This document shows, piece after piece, positions 1-64,000 of a stretch of 64,000 bases of DNA; the stretch's first letter is position 1; every line of letters starts with the position of its first letter. Origin of the DNA: Sulfurimonas sp. (GTDB lineage: Bacteria > Campylobacterota > Campylobacteria > Campylobacterales > Sulfurimonadaceae); the NCBI RefSeq assembly GCF_029027585.1, contig NZ_CP093397.1:2097405-2161404 (forward strand). The letters run 5' to 3'. The translations under genes were made by a program, and so were the position numbers. Below the pieces are notes generated by a model. It ran no database searches and was not told the DNA's origin. It was given only the letters and a program-made list of their open reading frames with translations.

Positions 1-147
1 CTTAAAACATTTGAAAATGGCTCTAGAGCAACTATTATTGCAAAAGTTACCGATACACATAAACAAAAAGTTATTTTAAATAGTTCTTGGGGAACTTCAA
101 GATTTTTAGATACTCCTAGTGGTGAGTTACTTCCTAGAATCTGTTAA
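1..147 (+). CDS. hypE: HypE, NiFe-hydrogenase maturation protein (C-terminal end only)
   Basis: Frame 1 is open from the window edge to TAA at 145-147 and gives the last 48 residues of a protein ending in LPRIC. A carboxy-terminal Pro-Arg-Ile-Cys is the hallmark of HypE, the AIR-synthase-family protein whose terminal cysteine is carbamoylated by HypF and dehydrated to the thiocyanate that supplies CN ligands to the NiFe centre. The stretch before it (GSRATIIAKVTD) fits the last strands of that fold. The stop is followed directly by the ATG of hypX. The 5' part lies outside the window. Confidence 0.9.
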   Translation, partial: LKTFENGSRATIIAKVTDTHKQKVILNSSWGTSRFLDTPSGELLPRIC

Positions 148-1794
148 ATGAAAATACTCTTAATTGTTTCAGCCTTTAACTCTTTAACACAAAGAGTTTT
201 TTGTTTTCTTAAAGATATGAATCACACCATCTCAATAGAATATGCTATTAGTGATGAGGTAATGATAGATGCAGTCCAAAGATTTAAACCAGATATTATT
301 TTTTGTCCATTTTTAAAAAAATTTATTCCAAAAGAAATATTTATAAATACTCCTTCGTTTATACTTCATCCAGGTATTAGAGGAGATAGAGGACATAACT
401 CGCTTGACCATGCTCTTTTACAAGTGAAAAAAGAGTGGGGAGTAGTAATCCTCAAAGCAAATGAAGAATTTGATGCGGGAGAGATATACAGCGAAGTTAA
501 TTTTGTTATGCGAGATGCTACAAAGGCTTCTATATATAGAGATGAAGTTGCCGAGGCAAGTATAAAAGCAACAAAAGAACTTCTTGTAAATTTACAAAAC
601 AAAAGTTTTATACCAATCCCACAGTTAAAAACTCCTATGCATAAATATTTAAAACAAGTTGATAGAGCTATAAACTGGGAAAAAGATACAAGTGAAGATA
701 TTATAAAAAAAATTAGATTTAGTGATAGTTATCCTGGTGTGAAAGATGAGTTTTTTGGAGTTAGTTGTTATCTTTTTGGTGTTTGGAAAGAAGAACGCTT
801 AAAAGGTAAAGCAAAAGAAGTTATCGCAAAAAGAGATGGTGCAATTTGTGTAGGAACAATAGATGGAGCTATTTGGATAAGTCATCTTATAAAAGAGGGT
901 GGTTTTAAACTTCCAGCTACTTATGTTTTAAAAGAGAAGATTAAAGGCGTTAAAGAGCATAGACTTTCTCTCATCTTTGATATGAGTTATAAAACATTTT
1001 ATGAAATCGGTTCTCACAAAGATGGCGATGTTTCATACTTATGTTTTAACTTTCATAATGGTGCGATGCACTCAGAACAGTGTATAAGACTTAAGTATGC
1101 ATTTGAGTATTTAAAAGAGAGTTCAAAAGTTATAGTGCTTATAGGTGCTGAAGAGTTTTTTAGTAATGGCATCCATCTAAATATTTTGCAAGATTCTCAA
1201 AAACAGGGTGAAGATGGCTGGAGTAATATAAATGCTATGAATGATTTAGTTAAATCTATAATCTTTGGGGATGAAGTTATAACAGTAGCATCTCTTCATA
1301 AAAATGCAGGGGCAGGTGGTGTTTTTTTAGCTCTGGCTTGTGACTATGTAGTGGCATCTGAGAAAACTGTTTTAAACCCTCACTATAAAACTTTGGGCTT
1401 AAGTGGAAGTGAGTATCATTCGTTTTCTTTACCAAAAAGAGTAGGAGAAGTTAAAGCAAAAGAACTTCTAAGTAGATGCTTGCCAATAAGTGCAGATGAA
1501 GCAAAAGAGATAAATATGATTGATGAGGTTTTTTCACAAGAGAATTATTTTGATAGTTTAAGAGTTTTTTGTAGTGCTTTAGTAGAAGATGAAGAGAAAT
1601 ATGAAGATTATATATATGACAAACAAGATTATTTAGAAGAAAATGAAAATTTTATAGATAGATGCAAAGAAGAAGAATTAAAAATAATGCATCCTGAGTT
1701 TTGGGATAAAGATAGCTCTTTTCATATCCTAAGACATGAGTTTGTGCATAAAACATGTCCAATTAAAACACCAGATAGATTTAAATCGTACTAG
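148..1794 (+). CDS. hypX: HypX/HoxX, CO-ligand-forming hydrogenase maturation enzyme
   Basis: The 548-residue protein has the two-domain layout of HypX. The N-terminal half is a formyl-tetrahydrofolate transferase-like domain with the motif HPGIRGDRG at about residues 74-82 and DAGEI at 110-114. The C-terminal half is a crotonase (enoyl-CoA hydratase/isomerase) fold with an oxyanion-hole-like AGAGG at about 386-390. HypX of aerobic hydrogenases is known to make the active-site CO ligand from formyl-THF through formyl-CoA. The gene abuts hypE with no gap and precedes hypA, which supports the role. The ATG directly follows the hypE stop, so translation is probably coupled. A 16-bp perfect palindrome (1785-1800) covers its stop codon. 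Confidence 0.9.
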   Translation: MKILLIVSAFNSLTQRVFCFLKDMNHTISIEYAISDEVMIDAVQRFKPDIIFCPFLKKFIPKEIFINTPSFILHPGIRGDRGHNSLDHALLQVKKEWGVVILKANEEFDAGEIYSEVNFVMRDATKASIYRDEVAEASIKATKELLVNLQNKSFIPIPQLKTPMHKYLKQVDRAINWEKDTSEDIIKKIRFSDSYPGVKDEFFGVSCYLFGVWKEERLKGKAKEVIAKRDGAICVGTIDGAIWISHLIKEGGFKLPATYVLKEKIKGVKEHRLSLIFDMSYKTFYEIGSHKDGDVSYLCFNFHNGAMHSEQCIRLKYAFEYLKESSKVIVLIGAEEFFSNGIHLNILQDSQKQGEDGWSNINAMNDLVKSIIFGDEVITVASLHKNAGAGGVFLALACDYVVASEKTVLNPHYKTLGLSGSEYHSFSLPKRVGEVKAKELLSRCLPISADEAKEINMIDEVFSQENYFDSLRVFCSALVEDEEKYEDYIYDKQDYLEENENFIDRCKEEELKIMHPEFWDKDSSFHILRHEFVHKTCPIKTPDRFKSY

Positions 1795-1922
1795 TACGAT
1801 GGGCTTTCTGCTGAAAAAAACTTAGCGTTAGCGTAGGTAACGGAATCTAGGTGCCCCTTGAGGGTATACTTCCGATGCCGTTATCATAGATAAAGGGTTC
1901 CCTTTATTTTATGAAATAAAAT
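1785..1922. other. Structured intergenic segment between hypX and hypA
   Basis: This gap is visibly GC-richer than the coding DNA around it and full of dyads. There is a 16-bp palindrome at 1785-1800; a stem pairing 1836-1843 with 1878-1885 (one G-U); an alternative inner stem CGGAA 1841-1845 with TTCCG 1870-1874 around a CCC/GGG hairpin (1854-1856/1862-1864); a terminator-like ATAAAGGG/CCCTTTAT hairpin (1890-1897/1900-1907) followed by Ts; and ATTTTAT-GAA-ATAAAAT at 1906-1922. It could be a structured leader, an attenuator, a small RNA or a decayed mobile element. I recognise no known riboswitch consensus. Confidence 0.5.
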
Positions 1923-1936
1923 TAAGGAAATAACAT

Positions 1937-2278
1937 ATGCACGAGTATAGTATAGTTCAATCACTTTTGGATTCATGTGAAGATAATGCAAGAGAGAATA
2001 ATTCTACAAAAGTATTAAAAGTAGTAGTTAAAATAGGTATTATGAGTGGAGTAGAACCAAGTTTACTTCAAACAGCATTTGATACATTTAAAGAAAAGAC
2101 AATTTGTGAAGAAGCAGAGTTTATCATTAATATGCAAGATATAGTTATAAAATGTAATAATTGTCAAAAAGAATCAACAATAGGAAAATTAGACTACTGT
2201 TGCCCTATTTGTAAGGGTGTGGACATAAAAATTATCGATGGTGAAGATATGTATTTAATGCAATTAGAACTTAATTAA
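1937..2278 (+). CDS. hypA: HypA, hydrogenase nickel-incorporation protein
   Basis: At 113 residues this is normal HypA length. It begins Met-His-Glu, whose His2 is the nickel ligand in the family, and carries the structural zinc site C73-x2-C76 and C89-x2-C92. HypA works with HypB to insert nickel into the hydrogenase large subunit, and in Helicobacter relatives it also serves urease. It follows hypE and hypX in the same direction after a 142-bp structured gap, so it may be transcribed with them or separately. A Shine-Dalgarno-like AAGGAAA lies about 7 nt before the ATG. Confidence 0.95.
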   Translation: MHEYSIVQSLLDSCEDNARENNSTKVLKVVVKIGIMSGVEPSLLQTAFDTFKEKTICEEAEFIINMQDIVIKCNNCQKESTIGKLDYCCPICKGVDIKIIDGEDMYLMQLELN

Positions 2279-2301
2279 ACAAAACTTAAAGCTTGTTTGG
2301 G

Positions 2302-2307
2302 TAGAAT
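2302..2307 (+). promoter_or_regulatory. Possible -10 element of the rplU operon
   Basis: TAGAAT lies about 33 bp before the rplU ATG in the short gap after hypA. Campylobacterota sigma-70 promoters are usually defined mainly by the -10 box. No convincing -35 is visible, so the call is weak. Confidence 0.35.
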
Positions 2308-2340
2308 TGCGAACTTTTATAAAGATTCAAGGAATTGTAT

Positions 2341-2649
2341 ATGTACGCAATTATCAAAAACGGTGGTAAACAATATAAAGTTCAAGAGGGTGACATTCTT
2401 TTATTAGACAAAATGTCATTAGAGCCAAAAGATACTATCGAAATTACAGAAGTTCTAGCAATTAATGCTGGTGAACTTAAATTCGGAGCTCCATTTGTAG
2501 ATGGTGCCGTAGTTACTGCAGAAGTGATTAATGAAGGTCGTGAAAGAAAAATTATTATTTTCAAAAAACGCCGTCGTAAAGACTCTAAAGTTAAAAGAGG
2601 TTTCAGAAGAGATTTCACTCGTGTTCGCATCACGAAAATAGCTGCATAA
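2341..2649 (+). CDS. rplU: 50S ribosomal protein L21
   Basis: The 102-residue protein begins [14 protein letters not shown], the standard L21 N-terminus, and ends in the usual basic [11 protein letters not shown] tail. L21 binds 23S rRNA in the large subunit. A TTG six bases upstream (2335) is in frame, but ATG 2341 matches family starts and sits about 8 nt after AAGGA, so I chose ATG. It is followed after 20 nt by rpmA (L27) and then obgE, the classic L21-L27-Obg order. Confidence 0.97.
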
Positions 2650-2669
2650 GCTAAAATAAGGAGCATAGT

Positions 2670-2927
2670 ATGGCACATAAGAAAGGTCAAGGTAGTACAC
2701 AGAATAATCGTGACTCAGCTGGTAGAAGACTTGGTGTTAAGAAGTTTGGTGGTGAAGTAGTTATCCCTGGTAACATTATCATTCGTCAAAGAGGAACTAA
2801 AGTTCATCCAGGTAGAAATGTTGGTATGGGTAAAGACCACACTTTATTTGCACTAATTGAAGGCGTTGTTACTTTTGAGAGAAAAGATAAAAAACGCAAA
2901 CAAGTTTCAGTAGTACCTGCTACATAA
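2670..2927 (+). CDS. rpmA: 50S ribosomal protein L27
   Basis: The 85-residue protein starts [16 protein letters not shown] and contains [12 protein letters not shown], the conserved L27 N-terminus that reaches the peptidyl-transferase centre. It lacks the cleavable N-terminal extension seen in Firmicutes. It lies 20 nt after rplU with a GGAG ribosome-binding site. A strong hairpin follows its stop at 2934-2958, so part of the transcription probably ends before obgE. Confidence 0.97.
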
Positions 2928-2933
2928 TTATTC

Positions 2934-2958
2934 AATATTTGGGCATTGCCCAAATATT
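2934..2958 (+). terminator. Hairpin terminator after rpmA
   Basis: AATATTTGGGC (2934-2944) and GCCCAAATATT (2948-2958) form a perfect 11-bp stem with an ATT loop, followed by the pyrimidine-rich TCTTCCTC. It sits 6 nt after the L27 stop and 68 nt before obgE. The T tract is short, so it may terminate only partly. Confidence 0.65.
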
Positions 2959-3026
2959 TCTTCCTCACAGAGTTTTTAAACTCTTTCACAATTTAGTAAA
3001 AATTTTTAAAATATAAAGGAATGACA

Positions 3027-4127
3027 ATGTTCACAGATAGTGTCGAATTAACAGTTTCATCTGGTAAAGGTGGACAAGGGTGTGTTGCATTTCGTAGAGA
3101 AAAATTTGTACTAAATGGTGGTCCAAATGGTGGAGATGGTGGAAAAGGTGGTGACATTTGGTTTAAGTGCGATAATAACACACATACTCTTTCTCACTTT
3201 CAAAGAAGAATGCATTTAAAAGCAAATGGTGGAGCACAAGGTGAAGCTTCTCGCATGTCAGGAAAGTCTGGTGAGAAGAAAGTAATCATTGTCCCTCCTG
3301 GAACACAAATTATAGATACTGATAGTGGTGAAGTTCTTTTTGATATGCTTAAAGATGGTCAAGAAGAGAAGTTTTTACAGGGTGGAAAAGGTGGGCTTGG
3401 AAATACTCACTTTAAATCACCAACAAATCAAAGACCAACTTATGCTCAACCTGGTGAAAAAGGTGAAACTAGAGCTATTAAGTTAGACCTGAAACTTATA
3501 GCTGATGTTGGACTTGTTGGTTTTCCAAATGTTGGAAAATCTACTCTTATCTCAACAGTATCAAATGCAAGACCTGAAATTGCAAACTATGAGTTTACAA
3601 CACTTACCCCAAAACTTGGTCAAGTAAATATTGGAGATTTTGAGTCATTTGTAATGGCTGATATTCCAGGTATTATTGGTGGAGCACATGAAGGTAAAGG
3701 TTTAGGTATCCAATTTTTACGACATATTGAGAGAACTAAGACTCTTTTGTATATGGTTGATTTAGCTTCATATCGTGACTTAAAAGAACAGATAGAAGTT
3801 TTAAAAGATGAAATATCTTCATTTAGCGAAAAACTAGGAGATAGTAACTATGCGATAGCTTTAACAAGAGTAGATATCGTTCCTCCTGATGAGATAAATT
3901 CACTAGTAAGTGGTTTTTTAGACCTTCTAGGTTTAAAAGCGAATAGTTCTTGCGAGTTTAACTTTGACTCATCGATGCCATATTTTGTTCAAGACTCAGC
4001 AGATGAAACTCTTGGTTATGATAAAAAACTTCCATATCTTGTTGCACCAATATCTTCAGCAACTTCTAAAAATATTGAAGCAATTAAATATGCTTTATTT
4101 AACTTAGTACAAACAAATAGAAAATAA
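3027..4127 (+). CDS. obgE: GTPase ObgE/CgtA, ribosome assembly
   Basis: The 366-residue protein has the glycine-rich Obg fold (about 1-158; GKGGQGCVAFRREKF near the start) followed by a G domain with the P-loop GFPNVGKST at about 164-172, the G3 motif DIPG and a G4 motif reading TRVD instead of the usual NKxD. Obg binds the 50S subunit and couples ribosome maturation to growth and stress. Two ATGs (3021, 3027) are in frame; 3027 has proper spacing from AAGGA at 3016-3020, while 3021 would touch it. The downstream proB begins 2 nt after the stop. Confidence 0.96.
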   Translation: MFTDSVELTVSSGKGGQGCVAFRREKFVLNGGPNGGDGGKGGDIWFKCDNNTHTLSHFQRRMHLKANGGAQGEASRMSGKSGEKKVIIVPPGTQIIDTDSGEVLFDMLKDGQEEKFLQGGKGGLGNTHFKSPTNQRPTYAQPGEKGETRAIKLDLKLIADVGLVGFPNVGKSTLISTVSNARPEIANYEFTTLTPKLGQVNIGDFESFVMADIPGIIGGAHEGKGLGIQFLRHIERTKTLLYMVDLASYRDLKEQIEVLKDEISSFSEKLGDSNYAIALTRVDIVPPDEINSLVSGFLDLLGLKANSSCEFNFDSSMPYFVQDSADETLGYDKKLPYLVAPISSATSKNIEAIKYALFNLVQTNRK

Positions 4128-4129
4128 TA

Positions 4130-4894
4130 ATGCGAATTGTTGTTAAGGTTGGAAGTGCAGTTTTAGCTGAAAATGACTCTATCGCTTTAGAAAGAATGCA
4201 AGCGTTAGTTGATTTTTTAGCCAAGTTAAGAAAAAATAATGAAGTTGTTTTAGTATCTTCTGGTGCTGTGGCTGCTGGATATACAAAAATACAACTAGAT
4301 AGAAGTATTTTGACAAATAAACAAGCCCTAGCATCTATTGGGCAACCAATATTAATGCATACATATGCCGAGAAATTTTCTCAACATAGTATTATTATTT
4401 CTCAAGTTTTACTAACAGCTGCAAATCTTAGTAAAGCTCAAGAGATAAGTAAAATCAAAAATACAGTTGATACACTTTTAAAAAATAGTGTTCTTCCTAT
4501 TATAAATGAAAATGATGCAACTACGACTGATGAGTTAGAAGTTGGAGATAATGATCAACTATCAGCGTACATAACTAAACATATAGAAGCTGATATCTTA
4601 ATTATACTATCTGACATAGATGCTTATTATGATAAAGACCCGAGAAAAAATTCAGATGCTAAAATACTTAAAGTTGTAAATTATATTGATAAAAAAGATT
4701 TAGATAAAAATGTAACTCCTCACGGTACTTTTGCAACAGGTGGAATAGTTACAAAACTAAAAGCAGCTTCGTATCTTTTACAAAATGATATAGATACTTT
4801 TTTAGCAACAGGATTTGATTTAAGTGATATAAAGAGTTATTTACTTGATAAAAACCATATAGGTGGAACACTTTTTACAAAGACTAAATCATGA
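4130..4894 (+). CDS. proB: Glutamate 5-kinase, short form without PUA domain
   Basis: The protein phosphorylates glutamate in the first step of proline synthesis. Its 254 residues hold only the amino-acid kinase fold: KVGSAVLA at the start, VSSGAVAAG near residue 42, the NENDATTTDELEVGDNDQLSA substrate/nucleotide segment and a HGTFATGGIVTKLKAA end region. The PUA domain of the 367-residue E. coli enzyme is absent, as is usual in Campylobacterota. It is 2 nt downstream of obgE, and its end overlaps the fmt start by 4 nt (ATGA). Confidence 0.95.
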   Translation: MRIVVKVGSAVLAENDSIALERMQALVDFLAKLRKNNEVVLVSSGAVAAGYTKIQLDRSILTNKQALASIGQPILMHTYAEKFSQHSIIISQVLLTAANLSKAQEISKIKNTVDTLLKNSVLPIINENDATTTDELEVGDNDQLSAYITKHIEADILIILSDIDAYYDKDPRKNSDAKILKVVNYIDKKDLDKNVTPHGTFATGGIVTKLKAASYLLQNDIDTFLATGFDLSDIKSYLLDKNHIGGTLFTKTKS

Positions 4895-5799
4895 ATATTA
4901 TTTTTATGGGTACTCCAAATTATGCAAAAGAAATTTTGCAAAAAATAATTCAAACAGATGAAATGAATGTAGTTGGAGTTTATACTCAACCTGATAAGCC
5001 AGTAGGTCGTAAAAAAACACTAACTGCTCCTGTTGTCAAAATATTAGCACAAGAAAATGAGATAAAAGTATATCAACCAATTAGACTTAGAGATGAGGAA
5101 GTAGTAAAAGAACTTCTAAATATTGAGTGTGATTATATTGTTGTTGCAGCATATGGACAAATACTTCCAAAAGAAATATTAGATCATGCCCCTTGTATAA
5201 ATCTTCATGCTTCAATATTGCCAAAATATAGAGGTGCAAGTCCAATCCAACAGAGTATTCTTAGTGCTGATAAGCAAACAGGTGTAACAGCTATGCTTAT
5301 GGATATCGGTTTAGATACTGGTGATATTTTAAAAATAAAAAAAATTGACATAGATGATGATGAGATGGTAGAGAGTCTGTTTGATAGACTGACTATTTGT
5401 GCAGCTGACTTAATACTAGAAGTACTTAAAAACTATAAATCATATACTCCAAAACAACAAAATGAGCTTAAAGCTACACATTGTAAAAAAATAACTAAAA
5501 AAGACGGGGAAATAAGTTTTGATAATGCTAGTGATTTATATAATAAATATAGAGCCTTTACTCCTTGGCCAGCAATTTATTTATCAAGTGCTTTAAAATT
5601 AAAACATATAGAACTATTAGAAGTTCATTCTGTAAATGAAAAAGGTAAAATTTTACTAATTGATAAAAAATCTATTGTAGTTGGATGCGAAAAGGGAAGT
5701 ATTCGTATTTTTAAAGTTCAACCAGCATCTAAAAAAGAGATGGATATACTTTCATATATTAATGGAAAAAGATTAAATCTTGCAGATACTTTATCTTGA
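4891..5799 (+). CDS. fmt: Methionyl-tRNA formyltransferase
   Basis: Fmt formylates initiator Met-tRNA using 10-formyl-THF. The 302-residue protein shows the catalytic set N104-x-H106 within INLHASILPKYRGASPIQ, followed by D142 in GLDTGDI, and a C-terminal OB-like domain with FTPWPAIYL. It is slightly shorter than the E. coli enzyme (315 aa), within the normal range. It is translationally coupled to proB by a 4-nt overlap, and its last 20 nt overlap the biotin ligase reading frame. Confidence 0.95.
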   Translation: MNIIFMGTPNYAKEILQKIIQTDEMNVVGVYTQPDKPVGRKKTLTAPVVKILAQENEIKVYQPIRLRDEEVVKELLNIECDYIVVAAYGQILPKEILDHAPCINLHASILPKYRGASPIQQSILSADKQTGVTAMLMDIGLDTGDILKIKKIDIDDDEMVESLFDRLTICAADLILEVLKNYKSYTPKQQNELKATHCKKITKKDGEISFDNASDLYNKYRAFTPWPAIYLSSALKLKHIELLEVHSVNEKGKILLIDKKSIVVGCEKGSIRIFKVQPASKKEMDILSYINGKRLNLADTLS

Positions 5800-6414
5800 T
5801 ACCATTGACTCTACTCAAAAACATCTAAAAAATTTAATAAAAAATAAAAAGGTAAGTTTTCCATATGCCGTTGTATCAAATAATCAGACACAAGGTGTAG
5901 GAAGCAGAGATAATTATTGGGATTCTTTAGAAGGAAATCTATTCTTATCTTTTGGGATTGAGTTAAAAGATTTACCTAAAGATTTAAAACTTGAGTCAGC
6001 GTCTATATATTTCGCATATATCTTAAAAATACACTTAATTATTTAAATTCAGAAGTTTGGTTGAAATGGCCTAATGATTTTTATATAAAAGATAAAAAAA
6101 TAGGTGGAATGATTACAAATATAGTAGATAATGTGCTGTTATGTGGGGTAGGGCTAAACCTTCTTAATTCTCCAAAAGGATTTTCTAGGTTAGACATAAA
6201 AATTGATAGAGAACGATTACTAAAGAATTACTTTAAAAATATAGAAAAAACTTTTTCATGGAAGGAAGTTTTTAGTAAATATAAGTTAGAATTTGTTAAG
6301 AATAAAAACTTTTATACGCATACTAAAAGTTTAAGAATATCTTTAGAAGATGTAAAACTTTTAACGGATGGTTCAATAATGCATAATGGGCAAAGGATAT
6401 ATAGTACAAGATGA
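5780..6414 (+). pseudogene. birA: Biotin--[acetyl-CoA-carboxylase] ligase, interrupted by a -1 frameshift
   Basis: Two open frames together encode one short BirA (about 211 aa, catalytic domain only). The first (5780-6046, TTG start) gives the DTIDSTQ motif and a NNQTQGVGSRD biotin-binding segment; the second resumes near 6034 and carries LKWPNDFYIKDKKIGGMI and the GVGLNL motif. The total length is 3n+2, so one base is missing; restoring one A in the A5 run at 6025-6029 joins the frames smoothly. The enzyme charges the biotin carrier of acetyl-CoA carboxylase and is normally essential, so a sequencing error is a real alternative to decay. It overlaps fmt by 20 nt and soj by 4 nt. Confidence 0.85.
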
Positions 6415-7193
6415 GTGAAGTAATAGTAATAGCAAATCAAAAAGGTGGTGTTGGTAAAACAACAACTGCTGTAAATCTAGCGGCTTCACTTGCTGTTGCA
6501 GAAAAAAAAGTGCTTCTTATAGATGCTGATCCACAAGCGAATGCGACAACATCTTTAGGTTTTCATAGAAATGATTATGAATTTAATATTTATCATGTTC
6601 TTATAGGGACTAAAAAATTAAAAGATATAATTTTAAAGTCAGATTTACCTACCTTGCATCTTGCACCTTCAAATATAGGTTTAGTAGGAATTGAGAAAGA
6701 ATACTATGATAATGATAATAAAGATGGAAGAGAATTAGTTTTAAAAAAAGCAATAGCAAATATAAAAAAAGATTATGATTATATTATTATAGATTCTCCT
6801 CCAGCACTTGGTCCAATGACAATAAATGCACTTTCAGCTTCAAATTCTGTTATCATACCTATCCAATGTGAATTTTTTGCGCTTGAAGGTCTTGCACAAC
6901 TCTTAAACACTGTAAAGTTAGTTAGAAAGTCTATAAACCCAAAATTAAGCATAAAAGGTTTTTTACCAACTATGTTTAGTTCTCAAAACAATTTATCAAA
7001 ACAAGTTTTTGCTGACCTTTCTCAACACTTTAAAGGTAAACTATTTAAAGATTCAAAAAATAAATATATAGTAGTTCCAAGAAATGTAAAACTAGCAGAA
7101 GCTCCATCTTTTGGAAAACCGGCTATATTATATGATGTTAAATCAATGGGCTCTATCGCTTATCAAAACTTAGCACAAACAATAATATCGTGA
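6411..7193 (+). CDS. parA: Chromosome partitioning ATPase ParA/Soj
   Basis: The 260-residue protein has the deviant Walker A box KGGVGKTT at residues 10-17, DADPQANAT for switch I, and IIIDSPPALG as Walker B. ParA ATPases of this kind move or position the chromosome origin with ParB, and they also influence DnaA. The gene overlaps the birA end by 4 nt and is followed 7 nt later by parB. I saw no parS-like palindrome in the window. Confidence 0.96.
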   Translation: MSEVIVIANQKGGVGKTTTAVNLAASLAVAEKKVLLIDADPQANATTSLGFHRNDYEFNIYHVLIGTKKLKDIILKSDLPTLHLAPSNIGLVGIEKEYYDNDNKDGRELVLKKAIANIKKDYDYIIIDSPPALGPMTINALSASNSVIIPIQCEFFALEGLAQLLNTVKLVRKSINPKLSIKGFLPTMFSSQNNLSKQVFADLSQHFKGKLFKDSKNKYIVVPRNVKLAEAPSFGKPAILYDVKSMGSIAYQNLAQTIIS

Positions 7194-7200
7194 GGCTTGT

Positions 7201-8037
7201 ATGAAAACAATGAAACTTGGTCGTGGACTAGATGCACTTTTGGGGGAGATGGATGAAGCTTATGACAATGAAAGTTCATCAAAAGATAGCGTAATAGAGT
7301 TATCTCTTAAAGATATTAGACCAAATCCATACCAACCAAGAAAATATTTTAATGAGAGTTCTCTTTTGGAGCTTGGTGAGTCTATAAAAAATGATGGCTT
7401 ACTTCAACCAATAGTAGTTAGTCAAGATATAGATGGATATGTATTGGTTGCAGGAGAAAGAAGACTTCGAGCATCTAAGCTTGTAAAACTAAAGACAATT
7501 CGTGCTATTTTGTTAAATACTGATGAACGAAAAATGCGTCAGTTCGCTTTAATTGAAAATATTCAAAGAGATGAGTTAAACTCAGTAGAACTTGCAGAGG
7601 CTTATAGCGAGCTTTTAAAAATGTATGATGTAACTCAAGAAGAGTTGGCAACAAAGATACATAAAAGTAGAACACATATCACAAATACAATTCGACTTTT
7701 ACAACTTTCACTTAAAACTCAAAAAGCGTTAATAGAGAAAAAAATCACAGCAGGACACGCAAAAGTTTTAATAGGACTTGATGAAAAACAACAGCAACTT
7801 GTAGTAAATTCTATTATTGGCCAAAAACTTAGTGTAAGAGAAGTTGAATCAATTATAAAAAATATGAAAGAAACAAAATCTCCTTTTATAGAAAAAATTA
7901 ATATTCCAGCATATGATTTTTCTGATTTAAAAGAGAAATTTGACTTTCTAGGGTACAAAACTAAATCTTGCAAAAATAAAATAACGATTGAATTTGACAA
8001 CGAGAGTCAAATTGATGACTTTCTTAGTCGTTTATAA
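7201..8037 (+). CDS. parB: Chromosome partitioning protein ParB/Spo0J
   Basis: The 278-residue protein begins with the short ParA-stimulating segment LGRGLDALLG, then has the ParB/Srx CTPase fold with RPNPYQPRK (about 40-48) and the GERRLRAS CTP-binding motif, followed by a KorB-like helix-turn-helix domain (TQEELATKIHKSRTHITNTIRLLQL split over two helices) and a C-terminal dimerisation domain. It acts with the upstream parA. MKTM... gives two possible ATGs nine bases apart; the upstream one is kept. Confidence 0.96.
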   Translation: MKTMKLGRGLDALLGEMDEAYDNESSSKDSVIELSLKDIRPNPYQPRKYFNESSLLELGESIKNDGLLQPIVVSQDIDGYVLVAGERRLRASKLVKLKTIRAILLNTDERKMRQFALIENIQRDELNSVELAEAYSELLKMYDVTQEELATKIHKSRTHITNTIRLLQLSLKTQKALIEKKITAGHAKVLIGLDEKQQQLVVNSIIGQKLSVREVESIIKNMKETKSPFIEKINIPAYDFSDLKEKFDFLGYKTKSCKNKITIEFDNESQIDDFLSRL

Positions 8038-8097
8038 AAGTATTAGACTAAATTATAAAATTCTTTTTCAATTTAACCATTCTTTCAATTTTCTAAT

Positions 8098-8105
8098 TGT
8101 ATAAT
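8098..8105 (+). promoter_or_regulatory. Promoter -10 box of the ATP synthase operon
   Basis: TGTATAAT lies 23 bp before the atpF' ATG, behind a T-rich stretch with roughly helical spacing, the usual look of a Campylobacterota sigma-70 promoter. A perfect AGGAGG ribosome-binding site follows at 8118-8123. Confidence 0.7.
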
Positions 8106-8127
8106 CACGCAACTTTTAGGAGGTGCT

Positions 8128-8550
8128 ATGTTAGATATAAATCCGATATTACTTTTAGCTACATTCGTTGTGTTTCTTTCGCTGATAGCCGTTCTGAACA
8201 GTTGGCTTTATAATCCATTATTTAGTTTTATGAATAAAAGAGATGATGACATCAAAAAAGACCTACAAAAAGTAGGAAACAATGATGATGAAATCAATGC
8301 TTTACATTCAGAAGCCAAATCAATAATTAATAGTGCTAAACTGGAAGCTTCGGCCCTAAGAGAGAAAGTTATTGAAGATGCCAAAGAGTTGGCAGATAGT
8401 AAGCTAGAAGCAAAGCGTGCTGAATTAGCTAGTGAGTATTTAGAATTTGAGCAATCACTTGCTGAGTCTAAAGAACAGTTGGTGGGTGACTTGATGTCAC
8501 AAATTCCATTGTTCAAAGAAGCTGTAAAAGCTAAATTCAGTCAAATATAA
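8128..8550 (+). CDS. atpF': ATP synthase F0 subunit b'
   Basis: The 140-residue protein has one N-terminal membrane helix (about residues 5-27) followed by a long charged helix rich in Ala/Lys/Glu heptads, the form of a b-type stator subunit. It precedes a second, longer b subunit, so the peripheral stalk is probably a b/b' heterodimer as in other Campylobacterota. It is the first gene of the operon, with a strong AGGAGG site. Confidence 0.9.
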   Translation: MLDINPILLLATFVVFLSLIAVLNSWLYNPLFSFMNKRDDDIKKDLQKVGNNDDEINALHSEAKSIINSAKLEASALREKVIEDAKELADSKLEAKRAELASEYLEFEQSLAESKEQLVGDLMSQIPLFKEAVKAKFSQI

Positions 8551-8560
8551 AGGATGTCAT

Positions 8561-9076
8561 GTGAGTAAAATATTATTATTGATTACAATATTATCAACTT
8601 ATGCATTAGCATCTGGTGGGGCAGAAAGTGGAGGCACAGATATAGTTCAAAGAACAGTTAACTTTTTACTGTTTGCTGGTCTTGTTTGGTATTTGGTTGC
8701 TGAACCTGCAAAGAGTTTTTTTGCTGCAAGAAGTCAAGGAATTGCTGACGAATTGCAAAAAGTTCAAGATAAGTTAAATGAGTCTGTAACACTTAAAAAT
8801 GATGCATTAACTAAAATTTCAGATGCTAAGAAATTTGCAGAAGAATTAATAGTTATTTCTAAAAAAGAAAATAAGATTCTTAATGACAATATAATGGTTC
8901 AATGTGAATTTGATTTAGAAAATATTGGTAAGCAAAATATTTCTTTAATGGAATTTGAGCAAAGAAGAATGGTTAGAATTGTTGTTGAAGATGTATTAAA
9001 AGAAGTTTTAAATCAAACTAATGATGATTTTGATAAAGAAGCAATGGCTAATGTTATCTTAAAGAAGGTGGCGTAG
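8561..9076 (+). CDS. atpF: ATP synthase F0 subunit b
   Basis: The 171-residue protein starts at GTG 8561 and has what looks like a signal peptide (KILLLITILSTYALASGG) before the membrane anchor NFLLFAGLVWYLV (about 34-47) and a long stalk helix. An additional N-terminal hydrophobic segment is common in b subunits of this phylum. It forms the peripheral stalk with b' and delta. It lies 10 nt after atpF', with AAGGA in the gap. Confidence 0.9.
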   Translation: MSKILLLITILSTYALASGGAESGGTDIVQRTVNFLLFAGLVWYLVAEPAKSFFAARSQGIADELQKVQDKLNESVTLKNDALTKISDAKKFAEELIVISKKENKILNDNIMVQCEFDLENIGKQNISLMEFEQRRMVRIVVEDVLKEVLNQTNDDFDKEAMANVILKKVA

Positions 9077-9077
9077 T

Positions 9078-9611
9078 ATGGAAGAATTAATTGCAAAAAG
9101 ATATATAAAAGCTTTAAAAACAAGTACTGACACGAAATCAATGGGAAATATAACCATTGTATTTAAGGCTTTAGCTGAAGCATTTAAAAATACTAAATTT
9201 ATTCAAATAATGAATAGTGCAGAAGTAAGTGATGAACAAAAGTTAGAAATTCTTTTAGCGGCAGTAAAACCTGCTAAGTCTGAAAGTATCAATACTTTAA
9301 TTAAACTACTTGTAGAAAACAGCCGTATTAATATCATTCCAGCTTTAGCGGAAGGAATGAGAAAAGATGCAGCTCATACAAGTAAAACTTATAGCGGTGT
9401 TGTTTATAGTGATACTGATATAGATGCAAAAGTTATGAAAGATTTAAGTAGTGGCTTGAGTAAAAAATTTGATTCAAAGATTTCACTTGAATTTATTAAA
9501 GATGATTTTGATGGTATCAAGGTAAATGTAGAAGATCTTGGGATAGAAATTAATTTTTCAAAATCAAGAATTAATAGTCAAATCATAGAACATATTGCAA
9601 AAGCAATTTAA
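9078..9611 (+). CDS. atpH: ATP synthase F1 subunit delta
   Basis: The 177-residue protein is of normal delta length: an N-terminal six-helix domain beginning ELIAKRYIKAL, and a C-terminal domain with GIKVNVEDLGIEINFS. It links the F1 head to the b/b' stalk. It starts 1 nt after the atpF stop and is followed by atpA after a 24-nt gap. Confidence 0.93.
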   Translation: MEELIAKRYIKALKTSTDTKSMGNITIVFKALAEAFKNTKFIQIMNSAEVSDEQKLEILLAAVKPAKSESINTLIKLLVENSRINIIPALAEGMRKDAAHTSKTYSGVVYSDTDIDAKVMKDLSSGLSKKFDSKISLEFIKDDFDGIKVNVEDLGIEINFSKSRINSQIIEHIAKAI

Positions 9612-9635
9612 CTTTCAACGAGAGGAGAAAATATA

Positions 9636-11153
9636 GTGGTAGCAAAAATTAAAGCTGATGAAATCAGCTCAATAATCAAAGAGCGTATCGATAACTTTGA
9701 ATTAAGTGTTGATATTAATGAAACAGGTAAGATTGTTTCTTATGCTGATGGCGTTGCACAAGTTTATGGACTTAGCAATGTTATGGCTGGAGAGATGGTA
9801 GAGTTTGAAGAAGGAACTAAAGGTTTAGTAATGAACCTTGAAGAAAGTGCAGTAGGTGTAGTTATCTTAGGTCCTGGTTTTGAACTTAAAGAAGGTATGA
9901 GTGTTAAAAGACTTGGTAAACTTCTTCGTATCCCTGTAGGTGATGCACTTTTAGGTCGTATTGTAAATGCACTGGGTGAGCCAATAGATGGTAAAGGTCC
10001 AATAGAAACAACTGAAACTCGTTTCGTTGAAGAAAAAGCACCTGGAATTATGAATAGAAAATCTGTTCATGAACCATTAGCAACTGGTATTAAAGCTATT
10101 GACGCACTTGTTCCAATTGGTCGTGGTCAGCGTGAGCTTATCATTGGTGACAGACAAACTGGTAAAACAACAATCGCAATAGATGCTATTATCAATCAAA
10201 AAGGTAACGGTGTTGTTTGTATTTATGTTGCAATAGGTCAAAAAGAATCAACAGTTGCCCAAATTATTCGTCGCTTAGAAGAACATGGTGCAATGGAATA
10301 TACAATTATTGTATCTTCAACAGCTGCTGAAGCTGCTGCACTTCAATTTTTAGCTCCATATACTGGTGTTACTATGGGTGAATATTTCCGTGATAATGCT
10401 AGACATGGTCTAATCGTTTATGATGATTTATCTAAGCATGCAGTTGCATATCGTGAAATGTCTCTTATTCTTCGTCGTCCTCCAGGTCGTGAAGCTTATC
10501 CTGGTGATGTTTTTTATATTCACTCTCGTTTACTTGAAAGAGCTGCAAAAGTTTGTGATGAAGATGGTGCAGGTAGTTTAACTGCTCTTCCTATTATTGA
10601 AACTCAAGCTGGTGATGTTGCGGCATATATTCCAACTAATGTTATCTCAATTACTGATGGTCAAATTTTCCTTGAAACTGAACTATTTAACTCGGGTGTT
10701 CGTCCAGCTATTAATGTTGGTCTTTCAGTATCTCGTGTTGGTGGTGCAGCTCAGATTAAAGCTACTAAACAAGTTGCTGGTACTTTAAGACTTGACCTTG
10801 CTCAGTATCGTGAACTTCAAGCATTTGCTCAATTTGCATCTGATCTTGATGAAACTTCTCGTAAGCAACTAGAGCGTGGACAAAGAATGGTTGAAGTTTT
10901 AAAACAAGGGCCTTTTTCTCCTCTTTCTGCTGAGAAACAAGTTGCTATTATCTTTGCTGGTAATGAAGGTTTCTTAGATGATTTTGATCCTTCTAATATT
11001 GTTCGTTTTGAAGCTGAAATGTATCCATTTATTGAAGCATCTTATCCTCAAATATTTGAGAATATAAGAAGTACTTTAAAGCTAGATGATGATACTAGAG
11101 CATTGTTAATCAAAGCACTTGAAGAATTCAAAGCTACTTTTGTAGTAGCGTAA
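9636..11153 (+). CDS. atpA: ATP synthase F1 subunit alpha
   Basis: The 505-residue protein has the Walker A box GDRQTGKT at about 170-177, the Arg-finger-containing [13 protein letters not shown] segment and a typical N-terminal beta-barrel. Alpha subunits form the non-catalytic nucleotide sites of the F1 hexamer. Translation starts at GTG 9636, about 9 nt after GAGGAG, and the initiator codon is followed by [10 protein letters not shown], as in relatives. Confidence 0.97.
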
Positions 11154-11163
11154 GGAAAACTTT

Positions 11164-13457
<2,294 letters not shown>

Positions 13458-13481
13458 CTCATAATATATTAAAGGACTGTA

Positions 13482-13874
13482 ATGGATAAGTTAAAACTTG
13501 AAATCCTAACTCCTAATGGCGAAATCTTTAATGGTGAAGCTGTTAGTGTAACTCTTCCTGGCGAAGAAGGAGAGTTCGGTGTACTACCACATCATGCTTC
13601 ACTATCAACTTTGTTGGAAGCTGGTGTGATTGACATCGAAAAAGAAGACAAATCAGTTGAATCAATTTTAATTAATTGGGGTGTTGTTCAAGTTGATGAA
13701 GCAAAAATAATTGTTTTAGTTGAAGGTGCTGTTGCTATTCGTGGTGACAATGAAAGTAGCATCGCTACTGCACTCGAAGATGCTAAAAAACTTATCAGCG
13801 ACATCGCTGATGCAAACCCAGCTATAGCTTCTGTTTCCGCTAAAATAGAAACTGCTGCTCAAAGACTGTTATAG
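13482..13874 (+). CDS. atpC: ATP synthase F1 subunit epsilon
   Basis: The 130-residue protein has the N-terminal beta-sandwich (LKLEILTPNGEIFNGE, GEEGEFGVLPHHASL) and a short C-terminal helical hairpin. It couples gamma to the c-ring and can inhibit ATP hydrolysis. A ribosome-binding site AAAGGA precedes the ATG. Only 3 nt separate its stop from tolQ, so the ATP synthase and Tol-Pal genes are read together. Confidence 0.95.
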   Translation: MDKLKLEILTPNGEIFNGEAVSVTLPGEEGEFGVLPHHASLSTLLEAGVIDIEKEDKSVESILINWGVVQVDEAKIIVLVEGAVAIRGDNESSIATALEDAKKLISDIADANPAIASVSAKIETAAQRLL

Positions 13875-13877
13875 TAT

Positions 13878-14444
13878 ATGATTAACAGTCTTCTTGACTT
13901 TTATTTAAAAAGTCACCCAGTTACTTTGGGTGTATTGGTTCTTTTGTCAGTATATTTTATAGTCTTAAACTGGGTTTTTTTCTACCGTTATTTTTCTATT
14001 AACAGTTGGCTTGAAAAAGAAAATGCCTCTTTAGAGTCACTTCTTTTAGGGACTTCAACTGTTAGTGCCGACTCTTTTTTAAATAATTTTATAAAAACTA
14101 ACACAAATATAGGAAGAGAAATTTTAGATTTAGCTATGTTAGCTGCTACTAAAGAAGCGACAAAAGGTTTATCTATCCTTTCTATATTTGCGTCTACTAC
14201 ACCTTTTATAGGACTTTTTGGAACTGTTGTATCGATCTTAGATACATTTACTCATATTGGTCAAAGTAGTGGAAGTATGTCTATTATCTCTAGTGGAGTT
14301 TCAGATGCTCTTGTAGCAACTGCTGCAGGTATTTTTGTTGCAATTTTTGCATATACATATCATCAGATGCTAAAAAGAAAATCTTTTGAACTTATTGGTG
14401 CTCTTCAGATGCAAAGTGATGCGATATTAGCTCGTAAGGCGTAA
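13878..14444 (+). CDS. tolQ: TolQ/ExbB-family proton channel subunit
   Basis: The 188-residue inner-membrane protein has an N-terminal membrane helix (about 17-37) and the paired helices of the MotA/TolQ/ExbB family, with STTPFIGLFGTVVSILDTF and GVSDALVATAAGIFVAIFAY. With TolR it uses proton-motive force to energise TolA. The tolR, tolA-like, tolB and pal genes directly downstream favour the Tol role over a TonB role, although names for this family are used loosely in Campylobacterota. Confidence 0.9.
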   Translation: MINSLLDFYLKSHPVTLGVLVLLSVYFIVLNWVFFYRYFSINSWLEKENASLESLLLGTSTVSADSFLNNFIKTNTNIGREILDLAMLAATKEATKGLSILSIFASTTPFIGLFGTVVSILDTFTHIGQSSGSMSIISSGVSDALVATAAGIFVAIFAYTYHQMLKRKSFELIGALQMQSDAILARKA

Positions 14445-14447
14445 CTT

Positions 14448-14840
14448 ATGATTTATGATTGGGAAGATAAACCAGAATTAAACATTACACCGCTTGTTGA
14501 TGTAATGTTAGTTTTACTTGCAATATTAATGGTTATTGCTCCAAATATTATATATGAAGAAAATATTAAACTGCCACAAGGTTCAATGAGCAAACAACTA
14601 TCAAAAATCTCACCTGTTCATATTTCAATAGATAAAGAGTTAAATGTTAAAATAAATAAAGACAATTATTCACTTCATGAATTTATGGATAATTTTTTTC
14701 TTTATTCTAAAAAGTTAGATTTAAAAGCAACTGTGCTTATAAGTGCAGATAAATCGTTGGAATATGGTGTTGTGATGTCAGTCTTAGCTGCGGTTAAACA
14801 AGCAGGTTTTTCTGAGGTTTCTCTAGCTACAAATGGCTAA
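14448..14840 (+). CDS. tolR: TolR/ExbD-family protein
   Basis: The 130-residue protein has one N-terminal membrane helix containing the conserved pattern NITPLVDVMLVLLAILMV, in which the Asp is the family's proton-carrying residue, and a periplasmic domain. It starts 3 nt after tolQ and overlaps the next gene by 8 nt. It completes the ion-driven motor of the Tol system. Confidence 0.9.
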   Translation: MIYDWEDKPELNITPLVDVMLVLLAILMVIAPNIIYEENIKLPQGSMSKQLSKISPVHISIDKELNVKINKDNYSLHEFMDNFFLYSKKLDLKATVLISADKSLEYGVVMSVLAAVKQAGFSEVSLATNG

Positions 14841-15522
14841 TAATAACTCATATTTTTATATTAGTGGTCTTATCTCTATATCGTTATTTTCTTTTTTTTC
14901 TTTTATAGTTTTTTTTATGATGGTATCAACATCTAAAGTAAATATATTTGCTTTAAAAAAAGATACTTTCATTACTATCTCGTTAGAACTCCCAGATATT
15001 CAAACCAAAGCGGCACAAAGTCTTAGTGAACCAAAAGATGTAAATATTGATGACCTTTTTAATGATGTATGGACCAAAAAAATAAATAAAAAGAAAAAAG
15101 TAGAAAAAAAAGTGGATAATAAAAGATTAACTGATATAAGTAAAAAATCTAAAAAGATAAAAGTTACTAATGAAAAAAATATCCAAAAGAGTATAGAAAT
15201 CACTAAAGACAATGAGTTGAAAAAATCATCTACGGCGGATGAAGTTAACGAATATTTAGCTAAAATTCAAGCCTTAGTTTACCAAAACTTTATTCCTCCT
15301 CCTAATTCACAAGGACACAGTGTAAAAGCTGTAATAGAATTAACTTCACTTGGTAAATTGATAGATTTTAGAATATTGGTTTATTCTGAGAATAGTAGCC
15401 TAAATGATGAGTGTGATAAAATAAAAGAAAGATTGCGCGTAGTACTTTTTCCTACTAATATACAAAATCAATCTTTTAGAGCAACTATTAATTTAATACC
15501 TGAAAATAAGGAAAAATTTTGA
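14833..15522 (+). CDS. tolA: TolA-like energy-transducing protein (TonB C-terminal-type domain)
   Basis: The 229-residue protein has an N-terminal membrane helix (about 9-31), a Lys-rich charged middle (about 75-135, KKINKKKKVEKKV-type) and a small C-terminal domain with a TonB/TolA-like pattern (YLAKIQALVYQNFIPPP, then VKAVIELTSLGKLIDFRIL). TolA spans the periplasm from TolQR to TolB-Pal. It is much shorter than E. coli TolA (421 aa), typical for this phylum. The identification rests on architecture and position; sequence similarity to TolA proper looks low. Confidence 0.78.
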   Translation: MANNNSYFYISGLISISLFSFFSFIVFFMMVSTSKVNIFALKKDTFITISLELPDIQTKAAQSLSEPKDVNIDDLFNDVWTKKINKKKKVEKKVDNKRLTDISKKSKKIKVTNEKNIQKSIEITKDNELKKSSTADEVNEYLAKIQALVYQNFIPPPNSQGHSVKAVIELTSLGKLIDFRILVYSENSSLNDECDKIKERLRVVLFPTNIQNQSFRATINLIPENKEKF

Positions 15523-16769
15523 AAATATTATTATCTTGGATATTTATCGTTTCTTTGTCCTTTGCAAATGATGCAACAATAGATGTTATAAAAAAAGTAG
15601 AATCACTTCCAACGATTGCGGTGGAAGACTCTTCTATTAGCTATGATGATACCTTTAGATTGCGATTTTTTAAGACACTTGTAGCAGATTTAAATGTTAT
15701 ATCGCTATTTAATGTAGATAGGTATCATCGTCAAACACATTACAATAATACTGATGTAGTAGTTGAAAATAAGAATATGGATTTTGTTTTAAGATATAAA
15801 ATGTCTGAAGATGATGATGGTGCCTTAAATGTAGAGTTAAAGCTTCTTAAAAATAATGAAGTAGTTTTACAAAAAAAATATAGAATTAATAGAAAAAATG
15901 TATATGTCTTTATTGCTCATACTATCGCTTATGATATAAATAAATATATGGAAGCTTCTTCTGTTGAATGGATGAAAAGACGAGTTATTTTTTCTAGAGT
16001 TATTGGTCCTAAAAAAACTGAGATAGTAATCGCTGATTATACACTTGCTTATCAGCATACAATGGTTAAAGGTGGTTTTAGTATTTTCCCAAAATGGGCA
16101 AACAAGGAACAAACTGCATTTTACTATACAGCTCTTGATATGAAAAAACCTACTCTAAAATATGTAGATATAAAAACAGGAAAAAGTAAAGCAATCATTT
16201 CATCTGATGGAATGATGATATGTTCAGATGTAAGTAATGATTCAAAAAAATTACTTCTTACAATGGCTCCAAAAGGACAACCTGATATTTATCTATACGA
16301 CACTCAAAGTTTTAAGACAAAAAGAATAACAAGATATGGCGGAATAGATGTAAATGCTCAATTTGTAAATGATAAAAAAATTGTTTTTATTTCTGGAAGG
16401 TTAGGTTATCCAAATGTATTTTCTAAAGTTATAGGAAATAGTAGCGTTGAGCAAATGGTATATTATGGGAAAAGTAATGCGGCTTGTAGTACATACGGTG
16501 AATATATAGTTTATAAATCAAGAGAAAGTTCAAATGCTTTTTCAAAAAATACATTTAATTTACACCTCATTTCAACAAAAACAGATTTTATTAGAAGATT
16601 GACTGCAACGGGGGTAAATGAATTTCCAAGATTTTCAAAAGATGGAGATGCTATTCTTTTCATAAAAAATTATAAGAATCAAAGTTCTATTGGGATTATA
16701 AGATTAAATCATAATAAAAACTATCTTTTTCCATTAAAATATGGAAAACTGCAAGCGATGGATTGGTAA
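15519..16769 (+). CDS. tolB: Tol-Pal system protein TolB
   Basis: The 416-residue periplasmic protein has a signal peptide (LLSWIFIVSLSFAND), an N-terminal alpha/beta domain and a six-bladed beta-propeller recognisable by DIYLYDTQSFKTKRIT and GVNEFPRFSKDGDAILFI-type blades. TolB binds Pal and TolA during outer-membrane constriction. It overlaps the tolA end by 4 nt. A 93-bp gap with its own promoter then separates it from pal. Confidence 0.92.
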   Translation: MKILLSWIFIVSLSFANDATIDVIKKVESLPTIAVEDSSISYDDTFRLRFFKTLVADLNVISLFNVDRYHRQTHYNNTDVVVENKNMDFVLRYKMSEDDDGALNVELKLLKNNEVVLQKKYRINRKNVYVFIAHTIAYDINKYMEASSVEWMKRRVIFSRVIGPKKTEIVIADYTLAYQHTMVKGGFSIFPKWANKEQTAFYYTALDMKKPTLKYVDIKTGKSKAIISSDGMMICSDVSNDSKKLLLTMAPKGQPDIYLYDTQSFKTKRITRYGGIDVNAQFVNDKKIVFISGRLGYPNVFSKVIGNSSVEQMVYYGKSNAACSTYGEYIVYKSRESSNAFSKNTFNLHLISTKTDFIRRLTATGVNEFPRFSKDGDAILFIKNYKNQSSIGIIRLNHNKNYLFPLKYGKLQAMDW

Positions 16770-16823
16770 AAGAGTTAAATTTATAATTTAAATTTGCTTT
16801 ATGCTGATTTATTACTATTATTT

Positions 16824-16832
16824 TGGTACAAT
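16824..16832 (+). promoter_or_regulatory. Extended -10 promoter before pal
   Basis: TGGTACAAT matches an extended -10 element (TGnTACAAT) 31 bp before the pal ATG, in a 93-bp gap rich in T and A. It would allow pal and cpoB to be transcribed at a higher level than the upstream tol genes. Confidence 0.6.
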
Positions 16833-16862
16833 CTATATAACTTAAAAAGAAGGTAAGTAAAT

Positions 16863-17417
16863 ATGAAAAGTTTAGTTATATCGAGTATTGCTATTGCGAT
16901 GTTAGTTTTTAGTGGTTGTTCAGACAAAACACCAGCGGTTGATGAAAAAGCAGAAAAAGTTGTTAAGGCTCAAGAAGTTGATTCTGTAAAGACTGAAACT
17001 GTTTCTGTAACAGATGTAGCAGTTGGTGAAAATAGTATGTCAAACTCAGATTCTAATGAGATGATGATGGCAAATTTAGAAAAAGAATTGTTATCAGTAT
17101 ATTTTGATTATGATAAATTCAATGTTCGTGCTGATATGCAAGATAAAGTAACAAATAGTGCTACTTTAGCAAATGGTACTGCTGGTGCTTTTACAGTTAA
17201 GTTAGAAGGTAATTGTGATGAGTGGGGTAGTGATGAGTACAACTTTGCACTAGGACTTAAAAGAGCTTCTGCCGTTAAAAAAGCATTAGTTGCTGAGGGT
17301 GTAGACGCAGGTCGTATCACAATGGTTAGTTATGGTGAAAGTAATCCTGCTTGTAATGATAAAACAAAAGATTGTTGGGCAAAAAATCGTCGCGTTGACT
17401 TCAAACTTCTTCCATAA
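16863..17417 (+). CDS. pal: Peptidoglycan-associated lipoprotein Pal
   Basis: The 184-residue lipoprotein has a lipobox ending VFSGC with the acylated Cys at 19, an Asp/Glu/Val-rich linker and an OmpA-like peptidoglycan-binding domain (about 80-184) with YFDYDKFNVR, GLKRASAVKKAL and NRRVDFKL. It anchors the outer membrane to peptidoglycan and works with TolB. The extra cysteines C121 and near 162/168 may pair. cpoB starts 3 nt after its stop. Confidence 0.95.
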   Translation: MKSLVISSIAIAMLVFSGCSDKTPAVDEKAEKVVKAQEVDSVKTETVSVTDVAVGENSMSNSDSNEMMMANLEKELLSVYFDYDKFNVRADMQDKVTNSATLANGTAGAFTVKLEGNCDEWGSDEYNFALGLKRASAVKKALVAEGVDAGRITMVSYGESNPACNDKTKDCWAKNRRVDFKLLP

Positions 17418-17420
17418 TTT

Positions 17421-18341
17421 ATGAATAAATCTTTTTTAGTTGCCTTTTTGGCAACTATTTCTGCATGCAGTATTCTTAATGCTGAACCATCTGCTTTTGG
17501 TGCAGGTGATTTAGATAATTCTAAACCTTATGGCTTAACTTCAAGTGAAAAAGTAATTCTTCAAAATAAAAAAAATCTAAAAAAAGTTGTTGTAAAAAGT
17601 AATAATCAAGCCAATAGAGTTGATTCTCTTAGAGAAAGAATAGATGGATTGCAAACTATTATTGAAGGTTTGAGTAAAAAATCTCAGGAAAATAAATTTA
17701 ATTTAAAGAGTCTAGATAAAAAAAATAGTGATGAATTACTAAATGTAAATGAGTATGAAAAACGATTGAGTGTCGTATCTCAAAAAAATTCTCAAGATAT
17801 ACAAAAACTTCAAGAACTAAGTGATGAGCTCTCTCTCCTATTAAAAGATATAAACAAAAACTATGTATCTAAAGATAAATTTAATATATTGGTAAATGAT
17901 TTTAATAAATTTAGAGAGTTAGTGGTAAAAGAACTAAAAACAAAATCAACTTCTACAAAGTCTAAATTTGATGGCATGTCCAATGCTAAAATAGCAAAAG
18001 AAGCAAGAAAACTTTATGATAAAAAGTACTATACTAAAAGTATGGAGTATTATCTTCATTTAATTGAAAAAAATTATAAACCAGCCCGTGCACATTATAT
18101 GGTCGGTGAGATGAAGTACTATAGAAAAAATTATAGTGATGCTATTGCATACTTTAAAAAGAGTGCTTCTTCATACTCTAAAGCTTCTTATATGCCTTTA
18201 CTTATGTTACATACAGCAGTAGCGATGCAAAAAACAGGTGATAATAAAAATGCAATATCTTTTTATAAAGGTATCATTTCTAAATATCCAGATTCTTCTC
18301 AGGCTTCAACAGCAAAAAATAAACTTAATAAGATGAAGTAG
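17421..18341 (+). CDS. cpoB: CpoB/YbgF-type periplasmic TPR protein
   Basis: The 306-residue protein has a signal peptide (MNKSFLVAFLATISACSILNA), an N-terminal coiled coil (about 60-150, heptad-like RVDSLRERIDGLQTIIEGL) and C-terminal tetratricopeptide repeats (about 190-306). CpoB coordinates septal peptidoglycan synthesis with Tol-Pal constriction. It is the last gene of the Tol block and is followed by a perfect hairpin (18343-18369). Confidence 0.88.
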   Translation: MNKSFLVAFLATISACSILNAEPSAFGAGDLDNSKPYGLTSSEKVILQNKKNLKKVVVKSNNQANRVDSLRERIDGLQTIIEGLSKKSQENKFNLKSLDKKNSDELLNVNEYEKRLSVVSQKNSQDIQKLQELSDELSLLLKDINKNYVSKDKFNILVNDFNKFRELVVKELKTKSTSTKSKFDGMSNAKIAKEARKLYDKKYYTKSMEYYLHLIEKNYKPARAHYMVGEMKYYRKNYSDAIAYFKKSASSYSKASYMPLLMLHTAVAMQKTGDNKNAISFYKGIISKYPDSSQASTAKNKLNKMK

Positions 18342-18342
18342 T

Positions 18343-18369
18343 TGCATAATATTTCAGTAATATTATGCA
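18343..18369. terminator. Perfect 11-bp hairpin after cpoB
   Basis: TGCATAATATT (18343-18353) and AATATTATGCA (18359-18369) pair perfectly around TCAGT, 1 nt after the cpoB stop. The stem is AT-rich, and only a short TCTTT follows, so it may be a weak terminator or an operator for the slyD promoter that seems to lie just after it. Confidence 0.5.
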
Positions 18370-18412
18370 TCTTTATGATAAAATTTCTAAAAATAATATA
18401 AGGCTTATAAAA

Positions 18413-18931
18413 ATGGCAATTGAAGCAAATCAAATAGTATCAATAGAATATGAAGTTCGTGATGGTGAAACAGTGGTAGATAGTAATGTAGGTGGAGCAC
18501 CATTAGTGTTTATGTTTGGAAAAGGTCAAATAATTCCAGGTTTAGAAAATGGAATAGTTGACATGAATATAGGTGAAAAAGCTGATATTTTAGTTAAACC
18601 TGAAGATGCTTATGGTGAGTTAAAACCAGAAGCTAAACAAGAAGTTCCAAAAGATCAGTTTTCTGGAATTGACTTAGAAGTTGGTATGACTCTTTATGGA
18701 CAAGGTGAAGATGGTGGTACGGTTCAAGTTATCGTAAAAGAAATTGGCGAAGAAAATATTATTATTGATTTTAACCATCCTTTAGCAGGAAAATCATTGA
18801 TGTTTGCAGTTACTGTAAATAATGTAAGAGAAGCATCTGCCGAAGAAGCTATGACTGGCGTTCCACAAGAGAATAAGCAAGATGACGAATGTTGTGGTAC
18901 TGGTGGTGGCACTGGTTGTGGATGCAACTAA
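18413..18931 (+). CDS. slyD: FKBP-type peptidyl-prolyl isomerase SlyD
   Basis: The 172-residue protein shows the FKBP fold interrupted by the insert-in-flap chaperone domain (FGKGQIIPGLENGIVDM, then KPEDAYGE and GMTLYGQGEDGG) and ends in a Cys-rich tail DDECCGTGGGTGCGCN. In E. coli a metal-binding SlyD tail delivers nickel to hydrogenase through HypB. The tail here has four Cys and no His run. The longest frame starts at 18365, but ATG 18413 (MAIEANQIVSIEYEV) matches family starts and follows AAGG, so it is preferred. Confidence 0.93.
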   Translation: MAIEANQIVSIEYEVRDGETVVDSNVGGAPLVFMFGKGQIIPGLENGIVDMNIGEKADILVKPEDAYGELKPEAKQEVPKDQFSGIDLEVGMTLYGQGEDGGTVQVIVKEIGEENIIIDFNHPLAGKSLMFAVTVNNVREASAEEAMTGVPQENKQDDECCGTGGGTGCGCN

Positions 18932-19670
18932 TTTTATAACTGCTTGTGACTCTTCTGCGCAAGCATTTAAAACAGCAACACTTTTAAAAACACTTAGTGT
19001 AAATGCTCTTATAGTTGGAGAAATAGGTGTTGGGAAAAAAACTCTAGCACAGTATATTCTTCCAGATGCTCCAGTTATTGAAGCATCTGAGTATAATGAA
19101 ATACTTACAACTTTACAAAGTGTTAATGAAATTATAATTCTTAACTTAGAAAACTCACCAAATATTAAAAATATTATAAGTGTAATAAATACCAATAAAA
19201 TAAGAGTTATAGCAACGATAAAAAATTCTTTTGTAAATGAATATCTTGATGATATTTTTAGTGTTAAATTTGATATACCTCCACTTACTCAAAGAAGTGA
19301 AGATGTAGATGAGTTAGTAAAAAAATTTGCCCATGAAGCTTCTTTACTTTTCTCAAGTAGTATGAAATTTAATAGTAAAAATTTTACTCCAGATTTATCT
19401 CAAAATTCTAAATCGTTAAAAAGACAAGTGATGATTCATTCTTTACTTGGTGATATTAAAGATGTTGAGCTAATGGAGATAATAGAAAACTTTCTTATAA
19501 ATAAATTAGGTTCACAAAGTGATTATAGAAACTTTTTGTATCTTTATGAAGCACCACTTATTAAAGCTGGTTTAGCAAAGTTTAAATCACAACTTCAACT
19601 ATCAGATAAATTGGGTTTAAATAGAAATACATTAAGAAAAAAAATAGCAGATAATAAAAAATATTTATAA
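18918..19670 (+). CDS. Degenerate NtrC-like AAA+ regulator with Fis-type HTH
   Basis: The protein has about 250 residues from GTG 18918 (262 if ATG 18882 is used); either start overlaps the slyD 3' end. It carries a P-loop-like GEIGVGKKT, a segment DIPPLTQRSEDVDELV that mirrors PPLRxRxEDI of sigma-54 activators, and a C-terminal Fis-type helix-turn-helix (SDKLGLNRNTLRKKI). The GAFTGA loop that contacts sigma-54 is not visible and the core is too short for a full AAA+ module. It is probably a DNA-binding regulator that has lost sigma-54 activation. Its target is unknown. fabD follows 14 nt downstream. Confidence 0.7.
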   Translation: MDATNFITACDSSAQAFKTATLLKTLSVNALIVGEIGVGKKTLAQYILPDAPVIEASEYNEILTTLQSVNEIIILNLENSPNIKNIISVINTNKIRVIATIKNSFVNEYLDDIFSVKFDIPPLTQRSEDVDELVKKFAHEASLLFSSSMKFNSKNFTPDLSQNSKSLKRQVMIHSLLGDIKDVELMEIIENFLINKLGSQSDYRNFLYLYEAPLIKAGLAKFKSQLQLSDKLGLNRNTLRKKIADNKKYL

Positions 19671-19684
19671 ACAGGAGATAAAAT

Positions 19685-20623
19685 ATGAAAAAAATAGCAA
19701 TGATATTCGCAGGACAAGGTTCTCAAGCAGTAGGAATGGGTAAAGATTTTTATGAAAATTCACAGACTGCTCGTGAAATGTTTGCAAAAGCAGGTGAAAG
19801 AATTGGTGTTGATTTTAAAGAATTGATTTTTGAAGAAAATGATAAATTAGGTCAAACAGCATATACTCAACCTGCAATTTTACTTGTTCAAATGGTAGCA
19901 TATAAACTTTTTAAAGAATCGTGTCCAGATATTAAAGCTGAACTATTTTTAGGTCATTCTCTAGGTGAATTTTCTGCTCTTTGTGCATCTGGAGCTATTG
20001 ATTATGTAGATGCTATTGAGTTAGTTCATAATCGTGGTAAGTTTATGCAATCGGCTTGTGAAACAATAGAAGCTGGAATGATGGTATTAGTGGGACTTGA
20101 TGATGAGTCTGTTGAAAAAGTATGTTCAGATGCTCAAAATAATGGGAAGAAAGTTTGGCCTGCTAACTATAATCAAGATGGACAACTCGTTGTTGCTGGT
20201 ATGAAGTCTGATTTAATATCTTTAGAGCAAATATTTAAAGATGCTGGAGCAAAAAGAGCGATACTTTTAGATATGTCAGTAGCTTCTCATTGTGAACTTT
20301 TAGCACCTGCTCAAGAGCCATTGGCTGAGTTGATGTCAAGTATGGTAAATGATAGCTTTGAAGCTCCAATAGTGTCTAATGTTACAACAAATAAATATAA
20401 TACTAAAGCACAGGCTATTTTATTGTTAAAAGATCAGTTAGTTAAACCTGTAAAATATAAACAGTCAATTTTAGCAATTTGTAATGATGTTGATATGGCA
20501 ATAGAATTTGGAAATGGTATAACTTTAAAAGGCTTAAATCGTAGAATAGCAAAAGAGTTAAAAACAGTAAATATATCAGATATGGCATCTTTAGCAAAAG
20601 TTACAGAGGAAGTTTGCAGTTAA
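19685..20623 (+). CDS. fabD: Malonyl-CoA:ACP transacylase
   Basis: The 312-residue enzyme loads malonyl groups onto acyl carrier protein for fatty-acid synthesis. It has GQGSQAVGMG at 10-19, the nucleophile motif GHSLGE with Ser92, and His202 in the VASHCELL segment that completes the catalytic dyad. An AGGAGA site precedes the ATG. The amidase gene starts immediately after its TAA, with no gap. Confidence 0.96.
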   Translation: MKKIAMIFAGQGSQAVGMGKDFYENSQTAREMFAKAGERIGVDFKELIFEENDKLGQTAYTQPAILLVQMVAYKLFKESCPDIKAELFLGHSLGEFSALCASGAIDYVDAIELVHNRGKFMQSACETIEAGMMVLVGLDDESVEKVCSDAQNNGKKVWPANYNQDGQLVVAGMKSDLISLEQIFKDAGAKRAILLDMSVASHCELLAPAQEPLAELMSSMVNDSFEAPIVSNVTTNKYNTKAQAILLLKDQLVKPVKYKQSILAICNDVDMAIEFGNGITLKGLNRRIAKELKTVNISDMASLAKVTEEVCS

Positions 20624-21340
20624 ATGAAGGTAACATTAGCTCAGACTTCTCCAAAGCTTAACCGTTCAAATCTTTTGGAAATTATTTCTATAATAAGCGA
20701 GTTTAAAAGTGAAAGTGATTTAATTGTATTTCCAGAATTAGCACTTAATGGATACTCGTTACAAGATAAACTTTTTGAAGATGCTTATGAAATTGATGAA
20801 TTATATGAACTTAAAAAGTTAAGTGTAGAGATTGACATAATTATAGGTGGAGCAATAAGAGATAATAAAGTGTTTAGAAATGCCGCTTTATACTTTTGTA
20901 AAGGGGAACTTATTTCTCAGCATAACAAAGTGCATCTGCCAAACTATGGAATGTTTGAAGAAGCTCGTTATTTTAGTCCTGGTAACTTATTTGAAGGTTT
21001 TGATAGCGCGCATGGAAAAATATCTATGTTAGTTTGTGAAGATTTATGGCACGCTGGAGTTCATCAACAACTTTTTAACGAAAATCCTGATTATATCATC
21101 GCAATTGTAGCTTCTCCTGCTCGTGGATTTGATGATGATGGTTTAGAAATACAAGAGCAATGGTTAGCTTTGCTAAAATCAGCTTCTCTTCATTGTGATG
21201 CAAAGGTGATCTTTGTTAATCGTGTAGGTTTTGAAGATGGACTTGGTTTTTGGGGCGGAAGTTGTATTGTAGATAAAAATGCAAAAGTATTACATAAGCT
21301 ACCTCACTATGAAACAATTATAAAAACATTTGAAATATAA
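20624..21340 (+). CDS. Carbon-nitrogen hydrolase (nitrilase superfamily)
   Basis: The 238-residue protein has the nitrilase-superfamily triad E38 (VFPELAL), K102 (NKVHLPNYG) and C138 (LVCEDLW). The CEDLW context resembles the glutaminase domain of NAD synthetases, so it may be a stand-alone amidase that releases ammonia; the exact substrate cannot be read from the sequence. It starts 1 nt after the fabD stop and is followed by mtnN after 9 nt with AAGGA. Confidence 0.85.
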   Translation: MKVTLAQTSPKLNRSNLLEIISIISEFKSESDLIVFPELALNGYSLQDKLFEDAYEIDELYELKKLSVEIDIIIGGAIRDNKVFRNAALYFCKGELISQHNKVHLPNYGMFEEARYFSPGNLFEGFDSAHGKISMLVCEDLWHAGVHQQLFNENPDYIIAIVASPARGFDDDGLEIQEQWLALLKSASLHCDAKVIFVNRVGFEDGLGFWGGSCIVDKNAKVLHKLPHYETIIKTFEI

Positions 21341-21349
21341 GGAAAAAAA

Positions 21350-22042
21350 ATGAAGATAGCGATTATGGGTGCAATGCCTGAAGAGATAGCACCAATACTT
21401 GAAAAACTTGGTTCATATAAAACTACAAAATATGCAGATAATGAATATTATGAAGCAACTTATAATGGCGTAGAAGTTGTTGTTGCTTATTCAAAAATTG
21501 GTAAAGTATTTTCAACTTTAACAGCATCTACAATGATACAGCATTTTAATTGTGATAAGTTACTTTTTTCTGGTGTAGCTGGTGCAATTAACTCAGCTCT
21601 TAAGATTGGCGATTTGATAGTAGCATCTAAACTTTCACAACATGATTTAGATATTACAGCTTTTGGGCATCCTATGGGATTTGTACCAGGTGGTTGTGTA
21701 TTTGTTGAAGCAGATAGAGGTCTACTAGAGTTGTCAAAAGAAGTAGCTTCAGAGCTTGGTAAAACAGTTAAAGAAGGTGTCATAGCTACTGGAGATCAGT
21801 TCGTACATGATTCTGTAGTAAAAGATAATATAGTTAAGCACTTTAACGCAGATGCGTTGGAGATGGAAGGTGCGAGTGTTGCTGTTGTTTGTGATGCTCT
21901 AAATGTTCCATTTTTTATCTTGCGTGCAATAAGCGATACAGCAGATACAGATGCAAGTTTTTCTTTTGATGAGTTTATGGAATCAAGTGCTATCATATCA
22001 GCAGAGTTTATTATGAAAATGGTTGACAAGCTTGTCGATTAA
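21350..22042 (+). CDS. mtnN: 5'-methylthioadenosine/S-adenosylhomocysteine (aminofutalosine) nucleosidase
   Basis: The 230-residue protein begins MKIAIMGAMPEEIAPIL and contains FSGVAGAI, the active-site METxx-equivalent DALEMEGASVA and AISDTAD with the catalytic Asp, all typical of MTA/SAH nucleosidase. In Campylobacterota the same enzyme can also cleave 6-amino-6-deoxyfutalosine in the futalosine menaquinone pathway, which is inference here. Its last 20 nt overlap the next frame. Confidence 0.95.
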   Translation: MKIAIMGAMPEEIAPILEKLGSYKTTKYADNEYYEATYNGVEVVVAYSKIGKVFSTLTASTMIQHFNCDKLLFSGVAGAINSALKIGDLIVASKLSQHDLDITAFGHPMGFVPGGCVFVEADRGLLELSKEVASELGKTVKEGVIATGDQFVHDSVVKDNIVKHFNADALEMEGASVAVVCDALNVPFFILRAISDTADTDASFSFDEFMESSAIISAEFIMKMVDKLVD

Positions 22043-22790
22043 ATTATCTAAAAAAATAATGTCAAAACTTGGCAAAACAAATGCTGAGTTTGAGTTGATA
22101 GAAGAGGGCGATAAAATATTAGTCGGACTTAGCGGAGGTAAAGATTCACTTACTATGATTCATGCTATGAGAGAACAGCAACGCCGTGCTCCCTTTAAGT
22201 TTGATTTTATTGCAGTGACTATTAGTTATGGCATGGGTGAAAATTATGATGACTTGAGTACACATTGTAAAAAATATGATATTGAGCATATTGTAATCGA
22301 TACAAAAGTTTATGAATTAGCAAAAGAAAAAATAAGAAAAAACTCTTCATTTTGTAGCTTCTTTTCTAGAATGCGTAGAGGATATTTATATACTGCAGCG
22401 CAAGATAAAGGCTGTAATAAAGTAGCTATAGGTCATCACTTGGATGATGCGTGTGAGAGTTTTTTTATGAATTTTATTTATAATGGGCAGATGCGAAGTC
22501 TTGCTCCAAAATATAAGGCTGAAAATGGTTTGATAGTTATTCGTCCTCTTATCGGGATGCGTGAGCGCCAACTTAAAGCTTTTGTAGATGATAATAATCT
22601 AAATGCTATTGGTGATGAAGCTTGTCCTGCTATGCGCTTTGATGTAAAGATGCCACATGCTCGTGCTAATATGAAAAAAATGTTAGCTAAAATGGAAGAA
22701 GAATTCCCTCAACTTTTCACTAATCTAAATGCAGCATTTAAAAATATATCAGTTGATAGTTTTTTTGATAAAGAGAAGTTTTCACTTTAA
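22023..22790 (+). CDS. TtcA-like PP-loop ATPase with incomplete cluster-cysteine motifs
   Basis: The 255-residue protein has the PP-loop LSGGKDS (36-42), RMRRGYLY and GHHLDDACESFFMN, matching the TtcA tRNA 2-thiocytidine family. TtcA binds an iron-sulfur cluster with cysteines from two CxxC motifs; here these read C111-S-F-F and C201-P-A-M, so the second Cys of each is missing. It may use an open-site cluster or another chemistry. The start is uncertain: TTG 22023 overlaps mtnN; TTG 22032 and ATG 22059 are alternatives, but family alignment favours including residues before ATG 22059. Confidence 0.78.
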   Translation: MTSLSIKLSKKIMSKLGKTNAEFELIEEGDKILVGLSGGKDSLTMIHAMREQQRRAPFKFDFIAVTISYGMGENYDDLSTHCKKYDIEHIVIDTKVYELAKEKIRKNSSFCSFFSRMRRGYLYTAAQDKGCNKVAIGHHLDDACESFFMNFIYNGQMRSLAPKYKAENGLIVIRPLIGMRERQLKAFVDDNNLNAIGDEACPAMRFDVKMPHARANMKKMLAKMEEEFPQLFTNLNAAFKNISVDSFFDKEKFSL

Positions 22791-23277
22791 TACCTACAGT
22801 CTAAATTCTCTTCATCTTTTTCAATCTGTGTTTTTTTATTTTGAAGAGTTTCTTCTTTGATTTTGGATAAAAATTCAATAATATTATGTTGATAATGCAG
22901 AGTATCTTTATCATGAGTTAAAGCGATGATTGGCTTTAAAGATTCTACATCTATTTTTTTAGCATATCTTGGTATGATTTTTAACTCTTTTTGAATACTT
23001 GAAACTAAAGTATCGATATCTAAGCCATTATTATCTTTAACTTTTTTACTAACTCTTTTGTAGAGAGCATAAGTAAATTTACCCTATCTTCATCATTTTT
23101 ATATATTTGTAAACCAATACTTTTTACGGCTACATAACTCTCTACAGTAGAATCATTATTTGAAGCTATAATAAGTGCAAATATTTTAGCACGAAACTCA
23201 AGTGAACCATGATGATGAACAAAAAATTCACGAAAAGCACTAAAAAAATAGTGTTTTAGTCTAAAACTAAGTCGCAT
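22787..23277 (-). pseudogene. Unknown conserved-looking protein, frame interrupted at a slippery A run
   Basis: The first frame runs from ATG 23277 to 23020 (85 aa), and the -1 frame continues smoothly to TAA at 22787, giving about 163 residues in all (length 3n+2). The switch point is A AAA AAG at 23041-23047, exactly in phase (codons 78-79). The N-terminal part is basic and aromatic (RLKHYFFSAFREFFV); the C-terminal part is charged and helical. I do not recognise the family. Its stop overlaps the ttcA-like stop tail to tail. Either one A has been lost, a sequencing error is present, or ribosomes shift frame. Confidence 0.6.
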
Positions 23278-23291
23278 TTAAATCCTTAATC

Positions 23292-23559
23292 TAAGTTACA
23301 GACCATAAATAACTTCATACTCAATGAGAAGAGAAGCTATAAGATACAAGGCGAAAGTTCGCATGAGCTACTAGTAGCTTAAAGAGCTTTTAACGAAGTA
23401 GATTGTAGCTTCTCTTCTCACCCGAAGGGCAACATTTAAAAGATTTATCTTCCGCGTTAAACTTACTTTAACGATACTCGTATCGCCAAAGAAAGTTTGC
23501 CTTGAACCTAAACCTTTTAAATGTTGTTGAGAATGAAGTTATTTATGGTCTGTAACTTA
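23292..23559. repeat. 268-bp palindromic element with 27-bp perfect terminal inverted repeats
   Basis: The termini 23292-23318 and 23533-23559 are perfect 27-bp inverted repeats, extended inward by CTCAA/TTGAG after one mismatch. Inside are two long hairpins: 15 bp perfect (23325-23339/23406-23420) and 13 bp perfect (23430-23442/23514-23526). Each contains smaller hairpins (23351-23362, 14-bp palindrome 23366-23379, 23455-23473, 23459-23469/23488-23498, 23472-23485). The ends are TAAG...CTTA, compatible with a TA target duplication. No gene of useful length lies inside. It fills most of the 333-bp gap between the divergent genes at 23277 and 23611. It is likely a MITE-like or REP/BIME-like element, or a highly structured RNA. 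Confidence 0.75.
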
Positions 23560-23567
23560 TCTCTATA

Positions 23568-23576
23568 TGGTATTAT
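23568..23576 (+). promoter_or_regulatory. Extended -10 promoter of yebC
   Basis: TGGTATTAT sits 9 nt outside the right end of the palindromic element and 34 bp before the yebC ATG, with AAGGA at 23599-23603. The element therefore lies directly upstream of this promoter. Confidence 0.5.
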
Positions 23577-23610
23577 ACTGAAATTATATGTTAAGAATAA
23601 GGAAAATTTT

Positions 23611-24321
23611 ATGGGTAGAGCCTTTGAGTACAGAAAAGCATCAAAATTAAAGAGATGGGGTGCAATGTCAAAGTTGTTTCCAAAGTTAGGAAAGATTATT
23701 ACGATGGCGGCAAAAGAGGGTAGTAGTGACCCAGATATGAATTCAAAGCTTCGTACTGCTATTATAAATGCAAAATCAGAAAATATGCCAAAAGATAATA
23801 TTGAAGCAGCGATAAAAAGAGCATCTGCAAAAGATACAGCATCTATGCTTGAAGTAAATTATGAATGTAAGGCTCCTCATGGTGTTTTGATTTTTGTAGA
23901 ATCAATGACTGATAATAATACTAGAACAGTTGCTAATGTTAAAAATATCATTACAAAAAGAGGTGGAGAACTTCTTACTAATGGCTCTTTAGAATTTATG
24001 TTTGATAGAAAAGCACTAATAGAGTTTAAACTAACTGATGAAATGGACATAGAAGAACTAGAGTTAGAACTGATAGATGCTGGATTACAAGAGATAGAAG
24101 AAGAAGATGGAGTATGTTTTGTGACAGCAGATTATACAAGCTTTGGAACACTTAATTTAGCTCTTGAAGATATGAAGATAGAGATAACAAAGGCTAATTT
24201 AGAGAGAATGGCAAATGCCCCTATATCTATATCTGAGCAACAACAAGTTGAGATTGATAAAATTTTAGAAAAACTTGAAGATGACGAAGATGTTCAAAAG
24301 GTTTTTACAAATATAGAGTAA
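23611..24321 (+). CDS. yebC: YebC/TACO1-family protein
   Basis: The 237-residue protein begins MGRAFEYRKASKLKRWGAMSK and continues with AAKEGSSDPDMNSKLRTAI, typical of YebC. Family members have been described as DNA-binding regulators and, more recently, as factors that help ribosomes through proline stretches. The longest frame starts at 23521 inside the palindromic element, but ATG 23611 matches family N-termini and has AAGGA upstream, so it is preferred. Confidence 0.95.
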   Translation: MGRAFEYRKASKLKRWGAMSKLFPKLGKIITMAAKEGSSDPDMNSKLRTAIINAKSENMPKDNIEAAIKRASAKDTASMLEVNYECKAPHGVLIFVESMTDNNTRTVANVKNIITKRGGELLTNGSLEFMFDRKALIEFKLTDEMDIEELELELIDAGLQEIEEEDGVCFVTADYTSFGTLNLALEDMKIEITKANLERMANAPISISEQQQVEIDKILEKLEDDEDVQKVFTNIE

Positions 24322-24322
24322 T

Positions 24323-24898
24323 ATGAAATTTATTGATAAAATATATACAAATACTTATGAGATTAAGCAATCTAAGTTTATTGCTTACCTTACTCCTTTT
24401 TATGATTTTAAAATAACACTTGAACAGTTAAAACAAGAGCATCTAAAAGCTAGACACTTTGTTGTTGGGTATAGATATTTGAATGAGTTTGAGCAAATAA
24501 TAGAGTACTCCACGGATGATGGAGAACCAAAAGGAACTTCAGGTAAGCCAAGTCTTATGGTGCTACAAGGTAACTCATTAATAAATTCTGCAGTTATTGT
24601 TGTTAGGTATTTTGGTGGAACAAAGTTGGGAACAGGAGGACTTGTTCGTGCTTATAGTGAAGCTGTAAATAATGTTATAAATACAGCAACACTAAAAGAG
24701 TATAAAAAAGAGATAGAAGTAAAAATTAGCTTTTTATATTCAAATATTAGAAAAGTTGAGTATGAATGTAAAGTGTTTAATGTTTGTGTAATAGACAAAG
24801 TATTTGACTTAGAAGCGATGTACAGCATTAAAGCAAGTGAAGAAGATATGAAAGACTTTTTGCAAAAACTACAAAGAGTAGTAAAAGTTGTTAGTTGA
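24323..24898 (+). CDS. yigZ: YigZ/IMPACT-family protein
   Basis: The 191-residue protein has the IMPACT N-terminal domain with KARHFVVGYR, STDDGEPKGTSGKP and VVRYFGGTKLGTGGLVRAYS, the conserved core of the UPF0029/YigZ family. The family is related to yeast Yih1 and binds nucleic acid or ribosomes; the bacterial role is not settled. It starts 1 nt after the yebC stop and ends 12 nt before the convergent mshG. Confidence 0.92.
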   Translation: MKFIDKIYTNTYEIKQSKFIAYLTPFYDFKITLEQLKQEHLKARHFVVGYRYLNEFEQIIEYSTDDGEPKGTSGKPSLMVLQGNSLINSAVIVVRYFGGTKLGTGGLVRAYSEAVNNVINTATLKEYKKEIEVKISFLYSNIRKVEYECKVFNVCVIDKVFDLEAMYSIKASEEDMKDFLQKLQRVVKVVS

Positions 24899-24909
24899 AG
24901 TTTTAGGCT

Positions 24910-26151
24910 TTATCCACCAACAGCAGCACCCATTCCCCAGATTGGTAAGAAAATACCTAATGCTAAAAGAATAACCATTGCAGCAATTATAACAAGCATA
25001 ATAGGCTCTATCGCATCTGAAAGACCATCTATTATCGCATCAAAACGCATTTTATAATATTCTGCAACTTTTTGAATCATAGTATCAAGAGTACCACTAT
25101 CTTCGCCAGCTCTTACCATTTGTATAACCATGTTTTCAAATAATTTTGTATCTTTTAATCCGCTGTTGAGTGTTCCACCTTTCTCAACTGTTCTTCTAAC
25201 AGATAGCAGTTTTTGTTTTAATGGTAAGTTGTCTATCATTCCAATTGCTGTCTCTAATGCCTCAGCTATTGGAATACCTGCACGAATAAGTTCAGAGAAA
25301 ACTAAGGTAAAACGATTTAAAGTTGAGAATTTGATAATATTTTTAATAAGGTATGCTTTGAGTAAAAACTTATGCCATCCAAATCTTATATGCGTGTAAT
25401 TTCTAATCATATATTTAAAAAGTGAGAAAGATAAAAATAACCCAGCAATAACATAAAGACCGTAATTATTAAATAAATGCTCTAAAGTAAGTAATATCTG
25501 AGTAGGTAGTGGAAGTTCAACCTTCAATGAATCAAAAATTGATTTAAATTTTGGAACAACAAAAGATATTAAAATTGTAAATGCTATAGCCATCGCAATC
25601 ATTACATTTCTTGGGTATGCCATAGCTTTTTTAAATTTAATAAAATTAGATCTAATTTCTTCAAGCATATCAGCCAAAGCATACAATGACTCATCAAGAT
25701 TACCTGTTTTTTCTCCAAGCTCAACCATAGCTATTGTAAGGTTACCTAATTCAAAACGAAAATTTTCCATTGAAGCTGATAATGAATGACCAGAGTTTAT
25801 GTCATCTGCAAGCCTTCCAAAAACATGTTCTAATGCTTGATCATCTGTTGATTCGGCTATTTCACTTAAGGAATCATATATTGAAATACCAGCATTTGTC
25901 ATAACGGCAAGTTGTCTAATAGATGCTATTAGTGTATCTGGTTTGATTTTTCTTTTTTTAATATTTTGAAATAAGTTTGCTTGAAACCTTTTTAGTTGTG
26001 CTTCTAGAGGCTCTTGACCTTCTACAACTTTGATGATTATTCCAGAGTATTTTAACTTTGCATAATCATTTGCTTCTTTTTTATCTTTTGCATAAAGAGG
26101 AATTTCTTCTCTTTTACCTTTTGTAAGAATCGTTGCAACATAATACTTCAT
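24910..26151 (-). CDS. mshG: Type IV pilus / type II secretion inner-membrane platform protein, MshG-like
   Basis: The 413-residue protein has two GspF domains (about 75-195 and 280-400), each with the helical pattern LAVMTNAGISIYDSL and FSELIRAGIPIAEAL, and three membrane segments (about 185-205, 235-255, 385-405). It forms the inner-membrane platform that the assembly ATPase acts on. Its start overlaps the mshE stop by 4 nt. It is the last gene of a cluster in MSHA order; gspF or pilC would be generic names. Confidence 0.9.
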   Translation of the reverse strand: MKYYVATILTKGKREEIPLYAKDKKEANDYAKLKYSGIIIKVVEGQEPLEAQLKRFQANLFQNIKKRKIKPDTLIASIRQLAVMTNAGISIYDSLSEIAESTDDQALEHVFGRLADDINSGHSLSASMENFRFELGNLTIAMVELGEKTGNLDESLYALADMLEEIRSNFIKFKKAMAYPRNVMIAMAIAFTILISFVVPKFKSIFDSLKVELPLPTQILLTLEHLFNNYGLYVIAGLFLSFSLFKYMIRNYTHIRFGWHKFLLKAYLIKNIIKFSTLNRFTLVFSELIRAGIPIAEALETAIGMIDNLPLKQKLLSVRRTVEKGGTLNSGLKDTKLFENMVIQMVRAGEDSGTLDTMIQKVAEYYKMRFDAIIDGLSDAIEPIMLVIIAAMVILLALGIFLPIWGMGAAVGG

Positions 26152-27884
26152 ACTTTTGCCACCCTTAATACTTCTTCTAAACTTGTTATACCGTCCAGAG
26201 CTTTTTGAATACCATTTTCAAATATTCCAATAAAACCATCTTCTACTGCTTGAGCAAGCATAGCATCTTTTGGAGCACCTTTAGCAATCAGAGATGACAT
26301 AGCTTCTGTTATAGTTAAGACTTCACATATCATCTCTCTGCCCATATATCCAGTATCGTTACATTCTTTACATCCTGTACCTTTGTAAAAAATTGCTTTT
26401 TTTGGAATATATTGTTCAAAATCCTCTAGTGTTGATGATGGAATTTTTTCTATTACTTTACATTTGGTACAAATTTTTCTAACTAGCCTTTGTGCTTGAA
26501 TAGCAACTAATGCTCCACTAATGAGATAATTTTCAATTCCCATATCAACCATACGAGGAATTGCACTAATTGAGTCATTTGTGTGAAGAGTTGAGATAAC
26601 CATATGCCCTGTAAGAGCCGCTTTAATAGCTATTTCTAAAGTTTCTTGATCCCGAATTTCACCAATCATAATTTTGTCTGGATCTTGTCTTAAAATTGAA
26701 CGAAGAGCAGCTGCAAAAGTAAGACCAACTTTTGGATTTACTTGAACTTGTTGAATAAGATTCATTCTATACTCAACAGGGTCTTCAACTGTAATAACTT
26801 TATCTTCTACATTTCTAAGTTCATTTAATGCACCATAAAGAGTTGTTGTTTTACCACTACCAGTAGGTCCTGTAACTAAGATAATACCAAATGGTTCTTG
26901 TAAACCTTTTAAAAGCTTGTTGTAACTTAAAGTATCCATACCAGCATCTTCTAGTTTAACAAGTGCTTTTTCTTTATCAAGTACACGCATAACGATAGAC
27001 TCGCCATAAAGAATAGGAAGAGTAGATATACGAAAGTCAAACTCTCTATCTCCAACAGCAGTAGAAAAACGACCATCTTGAGGTTTCCTTTTTTCAGCAA
27101 TATCAAGATTAGCTAAAAGTTTAAGTCTAGATGCTAAAGGTGGATAGATGTCTTTATCAAATATTTGTACTTCTGTAAGTTTACCATCTATTCTAGCTCG
27201 TACTACACAGTTTTTTTCTGTTGGTTCTATATGAACATCACTCGCTCTGCTTCGAATACAAGTTTTTAAAATAACATCAATTAACAATAAAATAGATGAA
27301 GCTTCTTGCTGTTCTTCTAGTGTAGTAATAGAATTTAGCTCATCTCGAATTTTTTTGATTAAATCTTTTACACTGTTTTGTAATTCAACCTTATACAAAT
27401 AAGAGAGGATTTGTTTTTTTGTTGCGCAAGCAATTTTTAATATTTTTCTAGGGAAGAGTCTTTGTATAGCTTCTTCTGCCTCAATATTTAGAGGATCACA
27501 AAAAGCGACTGTTACACTCATATCATCTTGAGAAATAGGGATAAATGTGAATTTTTTTAGTTGAGCAAAAGGAATTCTACTTATTAATTGGTAATCCATG
27601 TCGATAGCATCTAAGTCTAAAAAGAATAAATCTAAACCTGCTGATAGTTTTTGTAGTACTTCTTTTTCACCGATATAATCATAGTTTTCAATAATAGATA
27701 ATTCATAGATACCATTTCTTATTTGTTCAACTATGAAACGAACAAGTCTGTCCATAGTCATAAAGCCAGATAGTGTTATATCTCTTAATATTAGGTCAGA
27801 ACTTAAACCTTTTGCTAAAAGTCTATTAACTTGACCTTGCATAATTGAGCCATTTGCAAGTAAATCAGTAGTTATTCTATCCAT
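26148..27884 (-). CDS. mshE: Type IV pilus assembly ATPase, MshE/GspE-like
   Basis: The 578-residue protein has an N-terminal GspE/MshE-N region (about 1-165, including FIPISQDDMSVTVAFCDPL) and the hexameric ATPase core: Walker A GPTGSGKTT at 339-347, Asp box EDPVEY, Walker B GEIRDQET at 408-415, His box HTND, and the zinc tetracysteine C472-x2-C475 / C505-x2-C508. It drives pilus extension. MshE homologues bind c-di-GMP through the N-terminal domain; the diagnostic motif is not clearly readable here. Confidence 0.93.
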   Translation of the reverse strand: MDRITTDLLANGSIMQGQVNRLLAKGLSSDLILRDITLSGFMTMDRLVRFIVEQIRNGIYELSIIENYDYIGEKEVLQKLSAGLDLFFLDLDAIDMDYQLISRIPFAQLKKFTFIPISQDDMSVTVAFCDPLNIEAEEAIQRLFPRKILKIACATKKQILSYLYKVELQNSVKDLIKKIRDELNSITTLEEQQEASSILLLIDVILKTCIRSRASDVHIEPTEKNCVVRARIDGKLTEVQIFDKDIYPPLASRLKLLANLDIAEKRKPQDGRFSTAVGDREFDFRISTLPILYGESIVMRVLDKEKALVKLEDAGMDTLSYNKLLKGLQEPFGIILVTGPTGSGKTTTLYGALNELRNVEDKVITVEDPVEYRMNLIQQVQVNPKVGLTFAAALRSILRQDPDKIMIGEIRDQETLEIAIKAALTGHMVISTLHTNDSISAIPRMVDMGIENYLISGALVAIQAQRLVRKICTKCKVIEKIPSSTLEDFEQYIPKKAIFYKGTGCKECNDTGYMGREMICEVLTITEAMSSLIAKGAPKDAMLAQAVEDGFIGIFENGIQKALDGITSLEEVLRVAKV

Positions 27885-27898
27885 AGATTATCCTAGCT

Positions 27899-28441
27899 TT
27901 ACCAGTAAACATGGCGTTTTATAGTTATTGTATCATAAAACTCTTCAATCACTATCTTCTTAATTCTTACATTTTTTTCTAAATACAACTTGTATGTTAG
28001 CTTTTTATCTTTTTCATCTTCAAAAAGATAAAAAGCTCTTGGTTCGTGTTTTCCAAGTTTTGCATAAAAATCAAAAATTTTTGATAGTACATAATTCGTA
28101 GTAGGTAAATCTAAAGATGATAAGTCATAATTGTCAATAAGAGCATGATATAAAAGTTTTTTTTGCATTAATATTACAGAAAAGTAAGCAGAGTTAGCAC
28201 GAGATTCAGGAGAAAATTTTAAAAGTGCTATTGGTATAGCTAGTCTGTCAAGGTAGTCTGAGTTCAGACAAGAAAAAGCATATAATGATACAAATTCTTC
28301 ATCTTTTTTATTTTGTTTAAAATTATCAAAACCTATATCACAAACTCTTTCATATTTTTTATTTTGGTAGAGAGTAAACATATTTTGTTTTATTGTCGCA
28401 TATAAATTTATGCTTATTAATAGTACTAATAATGTTTTCAT
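27899..28441 (-). CDS. Unknown periplasmic protein in the MSHA cluster
   Basis: The 180-residue protein has a signal peptide (KTLLVLLISINLYAT) and then a helical, Asp/Leu/Tyr-rich body with TPR-like spacing (YERVCDIGFDNFKQNKKDEEF). I recognise no named family. It sits between the mshN-like gene (4-nt overlap at its start) and mshE (14-nt gap), a slot that holds no gene in the standard Vibrio order, so it is probably a lineage-specific assembly or pilotin-like factor. That role is inference from position. Confidence 0.75.
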   Translation of the reverse strand: MKTLLVLLISINLYATIKQNMFTLYQNKKYERVCDIGFDNFKQNKKDEEFVSLYAFSCLNSDYLDRLAIPIALLKFSPESRANSAYFSVILMQKKLLYHALIDNYDLSSLDLPTTNYVLSKIFDFYAKLGKHEPRAFYLFEDEKDKKLTYKLYLEKNVRIKKIVIEEFYDTITIKRHVYW

Positions 28442-29175
28442 TTGAATTTTCCTGACTTAATATCTTCGAGAAGTATTTTTGCACGAGGTGATTTTGAATA
28501 ATTGATATATTTTTTTAATATTTTCATAGCTTCTTTTTTTTGATTTAACTTTACAAGAGATTTTGAAAAAATTATCCAACTTGCGTCTATGTTATCGTTG
28601 ATTTGGTTTGTTACAAGAGCATAGTTATATGATTTATCATATTGCTCTAATTCATAATATTTTTTAGCTACAAATAAACTAAGGGCTGGATTGTTATTTT
28701 TTTTAAATCTTTTAATAACATGCTTTATATCTTCTTGAGTATTTTGTCGTTTTATCAAAATAGTATTTATTTTTTCAATATACTCTTTTTCTTTTCTTTT
28801 TTTTCTTTTTACAACTTTCTTTCTTTCTTTTTTTTGTTTATTTAGACTAGTTAGTTTTTCATTTTCATAATGAGAAAGAGTATTATGTTTTATATTTGAC
28901 ATAAAATTAAGAGATGGGGAAAGAATCATTTTAGTTTTTGGAGTTTTTTCTTCTACTATTTTTGAAACTTCTTTTTTTACTATAATTTTTTCTATTACTA
29001 CTTTTTTAAGCTTAGGTTCTTGTATCATTTTTTGCTCTTTATTCTCATCAGAAGTAAAAAGTATTAAAATAATAGAAGAAATAACGATAAGACTTAAAGA
29101 GATAACCCCATAAGGTAAATAAGTTTTAATCTTATACTTACGCCTTCTATTTTCTAGTTCATTGATATTAAGCAT
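28438..29175 (-). CDS. mshN: MshN-like TPR protein with one membrane helix
   Basis: The 245-residue protein has a short cytoplasmic basic start, a membrane helix (about 20-40), a Lys-rich linker (about 45-140) and C-terminal TPR-like helices (about 145-240, KKYYELEQYDKSYNYAL). MshN in MSHA systems has this layout. It overlaps the ATPase upstream by 8 nt and the next gene by 4 nt, so translation is coupled. The assignment rests mainly on layout and order. Confidence 0.7.
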   Translation of the reverse strand: MLNINELENRRRKYKIKTYLPYGVISLSLIVISSIILILFTSDENKEQKMIQEPKLKKVVIEKIIVKKEVSKIVEEKTPKTKMILSPSLNFMSNIKHNTLSHYENEKLTSLNKQKKERKKVVKRKKRKEKEYIEKINTILIKRQNTQEDIKHVIKRFKKNNNPALSLFVAKKYYELEQYDKSYNYALVTNQINDNIDASWIIFSKSLVKLNQKKEAMKILKKYINYSKSPRAKILLEDIKSGKFK

Positions 29176-30001
29176 CTATAAGACCTGTGTGAATTGCGGA
29201 CATTTCTATTATTTTTGTAGATGCAACATTGGTATTTATTGCTGAAGGATTGTTGTTATAATACCATGAATAAATATCAAAAAAAGTATATAAAAGTTTA
29301 TTAGTATCTCTATAATTACCTTTTGTTATTTTATGGATTAAGTTTACTGGTTTTTTAGAAAACATATTGGCACTATCAAAACAGTTTGCTTTCATGAGCT
29401 TTTTTTGTATATATATTTTAAGTTCATTATTTGAAGCGTTTTCAAGCTCTACACTTTCCCATATCCTTGTTTGAAAATGCTCTTTTGCTATTAAATCTTC
29501 TTTTTCTGTTTTGTGAAGTGTTATAATAAATTTAACAGTTCTTGTATCAGACAGTAGTCTTATCTTTTCCATTTGAGTGCTAGAGTAAAGTTGAGCTTCA
29601 TCTAATAAAACTAAGGGAACTTCATCATCTTCTAAGATATTTTTTTTGATTATTAACATAAATTGAGTAAAGTTTAATTCTCCCTTATATTTTACATTAA
29701 ATAAATCACGAGCAAGTGATTTGAAAAATTCACTATCATCTAAAATAGGAGTTTGATATAAATAAATTTTTTGAGAAGAAGATAAATCATGATGTAGTTT
29801 TGTTAAAAACATACTTTTACCAGTTCCTGGTTTCCCATAAAGAAGTATCATTTTAAGAGGCTTTTTTACAGAGTCTTTTAGTGACTGATAGAGTGTTGAA
29901 ACTCTGTCAAGCTGAACATAATCGCGAACATTTACATTGTCAATGAAAACATCCTTAGAGTTGTTGAAGATACTATCTTTCATCTTCCTCTTTCTTCTCA
30001 T
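29168..30001 (-). CDS. mshM: MshM/ExeA-like AAA ATPase
   Basis: The 277-residue protein has the Walker A box GKPGTGKS at 56-63, Walker B VPLVLLDEAQ and the sensor-type TVKFIITLHKTE, matching the ExeA/MshM family that helps place or assemble the secretin through peptidoglycan. It lacks the C-terminal peptidoglycan-binding extension of full ExeA. ATG 30001 overlaps the secretin end by 29 nt; ATG 29983 (MKDSIFNN) is an alternative start. Confidence 0.85.
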   Translation of the reverse strand: MRRKRKMKDSIFNNSKDVFIDNVNVRDYVQLDRVSTLYQSLKDSVKKPLKMILLYGKPGTGKSMFLTKLHHDLSSSQKIYLYQTPILDDSEFFKSLARDLFNVKYKGELNFTQFMLIIKKNILEDDEVPLVLLDEAQLYSSTQMEKIRLLSDTRTVKFIITLHKTEKEDLIAKEHFQTRIWESVELENASNNELKIYIQKKLMKANCFDSANMFSKKPVNLIHKITKGNYRDTNKLLYTFFDIYSWYYNNNPSAINTNVASTKIIEMSAIHTGLIDA

Positions 30002-31598
30002 TAACTTCAGTGTCTGTTTTTACTTCAAGATTATCTGCTTGCTGGGAAATTGAACTTTTATTTAAGATAACAGTTTGATCAGTTATCCCTTCATATCCTA
30101 AATCTGCTAAAGATAAATCATTGTTATCTTTATCTATGATATGAGGTTCTATTATAATAACTAATTCTTGGATTTGTTTTGTCATTTCTTCATATTTAAA
30201 AAAGTAACTTAACCCTGGAATATCACCTAAGAGAGGAACTTTATTCATTTTGTTTACATTTTTAGTATTTATTAAACCACCTAAAATAATTCTCTTGCCA
30301 TCTTTAACTGTGACAACTGACGAAAGTTGACGACGAATAAGGTCAGGTGGCATTTTTCTTTCAGATGCATTTTCAAGAGATATATCTGTTCTTGTTTCAG
30401 ATATTGAAGGATTTATCTTTAGTGTAATTGTTCTGTCATCTGATATCTCAGGTGTAATATCTAGTAATACTCCAGCAAATACTGACTGAATAGTATCATT
30501 TTGTGTTGTAGCAGCTACTCCACCACCTGTTCCTTGTTGGTTTGTTTCTGATTTTATTTTGTAAAAGTACTCAGTTCCTGCTGTTATAAGTGCAGGTTGG
30601 TTGTTTAGAGTTAAAACTTTTGGGTTTGATATAGAAACAACATCCCCTTGAGTTTGTAAAAACTTAATAACTTGATTTAGAGTTCCTCCAGCTTTTATGG
30701 TTACAAGACTTGCACCATTTACAGCTTGTGAACCTGCTGTAGTGATTTTTCCATCTGTCCAAGTTGGAACATTTTCCTTTGCTACATAATCAGCTTTTAT
30801 CTCTATATTTTGCAAAGCATATAACTGTTGCCAATCAATACCAGTAGTCTTTCCTTCTTCCATAGTAACGGAGAGAAGTTGCACATCTATTAAAACTTGA
30901 AGTTGTACTTTTTCTTGAAGTCTTTTTAGATATTTTTCTAATCTTGTCATTTGTCTTATAGTTGCACTTATCGTTATTAGACCAGCATTTTTATTTATGA
31001 TAGGGGCATCTGCTTTGTATACATCGTGAGGTCTATTTATTACTGATTGAAGCTCTTTATCTAAATCTTCCCAAAACTTTACTTCATCAGTGCTTTCTAT
31101 TTTTATACCAGACTCTGCACTTGAAGCACCAGCTCCTCCTGCATTAGCCCCACCAGTTGTTCCACCAGTTGCTCCCCCTGTAGCAGAACCGACACCAGAA
31201 GATGTTAATGTTACATTTGTACTTCCTGTGCCTTTTCTCTGAGATAGTATATAGTCAATGCCAAATGTTTTAGTTTTTAAATAAGATATTTTTAAAATAT
31301 TATTTTCAAGTATATAGTAAAGGTTATTTTCATTTAATATAATATTTAAAACTTCATCTATTGTTAGATTCTTAAGATGAGTTTTATTTAGTCTTGATTC
31401 TAGGAATTTTTCAGCATGTGGGTCAGTTACAATTATGCTAAATTCACATTCATCACTAAGCTGTTCTACAAAATCTATGATTTTTGTATTTTTTGTAGAG
31501 CTTATAGTAAACAGTTCATATGAACAATCCGCATAACTACTACTTGATAAAAGAAGTGTTATCAGTGACCCGTAAACTATTTTTCTTAAATATTGCAT
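29973..31598 (-). CDS. mshL: MSHA-type secretin MshL
   Basis: The 541-residue outer-membrane protein has a signal peptide ending near residue 24, an N-terminal STN-like domain (about 30-105), a Gly/Ala/Thr-rich low-complexity linker (about 135-160), an N-domain with VQLQVLIDVQLLSVTMEEG and the secretin core with VKDGKRIILGGLI and VPLLGDIPGLSYFFK. It forms the pilus exit pore. It lies 14 nt after the mshK-like gene and overlaps mshM. Confidence 0.93.
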   Translation of the reverse strand: MQYLRKIVYGSLITLLLSSSSYADCSYELFTISSTKNTKIIDFVEQLSDECEFSIIVTDPHAEKFLESRLNKTHLKNLTIDEVLNIILNENNLYYILENNILKISYLKTKTFGIDYILSQRKGTGSTNVTLTSSGVGSATGGATGGTTGGANAGGAGASSAESGIKIESTDEVKFWEDLDKELQSVINRPHDVYKADAPIINKNAGLITISATIRQMTRLEKYLKRLQEKVQLQVLIDVQLLSVTMEEGKTTGIDWQQLYALQNIEIKADYVAKENVPTWTDGKITTAGSQAVNGASLVTIKAGGTLNQVIKFLQTQGDVVSISNPKVLTLNNQPALITAGTEYFYKIKSETNQQGTGGGVAATTQNDTIQSVFAGVLLDITPEISDDRTITLKINPSISETRTDISLENASERKMPPDLIRRQLSSVVTVKDGKRIILGGLINTKNVNKMNKVPLLGDIPGLSYFFKYEEMTKQIQELVIIIEPHIIDKDNNDLSLADLGYEGITDQTVILNKSSISQQADNLEVKTDTEVNEKKEEDER

Positions 31599-31612
31599 TT
31601 CTATTATCCTAT

Positions 31613-32095
31613 TTATTTAAATTTTAAATTTTGTTTTTTATCTCGTGTTGAGAGAGTTACTTTACTCTCTCCTCTAGATAAGATTATTGTTGTTCTCTTT
31701 ACACTTGATAGCTTATAGCCATAAAGTGAATCATTTAAATTGTACCATTCTCCGTTTATGAGGGCTGATTTATTTATAACAGCACTAAGAACTAGATTTT
31801 TTGGTAGTTTTTGCATGGTGTGAAGTGATTTTGTTGAAGTAGTAGATACTTTAGATGGTTTTTTATAAGTAGAACTCTTTTTCTTTGTATATCTTCTTTT
31901 AGCTTTTTTACCATTAGAGTATATGAAAGGACTATGTATTTCAGTTAAAGCTTTAGTCTCCATCCCTTTTCTTGGAGGTTTTATAGCTTCTACTTGCGTA
32001 TCAACCCATGAAAGCTCGTTTGAACTTAATGTAGCAGATATAAATAGAGTAATTAATAATAAAGTGAATTTTTTCATTAGTATGTAATCCCCCAA
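31613..32095 (-). CDS. mshK: MshK/PilP-like periplasmic protein
   Basis: The 160-residue protein has an N-terminal hydrophobic signal (about 7-24), a Lys/Ser/Thr-rich low-complexity middle (about 62-95) and a short beta domain with LVLSAVINKSALINGEWYNL and VKRTTIILSRGESKVTLS, resembling the small secretin-interacting domain of PilP/MshK. It sits between the MshJ-like protein (19-nt overlap) and the secretin. Direct sequence similarity is weak; the name follows cluster order. Confidence 0.7.
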   Translation of the reverse strand: MGDYILMKKFTLLLITLFISATLSSNELSWVDTQVEAIKPPRKGMETKALTEIHSPFIYSNGKKAKRRYTKKKSSTYKKPSKVSTTSTKSLHTMQKLPKNLVLSAVINKSALINGEWYNLNDSLYGYKLSSVKRTTIILSRGESKVTLSTRDKKQNLKFK

Positions 32096-32709
32096 ACTGA
32101 GATAAATAACTCTGTACTAAGAGTTTTTTTCGCTTTTATATCTAAGGCATGAATATCAACAACTAAATCACTTTGTTCAAGAGAGTTTATAAATCTAAGA
32201 GTATTTTTATAATTACCTGTTGTGTTTAGTGTAATATCTAATATATGACCAAAAGAATTATTATTTTTAGCATATTCATTAGTGAAATCTATGATTTTAA
32301 TATTGTATTTCTTTGCATTTGTTGAGATTGAATGTAAATATTCTCCCCAAGCCCTTTCATCATAAATTAACGATGAGATAGTTTCGATTTTACTTTTAAT
32401 ATAGGCATTATTTGCTTTATTTAGAACAAGTTTTGCATTTAAATTTTTTATATCTCTGTCTAGTAGAACTATCTTTACTTTAGGATTTTGTTGAAGAAAT
32501 ATTTTATCTACATTTATTTTTGAACTTATAGAAGTTATTTGTGTGTTTTTTTTCTCAAAACCACTTTGTGAACTTTCCCAAAAAAGTAGATATGAAAATG
32601 CAAAAATAAGAGCAAAAATCATAATATATGTCATATATATATCTTTTTGATTTTTACCTTTAAAAGAAGCATCTATGCGTTGTAGGTAATCTTCAATATT
32701 TATTTTCAT
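32077..32709 (-). CDS. mshJ: MshJ/PilO-like inner-membrane alignment protein
   Basis: The 210-residue protein has a membrane helix (about 26-44), a periplasmic coiled-coil stretch and a C-terminal ferredoxin-like domain ending ALDIKAKKTLSTELFISVWGI, the architecture of PilO/MshJ. It would bridge the inner-membrane platform to the secretin. It overlaps mshI by 4 nt. Confidence 0.75.
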   Translation of the reverse strand: MKINIEDYLQRIDASFKGKNQKDIYMTYIMIFALIFAFSYLLFWESSQSGFEKKNTQITSISSKINVDKIFLQQNPKVKIVLLDRDIKNLNAKLVLNKANNAYIKSKIETISSLIYDERAWGEYLHSISTNAKKYNIKIIDFTNEYAKNNNSFGHILDITLNTTGNYKNTLRFINSLEQSDLVVDIHALDIKAKKTLSTELFISVWGITY

Positions 32710-34241
32710 AATATATTCACCTTTAATTCACTAAAGTATTTTTTTGATTTATCTTTAAGCTCTATGTGTTTGAGTGAAAAGTCAAATTTACCTTCATATG
32801 TTTTAGTTAAGTACTCAAGCATCTTTGTTATCGACTTATCTTGTTTTGATATTAAGTTGAGAGTAAATGTTTTTAGTTTTTCATCTTCTTTATATGATAA
32901 AGAATCAAGACCAATATTGAACTTATTTAAATCTTTTGTTAAGTTGGCTAGTAGTTTAGCTTTCATCGGATAGTTTACTTTTACATCATGAATTTTTATC
33001 AGCGTTGATTTTTTTTCTGCGTACTCTTTTTTCTCATGGGCTAAGAGTGTTTGAACTTTTGTTTTAACAGCTTTTTTATTTCTAATGGTTGCTTGTCTTG
33101 TGGTTTTTTGAGCATGAAGTTCTTTATACTCAGCATCTAAAAGATCATACTGGAGTGTTTGTGCATAAGTAAGTACCCAGTAAGTTACAGGATACATAAA
33201 GGCTAAAGTAAGCGAAGCAGCAATAAGCAATATGATTTTACCACTTTCTCTATGAATGAATTTTGGAGGACGATGGTAGGTTGTAAAATTACAACTATAC
33301 TTTTCTTCTAAGGGAAGGGTTGTATAAACATGCATTAAAGCATGAAGTTGGTCTATATATATCCCATCACTTTCAAAGCCATAGTCAAATTCGAAGTTGC
33401 TTGATTTTATTCCAAGTTCAACTTCACTCATCTCATCTAGTTTAGTGAGTGTTTGAATTTGTGAACCAATAAATACACGCTCTATTTTTTCTAATTCATA
33501 AGCTCTTTTTACATAAGTTAAAATATCGTTAATATTGGCAAAAATTTCTTTATAGAGTTTTATGAAATATTCTTTATAGTCACTATCTGTATCTTTTAAG
33601 CTTTGAGTGCTTAAAAAACTTATAAAATCCACAAACTCTATTCTTTCGCCATATAGTTCACAAAATCTTTCATGCATCTGTAAAAATGAGTAGTTAATAG
33701 ATTTAGTATAAAGAAACTCTTTTTCATTGTAAACAGTGATAAAGGCATCGTTTTCTTGGAAATATATATAACAGTGAACACCACTAGTTTCAATTATTTC
33801 TTTTGAATATAGTGTTTTAAGGAGTAGAGGAGAAGGTATGATAGCATCTATATATTTTATCTTCTCAATGGTAGGGACAAATGTTTCTTCAAGAGTTAAT
33901 GGGTCTATGATAAAAACATGAAAATTTCTGTTATCTTCATCAAGAGAATTGAAGGTTTCTATAAATTGTATTTGATAAGTTACAGCTTGGTCTAGTGCTA
34001 ATTCATCATATATTTTATTGCTTATCGCATCGTGTAAATCTTCTTCGGGTATATTTTTAGAGATAGAAATTTGTGAATTTATAAAGTCTTTAGTATTTAA
34101 GTAAGATATTGCATATTGTTCTTTTGAAAACTGAGCAGTTTCAGTATTTGAAAGAAAACTAGAGATACCACTAAGGTAGGAACCCTTGTATGGATTTACA
34201 GAGATAACACTTGAAAAAGAATGTTCAGTTTTTTTACTCAT
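32706..34241 (-). CDS. mshI: MshI-like protein (PilM/PilN-type fusion)
   Basis: The 511-residue protein has a cytoplasmic actin-like PilM-type region (about 1-330), a membrane helix near residues 336-355 and a PilN-like periplasmic coiled coil and domain (about 360-511). That combined layout fits MshI, the first core gene of MSHA clusters. The frame is open from ATG 34292, but a -10-like GATAAT on the reverse strand at 34298-34303 would put the transcript start near 34290, so ATG 34241 (MSKKTEHSF) is preferred. Confidence 0.75.
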   Translation of the reverse strand: MSKKTEHSFSSVISVNPYKGSYLSGISSFLSNTETAQFSKEQYAISYLNTKDFINSQISISKNIPEEDLHDAISNKIYDELALDQAVTYQIQFIETFNSLDEDNRNFHVFIIDPLTLEETFVPTIEKIKYIDAIIPSPLLLKTLYSKEIIETSGVHCYIYFQENDAFITVYNEKEFLYTKSINYSFLQMHERFCELYGERIEFVDFISFLSTQSLKDTDSDYKEYFIKLYKEIFANINDILTYVKRAYELEKIERVFIGSQIQTLTKLDEMSEVELGIKSSNFEFDYGFESDGIYIDQLHALMHVYTTLPLEEKYSCNFTTYHRPPKFIHRESGKIILLIAASLTLAFMYPVTYWVLTYAQTLQYDLLDAEYKELHAQKTTRQATIRNKKAVKTKVQTLLAHEKKEYAEKKSTLIKIHDVKVNYPMKAKLLANLTKDLNKFNIGLDSLSYKEDEKLKTFTLNLISKQDKSITKMLEYLTKTYEGKFDFSLKHIELKDKSKKYFSELKVNIL

Positions 34242-34297
34242 TTGCCATAACCCTAATTTGAAATAAACTGTTGATATAAAAGCAAAAGTCATTCCTT

Positions 34298-34303
34298 ATT
34301 ATC
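34298..34303 (-). promoter_or_regulatory. Possible -10 box of the MSHA operon
   Basis: Read on the reverse strand this is GATAAT, preceded by an A/T-rich stretch, and it lies 57 bp before the preferred mshI start. All nine cluster genes follow with overlaps or gaps under 20 nt, so one transcript is likely. The remaining gap to 34415 shows nothing else clear. Confidence 0.4.
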
Positions 34304-34415
34304 AACTATCTTGATTTTAGCGGAATGTAGCTTAAAGATTTTTTGATATCACACAAGTTTAGTAATATGTTGTTGTTTATCTATAAAATAGCATGTTTTA
34401 AGTACTTTAGATTGT

Positions 34416-35387
34416 TTATTTTTCTGTGATTATTTTTATTTTTTTGTTGTTTTTGTCCACTTTTACTATTAAAATTTTATCACCAATGAACTTAAAAGTA
34501 TCAGATTTATAGTATTCCTTGAAAGTTATCTGATAAATATCGTCAGAATTTGGATAAGGAATTACATTTATATTGTTAAATATAATTGTTTTTTTTTCTA
34601 GTTTTTTAAAGATTCTTGTTTTGTATTTTTTAAACCTTTGTATTGTCATTCCATCATTTCTTACAAATTTGTTAGAATAAAAACTTAGATAAGCATCTAT
34701 ATCATCATATAACCAAGCATATCTCCATACAAATAATTCTGAAAGTATAGAACTTAAAATCTCTTTTGAAATATTTTGTTTAATTTTATTTGCATCTATA
34801 ATTAGTATAGTATTTTGTATATCAATCCTGTTGCTTAAGCATTCTATATTTTGATTGTCAATGGCTATACAACCTTTTGTAAATTCATCTCTAGTTTGCT
34901 CTGTTGGAAGTCCATGAATCCAGATTCCATGTCCATTTTTTCCTCTAAAAGTATCATAAGTATTTGGATAAGAAGTTACAAAAGCTAAGGGTCCATAAAA
35001 TGAATCAAGTTTATTTTCACGAGTGAGTTTTTTGAGTATTTTATAGATTCCTATTGGAGTTATAAGGTCGCCTTCTTTTATTTTATCGCCTTTTATTTTT
35101 CCTGTGAAAGCATTATATGTTTTTATAAAACTGTAAGTATTATTTGTATCTTTTATATATAAATTTAGTGTAGAGGCGTCTTTATTGCAGGTTAAGACTT
35201 TTGGACTTGATTCTAAATAGCCAAAAGTAGTGTCAATAGTTTTAAGATATTCACTCCAGTACTCATTTTTAGTTAGTTCTAAATCCATCTGTTTTTCTAC
35301 GCTGTTAATACCATTAATTCTATAGTTTGTTAAAATATTATTTGCATATAAACTTAGGCTTATTAAAATAAAGAATATTATCTTCAT
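34416..35387 (-). CDS. Csd6/Pgp2-type L,D-carboxypeptidase, cell-shape enzyme
   Basis: The 323-residue periplasmic protein has a signal peptide (about 1-15), a YkuD (L,D-transpeptidase fold) domain with the catalytic H158-G and T170-K-G-C173 motif, and a C-terminal NTF2-like domain (about 210-320). This three-part plan matches Csd6 of Helicobacter and Pgp2 of Campylobacter, which trim peptidoglycan tetrapeptides and set helical or curved cell form. Its start overlaps the era stop by 4 nt. A YkuD transpeptidase is the alternative. Confidence 0.85.
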   Translation of the reverse strand: MKIIFFILISLSLYANNILTNYRINGINSVEKQMDLELTKNEYWSEYLKTIDTTFGYLESSPKVLTCNKDASTLNLYIKDTNNTYSFIKTYNAFTGKIKGDKIKEGDLITPIGIYKILKKLTRENKLDSFYGPLAFVTSYPNTYDTFRGKNGHGIWIHGLPTEQTRDEFTKGCIAIDNQNIECLSNRIDIQNTILIIDANKIKQNISKEILSSILSELFVWRYAWLYDDIDAYLSFYSNKFVRNDGMTIQRFKKYKTRIFKKLEKKTIIFNNINVIPYPNSDDIYQITFKEYYKSDTFKFIGDKILIVKVDKNNKKIKIITEK

Positions 35388-36262
35388 GATTTGTATCCTA
35401 TCTCCTCTAAAAATGCTTTATCTTTAGTCCAGCCTTTTTTTACGCTGACCTGTAGATTTAAGTAGGCTTTTTTCCCACTTAATCTTTCTATCTTCTCTCT
35501 TGCAGATTTACCAATTCTTTTGATTGATTCTCCACCTTTACCTATAATGATCCCTTTTTGGGACTCTTTTTCAATGATGATTGTAGCATAAATCTTGTCG
35601 ATGCCTTTTTCTTCGTCGATTGAGTCGATGATAACATCTGATTCATAAGGAATCTCATCACTTACATTTTCAAAGATTCCTTCTCTAACAAAACCAGCAT
35701 AAATATCACGAACAAGCTCACTTGTTAAATCCTCAGGGTCGTAAAGAAAAGGTGAATCAGGAAGATATTTAGATATTACTTTTAACAAATCTTCATGTCC
35801 AACTTTTTTAGGAATTGCAACTGGTATAAGAGCTTCGAAATTATGTGCAAACTGATTGTAAGAGGCAATTCTTTTAAAAAGTTTTTCTTGTGAAACTTGG
35901 TCAATTTTACTTATAACAATTATGTGTTTCACTCTATCATTATTTAGTTTTAAAAATTTTTCATAATGCTCAACTGAGTCAGTAACAGGAGCCAAATAAA
36001 CGATTAAATCACAATCGCCCATAGCTTTTAGTGCTTCATCTAGCATAAATTGATTTAAAACTTTTTCTCTCTCGTGAAGTCCAGGGGTATCCACAAAAAT
36101 GATTTGAGTATCTTTATGCATAACAATAGCGTTTGAGCGTTTTCTTGTTGCATTTGCCTTTTGGCTAACCATAGCGATATTTTCACCTAAAAGTGAGTTC
36201 ATAAGTGTGCTTTTTCCAGCATTTGGACGACCAATAAGAGATACGAAACCAGCTTTTGTCAT
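35384..36262 (-). CDS. era: GTPase Era, 16S rRNA maturation
   Basis: The 292-residue protein has the P-loop GRPNAGKST (11-19), the G3 motif DTPGLHE, G4 SKID, and a C-terminal KH RNA-binding domain with GIIIGKGGESIKRIGK. Era binds the 3' end of 16S rRNA during 30S assembly. It lies 15 nt after hslU and is coupled to the Csd6-like gene by a 4-nt overlap. Confidence 0.97.
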   Translation of the reverse strand: MTKAGFVSLIGRPNAGKSTLMNSLLGENIAMVSQKANATRKRSNAIVMHKDTQIIFVDTPGLHEREKVLNQFMLDEALKAMGDCDLIVYLAPVTDSVEHYEKFLKLNNDRVKHIIVISKIDQVSQEKLFKRIASYNQFAHNFEALIPVAIPKKVGHEDLLKVISKYLPDSPFLYDPEDLTSELVRDIYAGFVREGIFENVSDEIPYESDVIIDSIDEEKGIDKIYATIIIEKESQKGIIIGKGGESIKRIGKSAREKIERLSGKKAYLNLQVSVKKGWTKDKAFLEEIGYKS

Positions 36263-36277
36263 AGGATTACCTTTATT

Positions 36278-37606
36278 TTATAAAATGTAGCGAGAGAGGT
36301 CATCATCATCAACAACCATGTCTAGTTTATCATGTACTAATTTAGCGTCTATAATAAACTCTTCACCATTATGTTCATCTGCATCAAAACTTATATCTTC
36401 TAAAATCTTTTCTAAGACAGTATGCAATCTTCTTGCTCCTATGTCTTCTGTGATTTCATTTGCTTTGTGAGCCAAGTGGGCGATTGCTCTAATCGCTTCA
36501 TCTTCAAATATTAGTTTTAAACCCTCAACACTCAACAGAGCTTCATATTGTTTTAACAAAGAGTTCTGAGTTTGAGTAAGAATTTTATATAGTGTTTCTT
36601 CTGTTAATGATTCAAGCTCAACCCTTAGTGGAAATCTACCTTGAAGCTCAGGGATTAGGTCACTTGGTTTGGTTAGATGAAAAGCTCCAGCAGCTATAAA
36701 AAGAATATGGTCAGTATTTATAACTCCATATTTTGTAGTAACACTACTGCCTTCAACTATTGGAAGTAAATCTCTTTGAACGCCTTCTTTGCTCGGGTCA
36801 TTTCTTCCTTGAGATTTTGCACTAATAGCAATTTTATCTATCTCATCTAAAAATATTATACCACCGTCTTGGGCTCTTTTAAGAGCCTCTGTATTGATAT
36901 TTGTCATATCTAAAAGTTTACTGCTTGCTTCATGTTTTAGTATAGATTTAGCATCTTTTACTGTAACTTCTTTTTTGTTATCTTCTTTGTTCATGGTGTC
37001 AAATATTTTAGAAAAACTTTCTTGAACTTTTGCCATCTCTGGAGGTAAATTTGTATCGTTAAACTCTACATGAACCTTGTCAAATTCAAGTTCTATGATT
37101 TTATCGTCCATCTCTGCGTTAATTACTCTTTTTTCCATTACAAGTAAGAGTCGTTGGTAGTCATCCTGTTTACTTTCACTTGCACTATCTGGAAGGGGAG
37201 GAATAAGTTTTTCAACTATTTTATTAATAACATAGTTTTCCATTTTCTCTTTGTTTTCTTCTTCTTTTTCAGCTTTAACGATAGATATAGAGTTAACAAC
37301 TAAATCTCTAATCATAGACTCAACATCACGACCAACAAAACCAACTTCTGTATATTTAGATGCTTCAACTTTAATAAAAGGAACTTTCATCATTTTGGCA
37401 AGTCTTCTTGAAATTTCTGTTTTACCAACACCAGTTGAGCCAATCATTAAAATATTTTTAGGCATGATTTCATCTTGAAGTTCAGGACTTAGTTTCATGC
37501 GTCTATATCTTGTTCTAAGTGCTAAAGCAATAGTTTTTTTAGCATCTCTTTGAGAGATGACATAATTATCTAAATATTTAACTATCTCTTTTGGAGTAAG
37601 GTTCAT
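36278..37606 (-). CDS. hslU: ATP-dependent protease ATPase subunit HslU
   Basis: The 442-residue AAA+ protein has Walker A GSTGVGKT at 56-63, the pore motif VGRDVES region (TEVGFVGRDVESMIRDL split), Walker B IIFLDEIDKIA, and the C-terminal DISFDADE / LSRYIL end that docks into HslV. It unfolds substrates for the HslV peptidase. Its ATG shares one nucleotide with the hslV stop. Confidence 0.97.
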   Translation of the reverse strand: MNLTPKEIVKYLDNYVISQRDAKKTIALALRTRYRRMKLSPELQDEIMPKNILMIGSTGVGKTEISRRLAKMMKVPFIKVEASKYTEVGFVGRDVESMIRDLVVNSISIVKAEKEEENKEKMENYVINKIVEKLIPPLPDSASESKQDDYQRLLLVMEKRVINAEMDDKIIELEFDKVHVEFNDTNLPPEMAKVQESFSKIFDTMNKEDNKKEVTVKDAKSILKHEASSKLLDMTNINTEALKRAQDGGIIFLDEIDKIAISAKSQGRNDPSKEGVQRDLLPIVEGSSVTTKYGVINTDHILFIAAGAFHLTKPSDLIPELQGRFPLRVELESLTEETLYKILTQTQNSLLKQYEALLSVEGLKLIFEDEAIRAIAHLAHKANEITEDIGARRLHTVLEKILEDISFDADEHNGEEFIIDAKLVHDKLDMVVDDDDLSRYIL

Positions 37607-38148
37607 TACTTGCCTTTTTCTAGTATAAGTGTTTTGATATTGTGATTTGTATAGATGCAGAGGTCTGCGGCTATGCTTAAACTCTCTCTTACTAACTCTT
37701 CATCATCAAGTGCAGAGTGTTTTTTCAAGGCTCTTGCAGCTGAAATAGCATAGTTCCCACCACTTCCAATAGATGCAATTTCTCCATCTTCAGGCTCAAC
37801 AACATCACCATTTCCTGTGAGTATAAAAATATGTTTATTGTTTAAGACAATCATCATAGCTTCAAGTCTGCGAAGAACTTTATCTTTTCTCCATGCTTTT
37901 GAAAACTCTATGACAGATTTTAAAAGGTCACCTTTTTTATCTTCTAAAAACTCTTCAAACATATCAAAAAGATTAAAAGCATCTGCGGTACTACCTGCAA
38001 AACCTGCTAAAATTTTGCCATGACCAAGAGTTCTGATTTTTGTAGCATTACCTTTAAGAACAGAATCCCCAAAAGTAACTTGTCCATCTCCACCTATTAC
38101 AGCTTTGTTTTTGCCCTTATAGGCAAGTATAGTAGTAGCATCAAACAT
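37606..38148 (-). CDS. hslV: ATP-dependent protease peptidase subunit HslV
   Basis: The 180-residue protein has the HslV core [32 protein letters not shown] and [14 protein letters not shown]. The active site is an N-terminal threonine exposed by processing; here MFDA precedes T5, so a four-residue propeptide is expected instead of only Met. It is followed directly by hslU and preceded 6 nt upstream by rplI. Confidence 0.96.
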
Positions 38149-38154
38149 AGTATA

Positions 38155-38601
38155 TTATTCTCCTTGAACATCCACATGAAGTACCGCGTGAAGACCGTGA
38201 CCTAGTTTAAAATCTAAATCATGTTCACCGATAGTTTTGATAGCATGTTTTTCATTTATATGTTTTTTATCTATCTCAATACCATGTTGTTCTTTAAGGG
38301 CATTAGCTATTTCATCTTTTGTTACAGAACCAAAAAGGTGACCATTTTGACCTAGCTTTTTAGTTATGATTATTTCTGCTTTATCTAAATCTTTTGCAAT
38401 TTCTTTAAGAATATTTACTTCTTTTTCAAGATTTTGAGCTACTATTATCTCATCTTGTGCATGTTGAGAAAGTATCTCAGCAGTTGCATGTCTTGCAAAA
38501 CCTTTTCCAATTAAAAAGTTTTTTCCATAACCATCTTTAACTTCCTTAACCTCGCCTTTTTTTCCTAAACTTTTTACATCTTTAATCAATAATACTTTCA
38601 T
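38155..38601 (-). CDS. rplI: 50S ribosomal protein L9
   Basis: The 148-residue protein begins [26 protein letters not shown] (in pieces [15 protein letters not shown] and DGYGKNFLI), followed by a long connecting helix and a C-terminal domain with [15 protein letters not shown]9 binds 23S rRNA domain V and limits slippage. It lies 21 nt after the FTR-rhodanese gene and 6 nt before hslV. Confidence 0.96.
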
Positions 38602-38622
38602 TTTATAGTCCTTAAATTTTAT

Positions 38623-39360
38623 TTATCTATTTATCTTGCCACTATAAGAAACTATGCCATGAGTTAAGTTTCCTATTTTTGTATAGCCCATATCTGGTAA
38701 GATTCTTGCAACATGAGCAGAACGACTTCCAACATGACAGTAGAGTATAATGTTTTCATTTTTATCAAGTTTGGCTTCTTCTATCGCTTGGTAAAAACTA
38801 CTTGTTGGAACTAACTTATCAGCACCATTTATATGCCCCATCTGCCACTCCATATCTTCACGAACATCTACAAGTTTAAAAGTAACCATATCAAGTTCTC
38901 TAGCTTCTAAAAGAGCCAAAAGTTCATCACTATCAAGTTCATTTTGATTTACTAAAAGCTCACATTCTTCTTTTGTAAGACCTCTTGAGTGAGTATGTAC
39001 AACTTCTTCTGCTTGCATCTCTAATCGTTTGTTTGCTGCAAACTCAGGAGTACAAAATATCCCACAATGGCATGAACCAGTTTGAGGAATCTCTTTTGTT
39101 TTGGCTGGTTCACAAGGGCAAGTCCTAGCATCTACACTTTTATGAACTCCATCAACTTCCTCAACCATAAAACATGGACAGAATCTTTCGTTATACATCA
39201 TCTTGTTTCTTGCAAGACCCATCTGAACACCCTCATTAACCGTGAGTTCTGGGTTGTATTCTAAACCTAGATTTTTTACAACATCATCAGTAAATGCAAT
39301 TGTTTTTTTCATCTCATTTATAAACTCAGGAGAGTTCATATCGATTTTTTTTATAGCCAT
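38623..39360 (-). CDS. Ferredoxin-thioredoxin reductase catalytic domain fused to rhodanese
   Basis: The first half of the 245-residue protein carries C61-P-C63, C81-P-C83, C97-H-C99 and C103, the iron-sulfur and redox-disulfide cysteine pattern of the FTR catalytic (beta) chain. The second half is a rhodanese domain (about 145-245) with VDVREDMEWQMGHI and active-site C208 in YCHVGSRS. FTR passes electrons from ferredoxin to a disulfide; the fusion suggests ferredoxin-driven reduction of a persulfide or disulfide in sulfur handling. No FTR alpha chain is seen. Its start shares 1 nt with the argG stop. Confidence 0.85.
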   Translation of the reverse strand: MAIKKIDMNSPEFINEMKKTIAFTDDVVKNLGLEYNPELTVNEGVQMGLARNKMMYNERFCPCFMVEEVDGVHKSVDARTCPCEPAKTKEIPQTGSCHCGIFCTPEFAANKRLEMQAEEVVHTHSRGLTKEECELLVNQNELDSDELLALLEARELDMVTFKLVDVREDMEWQMGHINGADKLVPTSSFYQAIEEAKLDKNENIILYCHVGSRSAHVARILPDMGYTKIGNLTHGIVSYSGKINR

Positions 39361-40577
39361 TATTTGCCTTTTCTCGCTTTACCTTCGATTATAAAACGCA
39401 GAGCATTTAGTTTTATGAAACCTTCAGCATCCTTTTGGTTATAGACTTCATCTTCTTCAAATGTTGAATATTCTTCATTAAAAAGTGATACATCAGAAGT
39501 TCTTCCAACAACAATTATGCTTCCTTTGTAAAGTTTAAGACGAACTTCTCCTTGAACATATTTTTGAGTATTGTCAATTGCAGCTTGAAGCATTTCGCGT
39601 TCTGGTGCAAACCAAAATCCATTGTATATAAGTTTTGCGTAACGAGGCATCATCTCATCTTTTAGATGTGCTGCTTCACGGTCGAGAGTTATAGACTCTA
39701 TGGCACGATGAGCTTTTAGCATAATTGTTCCACCTGGAGTTTCATAACAGCCACGAGCTTTCATACCTACAAAACGATTTTCAACTATATCAACACGACC
39801 GATGCCATGTTCTCCGCCAATTTCATTTAAAGTTTTAAGCATTGTTGCTGGGCTCAACTTTTTTCCATTAAGTGCAACTGGATCACCATTTTTATACTCA
39901 AGTGTAATATACTCAGCTTCATCTGGAGCATTTTGGGGTGAGTTAGACCACAACCACATAGATTCTTCGGGCTCTGCTGATGGGTCTTCTAGTATTCCAC
40001 CTTCATAAGAGATGTGCAGTAGATTTGCATCCATAGAGTAAGGAGATTTTTTACCTTTTTTCTCAATAGAGATTCCATGTTCTTCAGCATAAGATAGAAG
40101 TTTTTCACGAGAGTTTAAGTCCCACTCTCTCCATGGAGCGATGATAGTTAGAGTAGAATCTTGTGCTAAATAACCCATCTCAAATCTAACTTGATCATTT
40201 CCTTTTCCAGTCGCACCATGACTAACGCCATCTGCCCCTGTAAGCTTTGCGATTTCAGATTGTCTTTTTGCGATAAGTGGACGAGCGATAGAAGTACCTA
40301 AAAGATATTCTCCTTCATAGATAGCATTTGCTCTAAACATAGGATACACAAAATCTTTTACAAACTCTTCTTTTAAATCATCAATAAAAATATTTTCAGG
40401 TTTTATACCAAGTTCAAGAGCTTTGATTCTTGCTGGTTCAAGTTCTTCACCTTGACCTAAGTCTGCTGTAAAAGTTACAACTTCACATTTGTATTCATCT
40501 TGTAACCATTTTAAGATAACACTAGTATCAAGTCCGCCAGAATAAGCAAGAACTACTTTTTTAACTTCTTTTTTCAT
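39360..40577 (-). CDS. argG: Argininosuccinate synthase
   Basis: The 405-residue enzyme joins citrulline and aspartate with ATP in arginine synthesis. It has the N-type ATP pyrophosphatase P-loop AYSGGLDTS (residues 10-18), [17 protein letters not shown] and [18 protein letters not shown]. It is the first gene of the argG-FTR-rplI-hslVU-era-csd6 block. A reverse-strand TATAAT at 40613-40618 is its likely -10 box. Confidence 0.97.
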
Positions 40578-40612
40578 ATGAAAAACCCTTTATGAGTAAA
40601 ATAATAGTCGCG

Positions 40613-40618
40613 ATTATA
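40613..40618 (-). promoter_or_regulatory. -10 box of argG
   Basis: The reverse strand reads GATATAATCG here, a TATAAT consensus 36 bp before the argG ATG, with AAGGG upstream of the start. No clear ARG-box palindrome was visible in the 104-bp gap. Confidence 0.55.
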
Positions 40619-40663
40619 TCTAAATATTTGTGAGTTTTTGCTTAGAGGAGTATAGAAAATAAA

Positions 40664-40694
40664 TTCAAAAGGGTATTTTGATTACCCTTTTGAA
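40664..40694 (-). terminator. Rho-independent terminator of flaG
   Basis: TTCAAAAGGGTA and TACCCTTTTGAA form a perfect 12-bp stem around a 7-nt loop, overlapping the flaG stop codon; on the reverse strand it is followed by the U-rich AATTTATTTTC-like tract (TTTATTTTCTATA). This isolates flaG from argG. Confidence 0.8.
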
Positions 40695-41068
40695 TCAAAT
40701 AAAATTCCAGTTACTTCTTGCATTTTTGGAAGAAAGTCTTGAGCTTGCTCTGCTGGGAATCTTCTAATCATTTTACTTGTTGCTGCTTCAATAACAGATA
40801 CAAAAAATATATCTTGTGAATCAACACCAAATTTTAAATTTGTATTCATTGGAGCCATTGCGTCATTTAGTTGATTTACTAAATCTTGAACTTGTTCTTT
40901 TGAATTAATTTCAGTACTTGTAGCTGAAACTTCTTTTTGCAACTCTTTTACTACATTTTCTTGTTTTGGTTCTTCAACCTGTTGTTGAACTGCTTGAGTT
41001 GCTCTTCCTTGAGCTTCTGTATTTACTTGTGACTGTTGTTGCCTTGCAACATTTGCTATGCCATCCAT
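40682..41068 (-). CDS. flaG: FlaG-family flagellar protein
   Basis: The 128-residue protein has a Gln-rich N-terminal half (QQQSQVNTEAQGRATQAVQQ) and a C-terminal FlaG domain (about 60-128) with LNDAMAPMNTNLKFGVDSQDIFFVSVIEA split over two strands and MIRRFPAEQAQDFL. FlaG affects flagellar filament length in Campylobacter and Helicobacter relatives. It has a strong AAGGAG site and a near-consensus sigma-28 promoter, and it is monocistronic between a promoter and a terminator. Confidence 0.9.
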   Translation of the reverse strand: MDGIANVARQQQSQVNTEAQGRATQAVQQQVEEPKQENVVKELQKEVSATSTEINSKEQVQDLVNQLNDAMAPMNTNLKFGVDSQDIFFVSVIEAATSKMIRRFPAEQAQDFLPKMQEVTGILFDSKG

Positions 41069-41104
41069 GACTTACTCCTTGTCTAAAGAATACTAATACA
41101 CACC

Positions 41105-41131
41105 ATATCGACTAATAAAAAAATAACTTTA
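41105..41131 (-). promoter_or_regulatory. Sigma-28 (FliA) promoter of flaG
   Basis: The reverse strand reads TAAAGTTA, 11 nt, GTCGATAT. This matches the FliA consensus TAAAGTTT-N11-GCCGATAA at 13 of 16 positions, with exact spacing. It lies 36 bp before the flaG ATG, as expected for a late flagellar gene. Confidence 0.8.
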
Positions 41132-41166
41132 ATTAAAATGTTAAATTTTATGATAATCTTTCATTT

Positions 41167-42375
41167 ATGAACGAATATATAAAATTATTGCAATCACATC
41201 AGACATTAAGAAGATTATCAATTATACAGTTAATTGCATATTTTGGTGCATGGTTTAGCAATGTGGCAATTTATACATTATTGCTAGAGATGGGTGTAGA
41301 TGCTAGGGTTATAGCCTTTACAGCAATGCTTCATTTTTTAGCAGGAGTTGTTCAAGCACCTTTTTCTGGAGTAATTATTGATAGTGTTAAACCAAAAAAA
41401 TTAATGCTTTTTTTAATTTGTATAGAAATATTTGCAACACTGTTTTTGATTTTAGTAAACTCTTTGCAAGATTTATGGCTTTTATATACTCTCATTTTTG
41501 TAAAAATGGCAGCAGCTTCTTTTTACTTTACAACAGAGATGTCACTGCTTCCTAAAATTTTAGATGGAGATAAATTACAAAAGGCAAATGAACTTCACTC
41601 CATTATCTGGTCATTTTCTTATACTTTAGGAATGGCATTAAGTGGATTTGTTGTTTATCTTTTTGGTGTAAAGGTTGCTTTTATCCTAGATGCTTGTATG
41701 TTTGTTATTGGATTTTTTCTTCTTTATAATTTAGAAATCAAAGTAGAAATCATAAAAAGTGGTGAAAATTTACTGCAAATGATGAAGGGAACTTTTAGCT
41801 ACTTAAAGCAAACTCCACAAGCCTTGCATCTAATGCTTATACATGCTTTTGTTGGTTTAACTGCTTTTGATGCCTTGGTAGCTTTGATGGTAGATAAATA
41901 TTATGCATCTGTGATAGCAACCTCTTTAGCTTTGGGACTAATGCACACTTCTCGCGCGATAGGCTTGGTAATAGGACCTATAATAATTAGTAAGTGGGTT
42001 AATAATAAAAGAATAGTGTATATTTTTGTAATGCAAGGTATTTGTGTTTGGTTTTGGGCTTTTATGATGCATAATTTTTACCTTTCTTTACTAGCTAGCG
42101 TTTTTGTTGGTTTTTTTACAACTACGCTGTGGTCATATACTTATACACTACTTCAAAAAAATATAGAAGAAAAATATTATGGACGAATTGTGGCATATAA
42201 TGATATGCTCTTTTTAAGTGCTGCTGCTTTTACATCTTTTATGATAGGTTTTTTAGCTACTAATGATTTTTCTCTAGAATTAATTACGATACTTATCGGT
42301 ATTGGTTTTATGTTGGGTGGCTTATACTTTTCATGGATATTAAAAAGCCAAAATATTAAGGATATTTCACAATGA
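41167..42375 (+). CDS. Major facilitator superfamily transporter
   Basis: The 402-residue membrane protein has about 12 hydrophobic helices and begins with a short cytoplasmic tail (RRLSIIQLIAYFGAWFSNVAIYTLL). The pattern APFSGVIIDSVKPKKLMLF resembles the loop 2-3 motif of the EntS-like (MFS_3) exporter branch. The substrate cannot be told from sequence. It diverges from flaG across a 98-bp gap and overlaps the next small gene by 4 nt. Confidence 0.85.
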   Translation: MNEYIKLLQSHQTLRRLSIIQLIAYFGAWFSNVAIYTLLLEMGVDARVIAFTAMLHFLAGVVQAPFSGVIIDSVKPKKLMLFLICIEIFATLFLILVNSLQDLWLLYTLIFVKMAAASFYFTTEMSLLPKILDGDKLQKANELHSIIWSFSYTLGMALSGFVVYLFGVKVAFILDACMFVIGFFLLYNLEIKVEIIKSGENLLQMMKGTFSYLKQTPQALHLMLIHAFVGLTAFDALVALMVDKYYASVIATSLALGLMHTSRAIGLVIGPIIISKWVNNKRIVYIFVMQGICVWFWAFMMHNFYLSLLASVFVGFFTTTLWSYTYTLLQKNIEEKYYGRIVAYNDMLFLSAAAFTSFMIGFLATNDFSLELITILIGIGFMLGGLYFSWILKSQNIKDISQ

Positions 42376-42623
42376 GTTTTGCAGTTTTAGGTGGTTTGCT
42401 TTTAAATATTGGTGCATATTTTACATATAAAGGTAAAATTTATCAAGCAGTAATTGTTTATCTGTTCGCTGATGTATGTTGGATAATAATGGCTTATGAA
42501 AAAGATGATTATGTCGGTAGTATTTTTATAATCATTGGAACAGCGCTAGGTTTTTTAGCCTACTTAAAAATGAGAAGTGGCGAAATGAATAAAACTTTAA
42601 ATAAGAAAGAACATGATTTATAA
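42372..42623 (+). CDS. Small membrane protein of unknown function
   Basis: The 83-residue protein has three short hydrophobic stretches (about 3-17, 25-41, 48-66) and a charged C-terminus (KTLNKKEHDL). It is coupled to the MFS gene by a 4-nt overlap and to the next gene by an 11-nt overlap. I do not recognise a family. Position suggests an accessory to the exporter, but this is only inference. Confidence 0.7.
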   Translation: MSFAVLGGLLLNIGAYFTYKGKIYQAVIVYLFADVCWIIMAYEKDDYVGSIFIIIGTALGFLAYLKMRSGEMNKTLNKKEHDL

Positions 42624-42882
42624 ATATCAAAATGAAGAAATAGATTTAAGTAAAGTAAAAAGGCTATATCCTGCTGCACTTATAGAACTCGATGGCGAAA
42701 TGGCTGAAATGAGTTTAGAATGGATGGAAATGAATGAAGGTAAAGTAAACTTAATAGAGTATATTCTGGTTTTTGATTTTACTCCTCCAAAAGAAGAAGT
42801 AAAAGATAAAAAAGTTTTACATTTTGATATAAAAGAAAAGCTAATGAAAGAGATGCAAGAAGTTGCTAAACTCTTTGCTTAG
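42613..42882 (+). CDS. Small acidic protein of unknown function
   Basis: The 89-residue soluble protein is acidic, with a central segment LIELDGEMAEMSLEWMEMNEGKV and a Lys/Glu-rich C-terminal helix. It overlaps the small membrane protein by 11 nt and converges with the alanine-dehydrogenase-like gene. The family is not recognised. Coupled overlap and ordinary codon use support a real gene. Confidence 0.65.
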   Translation: MIYKYQNEEIDLSKVKRLYPAALIELDGEMAEMSLEWMEMNEGKVNLIEYILVFDFTPPKEEVKDKKVLHFDIKEKLMKEMQEVAKLFA

Positions 42883-42896
42883 TATAGTGTGAGATA

Positions 42897-44312
42897 TTAG
42901 TGAGTAAAAGGTCCACATACTAAAGCTCTTTTAACTCCAGGTGTTAAGTTATCTAAGCCTTCTATTACTTTTTCTCTTCTAATTAAAACATCTACAATTT
43001 GAGAAGAATATTTTATGGCACTCTCTCTCATCATTCCAAGCATAGGCCAGCCCCATAATGCTGAAACTGTAACTTCATCTTGAACGAAATGAGGCTCGGT
43101 TAAAAATGTGCATGAAAGAACGGATTCCACAGCACTTCTGTTTGTTTCACTTCCTCCAACAAGGTCAATCACAACTGAACCTTTAGGAATAATTTGTTTG
43201 AGATGATCGTTACTTACAAGATAAGTTATACCTCTTATTTCTCGTGGTAGTTCTGCACCGTTTACAACTAAGTCAACACCTCTAAGAAAGAAGTCTATCT
43301 TCTCTTTAGCTGTTTGTGTTCGACCTAATACATTGATGTTTTTAAAGCCTTGGTTGTAGATTTCATGCATAGCCCCTCGTGCTACATTTCCATAACCAAG
43401 AACTACAACTTTTGCTTCTCGAATATCTAAATCAGGTTTATTCTCTTTAAGTAGTTTGATTCCATACCTTGCACCAGCTTGTCCTGTTTCATGAAGACAT
43501 TGGATTCTTCTTAGTCCAAATTCAAAAGGTGTGTGAGAATCTCTATACTCACTAATGGCTGTTTTACCATTTGTTAATTCAAATTCATGGAGGTCAAAAA
43601 CATGAGAACCGACACCATTTAATTTTGCAATAATCTTATTCTTATCATTAAAACTTTCACTATCATAAAAGTAAAGAGTGCCAGTTCCTTTATCTTTTAA
43701 TTCTTCAAATTTTACATCAGTATGAAGCATATTTAGTGAAGATGGATTACGGTTTCCTGCCCGTCTAACAGCACCTGCTAACCTTTCATTGCGACCAATT
43801 ACAAATATTTTTAAATCACTAATGCTTTTATCTTCAATGAAATTCTTTAATGCTTCAGCCATTGCGGCTCTTGCCAAGATTTGTTCATCTGTTTGAATTT
43901 TTGGAGATTCTACAATTTCTTCCATAGCTATAACATTTATATTTGAGTCTTCAAGCATTTTTGCACGATCAGGAAAAGAGTGAAAATGTGCCATACAAAA
44001 GAGAGTACAACCTTTTTTCATCTGTGATATTGAGTCTAAAGAAGGACCTTTAAACTTAATAATCATATCTTTATTTACATATATCTCATGTGCATTTTGC
44101 ATCAAAGCACCATTTTCTAAATACTCAGCATCCTCAAAACCAACGCCTAAACCAGCACCATATTCTACAAATACTTTAATGCCAGCATCTGTGAGCTGTC
44201 CAACATCTTTTGGTGTTAAAGCAACTCTTTTTTCTAAGCCAGCTGGGTTTTCAGGAGATTCAATTTCTTTTACTAAAGCAATATTTTTAAATTTTATTGA
44301 TAATTTTTTCAC
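42897..44312 (-). CDS. Alanine dehydrogenase / PNT-domain family protein
   Basis: The 471-residue protein has an AlaDH/PNT N-terminal domain (EKRVALTPKDVGQLTDAGIKV, FVEYGAG) and a Rossmann NAD-binding domain with VLGYGNVARGA (near residue 310). It is about 100 residues longer than classical Ald (about 370), with additional sequence between the halves, so the substrate may differ. The open frame reaches 44351, but GTG 44312 follows AAGGA by 5 nt on the reverse strand and is preferred. No neighbours clarify the pathway. Confidence 0.75.
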   Translation of the reverse strand: MKKLSIKFKNIALVKEIESPENPAGLEKRVALTPKDVGQLTDAGIKVFVEYGAGLGVGFEDAEYLENGALMQNAHEIYVNKDMIIKFKGPSLDSISQMKKGCTLFCMAHFHSFPDRAKMLEDSNINVIAMEEIVESPKIQTDEQILARAAMAEALKNFIEDKSISDLKIFVIGRNERLAGAVRRAGNRNPSSLNMLHTDVKFEELKDKGTGTLYFYDSESFNDKNKIIAKLNGVGSHVFDLHEFELTNGKTAISEYRDSHTPFEFGLRRIQCLHETGQAGARYGIKLLKENKPDLDIREAKVVVLGYGNVARGAMHEIYNQGFKNINVLGRTQTAKEKIDFFLRGVDLVVNGAELPREIRGITYLVSNDHLKQIIPKGSVVIDLVGGSETNRSAVESVLSCTFLTEPHFVQDEVTVSALWGWPMLGMMRESAIKYSSQIVDVLIRREKVIEGLDNLTPGVKRALVCGPFTH

Positions 44313-44413
44313 TATAATCCTTGGTATATAACTACTGTGTAATTGTATCAAAACTAAGCTTATTAAATATCCTTTAGATACTATACGAAATAATAAATTT
44401 CAAAGGTATCACA

Positions 44414-45742
44414 ATTTTTACTAGACTTATTTCAAATGATACAAAAAGAGTTTTTTCGATAGCTCTTCCTGCTGCACTAAAGCATCTCGTAGATATACTT
44501 CAAATCATTATAGATATGCTTATGGTAGGTATGATAAGCGTATCGGCTTTAGCTGCTGTTGGTATGAGTATGCAATTTATGATGGTCATAAATGTTTTAA
44601 TGACTCTATATGTTGTTGGTGGGAATGCTCTTATATCTAGGTTTATAGGGCAGGGTAGAAAAAAACGAGCGTCTGCTCTTCTATATTCACTTGGCATCTT
44701 TGCTATATTTCTTTCTATATTTGTAACTATTGGTGGATACTTTGCGAGTGAACAGATATATGTTTTGATGGGGGCGGAAGCAGAGGTTGTAAAGCAAGGT
44801 TCAATGTATTTTAAAATACTCTCACTTGGTATTGTCGTTATATTTATAGATAATCTTCTTTACAATGCTCTCTCTGCCGCTGGGGATACAAAAAGTTCCC
44901 TCTATATAAAACTTATTTCAGCATCTATAAATGCCTTTTTAAACTATGTTTTGATTTTTGGTCATTTTGGTTTTGAGGCTTATGGCATAGAGGGGGCTGC
45001 CTATGCTACTGTAATTGCTTATTGTTTTAATGTGATTGCTTATCTAATCTTATTAAAAAAACCAAAAGCAAAGTTAAACTTAATCCCAATTATTCGTATA
45101 AAAGATATGAAACGAGTTTGGAATGTTGGTTGGAGTGCAGCACTAGATAGGGGAATATCTAGTATGTCCTTTTTAGTTTTTATCTCAATTATCACAGCTT
45201 ATGGAACAGCAGGACTTGCTGGTTATCAAGTAGGACTTCGTATAGAGGGTATAGCTTTTATGCCCGGTTTTGGTTTTGCGATAGCTGCTATGGCTTTAGT
45301 GGGACAAAATCTTGGAGCAAACAATAAAGAATTAGCTTATAAAATGGGAATAATTAGCGGAAGAATTGCTTATATATTTATGGGAAGCGTTGGTGTTGTA
45401 TTAATCCTGTTTCCTGAGGTTTTAGTTAGTTTTTTCACAAGAGATTTAGCTACTATAAAAGTGGCATCAAACTATCTTGTTTTAGTTGGACTTGCTCAAA
45501 TTCCTTTAGCCATCGTATTTGTTTATTCGGGAGCATTAAGAGGAGCAGGTGCGACAAAAACTACATTAAAAGTAAATGTTTTATCTTTATGGTTTTTAAG
45601 AGTTATACCTTCTTATATTGCTTATAAAATGGGATATGGGCTTGTTGTTATATTTGTGATTATGAATATTGAAACATTGATTAAAGGGATAGTCTATTGG
45701 TATATCTATCACAAAAAAGAGTGGTTAAATACAAAAGTTTAA
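44414..45742 (+). CDS. MATE-family efflux transporter, probable AUU start
   Basis: The protein, 442 residues if begun at 44414, has the MATE fold with about 12 helices; conserved segments include IALPAALKHLVDILQ, MVGMISVSALAAVGM and SRFIGQGRKKRA. The first ATG (44516) would remove the first membrane helix. Upstream the frame stays open and encodes TRLISNDTKRVFSIALPAAL, but contains no ATG, GTG or TTG after the TAG at 44375. ATT 44414 follows AAAGG (44402-44406) with a 7-nt spacer. The substrate is unknown; cations or drugs are typical. Confidence 0.8.
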   Translation: MFTRLISNDTKRVFSIALPAALKHLVDILQIIIDMLMVGMISVSALAAVGMSMQFMMVINVLMTLYVVGGNALISRFIGQGRKKRASALLYSLGIFAIFLSIFVTIGGYFASEQIYVLMGAEAEVVKQGSMYFKILSLGIVVIFIDNLLYNALSAAGDTKSSLYIKLISASINAFLNYVLIFGHFGFEAYGIEGAAYATVIAYCFNVIAYLILLKKPKAKLNLIPIIRIKDMKRVWNVGWSAALDRGISSMSFLVFISIITAYGTAGLAGYQVGLRIEGIAFMPGFGFAIAAMALVGQNLGANNKELAYKMGIISGRIAYIFMGSVGVVLILFPEVLVSFFTRDLATIKVASNYLVLVGLAQIPLAIVFVYSGALRGAGATKTTLKVNVLSLWFLRVIPSYIAYKMGYGLVVIFVIMNIETLIKGIVYWYIYHKKEWLNTKV

Positions 45743-45791
45743 AACTTTAATGTTATAATATATAAAAATTAACAAGTAAAAAGAGTAATAT

Positions 45792-47950
45792 TTGAAAAAT
45801 CCAGAGAGTACAAAACAAAAAACACTTATCTTAGCGGCTATTGTTTTAATGTTTTCTTGGGGTGTTGGTTATATATTTTTAAACTATCAGTTTCAAAACT
45901 CTACAAGTAAAGAACTTCAAAAAATAGTAGATTCAACACAGAAACTATTCACTTTAAAAGTTACTCAAGAAAATAAAAATTTAATAAATATTATAGATGA
46001 GTTATTATCTCTTGATGGCTTAACTCAAGCAGTATCTCAAAACAATTATAAAAAAATATCTTTTATTATTACACCTCATTATAAGCATATAACAAATATA
46101 AATGCTGATGTAAATATTCTTACCTTTCGCTCCAAAGATGGAGTGATACTTTTTAGGGCTCATAGACCAGACTTTTACGGAGATTTTTTAAATGAAAATA
46201 GAAGACTGATAGTAGATACAAATATAAAAGAAAAATCTTTTAGTGGCTTTGAAGTTACTAAGTTAGACTTGATGTATCGAAGCACACAAGCAATTTTTTA
46301 TAAAAATAAATTTGTAGGTAGTGTTGAGATAGGAGTAGATCCTAATAAGTTTATTCAAGATTTAAGCTTAGTTTTTGATTTTGAAATAGGACTAGCAATA
46401 AATAAAACATTTGCTGATTCTATGTTAGATAAAAATAGCATCTATATAAATGAAAAATATATTTTAATTAAAGGCAGTGAACATCTGCAAAAACAATTAA
46501 AAGAAAAAAAACAAAATTCTCATTTTAAACTTAAAACGAATGTGTTATTAAAAAATCATCTCTCTACTGAAGTGGGTGTTTTACTTCTTGGGTTTGATAT
46601 ATCATCAATAGAACAAGCCAACAAAGAGTTTATGAATAAGTTGCTTTATCTTGGTCTTAGCGTAGCGTTAGTATTGATAATTGTACTTTATCAAGGATTT
46701 GAGGCGATACTTAAATATTATAAAAAAGAGTCCAATACTGATAGGTTAACAAAACTAAAAAATAGACAAGCACTTAATTCAAAGTTATTTGAAGATAAAA
46801 AATATGTTTTAATTTTAAGTAATATAAAAGAGTTTAGTCTTTTAAATGAACTATATGGTGTAGATATTGGAAATGAAGTCTTACAAAAAGTAGCTCAATC
46901 CTTTGAAAAATTTGCAACAAAATATAAACTTTCAGCATATAGAATTTCATCAGATGAGTATGTTCTTTTAAAAGAAGAAGAAAGTTTTGAAGCAGAAGAA
47001 TATGATGATATTTTACAAGAACTACATGAAAAGATAAATTCCTTGGATATTAATATACAGAGTATTGGTGAAACCATAAGTGTAGAGATATACTCAGGAA
47101 TTGCTTTTGGAGAAGCACACTCTCTCCTAGATGCACAGATGGCACTAAAAAAAGCAAAAGAAAAATCACTTCCATATCTTGCTTATTCTCAAAATGTAGA
47201 TACAAAAGAGCATAATAAAAATGTCCTAAGCATGAAAAGACTTATAAGAGATGCCATACTTTTAAAAGAGATTATCCCATTTTTTCAACCTATAACCGAT
47301 AGAAATGGAAAAATTATTAAGTATGAAGCCTTAGTAAGAATAGTAAATTTAGTAAATGGCAAAAAAAATATAATATTTCCAGATGACTTTTTACCAATAG
47401 CTATGAAAAGTGGACTTTATATGAGTGTTGCCAAAGAGATGCTTACTCGAGCTTTGACCTTTTTTGCTTTAAGAGATGAAAAAATTTCAGTTAATTTTTT
47501 GCCAAATGATTTTTTTAATGCATCCATAATGGATACATTTTTAGAACTCTTAGAAAAATTTGACTCACCACAGCAAGTTGTAGTTGAGATAACAGAACAA
47601 GAAGGTGTAGAAGATTTTGACAGGCTTTTAAGAGTAGTTCAAAAACTAAGAAAAATAGGTGTATTAATAGCAATAGATGATTTTGGAAGTGGATATGCTA
47701 ACTATGCACATATTTTAAAAATAAAACCAGATTACTTAAAGATTGATGGTTCTATAGTTAGAAATATCTTAGAAGATGAAGAGTCTAAAATTTTGGTTAA
47801 AAGTATTATAAATTTTACAAAAGATTTAGGTATAAAAACTATCGCTGAGTACATTGAAAATGAAGAAATATTTGAACTTCTTAAAGAATATGGAGTAGAT
47901 GAATTTCAAGGTTACTACTTTGGTCGTCCACAAGATTTAATCAATAGCTG

Positions 47951-47951
<1 letters not shown>
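45792..47951 (+). CDS. Membrane EAL-domain c-di-GMP phosphodiesterase with degenerate GGDEF
   Basis: The 719-residue protein has an N-terminal membrane helix (about 11-31), a periplasmic sensor region of Cache-like length (about 32-275), a second helix (about 280-300), a GGDEF-like domain whose active-site motif reads R-I-S-S-D-E-Y (384-390) and is thus probably inactive, and an EAL domain with E512-A-L, a TEQEG segment and DDFGSGYANYAHIL. It should degrade c-di-GMP in response to an external signal. The start is TTG 45792. The next gene overlaps the stop by 1 nt. Confidence 0.88.
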
Positions 47952-51672
<3,721 letters not shown>

Positions 51673-51676
<4 letters not shown>

Positions 51677-52383
51677 TCAGACTAGATAATTATCTTGTTA
51701 AAAATTTATCTATCGGAAGTAGAACAAAGGCTCAAACACTTATAAAAGAGGGTCTTGTAAGCGTAGATTCTAAAGTAATACTAAAGAATTCATTTCAAGT
51801 TCAAGGTAGCGATGAGGTAACAGTACAAGAACATAAAAAGTATGTATCTCGTTCAGCTTTTAAGTTAGAGGCTTTTTTAGATGAGTTAAACTTAAGTGTA
51901 GATGCTATGGTAGCTTTAGATATAGGGGCATCTACTGGTGGTTTTACTCAAGTTTTACTAGAGCGTGGAGTAAAAGAAGTAAGTGCTGTTGATGTAGGTC
52001 GTGAGCAGTTGCATCTAAGCTTATTAAATGATAAAAGAGTTCTTTCTTATGAGAGTTGTGATATAAGAGAGTTTAAAAGCAATAAAAACTTTGATATAGT
52101 AGTTAGTGATGTAGCTTTTATATCACTTTTAAATATTTTAGATGATATAGATAGATTGGCTACTAAAAAAATTATTTTACTTTTTAAACCACAGTTTGAA
52201 GTGGGTCGAGAAGCTAAACGAGATAATCATGGAGTTGTTATCGATGAAAAAGCAATCTTACTAGCGATGGAACGCTTTGAAGATGCATGTAAGAAAAAAG
52301 GATGGGATTTGATTTTGAAATCTGCTTCTAAGTTGACTGGAAAGGAAGGCAATCTTGAATACTGCTACTACTATGAAAAATAG
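51673..52383 (+). CDS. tlyA: TlyA-family rRNA 2'-O-methyltransferase / hemolysin-like protein
   Basis: The 236-residue protein has an N-terminal S4 RNA-binding domain (RLDNYLVKNLSIGSR, about 1-55) and an FtsJ-like SAM-dependent methyltransferase domain with DIGASTGGFT at 83-92. TlyA methylates rRNA and affects capreomycin sensitivity in other genera. It is of the short type common in Campylobacterota. The start is TTG 51673, overlapping the previous stop. Confidence 0.92.
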
Positions 52384-53194
52384 CACAGCAATAGCAATAG
52401 GTGGCTTTGATGGTATGCATATAGGTCATCAACAACTTTTTAAAGAGATGGGTGAAAATGGTACTATTGTAGTTATTGAAACGGGTTATGCAAACCTTAC
52501 ACCAAAAAAAGAGCGAGAGAATTTTTCTAATTTTTCAATTTTGTATTTAAACTTAGAAAATATTCGCCATTTAGATGGAGAAGGATTTGTATCACTACTT
52601 CAAAGCAAATTTCCAAAACTTAAAAAAATTGTAGTTGGATATGATTTTCATTTTGGAAAGCACAGAAAGTATTCTTTTGATGATTTAAAGATACTTTTTA
52701 GTGGAGAAGTTAAAGTTGTTGATGAGGTAACTTTAAAAGGTGACTCTGTTCATTCTCACAAGATTAGAGCCAAAATACAAATAGGTGATATCAAAGGTGC
52801 AAATAACTTTTTAGGGCATAATTACACAATAAGAGGTCATCATATCACAGGTCAAGGCATCGGTAAAAAAGAGCTTGTAGCAACCATAAATATAGAAACA
52901 GAAGGCTTTTTAGTTCCTAAAGAAGGTGTCTATGTAAGTTTAACACGCATCGATGATGAAGAACATTATCATCCTTCTGTATCTTTTATAGGTCATAGAG
53001 TTACAACAGATGGTTCTTTTGCGATAGAATCACATATTTTAGATGGTGAGGTGGTTTGTGATACAAAAGCCAGCATTAGTTTTATTTCTTTTATAAGAGA
53101 TAATAAAAAATTTGACTCAATACAAGAGTTAAAACAAGCGATAAAAAAAGATATAAATATCGCTTTAAATAAATTAAAGATTTTAGCATTATGA
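52355..53194 (+). CDS. ribF: Bifunctional riboflavin kinase / FAD synthetase
   Basis: The 279-residue protein has the adenylyltransferase motif GGFDGMHIGH (16-25), VVGYDFHFGKHR, and a C-terminal riboflavin-kinase domain with GHHITGQGIGKKELVATINI (in pieces) and VPKEGVYV. It converts riboflavin to FMN and FAD. TTG 52355 has a strong AAGGAAGG 6 nt upstream and overlaps tlyA by 29 nt; ATG 52373 is the alternative, with poorer spacing. Confidence 0.93.
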   Translation: MNTATTMKNSTAIAIGGFDGMHIGHQQLFKEMGENGTIVVIETGYANLTPKKERENFSNFSILYLNLENIRHLDGEGFVSLLQSKFPKLKKIVVGYDFHFGKHRKYSFDDLKILFSGEVKVVDEVTLKGDSVHSHKIRAKIQIGDIKGANNFLGHNYTIRGHHITGQGIGKKELVATINIETEGFLVPKEGVYVSLTRIDDEEHYHPSVSFIGHRVTTDGSFAIESHILDGEVVCDTKASISFISFIRDNKKFDSIQELKQAIKKDINIALNKLKILAL

Positions 53195-54219
53195 GAAAAA
53201 GAGAATATTTACAAAGTGTTGAGGGTGTTGATTTTAAATTTTATCAAACACCTAAAGATTTTATAGTTGATGAGATTATTTCAACTAAGTTTAAAGGCAA
53301 AGGAAACTACTTAATACTGCATATTCAAAAGTATGAATTAACAACTTGGGATATGGTGGCTATTTTTGCAGAGTATATGGGTGTTTTGGCACAAAAAATA
53401 GGTTACGCAGGTTTAAAAGACAAACATGCAACAACAACTCAGTACATTTCAGTAGATGCAACTTACGAGAAGATGTTAAAGAAATTTTATCATAAACAGA
53501 TAAAGATTTTGAGTGCAACTAGACATTCTCACTCTATTCGTATGGGTGATTTGACTGGCAATAGATTTAGTATAAATTTACATTTTGTAGATAACATAGA
53601 TGCTGGAAAAATTGAAAAAGTGGCAAGAAAGATAGCTAAAAATGGTTTACCAAATTACTTCGGTTATCAAAGATTTGGTAGGGATGCTGATAGCATAAAT
53701 CAAGCAAAAGAGATGATTCAAGGGGATTTATTTATCGAAGATGCCAAGGTAAAGAAATTTTTGGTTTCCATCTATCAGAGTACATATTTTAATGACTGGT
53801 TACGAGAAAGAGTGAATATTACTTTAGATAATGATGAAACAGTATTTAAACTTTTAGAGGGAGATGTTTACAAATCTCTAGATGCTAAACTTTCTACTCC
53901 AAAAATTATGCCTACAAAAGAGTTTGAGAGTAAAAAACTTGTTCCAACCGGTCTGCTTTGTGGAAGAGATGTTTTTCGTGCAAGAGATGAAGCAGGGAAG
54001 ATAGAAAATAGATTTGATGATGAATATTTACAAGATAAAGGTTATCGAAGAGAAGCTCTTATTTATCCAAAAGATATAGTTTGTAGTTATGTAAAAAAAC
54101 AAACATTATTAAATATTTCATTTTCTTTGCCAAAAGGTTCCTATGCAACTGTCTTTTTAGAATCAATCGCTGGAAAGAATTTTAGTGCAAAAGATGTAAA
54201 ACTTAAAGCAAAAAAATAA
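53191..54219 (+). CDS. truD: tRNA pseudouridine(13) synthase TruD
   Basis: The 342-residue protein has the TruD catalytic segment GYAGLKDKHATTTQ with the nucleophilic Asp, and RHSHSIRMGDLTGNRF and GLPNYFGYQRFGRDADSI, all diagnostic. It isomerises U13 in certain tRNAs. It overlaps ribF by 4 nt and ends the ligA-to-truD block; a promoter for atpB follows. Confidence 0.95.
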   Translation: MRKREYLQSVEGVDFKFYQTPKDFIVDEIISTKFKGKGNYLILHIQKYELTTWDMVAIFAEYMGVLAQKIGYAGLKDKHATTTQYISVDATYEKMLKKFYHKQIKILSATRHSHSIRMGDLTGNRFSINLHFVDNIDAGKIEKVARKIAKNGLPNYFGYQRFGRDADSINQAKEMIQGDLFIEDAKVKKFLVSIYQSTYFNDWLRERVNITLDNDETVFKLLEGDVYKSLDAKLSTPKIMPTKEFESKKLVPTGLLCGRDVFRARDEAGKIENRFDDEYLQDKGYRREALIYPKDIVCSYVKKQTLLNISFSLPKGSYATVFLESIAGKNFSAKDVKLKAKK

Positions 54220-54250
54220 TTAATTTATGAAAGTTTAATGCAACTTAGAC

Positions 54251-54256
54251 TATAAT
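54251..54256 (+). promoter_or_regulatory. -10 box of atpB
   Basis: A perfect TATAAT lies 32 bp before the atpB ATG in the 69-bp gap after truD, with AGGGAG at 54276-54281 as ribosome-binding site. It gives atpB a promoter independent of the main ATP synthase operon. Confidence 0.7.
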
Positions 54257-54288
54257 CCCGTAATTATTTAAGAATAGGGAGCTTTTTT

Positions 54289-54963
54289 ATGCCAGATTTG
54301 TTTACATTTTTCGGGATTATTTCTCACAACAAGGAATTTATCTACATTACACATATGTTATTATCAGCAGGTTTAGCGTTAATGTTGGTAAAATCTGCAA
54401 TGTCAAACTTACAACTTGTTCCAAAGGGTACACAGAACTTAATGGAAGCATATCTTGGTGGCGTTCTTCAAATGGGAATAGATGTTATGGGAAAAGAAGA
54501 CGCACGCCGTTATCTTCCCCTTATCGCAACTATTGGTCTTTTTGTTGGTATCGCTAATCTTATTGGTGTTATTCCAGGTTTTGAAGCTCCAACTGCATTT
54601 TTAGAATTTGCACTTACTTTAGCACTTGTTGTTTTTGTTTATTATAACTTTGAAGGTATCCGTCGTCAAGGTGTTATCAAATACTTTAAACATTTTTTAG
54701 GTCCAGTTTGGTGGTTATATTGGTTAATGTTCCCAATAGAGATAGTTTCTCATTTTTCTCGTCTTGTTTCTCTATCTTTCCGTCTTTTTGGAAATGTAAA
54801 GGGTGACGATATGTTCTTGATGGTTATCTTGATGTTAGCTCCTTGGTTACTTCCAATGATTCCATTTGCACTTCTTACTTTTATGGCATTTTTACAAGCA
54901 TTTATTTTTATGATGCTTACAACTGTTTACCTTGGTTCAGCAGTAGTTATGGAAGATCACTAA
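54289..54963 (+). CDS. atpB: ATP synthase F0 subunit a
   Basis: The 224-residue integral membrane protein has about six helices and contains [15 protein letters not shown] with the essential half-channel Arg, followed by the Gln-containing last helices ([19 protein letters not shown]). It forms the proton path against the c-ring. It lies about 41 kb from the atpF'-C operon, the separate location usual in Campylobacterota, and must be co-regulated in trans. No atpE is seen in the window. Confidence 0.95.
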
Positions 54964-54979
54964 GCCTTCCATAAATATC

Positions 54980-55243
54980 ATGCAAAAAGATATATTCGAT
55001 AGAATTATAGGCTTTTTGCTTGGAGCTTCATGGGCAGTAGTTCTTTTTGGTGCTTTACTTACTTTTAAAACCTTTATAGTTTTTGGTCTTTACTTCTCTT
55101 TATTTTTAACATTCCTTTTTATATTCTTCTCTTTATTTATGATTTTAGCTCTTGATGCTTTTACTGTTAATAGAAAAAGACTTCAAGAATCAAAAAAACA
55201 GACGCAACTCTTAGAAAAACTTTGTGAGAAAGAAGATGTTTAG
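54980..55243 (+). CDS. Small membrane protein of unknown function after atpB
   Basis: The 87-residue protein has two membrane helices (about 10-30 and 33-58) and a short charged C-terminal coiled segment (KRLQESKKQTQLLEKL). It starts 16 nt after atpB and overlaps the SulP start by 8 nt. I recognise no family. It could be an assembly helper for atpB or simply a transported-operon gene. Confidence 0.7.
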   Translation: MQKDIFDRIIGFLLGASWAVVLFGALLTFKTFIVFGLYFSLFLTFLFIFFSLFMILALDAFTVNRKRLQESKKQTQLLEKLCEKEDV

Positions 55244-56771
55244 TAATATTAAAGGCAATATTTTTGGAGGTATTACAGCTGCTGTAATAGCTCTTCCTTT
55301 AGCTTTAGCCTTTGGTGTAGCTAGTGGAGTTGGTGCCATTTCTGGTATATATGGAGCCATAGTCATAGGATTTTTAGCTTCACTTTTTGGTGGAACTTCT
55401 ACACAAATCTCAGGTCCAACAGGACCGATGACTGTTGTAATTGCTAGTGCTGTTGTACTTTTTCATGGCGATATAAAAGCGGTTATGAGTGTTATCTTCT
55501 TAGCAGGAATTTTTCAAATAGTATTTGGTATTGCAAAGGTTGGAAAGTATGTAAAGTATATTCCCTATCCTGTTATTTCTGGTTTTATGAGTGGAATAGG
55601 TATGATTATTATTATTTTACAAATAAACCCATTTTTAGGACTTGATGGCTTTGGTTCTGTTATGCAAACTTTGCTAAATCTTCCTTCAACATTAACTCAT
55701 GTAAATTTTAACTCCATTATTGTTGCTTTTGGTACTTTAATCATTATGTTTTTTACTCCTCAAAAAGTTTCTAAAATTATTCCAACTTCTTTAATGGCTT
55801 TAGTTTTTATGACAGTCATCGCAATCATTTTTAATCTTGATATAAAAACAATAGGTGAAATTCCTAGTTCTTTACCAGAGTTTACTTTTCCATCTTTTGA
55901 GATGAATCAAGTTAAAAATATAATAGGAATGGCTTTTACATTAGCACTTTTAGGAACAATAGATACACTCCTAACTTCACTAGTAGCAGATTCCATGACA
56001 AAGACTAAACATGACTCAAATAGAGAACTAATAGGTCAAGGAATTGGTAATACTTTTGTTTCTATGATAGGTGGAATTGCAGGTGCAGGTGCTACGATGC
56101 GTACAGTTGTAAATATAAAAAGTGGTGGAACTACAAAACTCTCAGGAATGATACATGCCGCTACATTACTTGTTATAATCTTATTTTTCGCACCTATTGC
56201 TTCTCAAATTCCTTTGGCTGTTCTTGCTGGAATATTGATGAAGGTCGGGGTGGATATACTTGATTATAAACTATTAAAGATGATGAACTTAGTGCCAAAG
56301 CATGATTTAGTAGTTATGATTGTAGTGTTTGTATTAACAGTTTTTGTAGATTTAATTATGGCAGTTGGTGTTGGTGTTGTTTTGGCATCTATGCTTATTG
56401 TTTATAGGATTACAGTTGAGTCAGAAGTTAAGATTGATTTTCATAAAGATGTAGATGATGTTATAAACAAAGATATACGCATAGTAAACATTGATGGAGC
56501 ATTTTTCTTTGGTTCAGCAAGTATGTTTGAAGATAAAATATCTGAAATAATAGATACTAAAAAGATAGTTATCAACTGTCTTGATGTCCCTTTTATAGAC
56601 ATATCTGCGATATTTGTTTTAGAAGAGATGGTGCTAAAACTCAAAGACTTAGAGATAGAAGTGGTACTTGTTTTAAGAGATAGACACATGGCAAAACTCA
56701 AAAGACTAGATAAGATAAAAGTCTTCGATGAAATACCGATGTATAGATATTTAAGAGAAGCGATAGAGTAG
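55236..56771 (+). CDS. SulP/SLC26-family anion transporter
   Basis: The 511-residue protein begins with the SLC26 signature ALPLALAFGVASG and STQISGPTGPMTVV, has 12-14 membrane segments, and ends with a STAS domain (about 405-511, INCLDVPFIDISAIFVLEEM). Substrates of the family include sulfate, bicarbonate and other anions; sequence alone does not decide. GTG 55224 is an alternative start, but ATG 55236 fits better. Its last 106 nt are repeated at 57958-58063. Confidence 0.9.
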   Translation: MFSNIKGNIFGGITAAVIALPLALAFGVASGVGAISGIYGAIVIGFLASLFGGTSTQISGPTGPMTVVIASAVVLFHGDIKAVMSVIFLAGIFQIVFGIAKVGKYVKYIPYPVISGFMSGIGMIIIILQINPFLGLDGFGSVMQTLLNLPSTLTHVNFNSIIVAFGTLIIMFFTPQKVSKIIPTSLMALVFMTVIAIIFNLDIKTIGEIPSSLPEFTFPSFEMNQVKNIIGMAFTLALLGTIDTLLTSLVADSMTKTKHDSNRELIGQGIGNTFVSMIGGIAGAGATMRTVVNIKSGGTTKLSGMIHAATLLVIILFFAPIASQIPLAVLAGILMKVGVDILDYKLLKMMNLVPKHDLVVMIVVFVLTVFVDLIMAVGVGVVLASMLIVYRITVESEVKIDFHKDVDDVINKDIRIVNIDGAFFFGSASMFEDKISEIIDTKKIVINCLDVPFIDISAIFVLEEMVLKLKDLEIEVVLVLRDRHMAKLKRLDKIKVFDEIPMYRYLREAIE

Positions 56772-56798
56772 CATAGAAAAAGTCAAATAAGACCATAA

Positions 56799-56820
56799 GT
56801 TCCATATCGAGGTATGGAAC
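56799..56820. other. Hairpin downstream of the SulP gene
   Basis: GTTCCATA and TATGGAAC pair perfectly around TCGAGG, 27 nt after the transporter stop. There is no following T tract, so it may be a Rho-type or processing hairpin. The rest of the 109-bp gap up to 56880 shows nothing clear. Confidence 0.4.
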
Positions 56821-56880
56821 GAGACACAAGCGAATGTTGGTTTAGATTAGATATAAATAAAAAAATTATTAGGAATTAGT

Positions 56881-57534
56881 ATGACAAAAAGTATATTTAA
56901 TATATCTGCATTTTTTATGTTGATTATATTTATTGGATGTGGAAAAAAAGTTGTTATTTCGCATGAAATAAATTCAAGCCTTCCTATTAAAAAAGCTAGA
57001 GAAAATACTGAGAAATGTGTTTTCTCACAACATCGTCAATGGAAAGTCAGTGATTTTATAATAACAGACAAGTGCCTTATATTTAGTGATGGAACTATAA
57101 CTAGAAACTCATCAAGTGGTATTGCAACAAGTTTGAATGGTGTTGCTATTGGTTCTTCCGGTGGTACATCAAGAACTAAGAATTTAGAAACAAGAATATA
57201 TTATTCTGCAATCAAAGATGTTAAATTAGACCTTTGGAGTAGAAAATTTAAACAATGGTATACAGTAAAATTAATAACGGATGAATCATTCTATTATGTT
57301 TACAGAACAAGGAGCCTCGAAAAAGCAGAGGAATGTGCTGATGGAGTTGCTTCAGTTGTAGCATATTATAAAAATTATACTCCCCCTAAAGTTACAGAAG
57401 ATGAATATAAAGCTACAAAGCCTTCATTAAAGATAGAAGATAGATTATCCAAAATCAAATTTTTATATGAAAATGGTCATATAACTAATGAAGAATATTT
57501 AGAAAAAAGAAAAAAAATCTTAGAAGGTATTTAA
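56881..57534 (+). CDS. Lipoprotein with C-terminal SHOCT domain, unknown function
   Basis: The 217-residue protein has a lipobox ending IFIGC with Cys20, a middle beta-rich region (about 45-150, with GTITRNSSSGIATSLNG and IYYSAIKDVKLDLW) and a C-terminal SHOCT motif (DRLSKIKFLYENGHITNEEY, about 183-202). SHOCT segments are short oligomerisation or interaction modules. It lies inside the segment framed by the sulP/gatB duplication, so it may be a later arrival. No partner is evident. Confidence 0.75.
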   Translation: MTKSIFNISAFFMLIIFIGCGKKVVISHEINSSLPIKKARENTEKCVFSQHRQWKVSDFIITDKCLIFSDGTITRNSSSGIATSLNGVAIGSSGGTSRTKNLETRIYYSAIKDVKLDLWSRKFKQWYTVKLITDESFYYVYRTRSLEKAEECADGVASVVAYYKNYTPPKVTEDEYKATKPSLKIEDRLSKIKFLYENGHITNEEYLEKRKKILEGI

Positions 57535-57582
57535 AAATTAATACTATAGAAAATATCATAAAATCTATACAAAGGGTGAATT

Positions 57583-57857
57583 ATGAAAAATGTAAAATTA
57601 ACACAAGAAGAAGAAATACTTGAGTATATTGAGGGCGATGAAGTAAAAGTGTACCTAATGTAAAAAAAGAAATGATAAGATATACTCAGATGGCAAAAGA
57701 GCATATTTCAAAAAAGAAAGCTATAAGTATAAGACTGCCCGAAAGTGACATATACTTACTTAAGCAAAGAGCTTTAGTAACTGGAATAAGTTATCAAAAT
57801 ATTATACAATCATTAGTGCATCAATACATGCACAATCAGATAAAAGCTGCTCTCTAA
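57583..57857 (+). pseudogene. CopG/BrnA-like ribbon-helix-helix antitoxin, frameshifted
   Basis: The frame from ATG 57583 (MKNVKLTQEEEILEYIEG) stops at 57661, and the -1 frame continues to 57857 with MAKEHISKKKAISIRLPESD and LVTGISYQNIIQSLVHQY, the pattern of CopG-type antitoxins of about 90 residues (length 3n+2). Restoring one A in GTAAAAGTG near 57647-57650 would give GDEVKSVPNVKKEM and fuse the frames. No toxin gene is next to it, so it is an orphan remnant or a solitary regulator. Confidence 0.65.
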
Positions 57858-57878
57858 TATGCTTTAGTGTATCTGCTT

Positions 57879-57957
57879 TATGATATATAAAAGCAAAAAT
57901 TTGTTAAAATAGATAATCAATAATTTTATCTAAGGAAATCTATGTTTGAAGTCGTTA
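57879..57957 (+). repeat. Partial copy of the gatB promoter and start codon region
   Basis: Positions 57888-57957 match 59207-59276 at about 93 percent without gaps, the last 39 nt being identical: promoter, AAGGA, ATG and the first five codons of gatB. TATGA at 57879 also keeps register with the mnmH tail at 59198. The copy ends exactly where the sulP copy begins. Confidence 0.85.
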
Positions 57958-58063
57958 GTTGTTCTTGTTTTAAGAGAAAGATACATGGCAAAACTCAAAA
58001 GACTAGATAAGATAAAAGTCTTCGATGAAATACCGATGTATAAATATTTAAGAGAAGCGATAG
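57958..58063 (+). repeat. Partial copy of the SulP gene 3' end
   Basis: These 106 nt match 56661-56766 with five mismatches and no gaps (about 95 percent); they encode the last STAS residues MAKLKRLDKIKVFDEIPMY in their own frame but have no start. With the gatB copy they form a head-to-tail novel joint at 57957/57958. Confidence 0.9.
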
Positions 58064-58138
58064 GATAATGATTTTTGAGTTTATTAGCTATATATGACTA
58101 TGATTATATAAATGAAAATATTTGTGAAAGTGTAAATA

Positions 58139-59209
58139 ATGTTAAATAGTAACTTCAGATCTATCGTTTTAAATTCTACGCCACTTATAGATGTTCGTGC
58201 TCCCGCAGAATTTGAAAAAGGCTCTTTCCCACACTCTGTAAATCTACCACTTATCAATGATAAGCAAAGACATGAGATAGGAGTATGTTATAAAAAACTA
58301 GGTAATACTGAGGCATTAAAACTTGGACATAAGCTAATAAACGGCGAAGTGAAAGAAAAGCGTGTTAAAGCATGGTCGGATTTTATCAAAGTCAATTCAG
58401 ATGCCAAACTTTTTTGTTTTAGAGGCGGTCAACGCTCTAAAATATCGCAAGAATGGCTGAGTCAGTTAGGATATGATATTGAGCGATTTAAAGGTGGTTA
58501 TAAAGCATTTAGAAATTACCTTTTAAATGAAATAGAAGAGTCATGTAATCATTTCAAGCCAATTATTATTGGCGGTCATACTGGTTCTGGAAAAACAATT
58601 TTACTTAAAAAACTAGAAAATTCTATAGACCTTGAGAGTTTGGCAAACCATAGAGGCTCATCTTTTGGTAAAAAGACCACTCCACAGCCTTCACAGATAA
58701 ATTTTGAAAATGATATGGCTTATGAACTTATCAAAAAACTTGATAGAGGCTTTAAATATTTAGTTTTTGAAGATGAGGGCAAGCATATTGGTAGAGTATA
58801 TATACCTAATATTTTTGCAGAGTATCTTTCAAAAGCTCCACTTATCATACTTGAAACACCTATGATTCAAAGAGTAGATATAACCTTCGTTGAGTATGTA
58901 CTAGAAGCACAAAAATTATATAAAAATAATATTGAGCAATGGAGTGATGTGATACTTGGCGCAATGCATAGAATAAGGCGAAGACTTGGTGGTCAGCGAT
59001 ATAAACTTCTTTGTGAAATATTTGATAATGCCCTTGATGAGCAGATACAAAGAGGCTCTATGGATGCGCATAAAGAGTGGATTGAATTACTTTTAAGTGA
59101 GTATTATGATCCTATGTATAATTATCAAATTCAAAAACGATGTCAACAAGTTGAGTTTAGAGGTTCGGCTGAAGAGATTTTTGAGTATTTATCAAAATAT
59201 GACACTTAA
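58139..59209 (+). CDS. mnmH: tRNA 2-selenouridine synthase MnmH (SelU)
   Basis: The 356-residue protein has an N-terminal rhodanese domain with active-site C93 in LFCFRGGQRSK, and a P-loop domain with GGHTGSGKT at 145-153. MnmH replaces sulfur by selenium at wobble 2-thiouridine through a geranylated intermediate using selenophosphate. It implies a SelD elsewhere in the genome. The ribosome-binding site is weak (GTGAAAGTG upstream). It sits between the duplication scar and gatB. Confidence 0.93.
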   Translation: MLNSNFRSIVLNSTPLIDVRAPAEFEKGSFPHSVNLPLINDKQRHEIGVCYKKLGNTEALKLGHKLINGEVKEKRVKAWSDFIKVNSDAKLFCFRGGQRSKISQEWLSQLGYDIERFKGGYKAFRNYLLNEIEESCNHFKPIIIGGHTGSGKTILLKKLENSIDLESLANHRGSSFGKKTTPQPSQINFENDMAYELIKKLDRGFKYLVFEDEGKHIGRVYIPNIFAEYLSKAPLIILETPMIQRVDITFVEYVLEAQKLYKNNIEQWSDVILGAMHRIRRRLGGQRYKLLCEIFDNALDEQIQRGSMDAHKEWIELLLSEYYDPMYNYQIQKRCQQVEFRGSAEEIFEYLSKYDT

Positions 59210-59223
59210 AAGCAAAAATTAGA

Positions 59224-59229
59224 TAAAAT
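59224..59229 (+). promoter_or_regulatory. -10 box of gatB
   Basis: TAAAAT lies 31 bp before the gatB ATG, with AAGGA at 59251-59255. The duplicated copy keeps TAAAAT at 57905-57910, so the scar may carry a live promoter. Confidence 0.5.
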
Positions 59230-59260
59230 AAGTAATTAATAATTTTATCTAAGGAAATCT

Positions 59261-60685
59261 ATGTTTGAAGTCGTTATAGGACTTGAAGTTCATGTACAAC
59301 TAAACACTAAAACTAAACTTTTTTGCTCGTGTCCTACGAGTTTTAACCACAAACAAAATACAAATACTTGTCCAACTTGTCTTGCTCTTCCTGGTGCTTT
59401 ACCAGTTTTAAATAAAGAAGTTCTACATAAATCTATCATGCTTGGAACAGCCATAGATGCTACAATAAACAAAACATCATTTTTTGATAGAAAGTCTTAC
59501 TTCTATCCAGATTCTCCATCTGCTTTTCAAATTACGCAACTATATACTCCTATAGTTGAGAGAGGAACTTTAGAGATTGACTTAGAAGATGGTAGTAAAA
59601 AAACTATCCGAATAAATCGTGCTCATATAGAAGCGGATGCCGGTAAAAATATACATGAAGGCGATATATCTAAAGTAGATTTAAACCGCGGGGGAACGCC
59701 ACTACTTGAAATAGTCTCAGAGCCAGACTTAAGTAATGGTGATGAAGTTGTGGCATATCTTAAAAAACTACACTCTATTATTCGTTACTTAGATATAGGT
59801 GATGCGAACATGCAAGAGGGTTCATTTAGAGTTGATGTAAATGTTTCCATCAGACCAAAAGGTGATAAAAAACTTTATACTCGTGTTGAAGTTAAGAATA
59901 TAAATAGTTTCAAGTTTATTCAAAAAGCCATAGAAGTAGAAGTCACAAGACAGAGTGAAGCTTGGGAAGATGGAGTTTATGAAAAAGAAATAAGTCAAGA
60001 AACTAGACTTTTTGACCAAGTAAAACAAGAAACTCGTTCTATGCGCGGAAAAGAAGAAGCAGCTGATTATCGTTACTTTCCTGAGCCAGATTTACTAAAA
60101 GTAGTAGTTACTGATGAAATGTTTGAAAAATACTCAAAAATTCCAGAACTCCCAGATGCTAAAAGAGATAGGTTTGTAAAAGAGTATGGTATGAATGAAT
60201 ACAACTCAGGAGTTATTACTTCAAGCGTTGAAATAGCACACTTTTTTGAAACTATGATGAAAGAAGGCATAACGGCAAAAAATGCTATTACTTGGCTTAC
60301 AGTTGAGCTTCTTGCTCGTTTTAAAGGTGATATAAATATAACCAATTCTCCAGTAGATGCAAATAAACTAGGCTTTTTAGTAAAAAGAATAGAAGATAAA
60401 ACCATAAGTGGAAAAGCTGCTAAAGAAGTTCTTGATTATTTAATGAATAAAGATGAAGATATAGATGCTGTTATAGAAATACTAGGTTTAAAACAAGTAA
60501 GTGATAGTGGAGCGATAGAGTCTATGTGTGATGAAATAATCTCTGCAAATCCAGAGAAAGTTGAACAATACAAAGGCGGAAAAGAAAAACTTTTTGGTTT
60601 CTTTGTTGGTCAAGTGATGAAAGCATCTAAAGGTACTGCGAACCCTCAAGCAGTAAATGAAATTTTAAAAGTAAAATTAGGATAA
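59261..60685 (+). CDS. gatB: Aspartyl/glutamyl-tRNA(Asn/Gln) amidotransferase subunit B
   Basis: The 474-residue protein has [20 protein letters not shown], the zinc cysteines C23/C25 and C38/C41 region, [17 protein letters not shown] and YRYFPEPDL, diagnostic of GatB. With GatA and GatC it amidates misacylated Glu-tRNA(Gln) or Asp-tRNA(Asn). gatA and gatC are not in the window. Its first codons and promoter are duplicated upstream at 57888-57957. Confidence 0.96.
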
Positions 60686-60692
60686 AATAAAA

Positions 60693-62213
60693 ATGATTAA
60701 GCGTTTAGTTGTTGATTTTGCATATTATTTAAATACATCAACTTCTTATAAAAATTCTAAACGCTCTATTTATGATCTATTAGAAAACAGTAACTATAAA
60801 TATAAAAAATATTTTGATATTTTTATGATAACACTTATTTTTATAAGTGTAGCAATTCTCATTAGAGAAGTAAAATCTCATGTAAATGATAATCTACTTT
60901 TTTTCAACAACTATATTATTTCTATTATATTTTTTATTGAGTATATTTTAAGGCTTTGGATAAGCAGTAGTGTTAGTGAAGTTATCATAAAACAAAGTGA
61001 GCATGATAGTATGCTTGGAGATAAGTTTAGACTTTTCAAGGCTTTAAAAAACATATCTTATGATAAGTTTAGGTATATATTTTCTTTTAAAGCTATGGTT
61101 GATTTACTTGCAATCATTCCATTTTTCCATCAGTTAAGACTTCTTCGTATCTTTATACTCTTTAGAGTATTTAAGCTGTTTAGGTATGCAAAAAGTATTC
61201 AAACTTTTACTTCAATAATCTTAGCTAAAAAGTTTGAATTTTTTACACTTTTAATGTTTGCATCTATCATCATCTTTGTATCATCTGTTTTGATTTATGT
61301 TATGGAAGCAAATAATCCAGACTCGCCAATAGATACTCTTTTTGAAGCAGTTTATTGGTCTATTGTAACTATCTCTACTGTTGGTTATGGAGATATTACT
61401 CCTGTGACACAAGAAGGACGAGTCGTTGCAATGTTTGTGATAGTTGCAGGTATTGGTGTATTTTCTTTTACAACTTCACTTATTGTAACTGCTTTTACAG
61501 AAAAACTAGATGAGATAAAAGACCAGAAATTTATAGATGACATATCTAAAATAAAAGAGTTTTATCTTATTTGTGGATATGAAAATGTGGCAAAAGAAGT
61601 AGCTAAAAAACTTAGTAAAAAGAATAAAGTCATTATCTTAGAAGAAGACCCCATAAAGGCACAAAATGCTACTAAAGATGGTTTTGTAGCTCTTAATTAT
61701 GATCCTGGTTCTATTGAAAGTTATAAAAAACTTCGCATAAATATACAAACTCAAGTCAAAGCAATACTCTGTTTAAGTCATAGTGATATTGAAAATATTT
61801 ATACGGCGTTAACTATTCGCTCATTCAACAAAGATGTTTTTATTTTATCAATTTTAATGAATAAGATGAATAAAAATAAGCTGACATTTGCAGGAGCAAA
61901 TGAAGTTTTTTATGAAAAAGAATTAGTAGGTATAATAGCAAAAGAGTTCGTAGGTCAGCCCGTTGCTTTTGAAGCTATCCATGAACTTCGTACAAATTAT
62001 AATGGTATTGATATTGATGAGATATTGATAAATGATAGAATATTTAACAATATTTCAACCGTTGGTGAACTAGAAAATAAAAGGTATAGAATAGTTCTTT
62101 TAGGAATTTATAAAAAAGAAAAAGATAGATTTTTCTTTAACCCTATGGACAATATAGTTTTAGAAGTTGGAGATTATCTTTTAGTTATAGGAAATACTCA
62201 GTTTTTTACATGA
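60693..62213 (+). CDS. Voltage-gated-type potassium channel with RCK domains
   Basis: The 506-residue protein has six membrane helices (about 45-260), including an Arg-rich S4-like helix (LRLLRIFILFRVFKLFRYAK) and the selectivity filter T229-V-G-Y-G-D234, then cytoplasmic RCK/TrkA domains beginning DISKIKEFYLICGYENVAKEVA. RCK domains gate such channels by nucleotides or ions. It starts 7 nt after gatB and is followed by a separate RCK-type protein. Confidence 0.9.
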   Translation: MIKRLVVDFAYYLNTSTSYKNSKRSIYDLLENSNYKYKKYFDIFMITLIFISVAILIREVKSHVNDNLLFFNNYIISIIFFIEYILRLWISSSVSEVIIKQSEHDSMLGDKFRLFKALKNISYDKFRYIFSFKAMVDLLAIIPFFHQLRLLRIFILFRVFKLFRYAKSIQTFTSIILAKKFEFFTLLMFASIIIFVSSVLIYVMEANNPDSPIDTLFEAVYWSIVTISTVGYGDITPVTQEGRVVAMFVIVAGIGVFSFTTSLIVTAFTEKLDEIKDQKFIDDISKIKEFYLICGYENVAKEVAKKLSKKNKVIILEEDPIKAQNATKDGFVALNYDPGSIESYKKLRINIQTQVKAILCLSHSDIENIYTALTIRSFNKDVFILSILMNKMNKNKLTFAGANEVFYEKELVGIIAKEFVGQPVAFEAIHELRTNYNGIDIDEILINDRIFNNISTVGELENKRYRIVLLGIYKKEKDRFFFNPMDNIVLEVGDYLLVIGNTQFFT

Positions 62214-62248
62214 ATTTAGCACATACTTAAATAAAAGAGGCTCTTCTA

Positions 62249-62920
62249 ATGCAAAATAATGCTTTATTGTTTGGAGATAATGAATTTACTTCAGAGATAC
62301 AAAATAATATAGCTGAGCATTATAAAAATATTCAAGTATTTAAACTAAACTCTGATGATGAATACAGTTTTGATTTAAGTGATAATTGGGATGATTTAAG
62401 TAAAAAGTATAATATGAATGATTGTATAGTTTTTTGTAACCTAGAAAATATGGCTGAAAATATTTTTTTGACTATCTCTCTTCGTGATTCTTTTAAAGAT
62501 TTAAACATAATCGCATTATCACGAGATAAAGAGAGTTCAGATAAACTTCTTTTAGCTGGAGCAACTAGAATTTTACCAACTACTCAAACAACAGCAAATA
62601 CAATTGTTGAGATATTAGAAAAACCAATAGTTACTAAGATTTTTCATGATATTCTTTATGGAGATAGTGCTTTAAAAATTGCTGAGATAAAAGTACAAGA
62701 ACATACTGTGCTTGATGGAAAGTACCCATCTGACATAGAGTGGAGTAGGGAGCATGGTATCATCGTTATTGCTATTGTGCAGGATGATATGAAAAGAAAG
62801 TTTATATACTCTTCAAAAGCAAAACATCATATCATTAAAAGTGGAGATATTTTTGTTGTTATTGGGTATGAGCAAGATATAAAAGATTTTGAAAAACTTA
62901 TAGGAAATAAAAGTGAATAA
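62249..62920 (+). CDS. RCK/TrkA-type regulatory protein
   Basis: The 223-residue soluble protein has a degenerate TrkA-N (Rossmann) half (NALLFGDNEFTSEIQNNI to CIVFCNLENMAENIFLT) and a TrkA-C half (about 145-223, IKVQEHTVLDGKYPSDIEW, GDIFVVIGYEQDI). It resembles the RCK part of the channel just upstream and probably assembles with it, as a separate gating subunit. The canonical GxGxxG nucleotide loop is not intact. It overlaps gpsA by 8 nt. Confidence 0.82.
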   Translation: MQNNALLFGDNEFTSEIQNNIAEHYKNIQVFKLNSDDEYSFDLSDNWDDLSKKYNMNDCIVFCNLENMAENIFLTISLRDSFKDLNIIALSRDKESSDKLLLAGATRILPTTQTTANTIVEILEKPIVTKIFHDILYGDSALKIAEIKVQEHTVLDGKYPSDIEWSREHGIIVIAIVQDDMKRKFIYSSKAKHHIIKSGDIFVVIGYEQDIKDFEKLIGNKSE

Positions 62921-63803
62921 AATAGGCGTAATAGGGGCAGGTAAATGGGGCTCGGCATTGGCTTTTGCTTTAAGTGAGAAAAATGAAGTTCTCATAAGTT
63001 CAAGAACTCCAAGAAATCTTAAAAATTTTGTTTCAATGAAAGAGATTTTAAAGTGCGAGTATTTAGTGGTAACTGTTCCTGCTCAGCAAGTATCTTCTTG
63101 GTTGAAAGAAAACTTTGTATTTAACAACCAAAAAATATTAGTAGCATCTAAAGGTATAGAAGCAAGTAGTGGTAAATTTTTAAATGAGATATATGAAGAG
63201 TTCGTTCCTGATAAAAATATCGCTTTTTTATCTGGTCCATCTTTTGCATCTGAGGTTTTAAAATCTCTTCCAACAGCTTTAGTAGTAAACTCTAAAAATG
63301 AAGAGTTAAGTGAAAAATTTGCTTCTTTATTCCCCTCTTTTATAAAAGCCTATACTTCAACTGATGTTATGGGTGCAGAAGTTTGCGGAGCGTATAAAAA
63401 TGTTATAGCAATCGCGGCTGGGATATGTGAAGGTTTAGGACTTGGTAAAAATGCCGCTGCCTCATTAATCTCTCGAGGTTTAGTTGAGATGCAAAGGTTT
63501 GGGTATGAGTATGGAGCAAAAGATGAGAGCTTTGTTGGACTAAGTGGAGCGGGAGATTTGTTTCTTACCGCGTCTTCTATTATGAGTCGGAATTTTCGTG
63601 TCGGTTTGGGCTTGTCAAAGGACAAATCTCAACAAGAGATACTTGATGATTTAGGTGAAGTTGCTGAGGGTATAGGAACAAGTTATGCCTTAGAAAAAAT
63701 TGCAAATGAAAAAGGTTTATACCTTCCAATAGCTAAAGAAGTTTATAAGATGTTAGAGGGAAAAAATCCACAAGAATCTTTAAAAGATTTACTGTCAAGT
63801 TGA
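62913..63803 (+). CDS. gpsA: Glycerol-3-phosphate dehydrogenase [NAD(P)+]
   Basis: The 296-residue enzyme makes sn-glycerol 3-phosphate for phospholipids. It has the nucleotide loop GAGKWGSALA (8-17), LSGPSFASEV, the catalytic Lys in GAYKNVIAIAAGICEG, and SRNFRVG. The start overlaps the RCK-type protein by 8 nt. At 296 residues it is slightly shorter than the E. coli enzyme (339). Confidence 0.96.
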   Translation: MNKIGVIGAGKWGSALAFALSEKNEVLISSRTPRNLKNFVSMKEILKCEYLVVTVPAQQVSSWLKENFVFNNQKILVASKGIEASSGKFLNEIYEEFVPDKNIAFLSGPSFASEVLKSLPTALVVNSKNEELSEKFASLFPSFIKAYTSTDVMGAEVCGAYKNVIAIAAGICEGLGLGKNAAASLISRGLVEMQRFGYEYGAKDESFVGLSGAGDLFLTASSIMSRNFRVGLGLSKDKSQQEILDDLGEVAEGIGTSYALEKIANEKGLYLPIAKEVYKMLEGKNPQESLKDLLSS

Positions 63804-63810
63804 ATTATAA

Positions 63811-64000
63811 ATGATTCAAAATAAAGAACAAATAAAAAAGATAGCCTTAGCTTTTTTTGTGGGAATTGTTACTTTTGCACTTTCTATGATTTTATTTAAC
63901 CAAACTCAAGCTTTTCTTTTGGGTCTTATAGCATTTTTAGTTGCACTTTGGACAAACGAGGGTTTACCTTTAGCTGTTGTTTCTTTACTTCCGATCGTTT
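63811..64000 (+). CDS. DASS-type anion/dicarboxylate transporter (N-terminal part)
   Basis: The frame opens at ATG 63811, 7 nt after gpsA, and is still open at the window edge. The first 63 residues give two hydrophobic helices, ending GLPLAVVSLLPIV, which matches the first segment of SLC13/DASS sodium-coupled anion transporters (WTNEGLPLAVVSLLP). Substrate class (dicarboxylates, sulfate, phosphate) cannot be judged from this part. Confidence 0.7.
   Translation, partial: MIQNKEQIKKIALAFFVGIVTFALSMILFNQTQAFLLGLIAFLVALWTNEGLPLAVVSLLPIV

Follow-up and report, generated by a model that had tools for sequence, protein, structure and literature searches.

The 268-bp palindrome at positions 23292-23559 of the window (the whole 64,000-nucleotide stretch of Sulfurimonas DNA that was analysed) is a non-autonomous DNA transposon (MITE) of the IS630/Tc1-mariner type, with terminal inverted repeats, a TA duplication, no coding capacity and multiple copies. 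It is best read as an IS-mobilised MITE with a pair of single-strand hairpin sites able to work in either orientation, and the complete account, in which it belongs to a superfamily of such elements spread over the class Campylobacteria, is on balance probable. What is new is the combination of a conserved twin-arm core with the ends of different transposase families. The family is found in many Campylobacterota genera and is apparently undescribed: no Rfam family matched the element, and the open-licence papers searched contained no description of it in Sulfurimonas, Arcobacter or Epsilonproteobacteria.

The first-pass annotation of this DNA had pointed to a nested palindrome with perfect 27-bp ends, an interior of two long stems and no meaningful gene, and each of these features was found, the palindrome being far beyond chance expectation. 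The element (TAAG...CTTA) is closed by an outer stem in which the left terminal inverted repeat, an IS630-type transposon end (23292-23324, + strand), pairs with the right one (23527-23559, - strand) at 32 of 33 positions, the sole mismatch at position 28 leaving 27 bp perfect. Inside are two hairpins whose 23-nt bases are 87% complementary: arm 1 (23325-23420, + strand, core 23340-23407), with the internal-loop bases AAGGC at 23348-23352 and AACG at 23392-23395, and its mirror-image homologue arm 2 (23430-23526, - strand, core 23443-23511). They are separated by CCCGAAGGG, a central mini-hairpin CCC-GAA-GGG at 23421-23429. Folding, which had been proposed as a check, gave a DNA fold of -73.1 kcal/mol against -21.7 +/- 3.4 for shuffled sequences (z = -15), and 0 of 200 shuffles did as well. 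No long ORF was found within 23292-23559. The element occupies a divergent gap upstream of yebC (23611-24321, Pfam TACO1/YebC), in keeping with the position between divergent genes and beside the yebC promoter that had been assigned to it. Just to the left (22790-23277, - strand), ORFs of 98 and 85 aa overlap in different frames and look like one frameshifted gene, either a pseudogene or a sequence error.

Movement of the element into this gap left a trace in the flanking DNA. In the closest relative found (G058), the flanks upstream of yebC meet at a single TA, CCTTAATA-TA-ACTCTATATGG, and the same position in the window reads CCTTAATC-TA-[element]-TA-TCTCTATATGG, with the two TA copies at 23292-23293 and 23558-23559. 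The TA target and the single-TA empty site that the annotation had anticipated are thus both present, the empty-site support for the duplication coming from this one site (G058/L261). The yebC gap also lacks the element in other inspected relatives. Two relatives (L277 and L279) have a different short palindrome in this gap, CCAAATCCGC...GCGGATTTGG, with ends similar to the end type ATACCAAATCCG seen in L300.

A search of the host genome (2.6 Mb, one contig) and its relatives revealed a second copy, 97% identical, at G000:C1:919429-919695, along with two related elements with other ends near C1:1604180-1604450 and C1:2558160-2558450. Element matches occurred in 25 of 99 genomes, all of the host's own genus, and about 110 distinct copies were collected; phage and plasmid collections contained nothing similar. 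Most full copies keep a length of 264-275 bp, across genera. Five shortened copies of 165-183 bp (L031, L032, L058, L061 and L063, two of them in one genome) retain arm 1 and the centre and have lost arm 2. At L027:1215-1742, elements of end types D and B (see below) share a junction TA, one having inserted at the terminal TA of the other, and a type A element (L332, G038:C119) has inserted into the remnant of an IS630-family transposase. The earlier proposal of a MITE moved in trans is supported by the copies and the empty site, with the trans movement itself an inference; a single copy at a conserved position, with no transposase of matching ends, had been named as the pattern that would speak against that proposal, and it is not the pattern found.

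The ends of these elements are modular. Four end types occur in the genus set, namely A (TAAGTTACAG, TAAGTAAGAG), B (TAAGTGCCTGAC), C (TAAGTACCT) and D (GGGCACCTCTAAAAACC), and at least five further types (ATACCAAAYCC, TRACTGACCTTACGCA, ATYACCGYACCAA, TAATAGACTTCTTGC and TTGAAYCCTCTGCACAATTACA) occur in the class and the host's own genome. A sister species carries an IS630-family element of 1065 bp, with an HTH and a DDE_3 domain, whose ends are like those of type B (27/30), and the left end of a 1126-bp IS630-family element in G133 is identical to a type C MITE end over 31 of 31 bp, a stretch about as long as the outer stem. For type D the matching ends belong to an IS5-like insertion sequence of ~1.26 kb that has DDE_Tnp_1/DUF772 domains; several type D copies have a 4-bp duplication (e.g. 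TTAA, ATAA) and others do not fit this pattern. By end sequence, types B and C share their ends with autonomous elements, and the type A ends in the window resemble these IS630-partnered types. The annotation had proposed looking for an insertion sequence with the same ends, which yielded the related ends of types B and C in sister-species insertion sequences and no exact partner for type A. The host genome lacks a DDE_3 transposase, and at present the element therefore probably cannot move there.

The identified partner insertion sequences contain no arms, and an origin by internal deletion of an arm-bearing insertion sequence is rejected on this ground. Solitary type A ends were seen in the host genome at G000:C1:2209335, 786847, 978846 and 2584193 (L012, L016, L119 and L120), with neither a second end nor a transposase nearby, and a check of solitary type A ends in that genome found no transposase between ends. 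Core-less palindromes of 47-60 bp made of two type B ends were also encountered (L135:672-718, L136:605-664 and L137:666-724).

The inner ~205 bp are conserved in architecture, with two homologous, mirror-imaged hairpin arms of ~95 bp around CCCNNNGGG. Each arm starts with a long variable base stem and an AGGC/AACG internal loop; a variable stem of 8 bp follows, and beyond another internal loop the arm ends in an apical stem. Among 37 arm cores, 94.3% of cells pair and 16 of 22 pairs have changed on both sides, with a covariation score of 0.52 as compared to 0.21 for shuffles and at most 0.17 for slid alignments. These 37 cores were chosen by a pattern that demands AGGC and AACG, and the invariance of the loop was therefore judged on arms taken without that demand, in which both motifs are nearly invariant, with arm 2 of type D as an exception. 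A covariance model of the arm found matches in 34 of 397 genomes and in 18 of the 68 sampled genera of the class Campylobacteria, often as inverted pairs ~100 bp apart, and the named records that bear the arm motif are mostly Sulfurimonas.

The strand on which the arms are constrained can be approached through their imperfect pairs, which were counted strand-symmetrically from folds of both strands. G.T and A.C pairs are about equal in the whole element pooled (478:537), and on the + strand the two arms have opposite biases (197:78 in arm 1, 114:339 in arm 2), a result that leads to rejection of a one-strand RNA spanning the whole element. When 24 copies less than 80% identical were read from each end inward, the G.T:A.C counts were 65:21 for arm 1 and 79:36 for arm 2, and the outer stem lacked this bias (21:16); per copy, 20 of the 24 favoured G.T, none favoured A.C and 4 were tied. 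The bias is present at both A-T (99:28) and G-C (68:30) positions, which rules out C deamination as its only cause. Outside the genus the direction is the same and the effect weaker (50:32), and the column-level tests taken alone are modest (p = 0.01 for arm 1, p = 0.22 for arm 2). The end-inward excess of G.T argues that the constraint on each arm acts on a single strand, namely the one that reads 5' to 3' from the element's end on that side towards the centre, so that the two arms appear to be selected on opposite strands. Two other possibilities raised in the annotation, a large structured RNA on one strand and a REP/BIME-like element, do not fit this arrangement.

The constrained strand might act as RNA, with a transcript from either side meeting a sense arm first and the arm then binding a protein or altering the transcription or decay of the neighbouring mRNA. 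The end-inward bias could reflect G.U pairs, one of which is retained in 34 of the 37 arms; the near-invariant internal-loop bases are like those of protein-binding RNAs, and RNA roles have been proposed for MITE hairpins, e.g. for NEMIS transcripts and RNase III (PMC2229807). The gene context argues otherwise. Depending on the ORF cut-off, 34-40 of the intergenic copies are in divergent, 32-37 in tandem and 7-9 in convergent gaps, and thus ~47% lie upstream of both neighbouring genes, as compared to a background in which 31% of intergenic bases are divergent, 54% tandem and 15% convergent. Copies between tandem genes are oriented 23:14, with no clear bias, and these contexts together place many copies outside obvious mRNAs. 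Promoters and terminators are not above chance at the element; a terminator role was rejected, given the lack of a terminator-like site and the few convergent contexts. The absence of an Rfam match and the central triloop also count against RNA. In 81 of 98 copies this triloop has the sequence GNA or its complement, a type of loop that gives DNA mini-hairpins extra stability (PMC4686876), but these copies share ancestry and the count is therefore only a hint for DNA. Since G-U wobble is no less natural in RNA and the loop counts come from related copies, the choice between the two is weak: the evidence leans, not firmly, toward DNA, and action of the arms as RNA is considered rather unlikely.

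MITEs are usually viewed as deletion remnants of a single insertion sequence, with a meaningless interior. An ordinary MITE of this sort, in which template-switch correction or gene conversion alone keeps the palindromes perfect, would account for the symmetric covariation in the outer stem, and quasi-palindrome correction is a general process. This explanation is nonetheless improbable, leaving unaccounted for the near-invariant unpaired AGGC/AACG, the constant length across genera, the opposite G.T biases of the arms and the occurrence of the same core between the ends of different transposase families. With an interior that is conserved and ends that are exchanged, the interior probably does something, and the sequence comparisons suggest that the core itself has a function maintained by selection. 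The core could also have begun as a REPIN-like inverted pair of single-strand hairpins that a RAYT/Y1 (HUH) transposase recognised and that was later captured between IS ends. Such an inverted doublet of strand-specific hairpins is seen both here and in REPINs (PMC3116915), and Y1_Tnp genes are present in the host genome. However, no arms lie near twelve Y1_Tnp genes, four genomes with arms have no Y1_Tnp match (G150, G417, G031 and G132), and another four with Y1_Tnp have no arm found (G100, G101, G428 and G139, the last being absent from the arm-scan listing). With neither adjacency nor co-occurrence, the HUH/RAYT link is not supported, and this origin is highly improbable. An integron attC site, judged by the general features of such sites, was dropped because the two sides of the motif are not complementary.

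The IS-mobilised MITE with paired hairpin sites would move by cut and paste, using an IS630-type transposase supplied in trans. Its arms, more probably as DNA than as RNA, would fold into hairpins once their strand is exposed, e.g. in a cruciform or on the lagging-strand template when a fork arrives from that side, and a putative protein, belonging either to the host or to the mobility machinery, may bind the conserved internal loop. The mirror-imaging of the arms would offer a correctly oriented arm to a transcript or fork from either side, and the site could thus work in either insertion orientation. A further suggestion, tentative and somewhat doubtful as a whole, is that selection acts on the twin-arm core as a unit in its own right, a conserved single-strand device that would persist throughout the class by riding within the ends of any transposon family active at the time, and that has a dedicated, putative AGGC/AACG-loop protein. 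The element provides a concrete motif for studying MITE cargo function and transposon-end swapping in genera with cultured members, and a class-wide repeat family to be added to Campylobacterota annotation.

Several known repeats share some of these properties. RUP of Streptococcus pneumoniae, found with IS630-Spn1, is likewise an intergenic MITE with a TA target and IS630-family-like ends, but it is 107 bp long, whereas the Sulfurimonas element is ~270 bp and has a conserved twin-arm core and the ends of several transposase families (PMC2229807). The Correia/NEMIS elements of Neisseria are also TA-flanked MITEs with long stems near genes (PMC2229807), and the Sulfurimonas element differs from them in its two inner arms, strand-opposed constraint and conserved internal loop. 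REPINs, the RAYT-associated REP doublets, have two inverted single-strand hairpins with compensatory changes and a possible clover-like fold (PMC3116915), as does the present core, which is instead framed by IS630/IS5-type ends with target duplications and for which no RAYT link was found. The CIR elements of Caulobacter and Brucella share the arrangement of two hairpin arms and a linker, with a GANTC motif (PMC2229807), whereas the arms of the Sulfurimonas element are enclosed by an outer stem of transposon ends and have AGGC/AACG as their motif.
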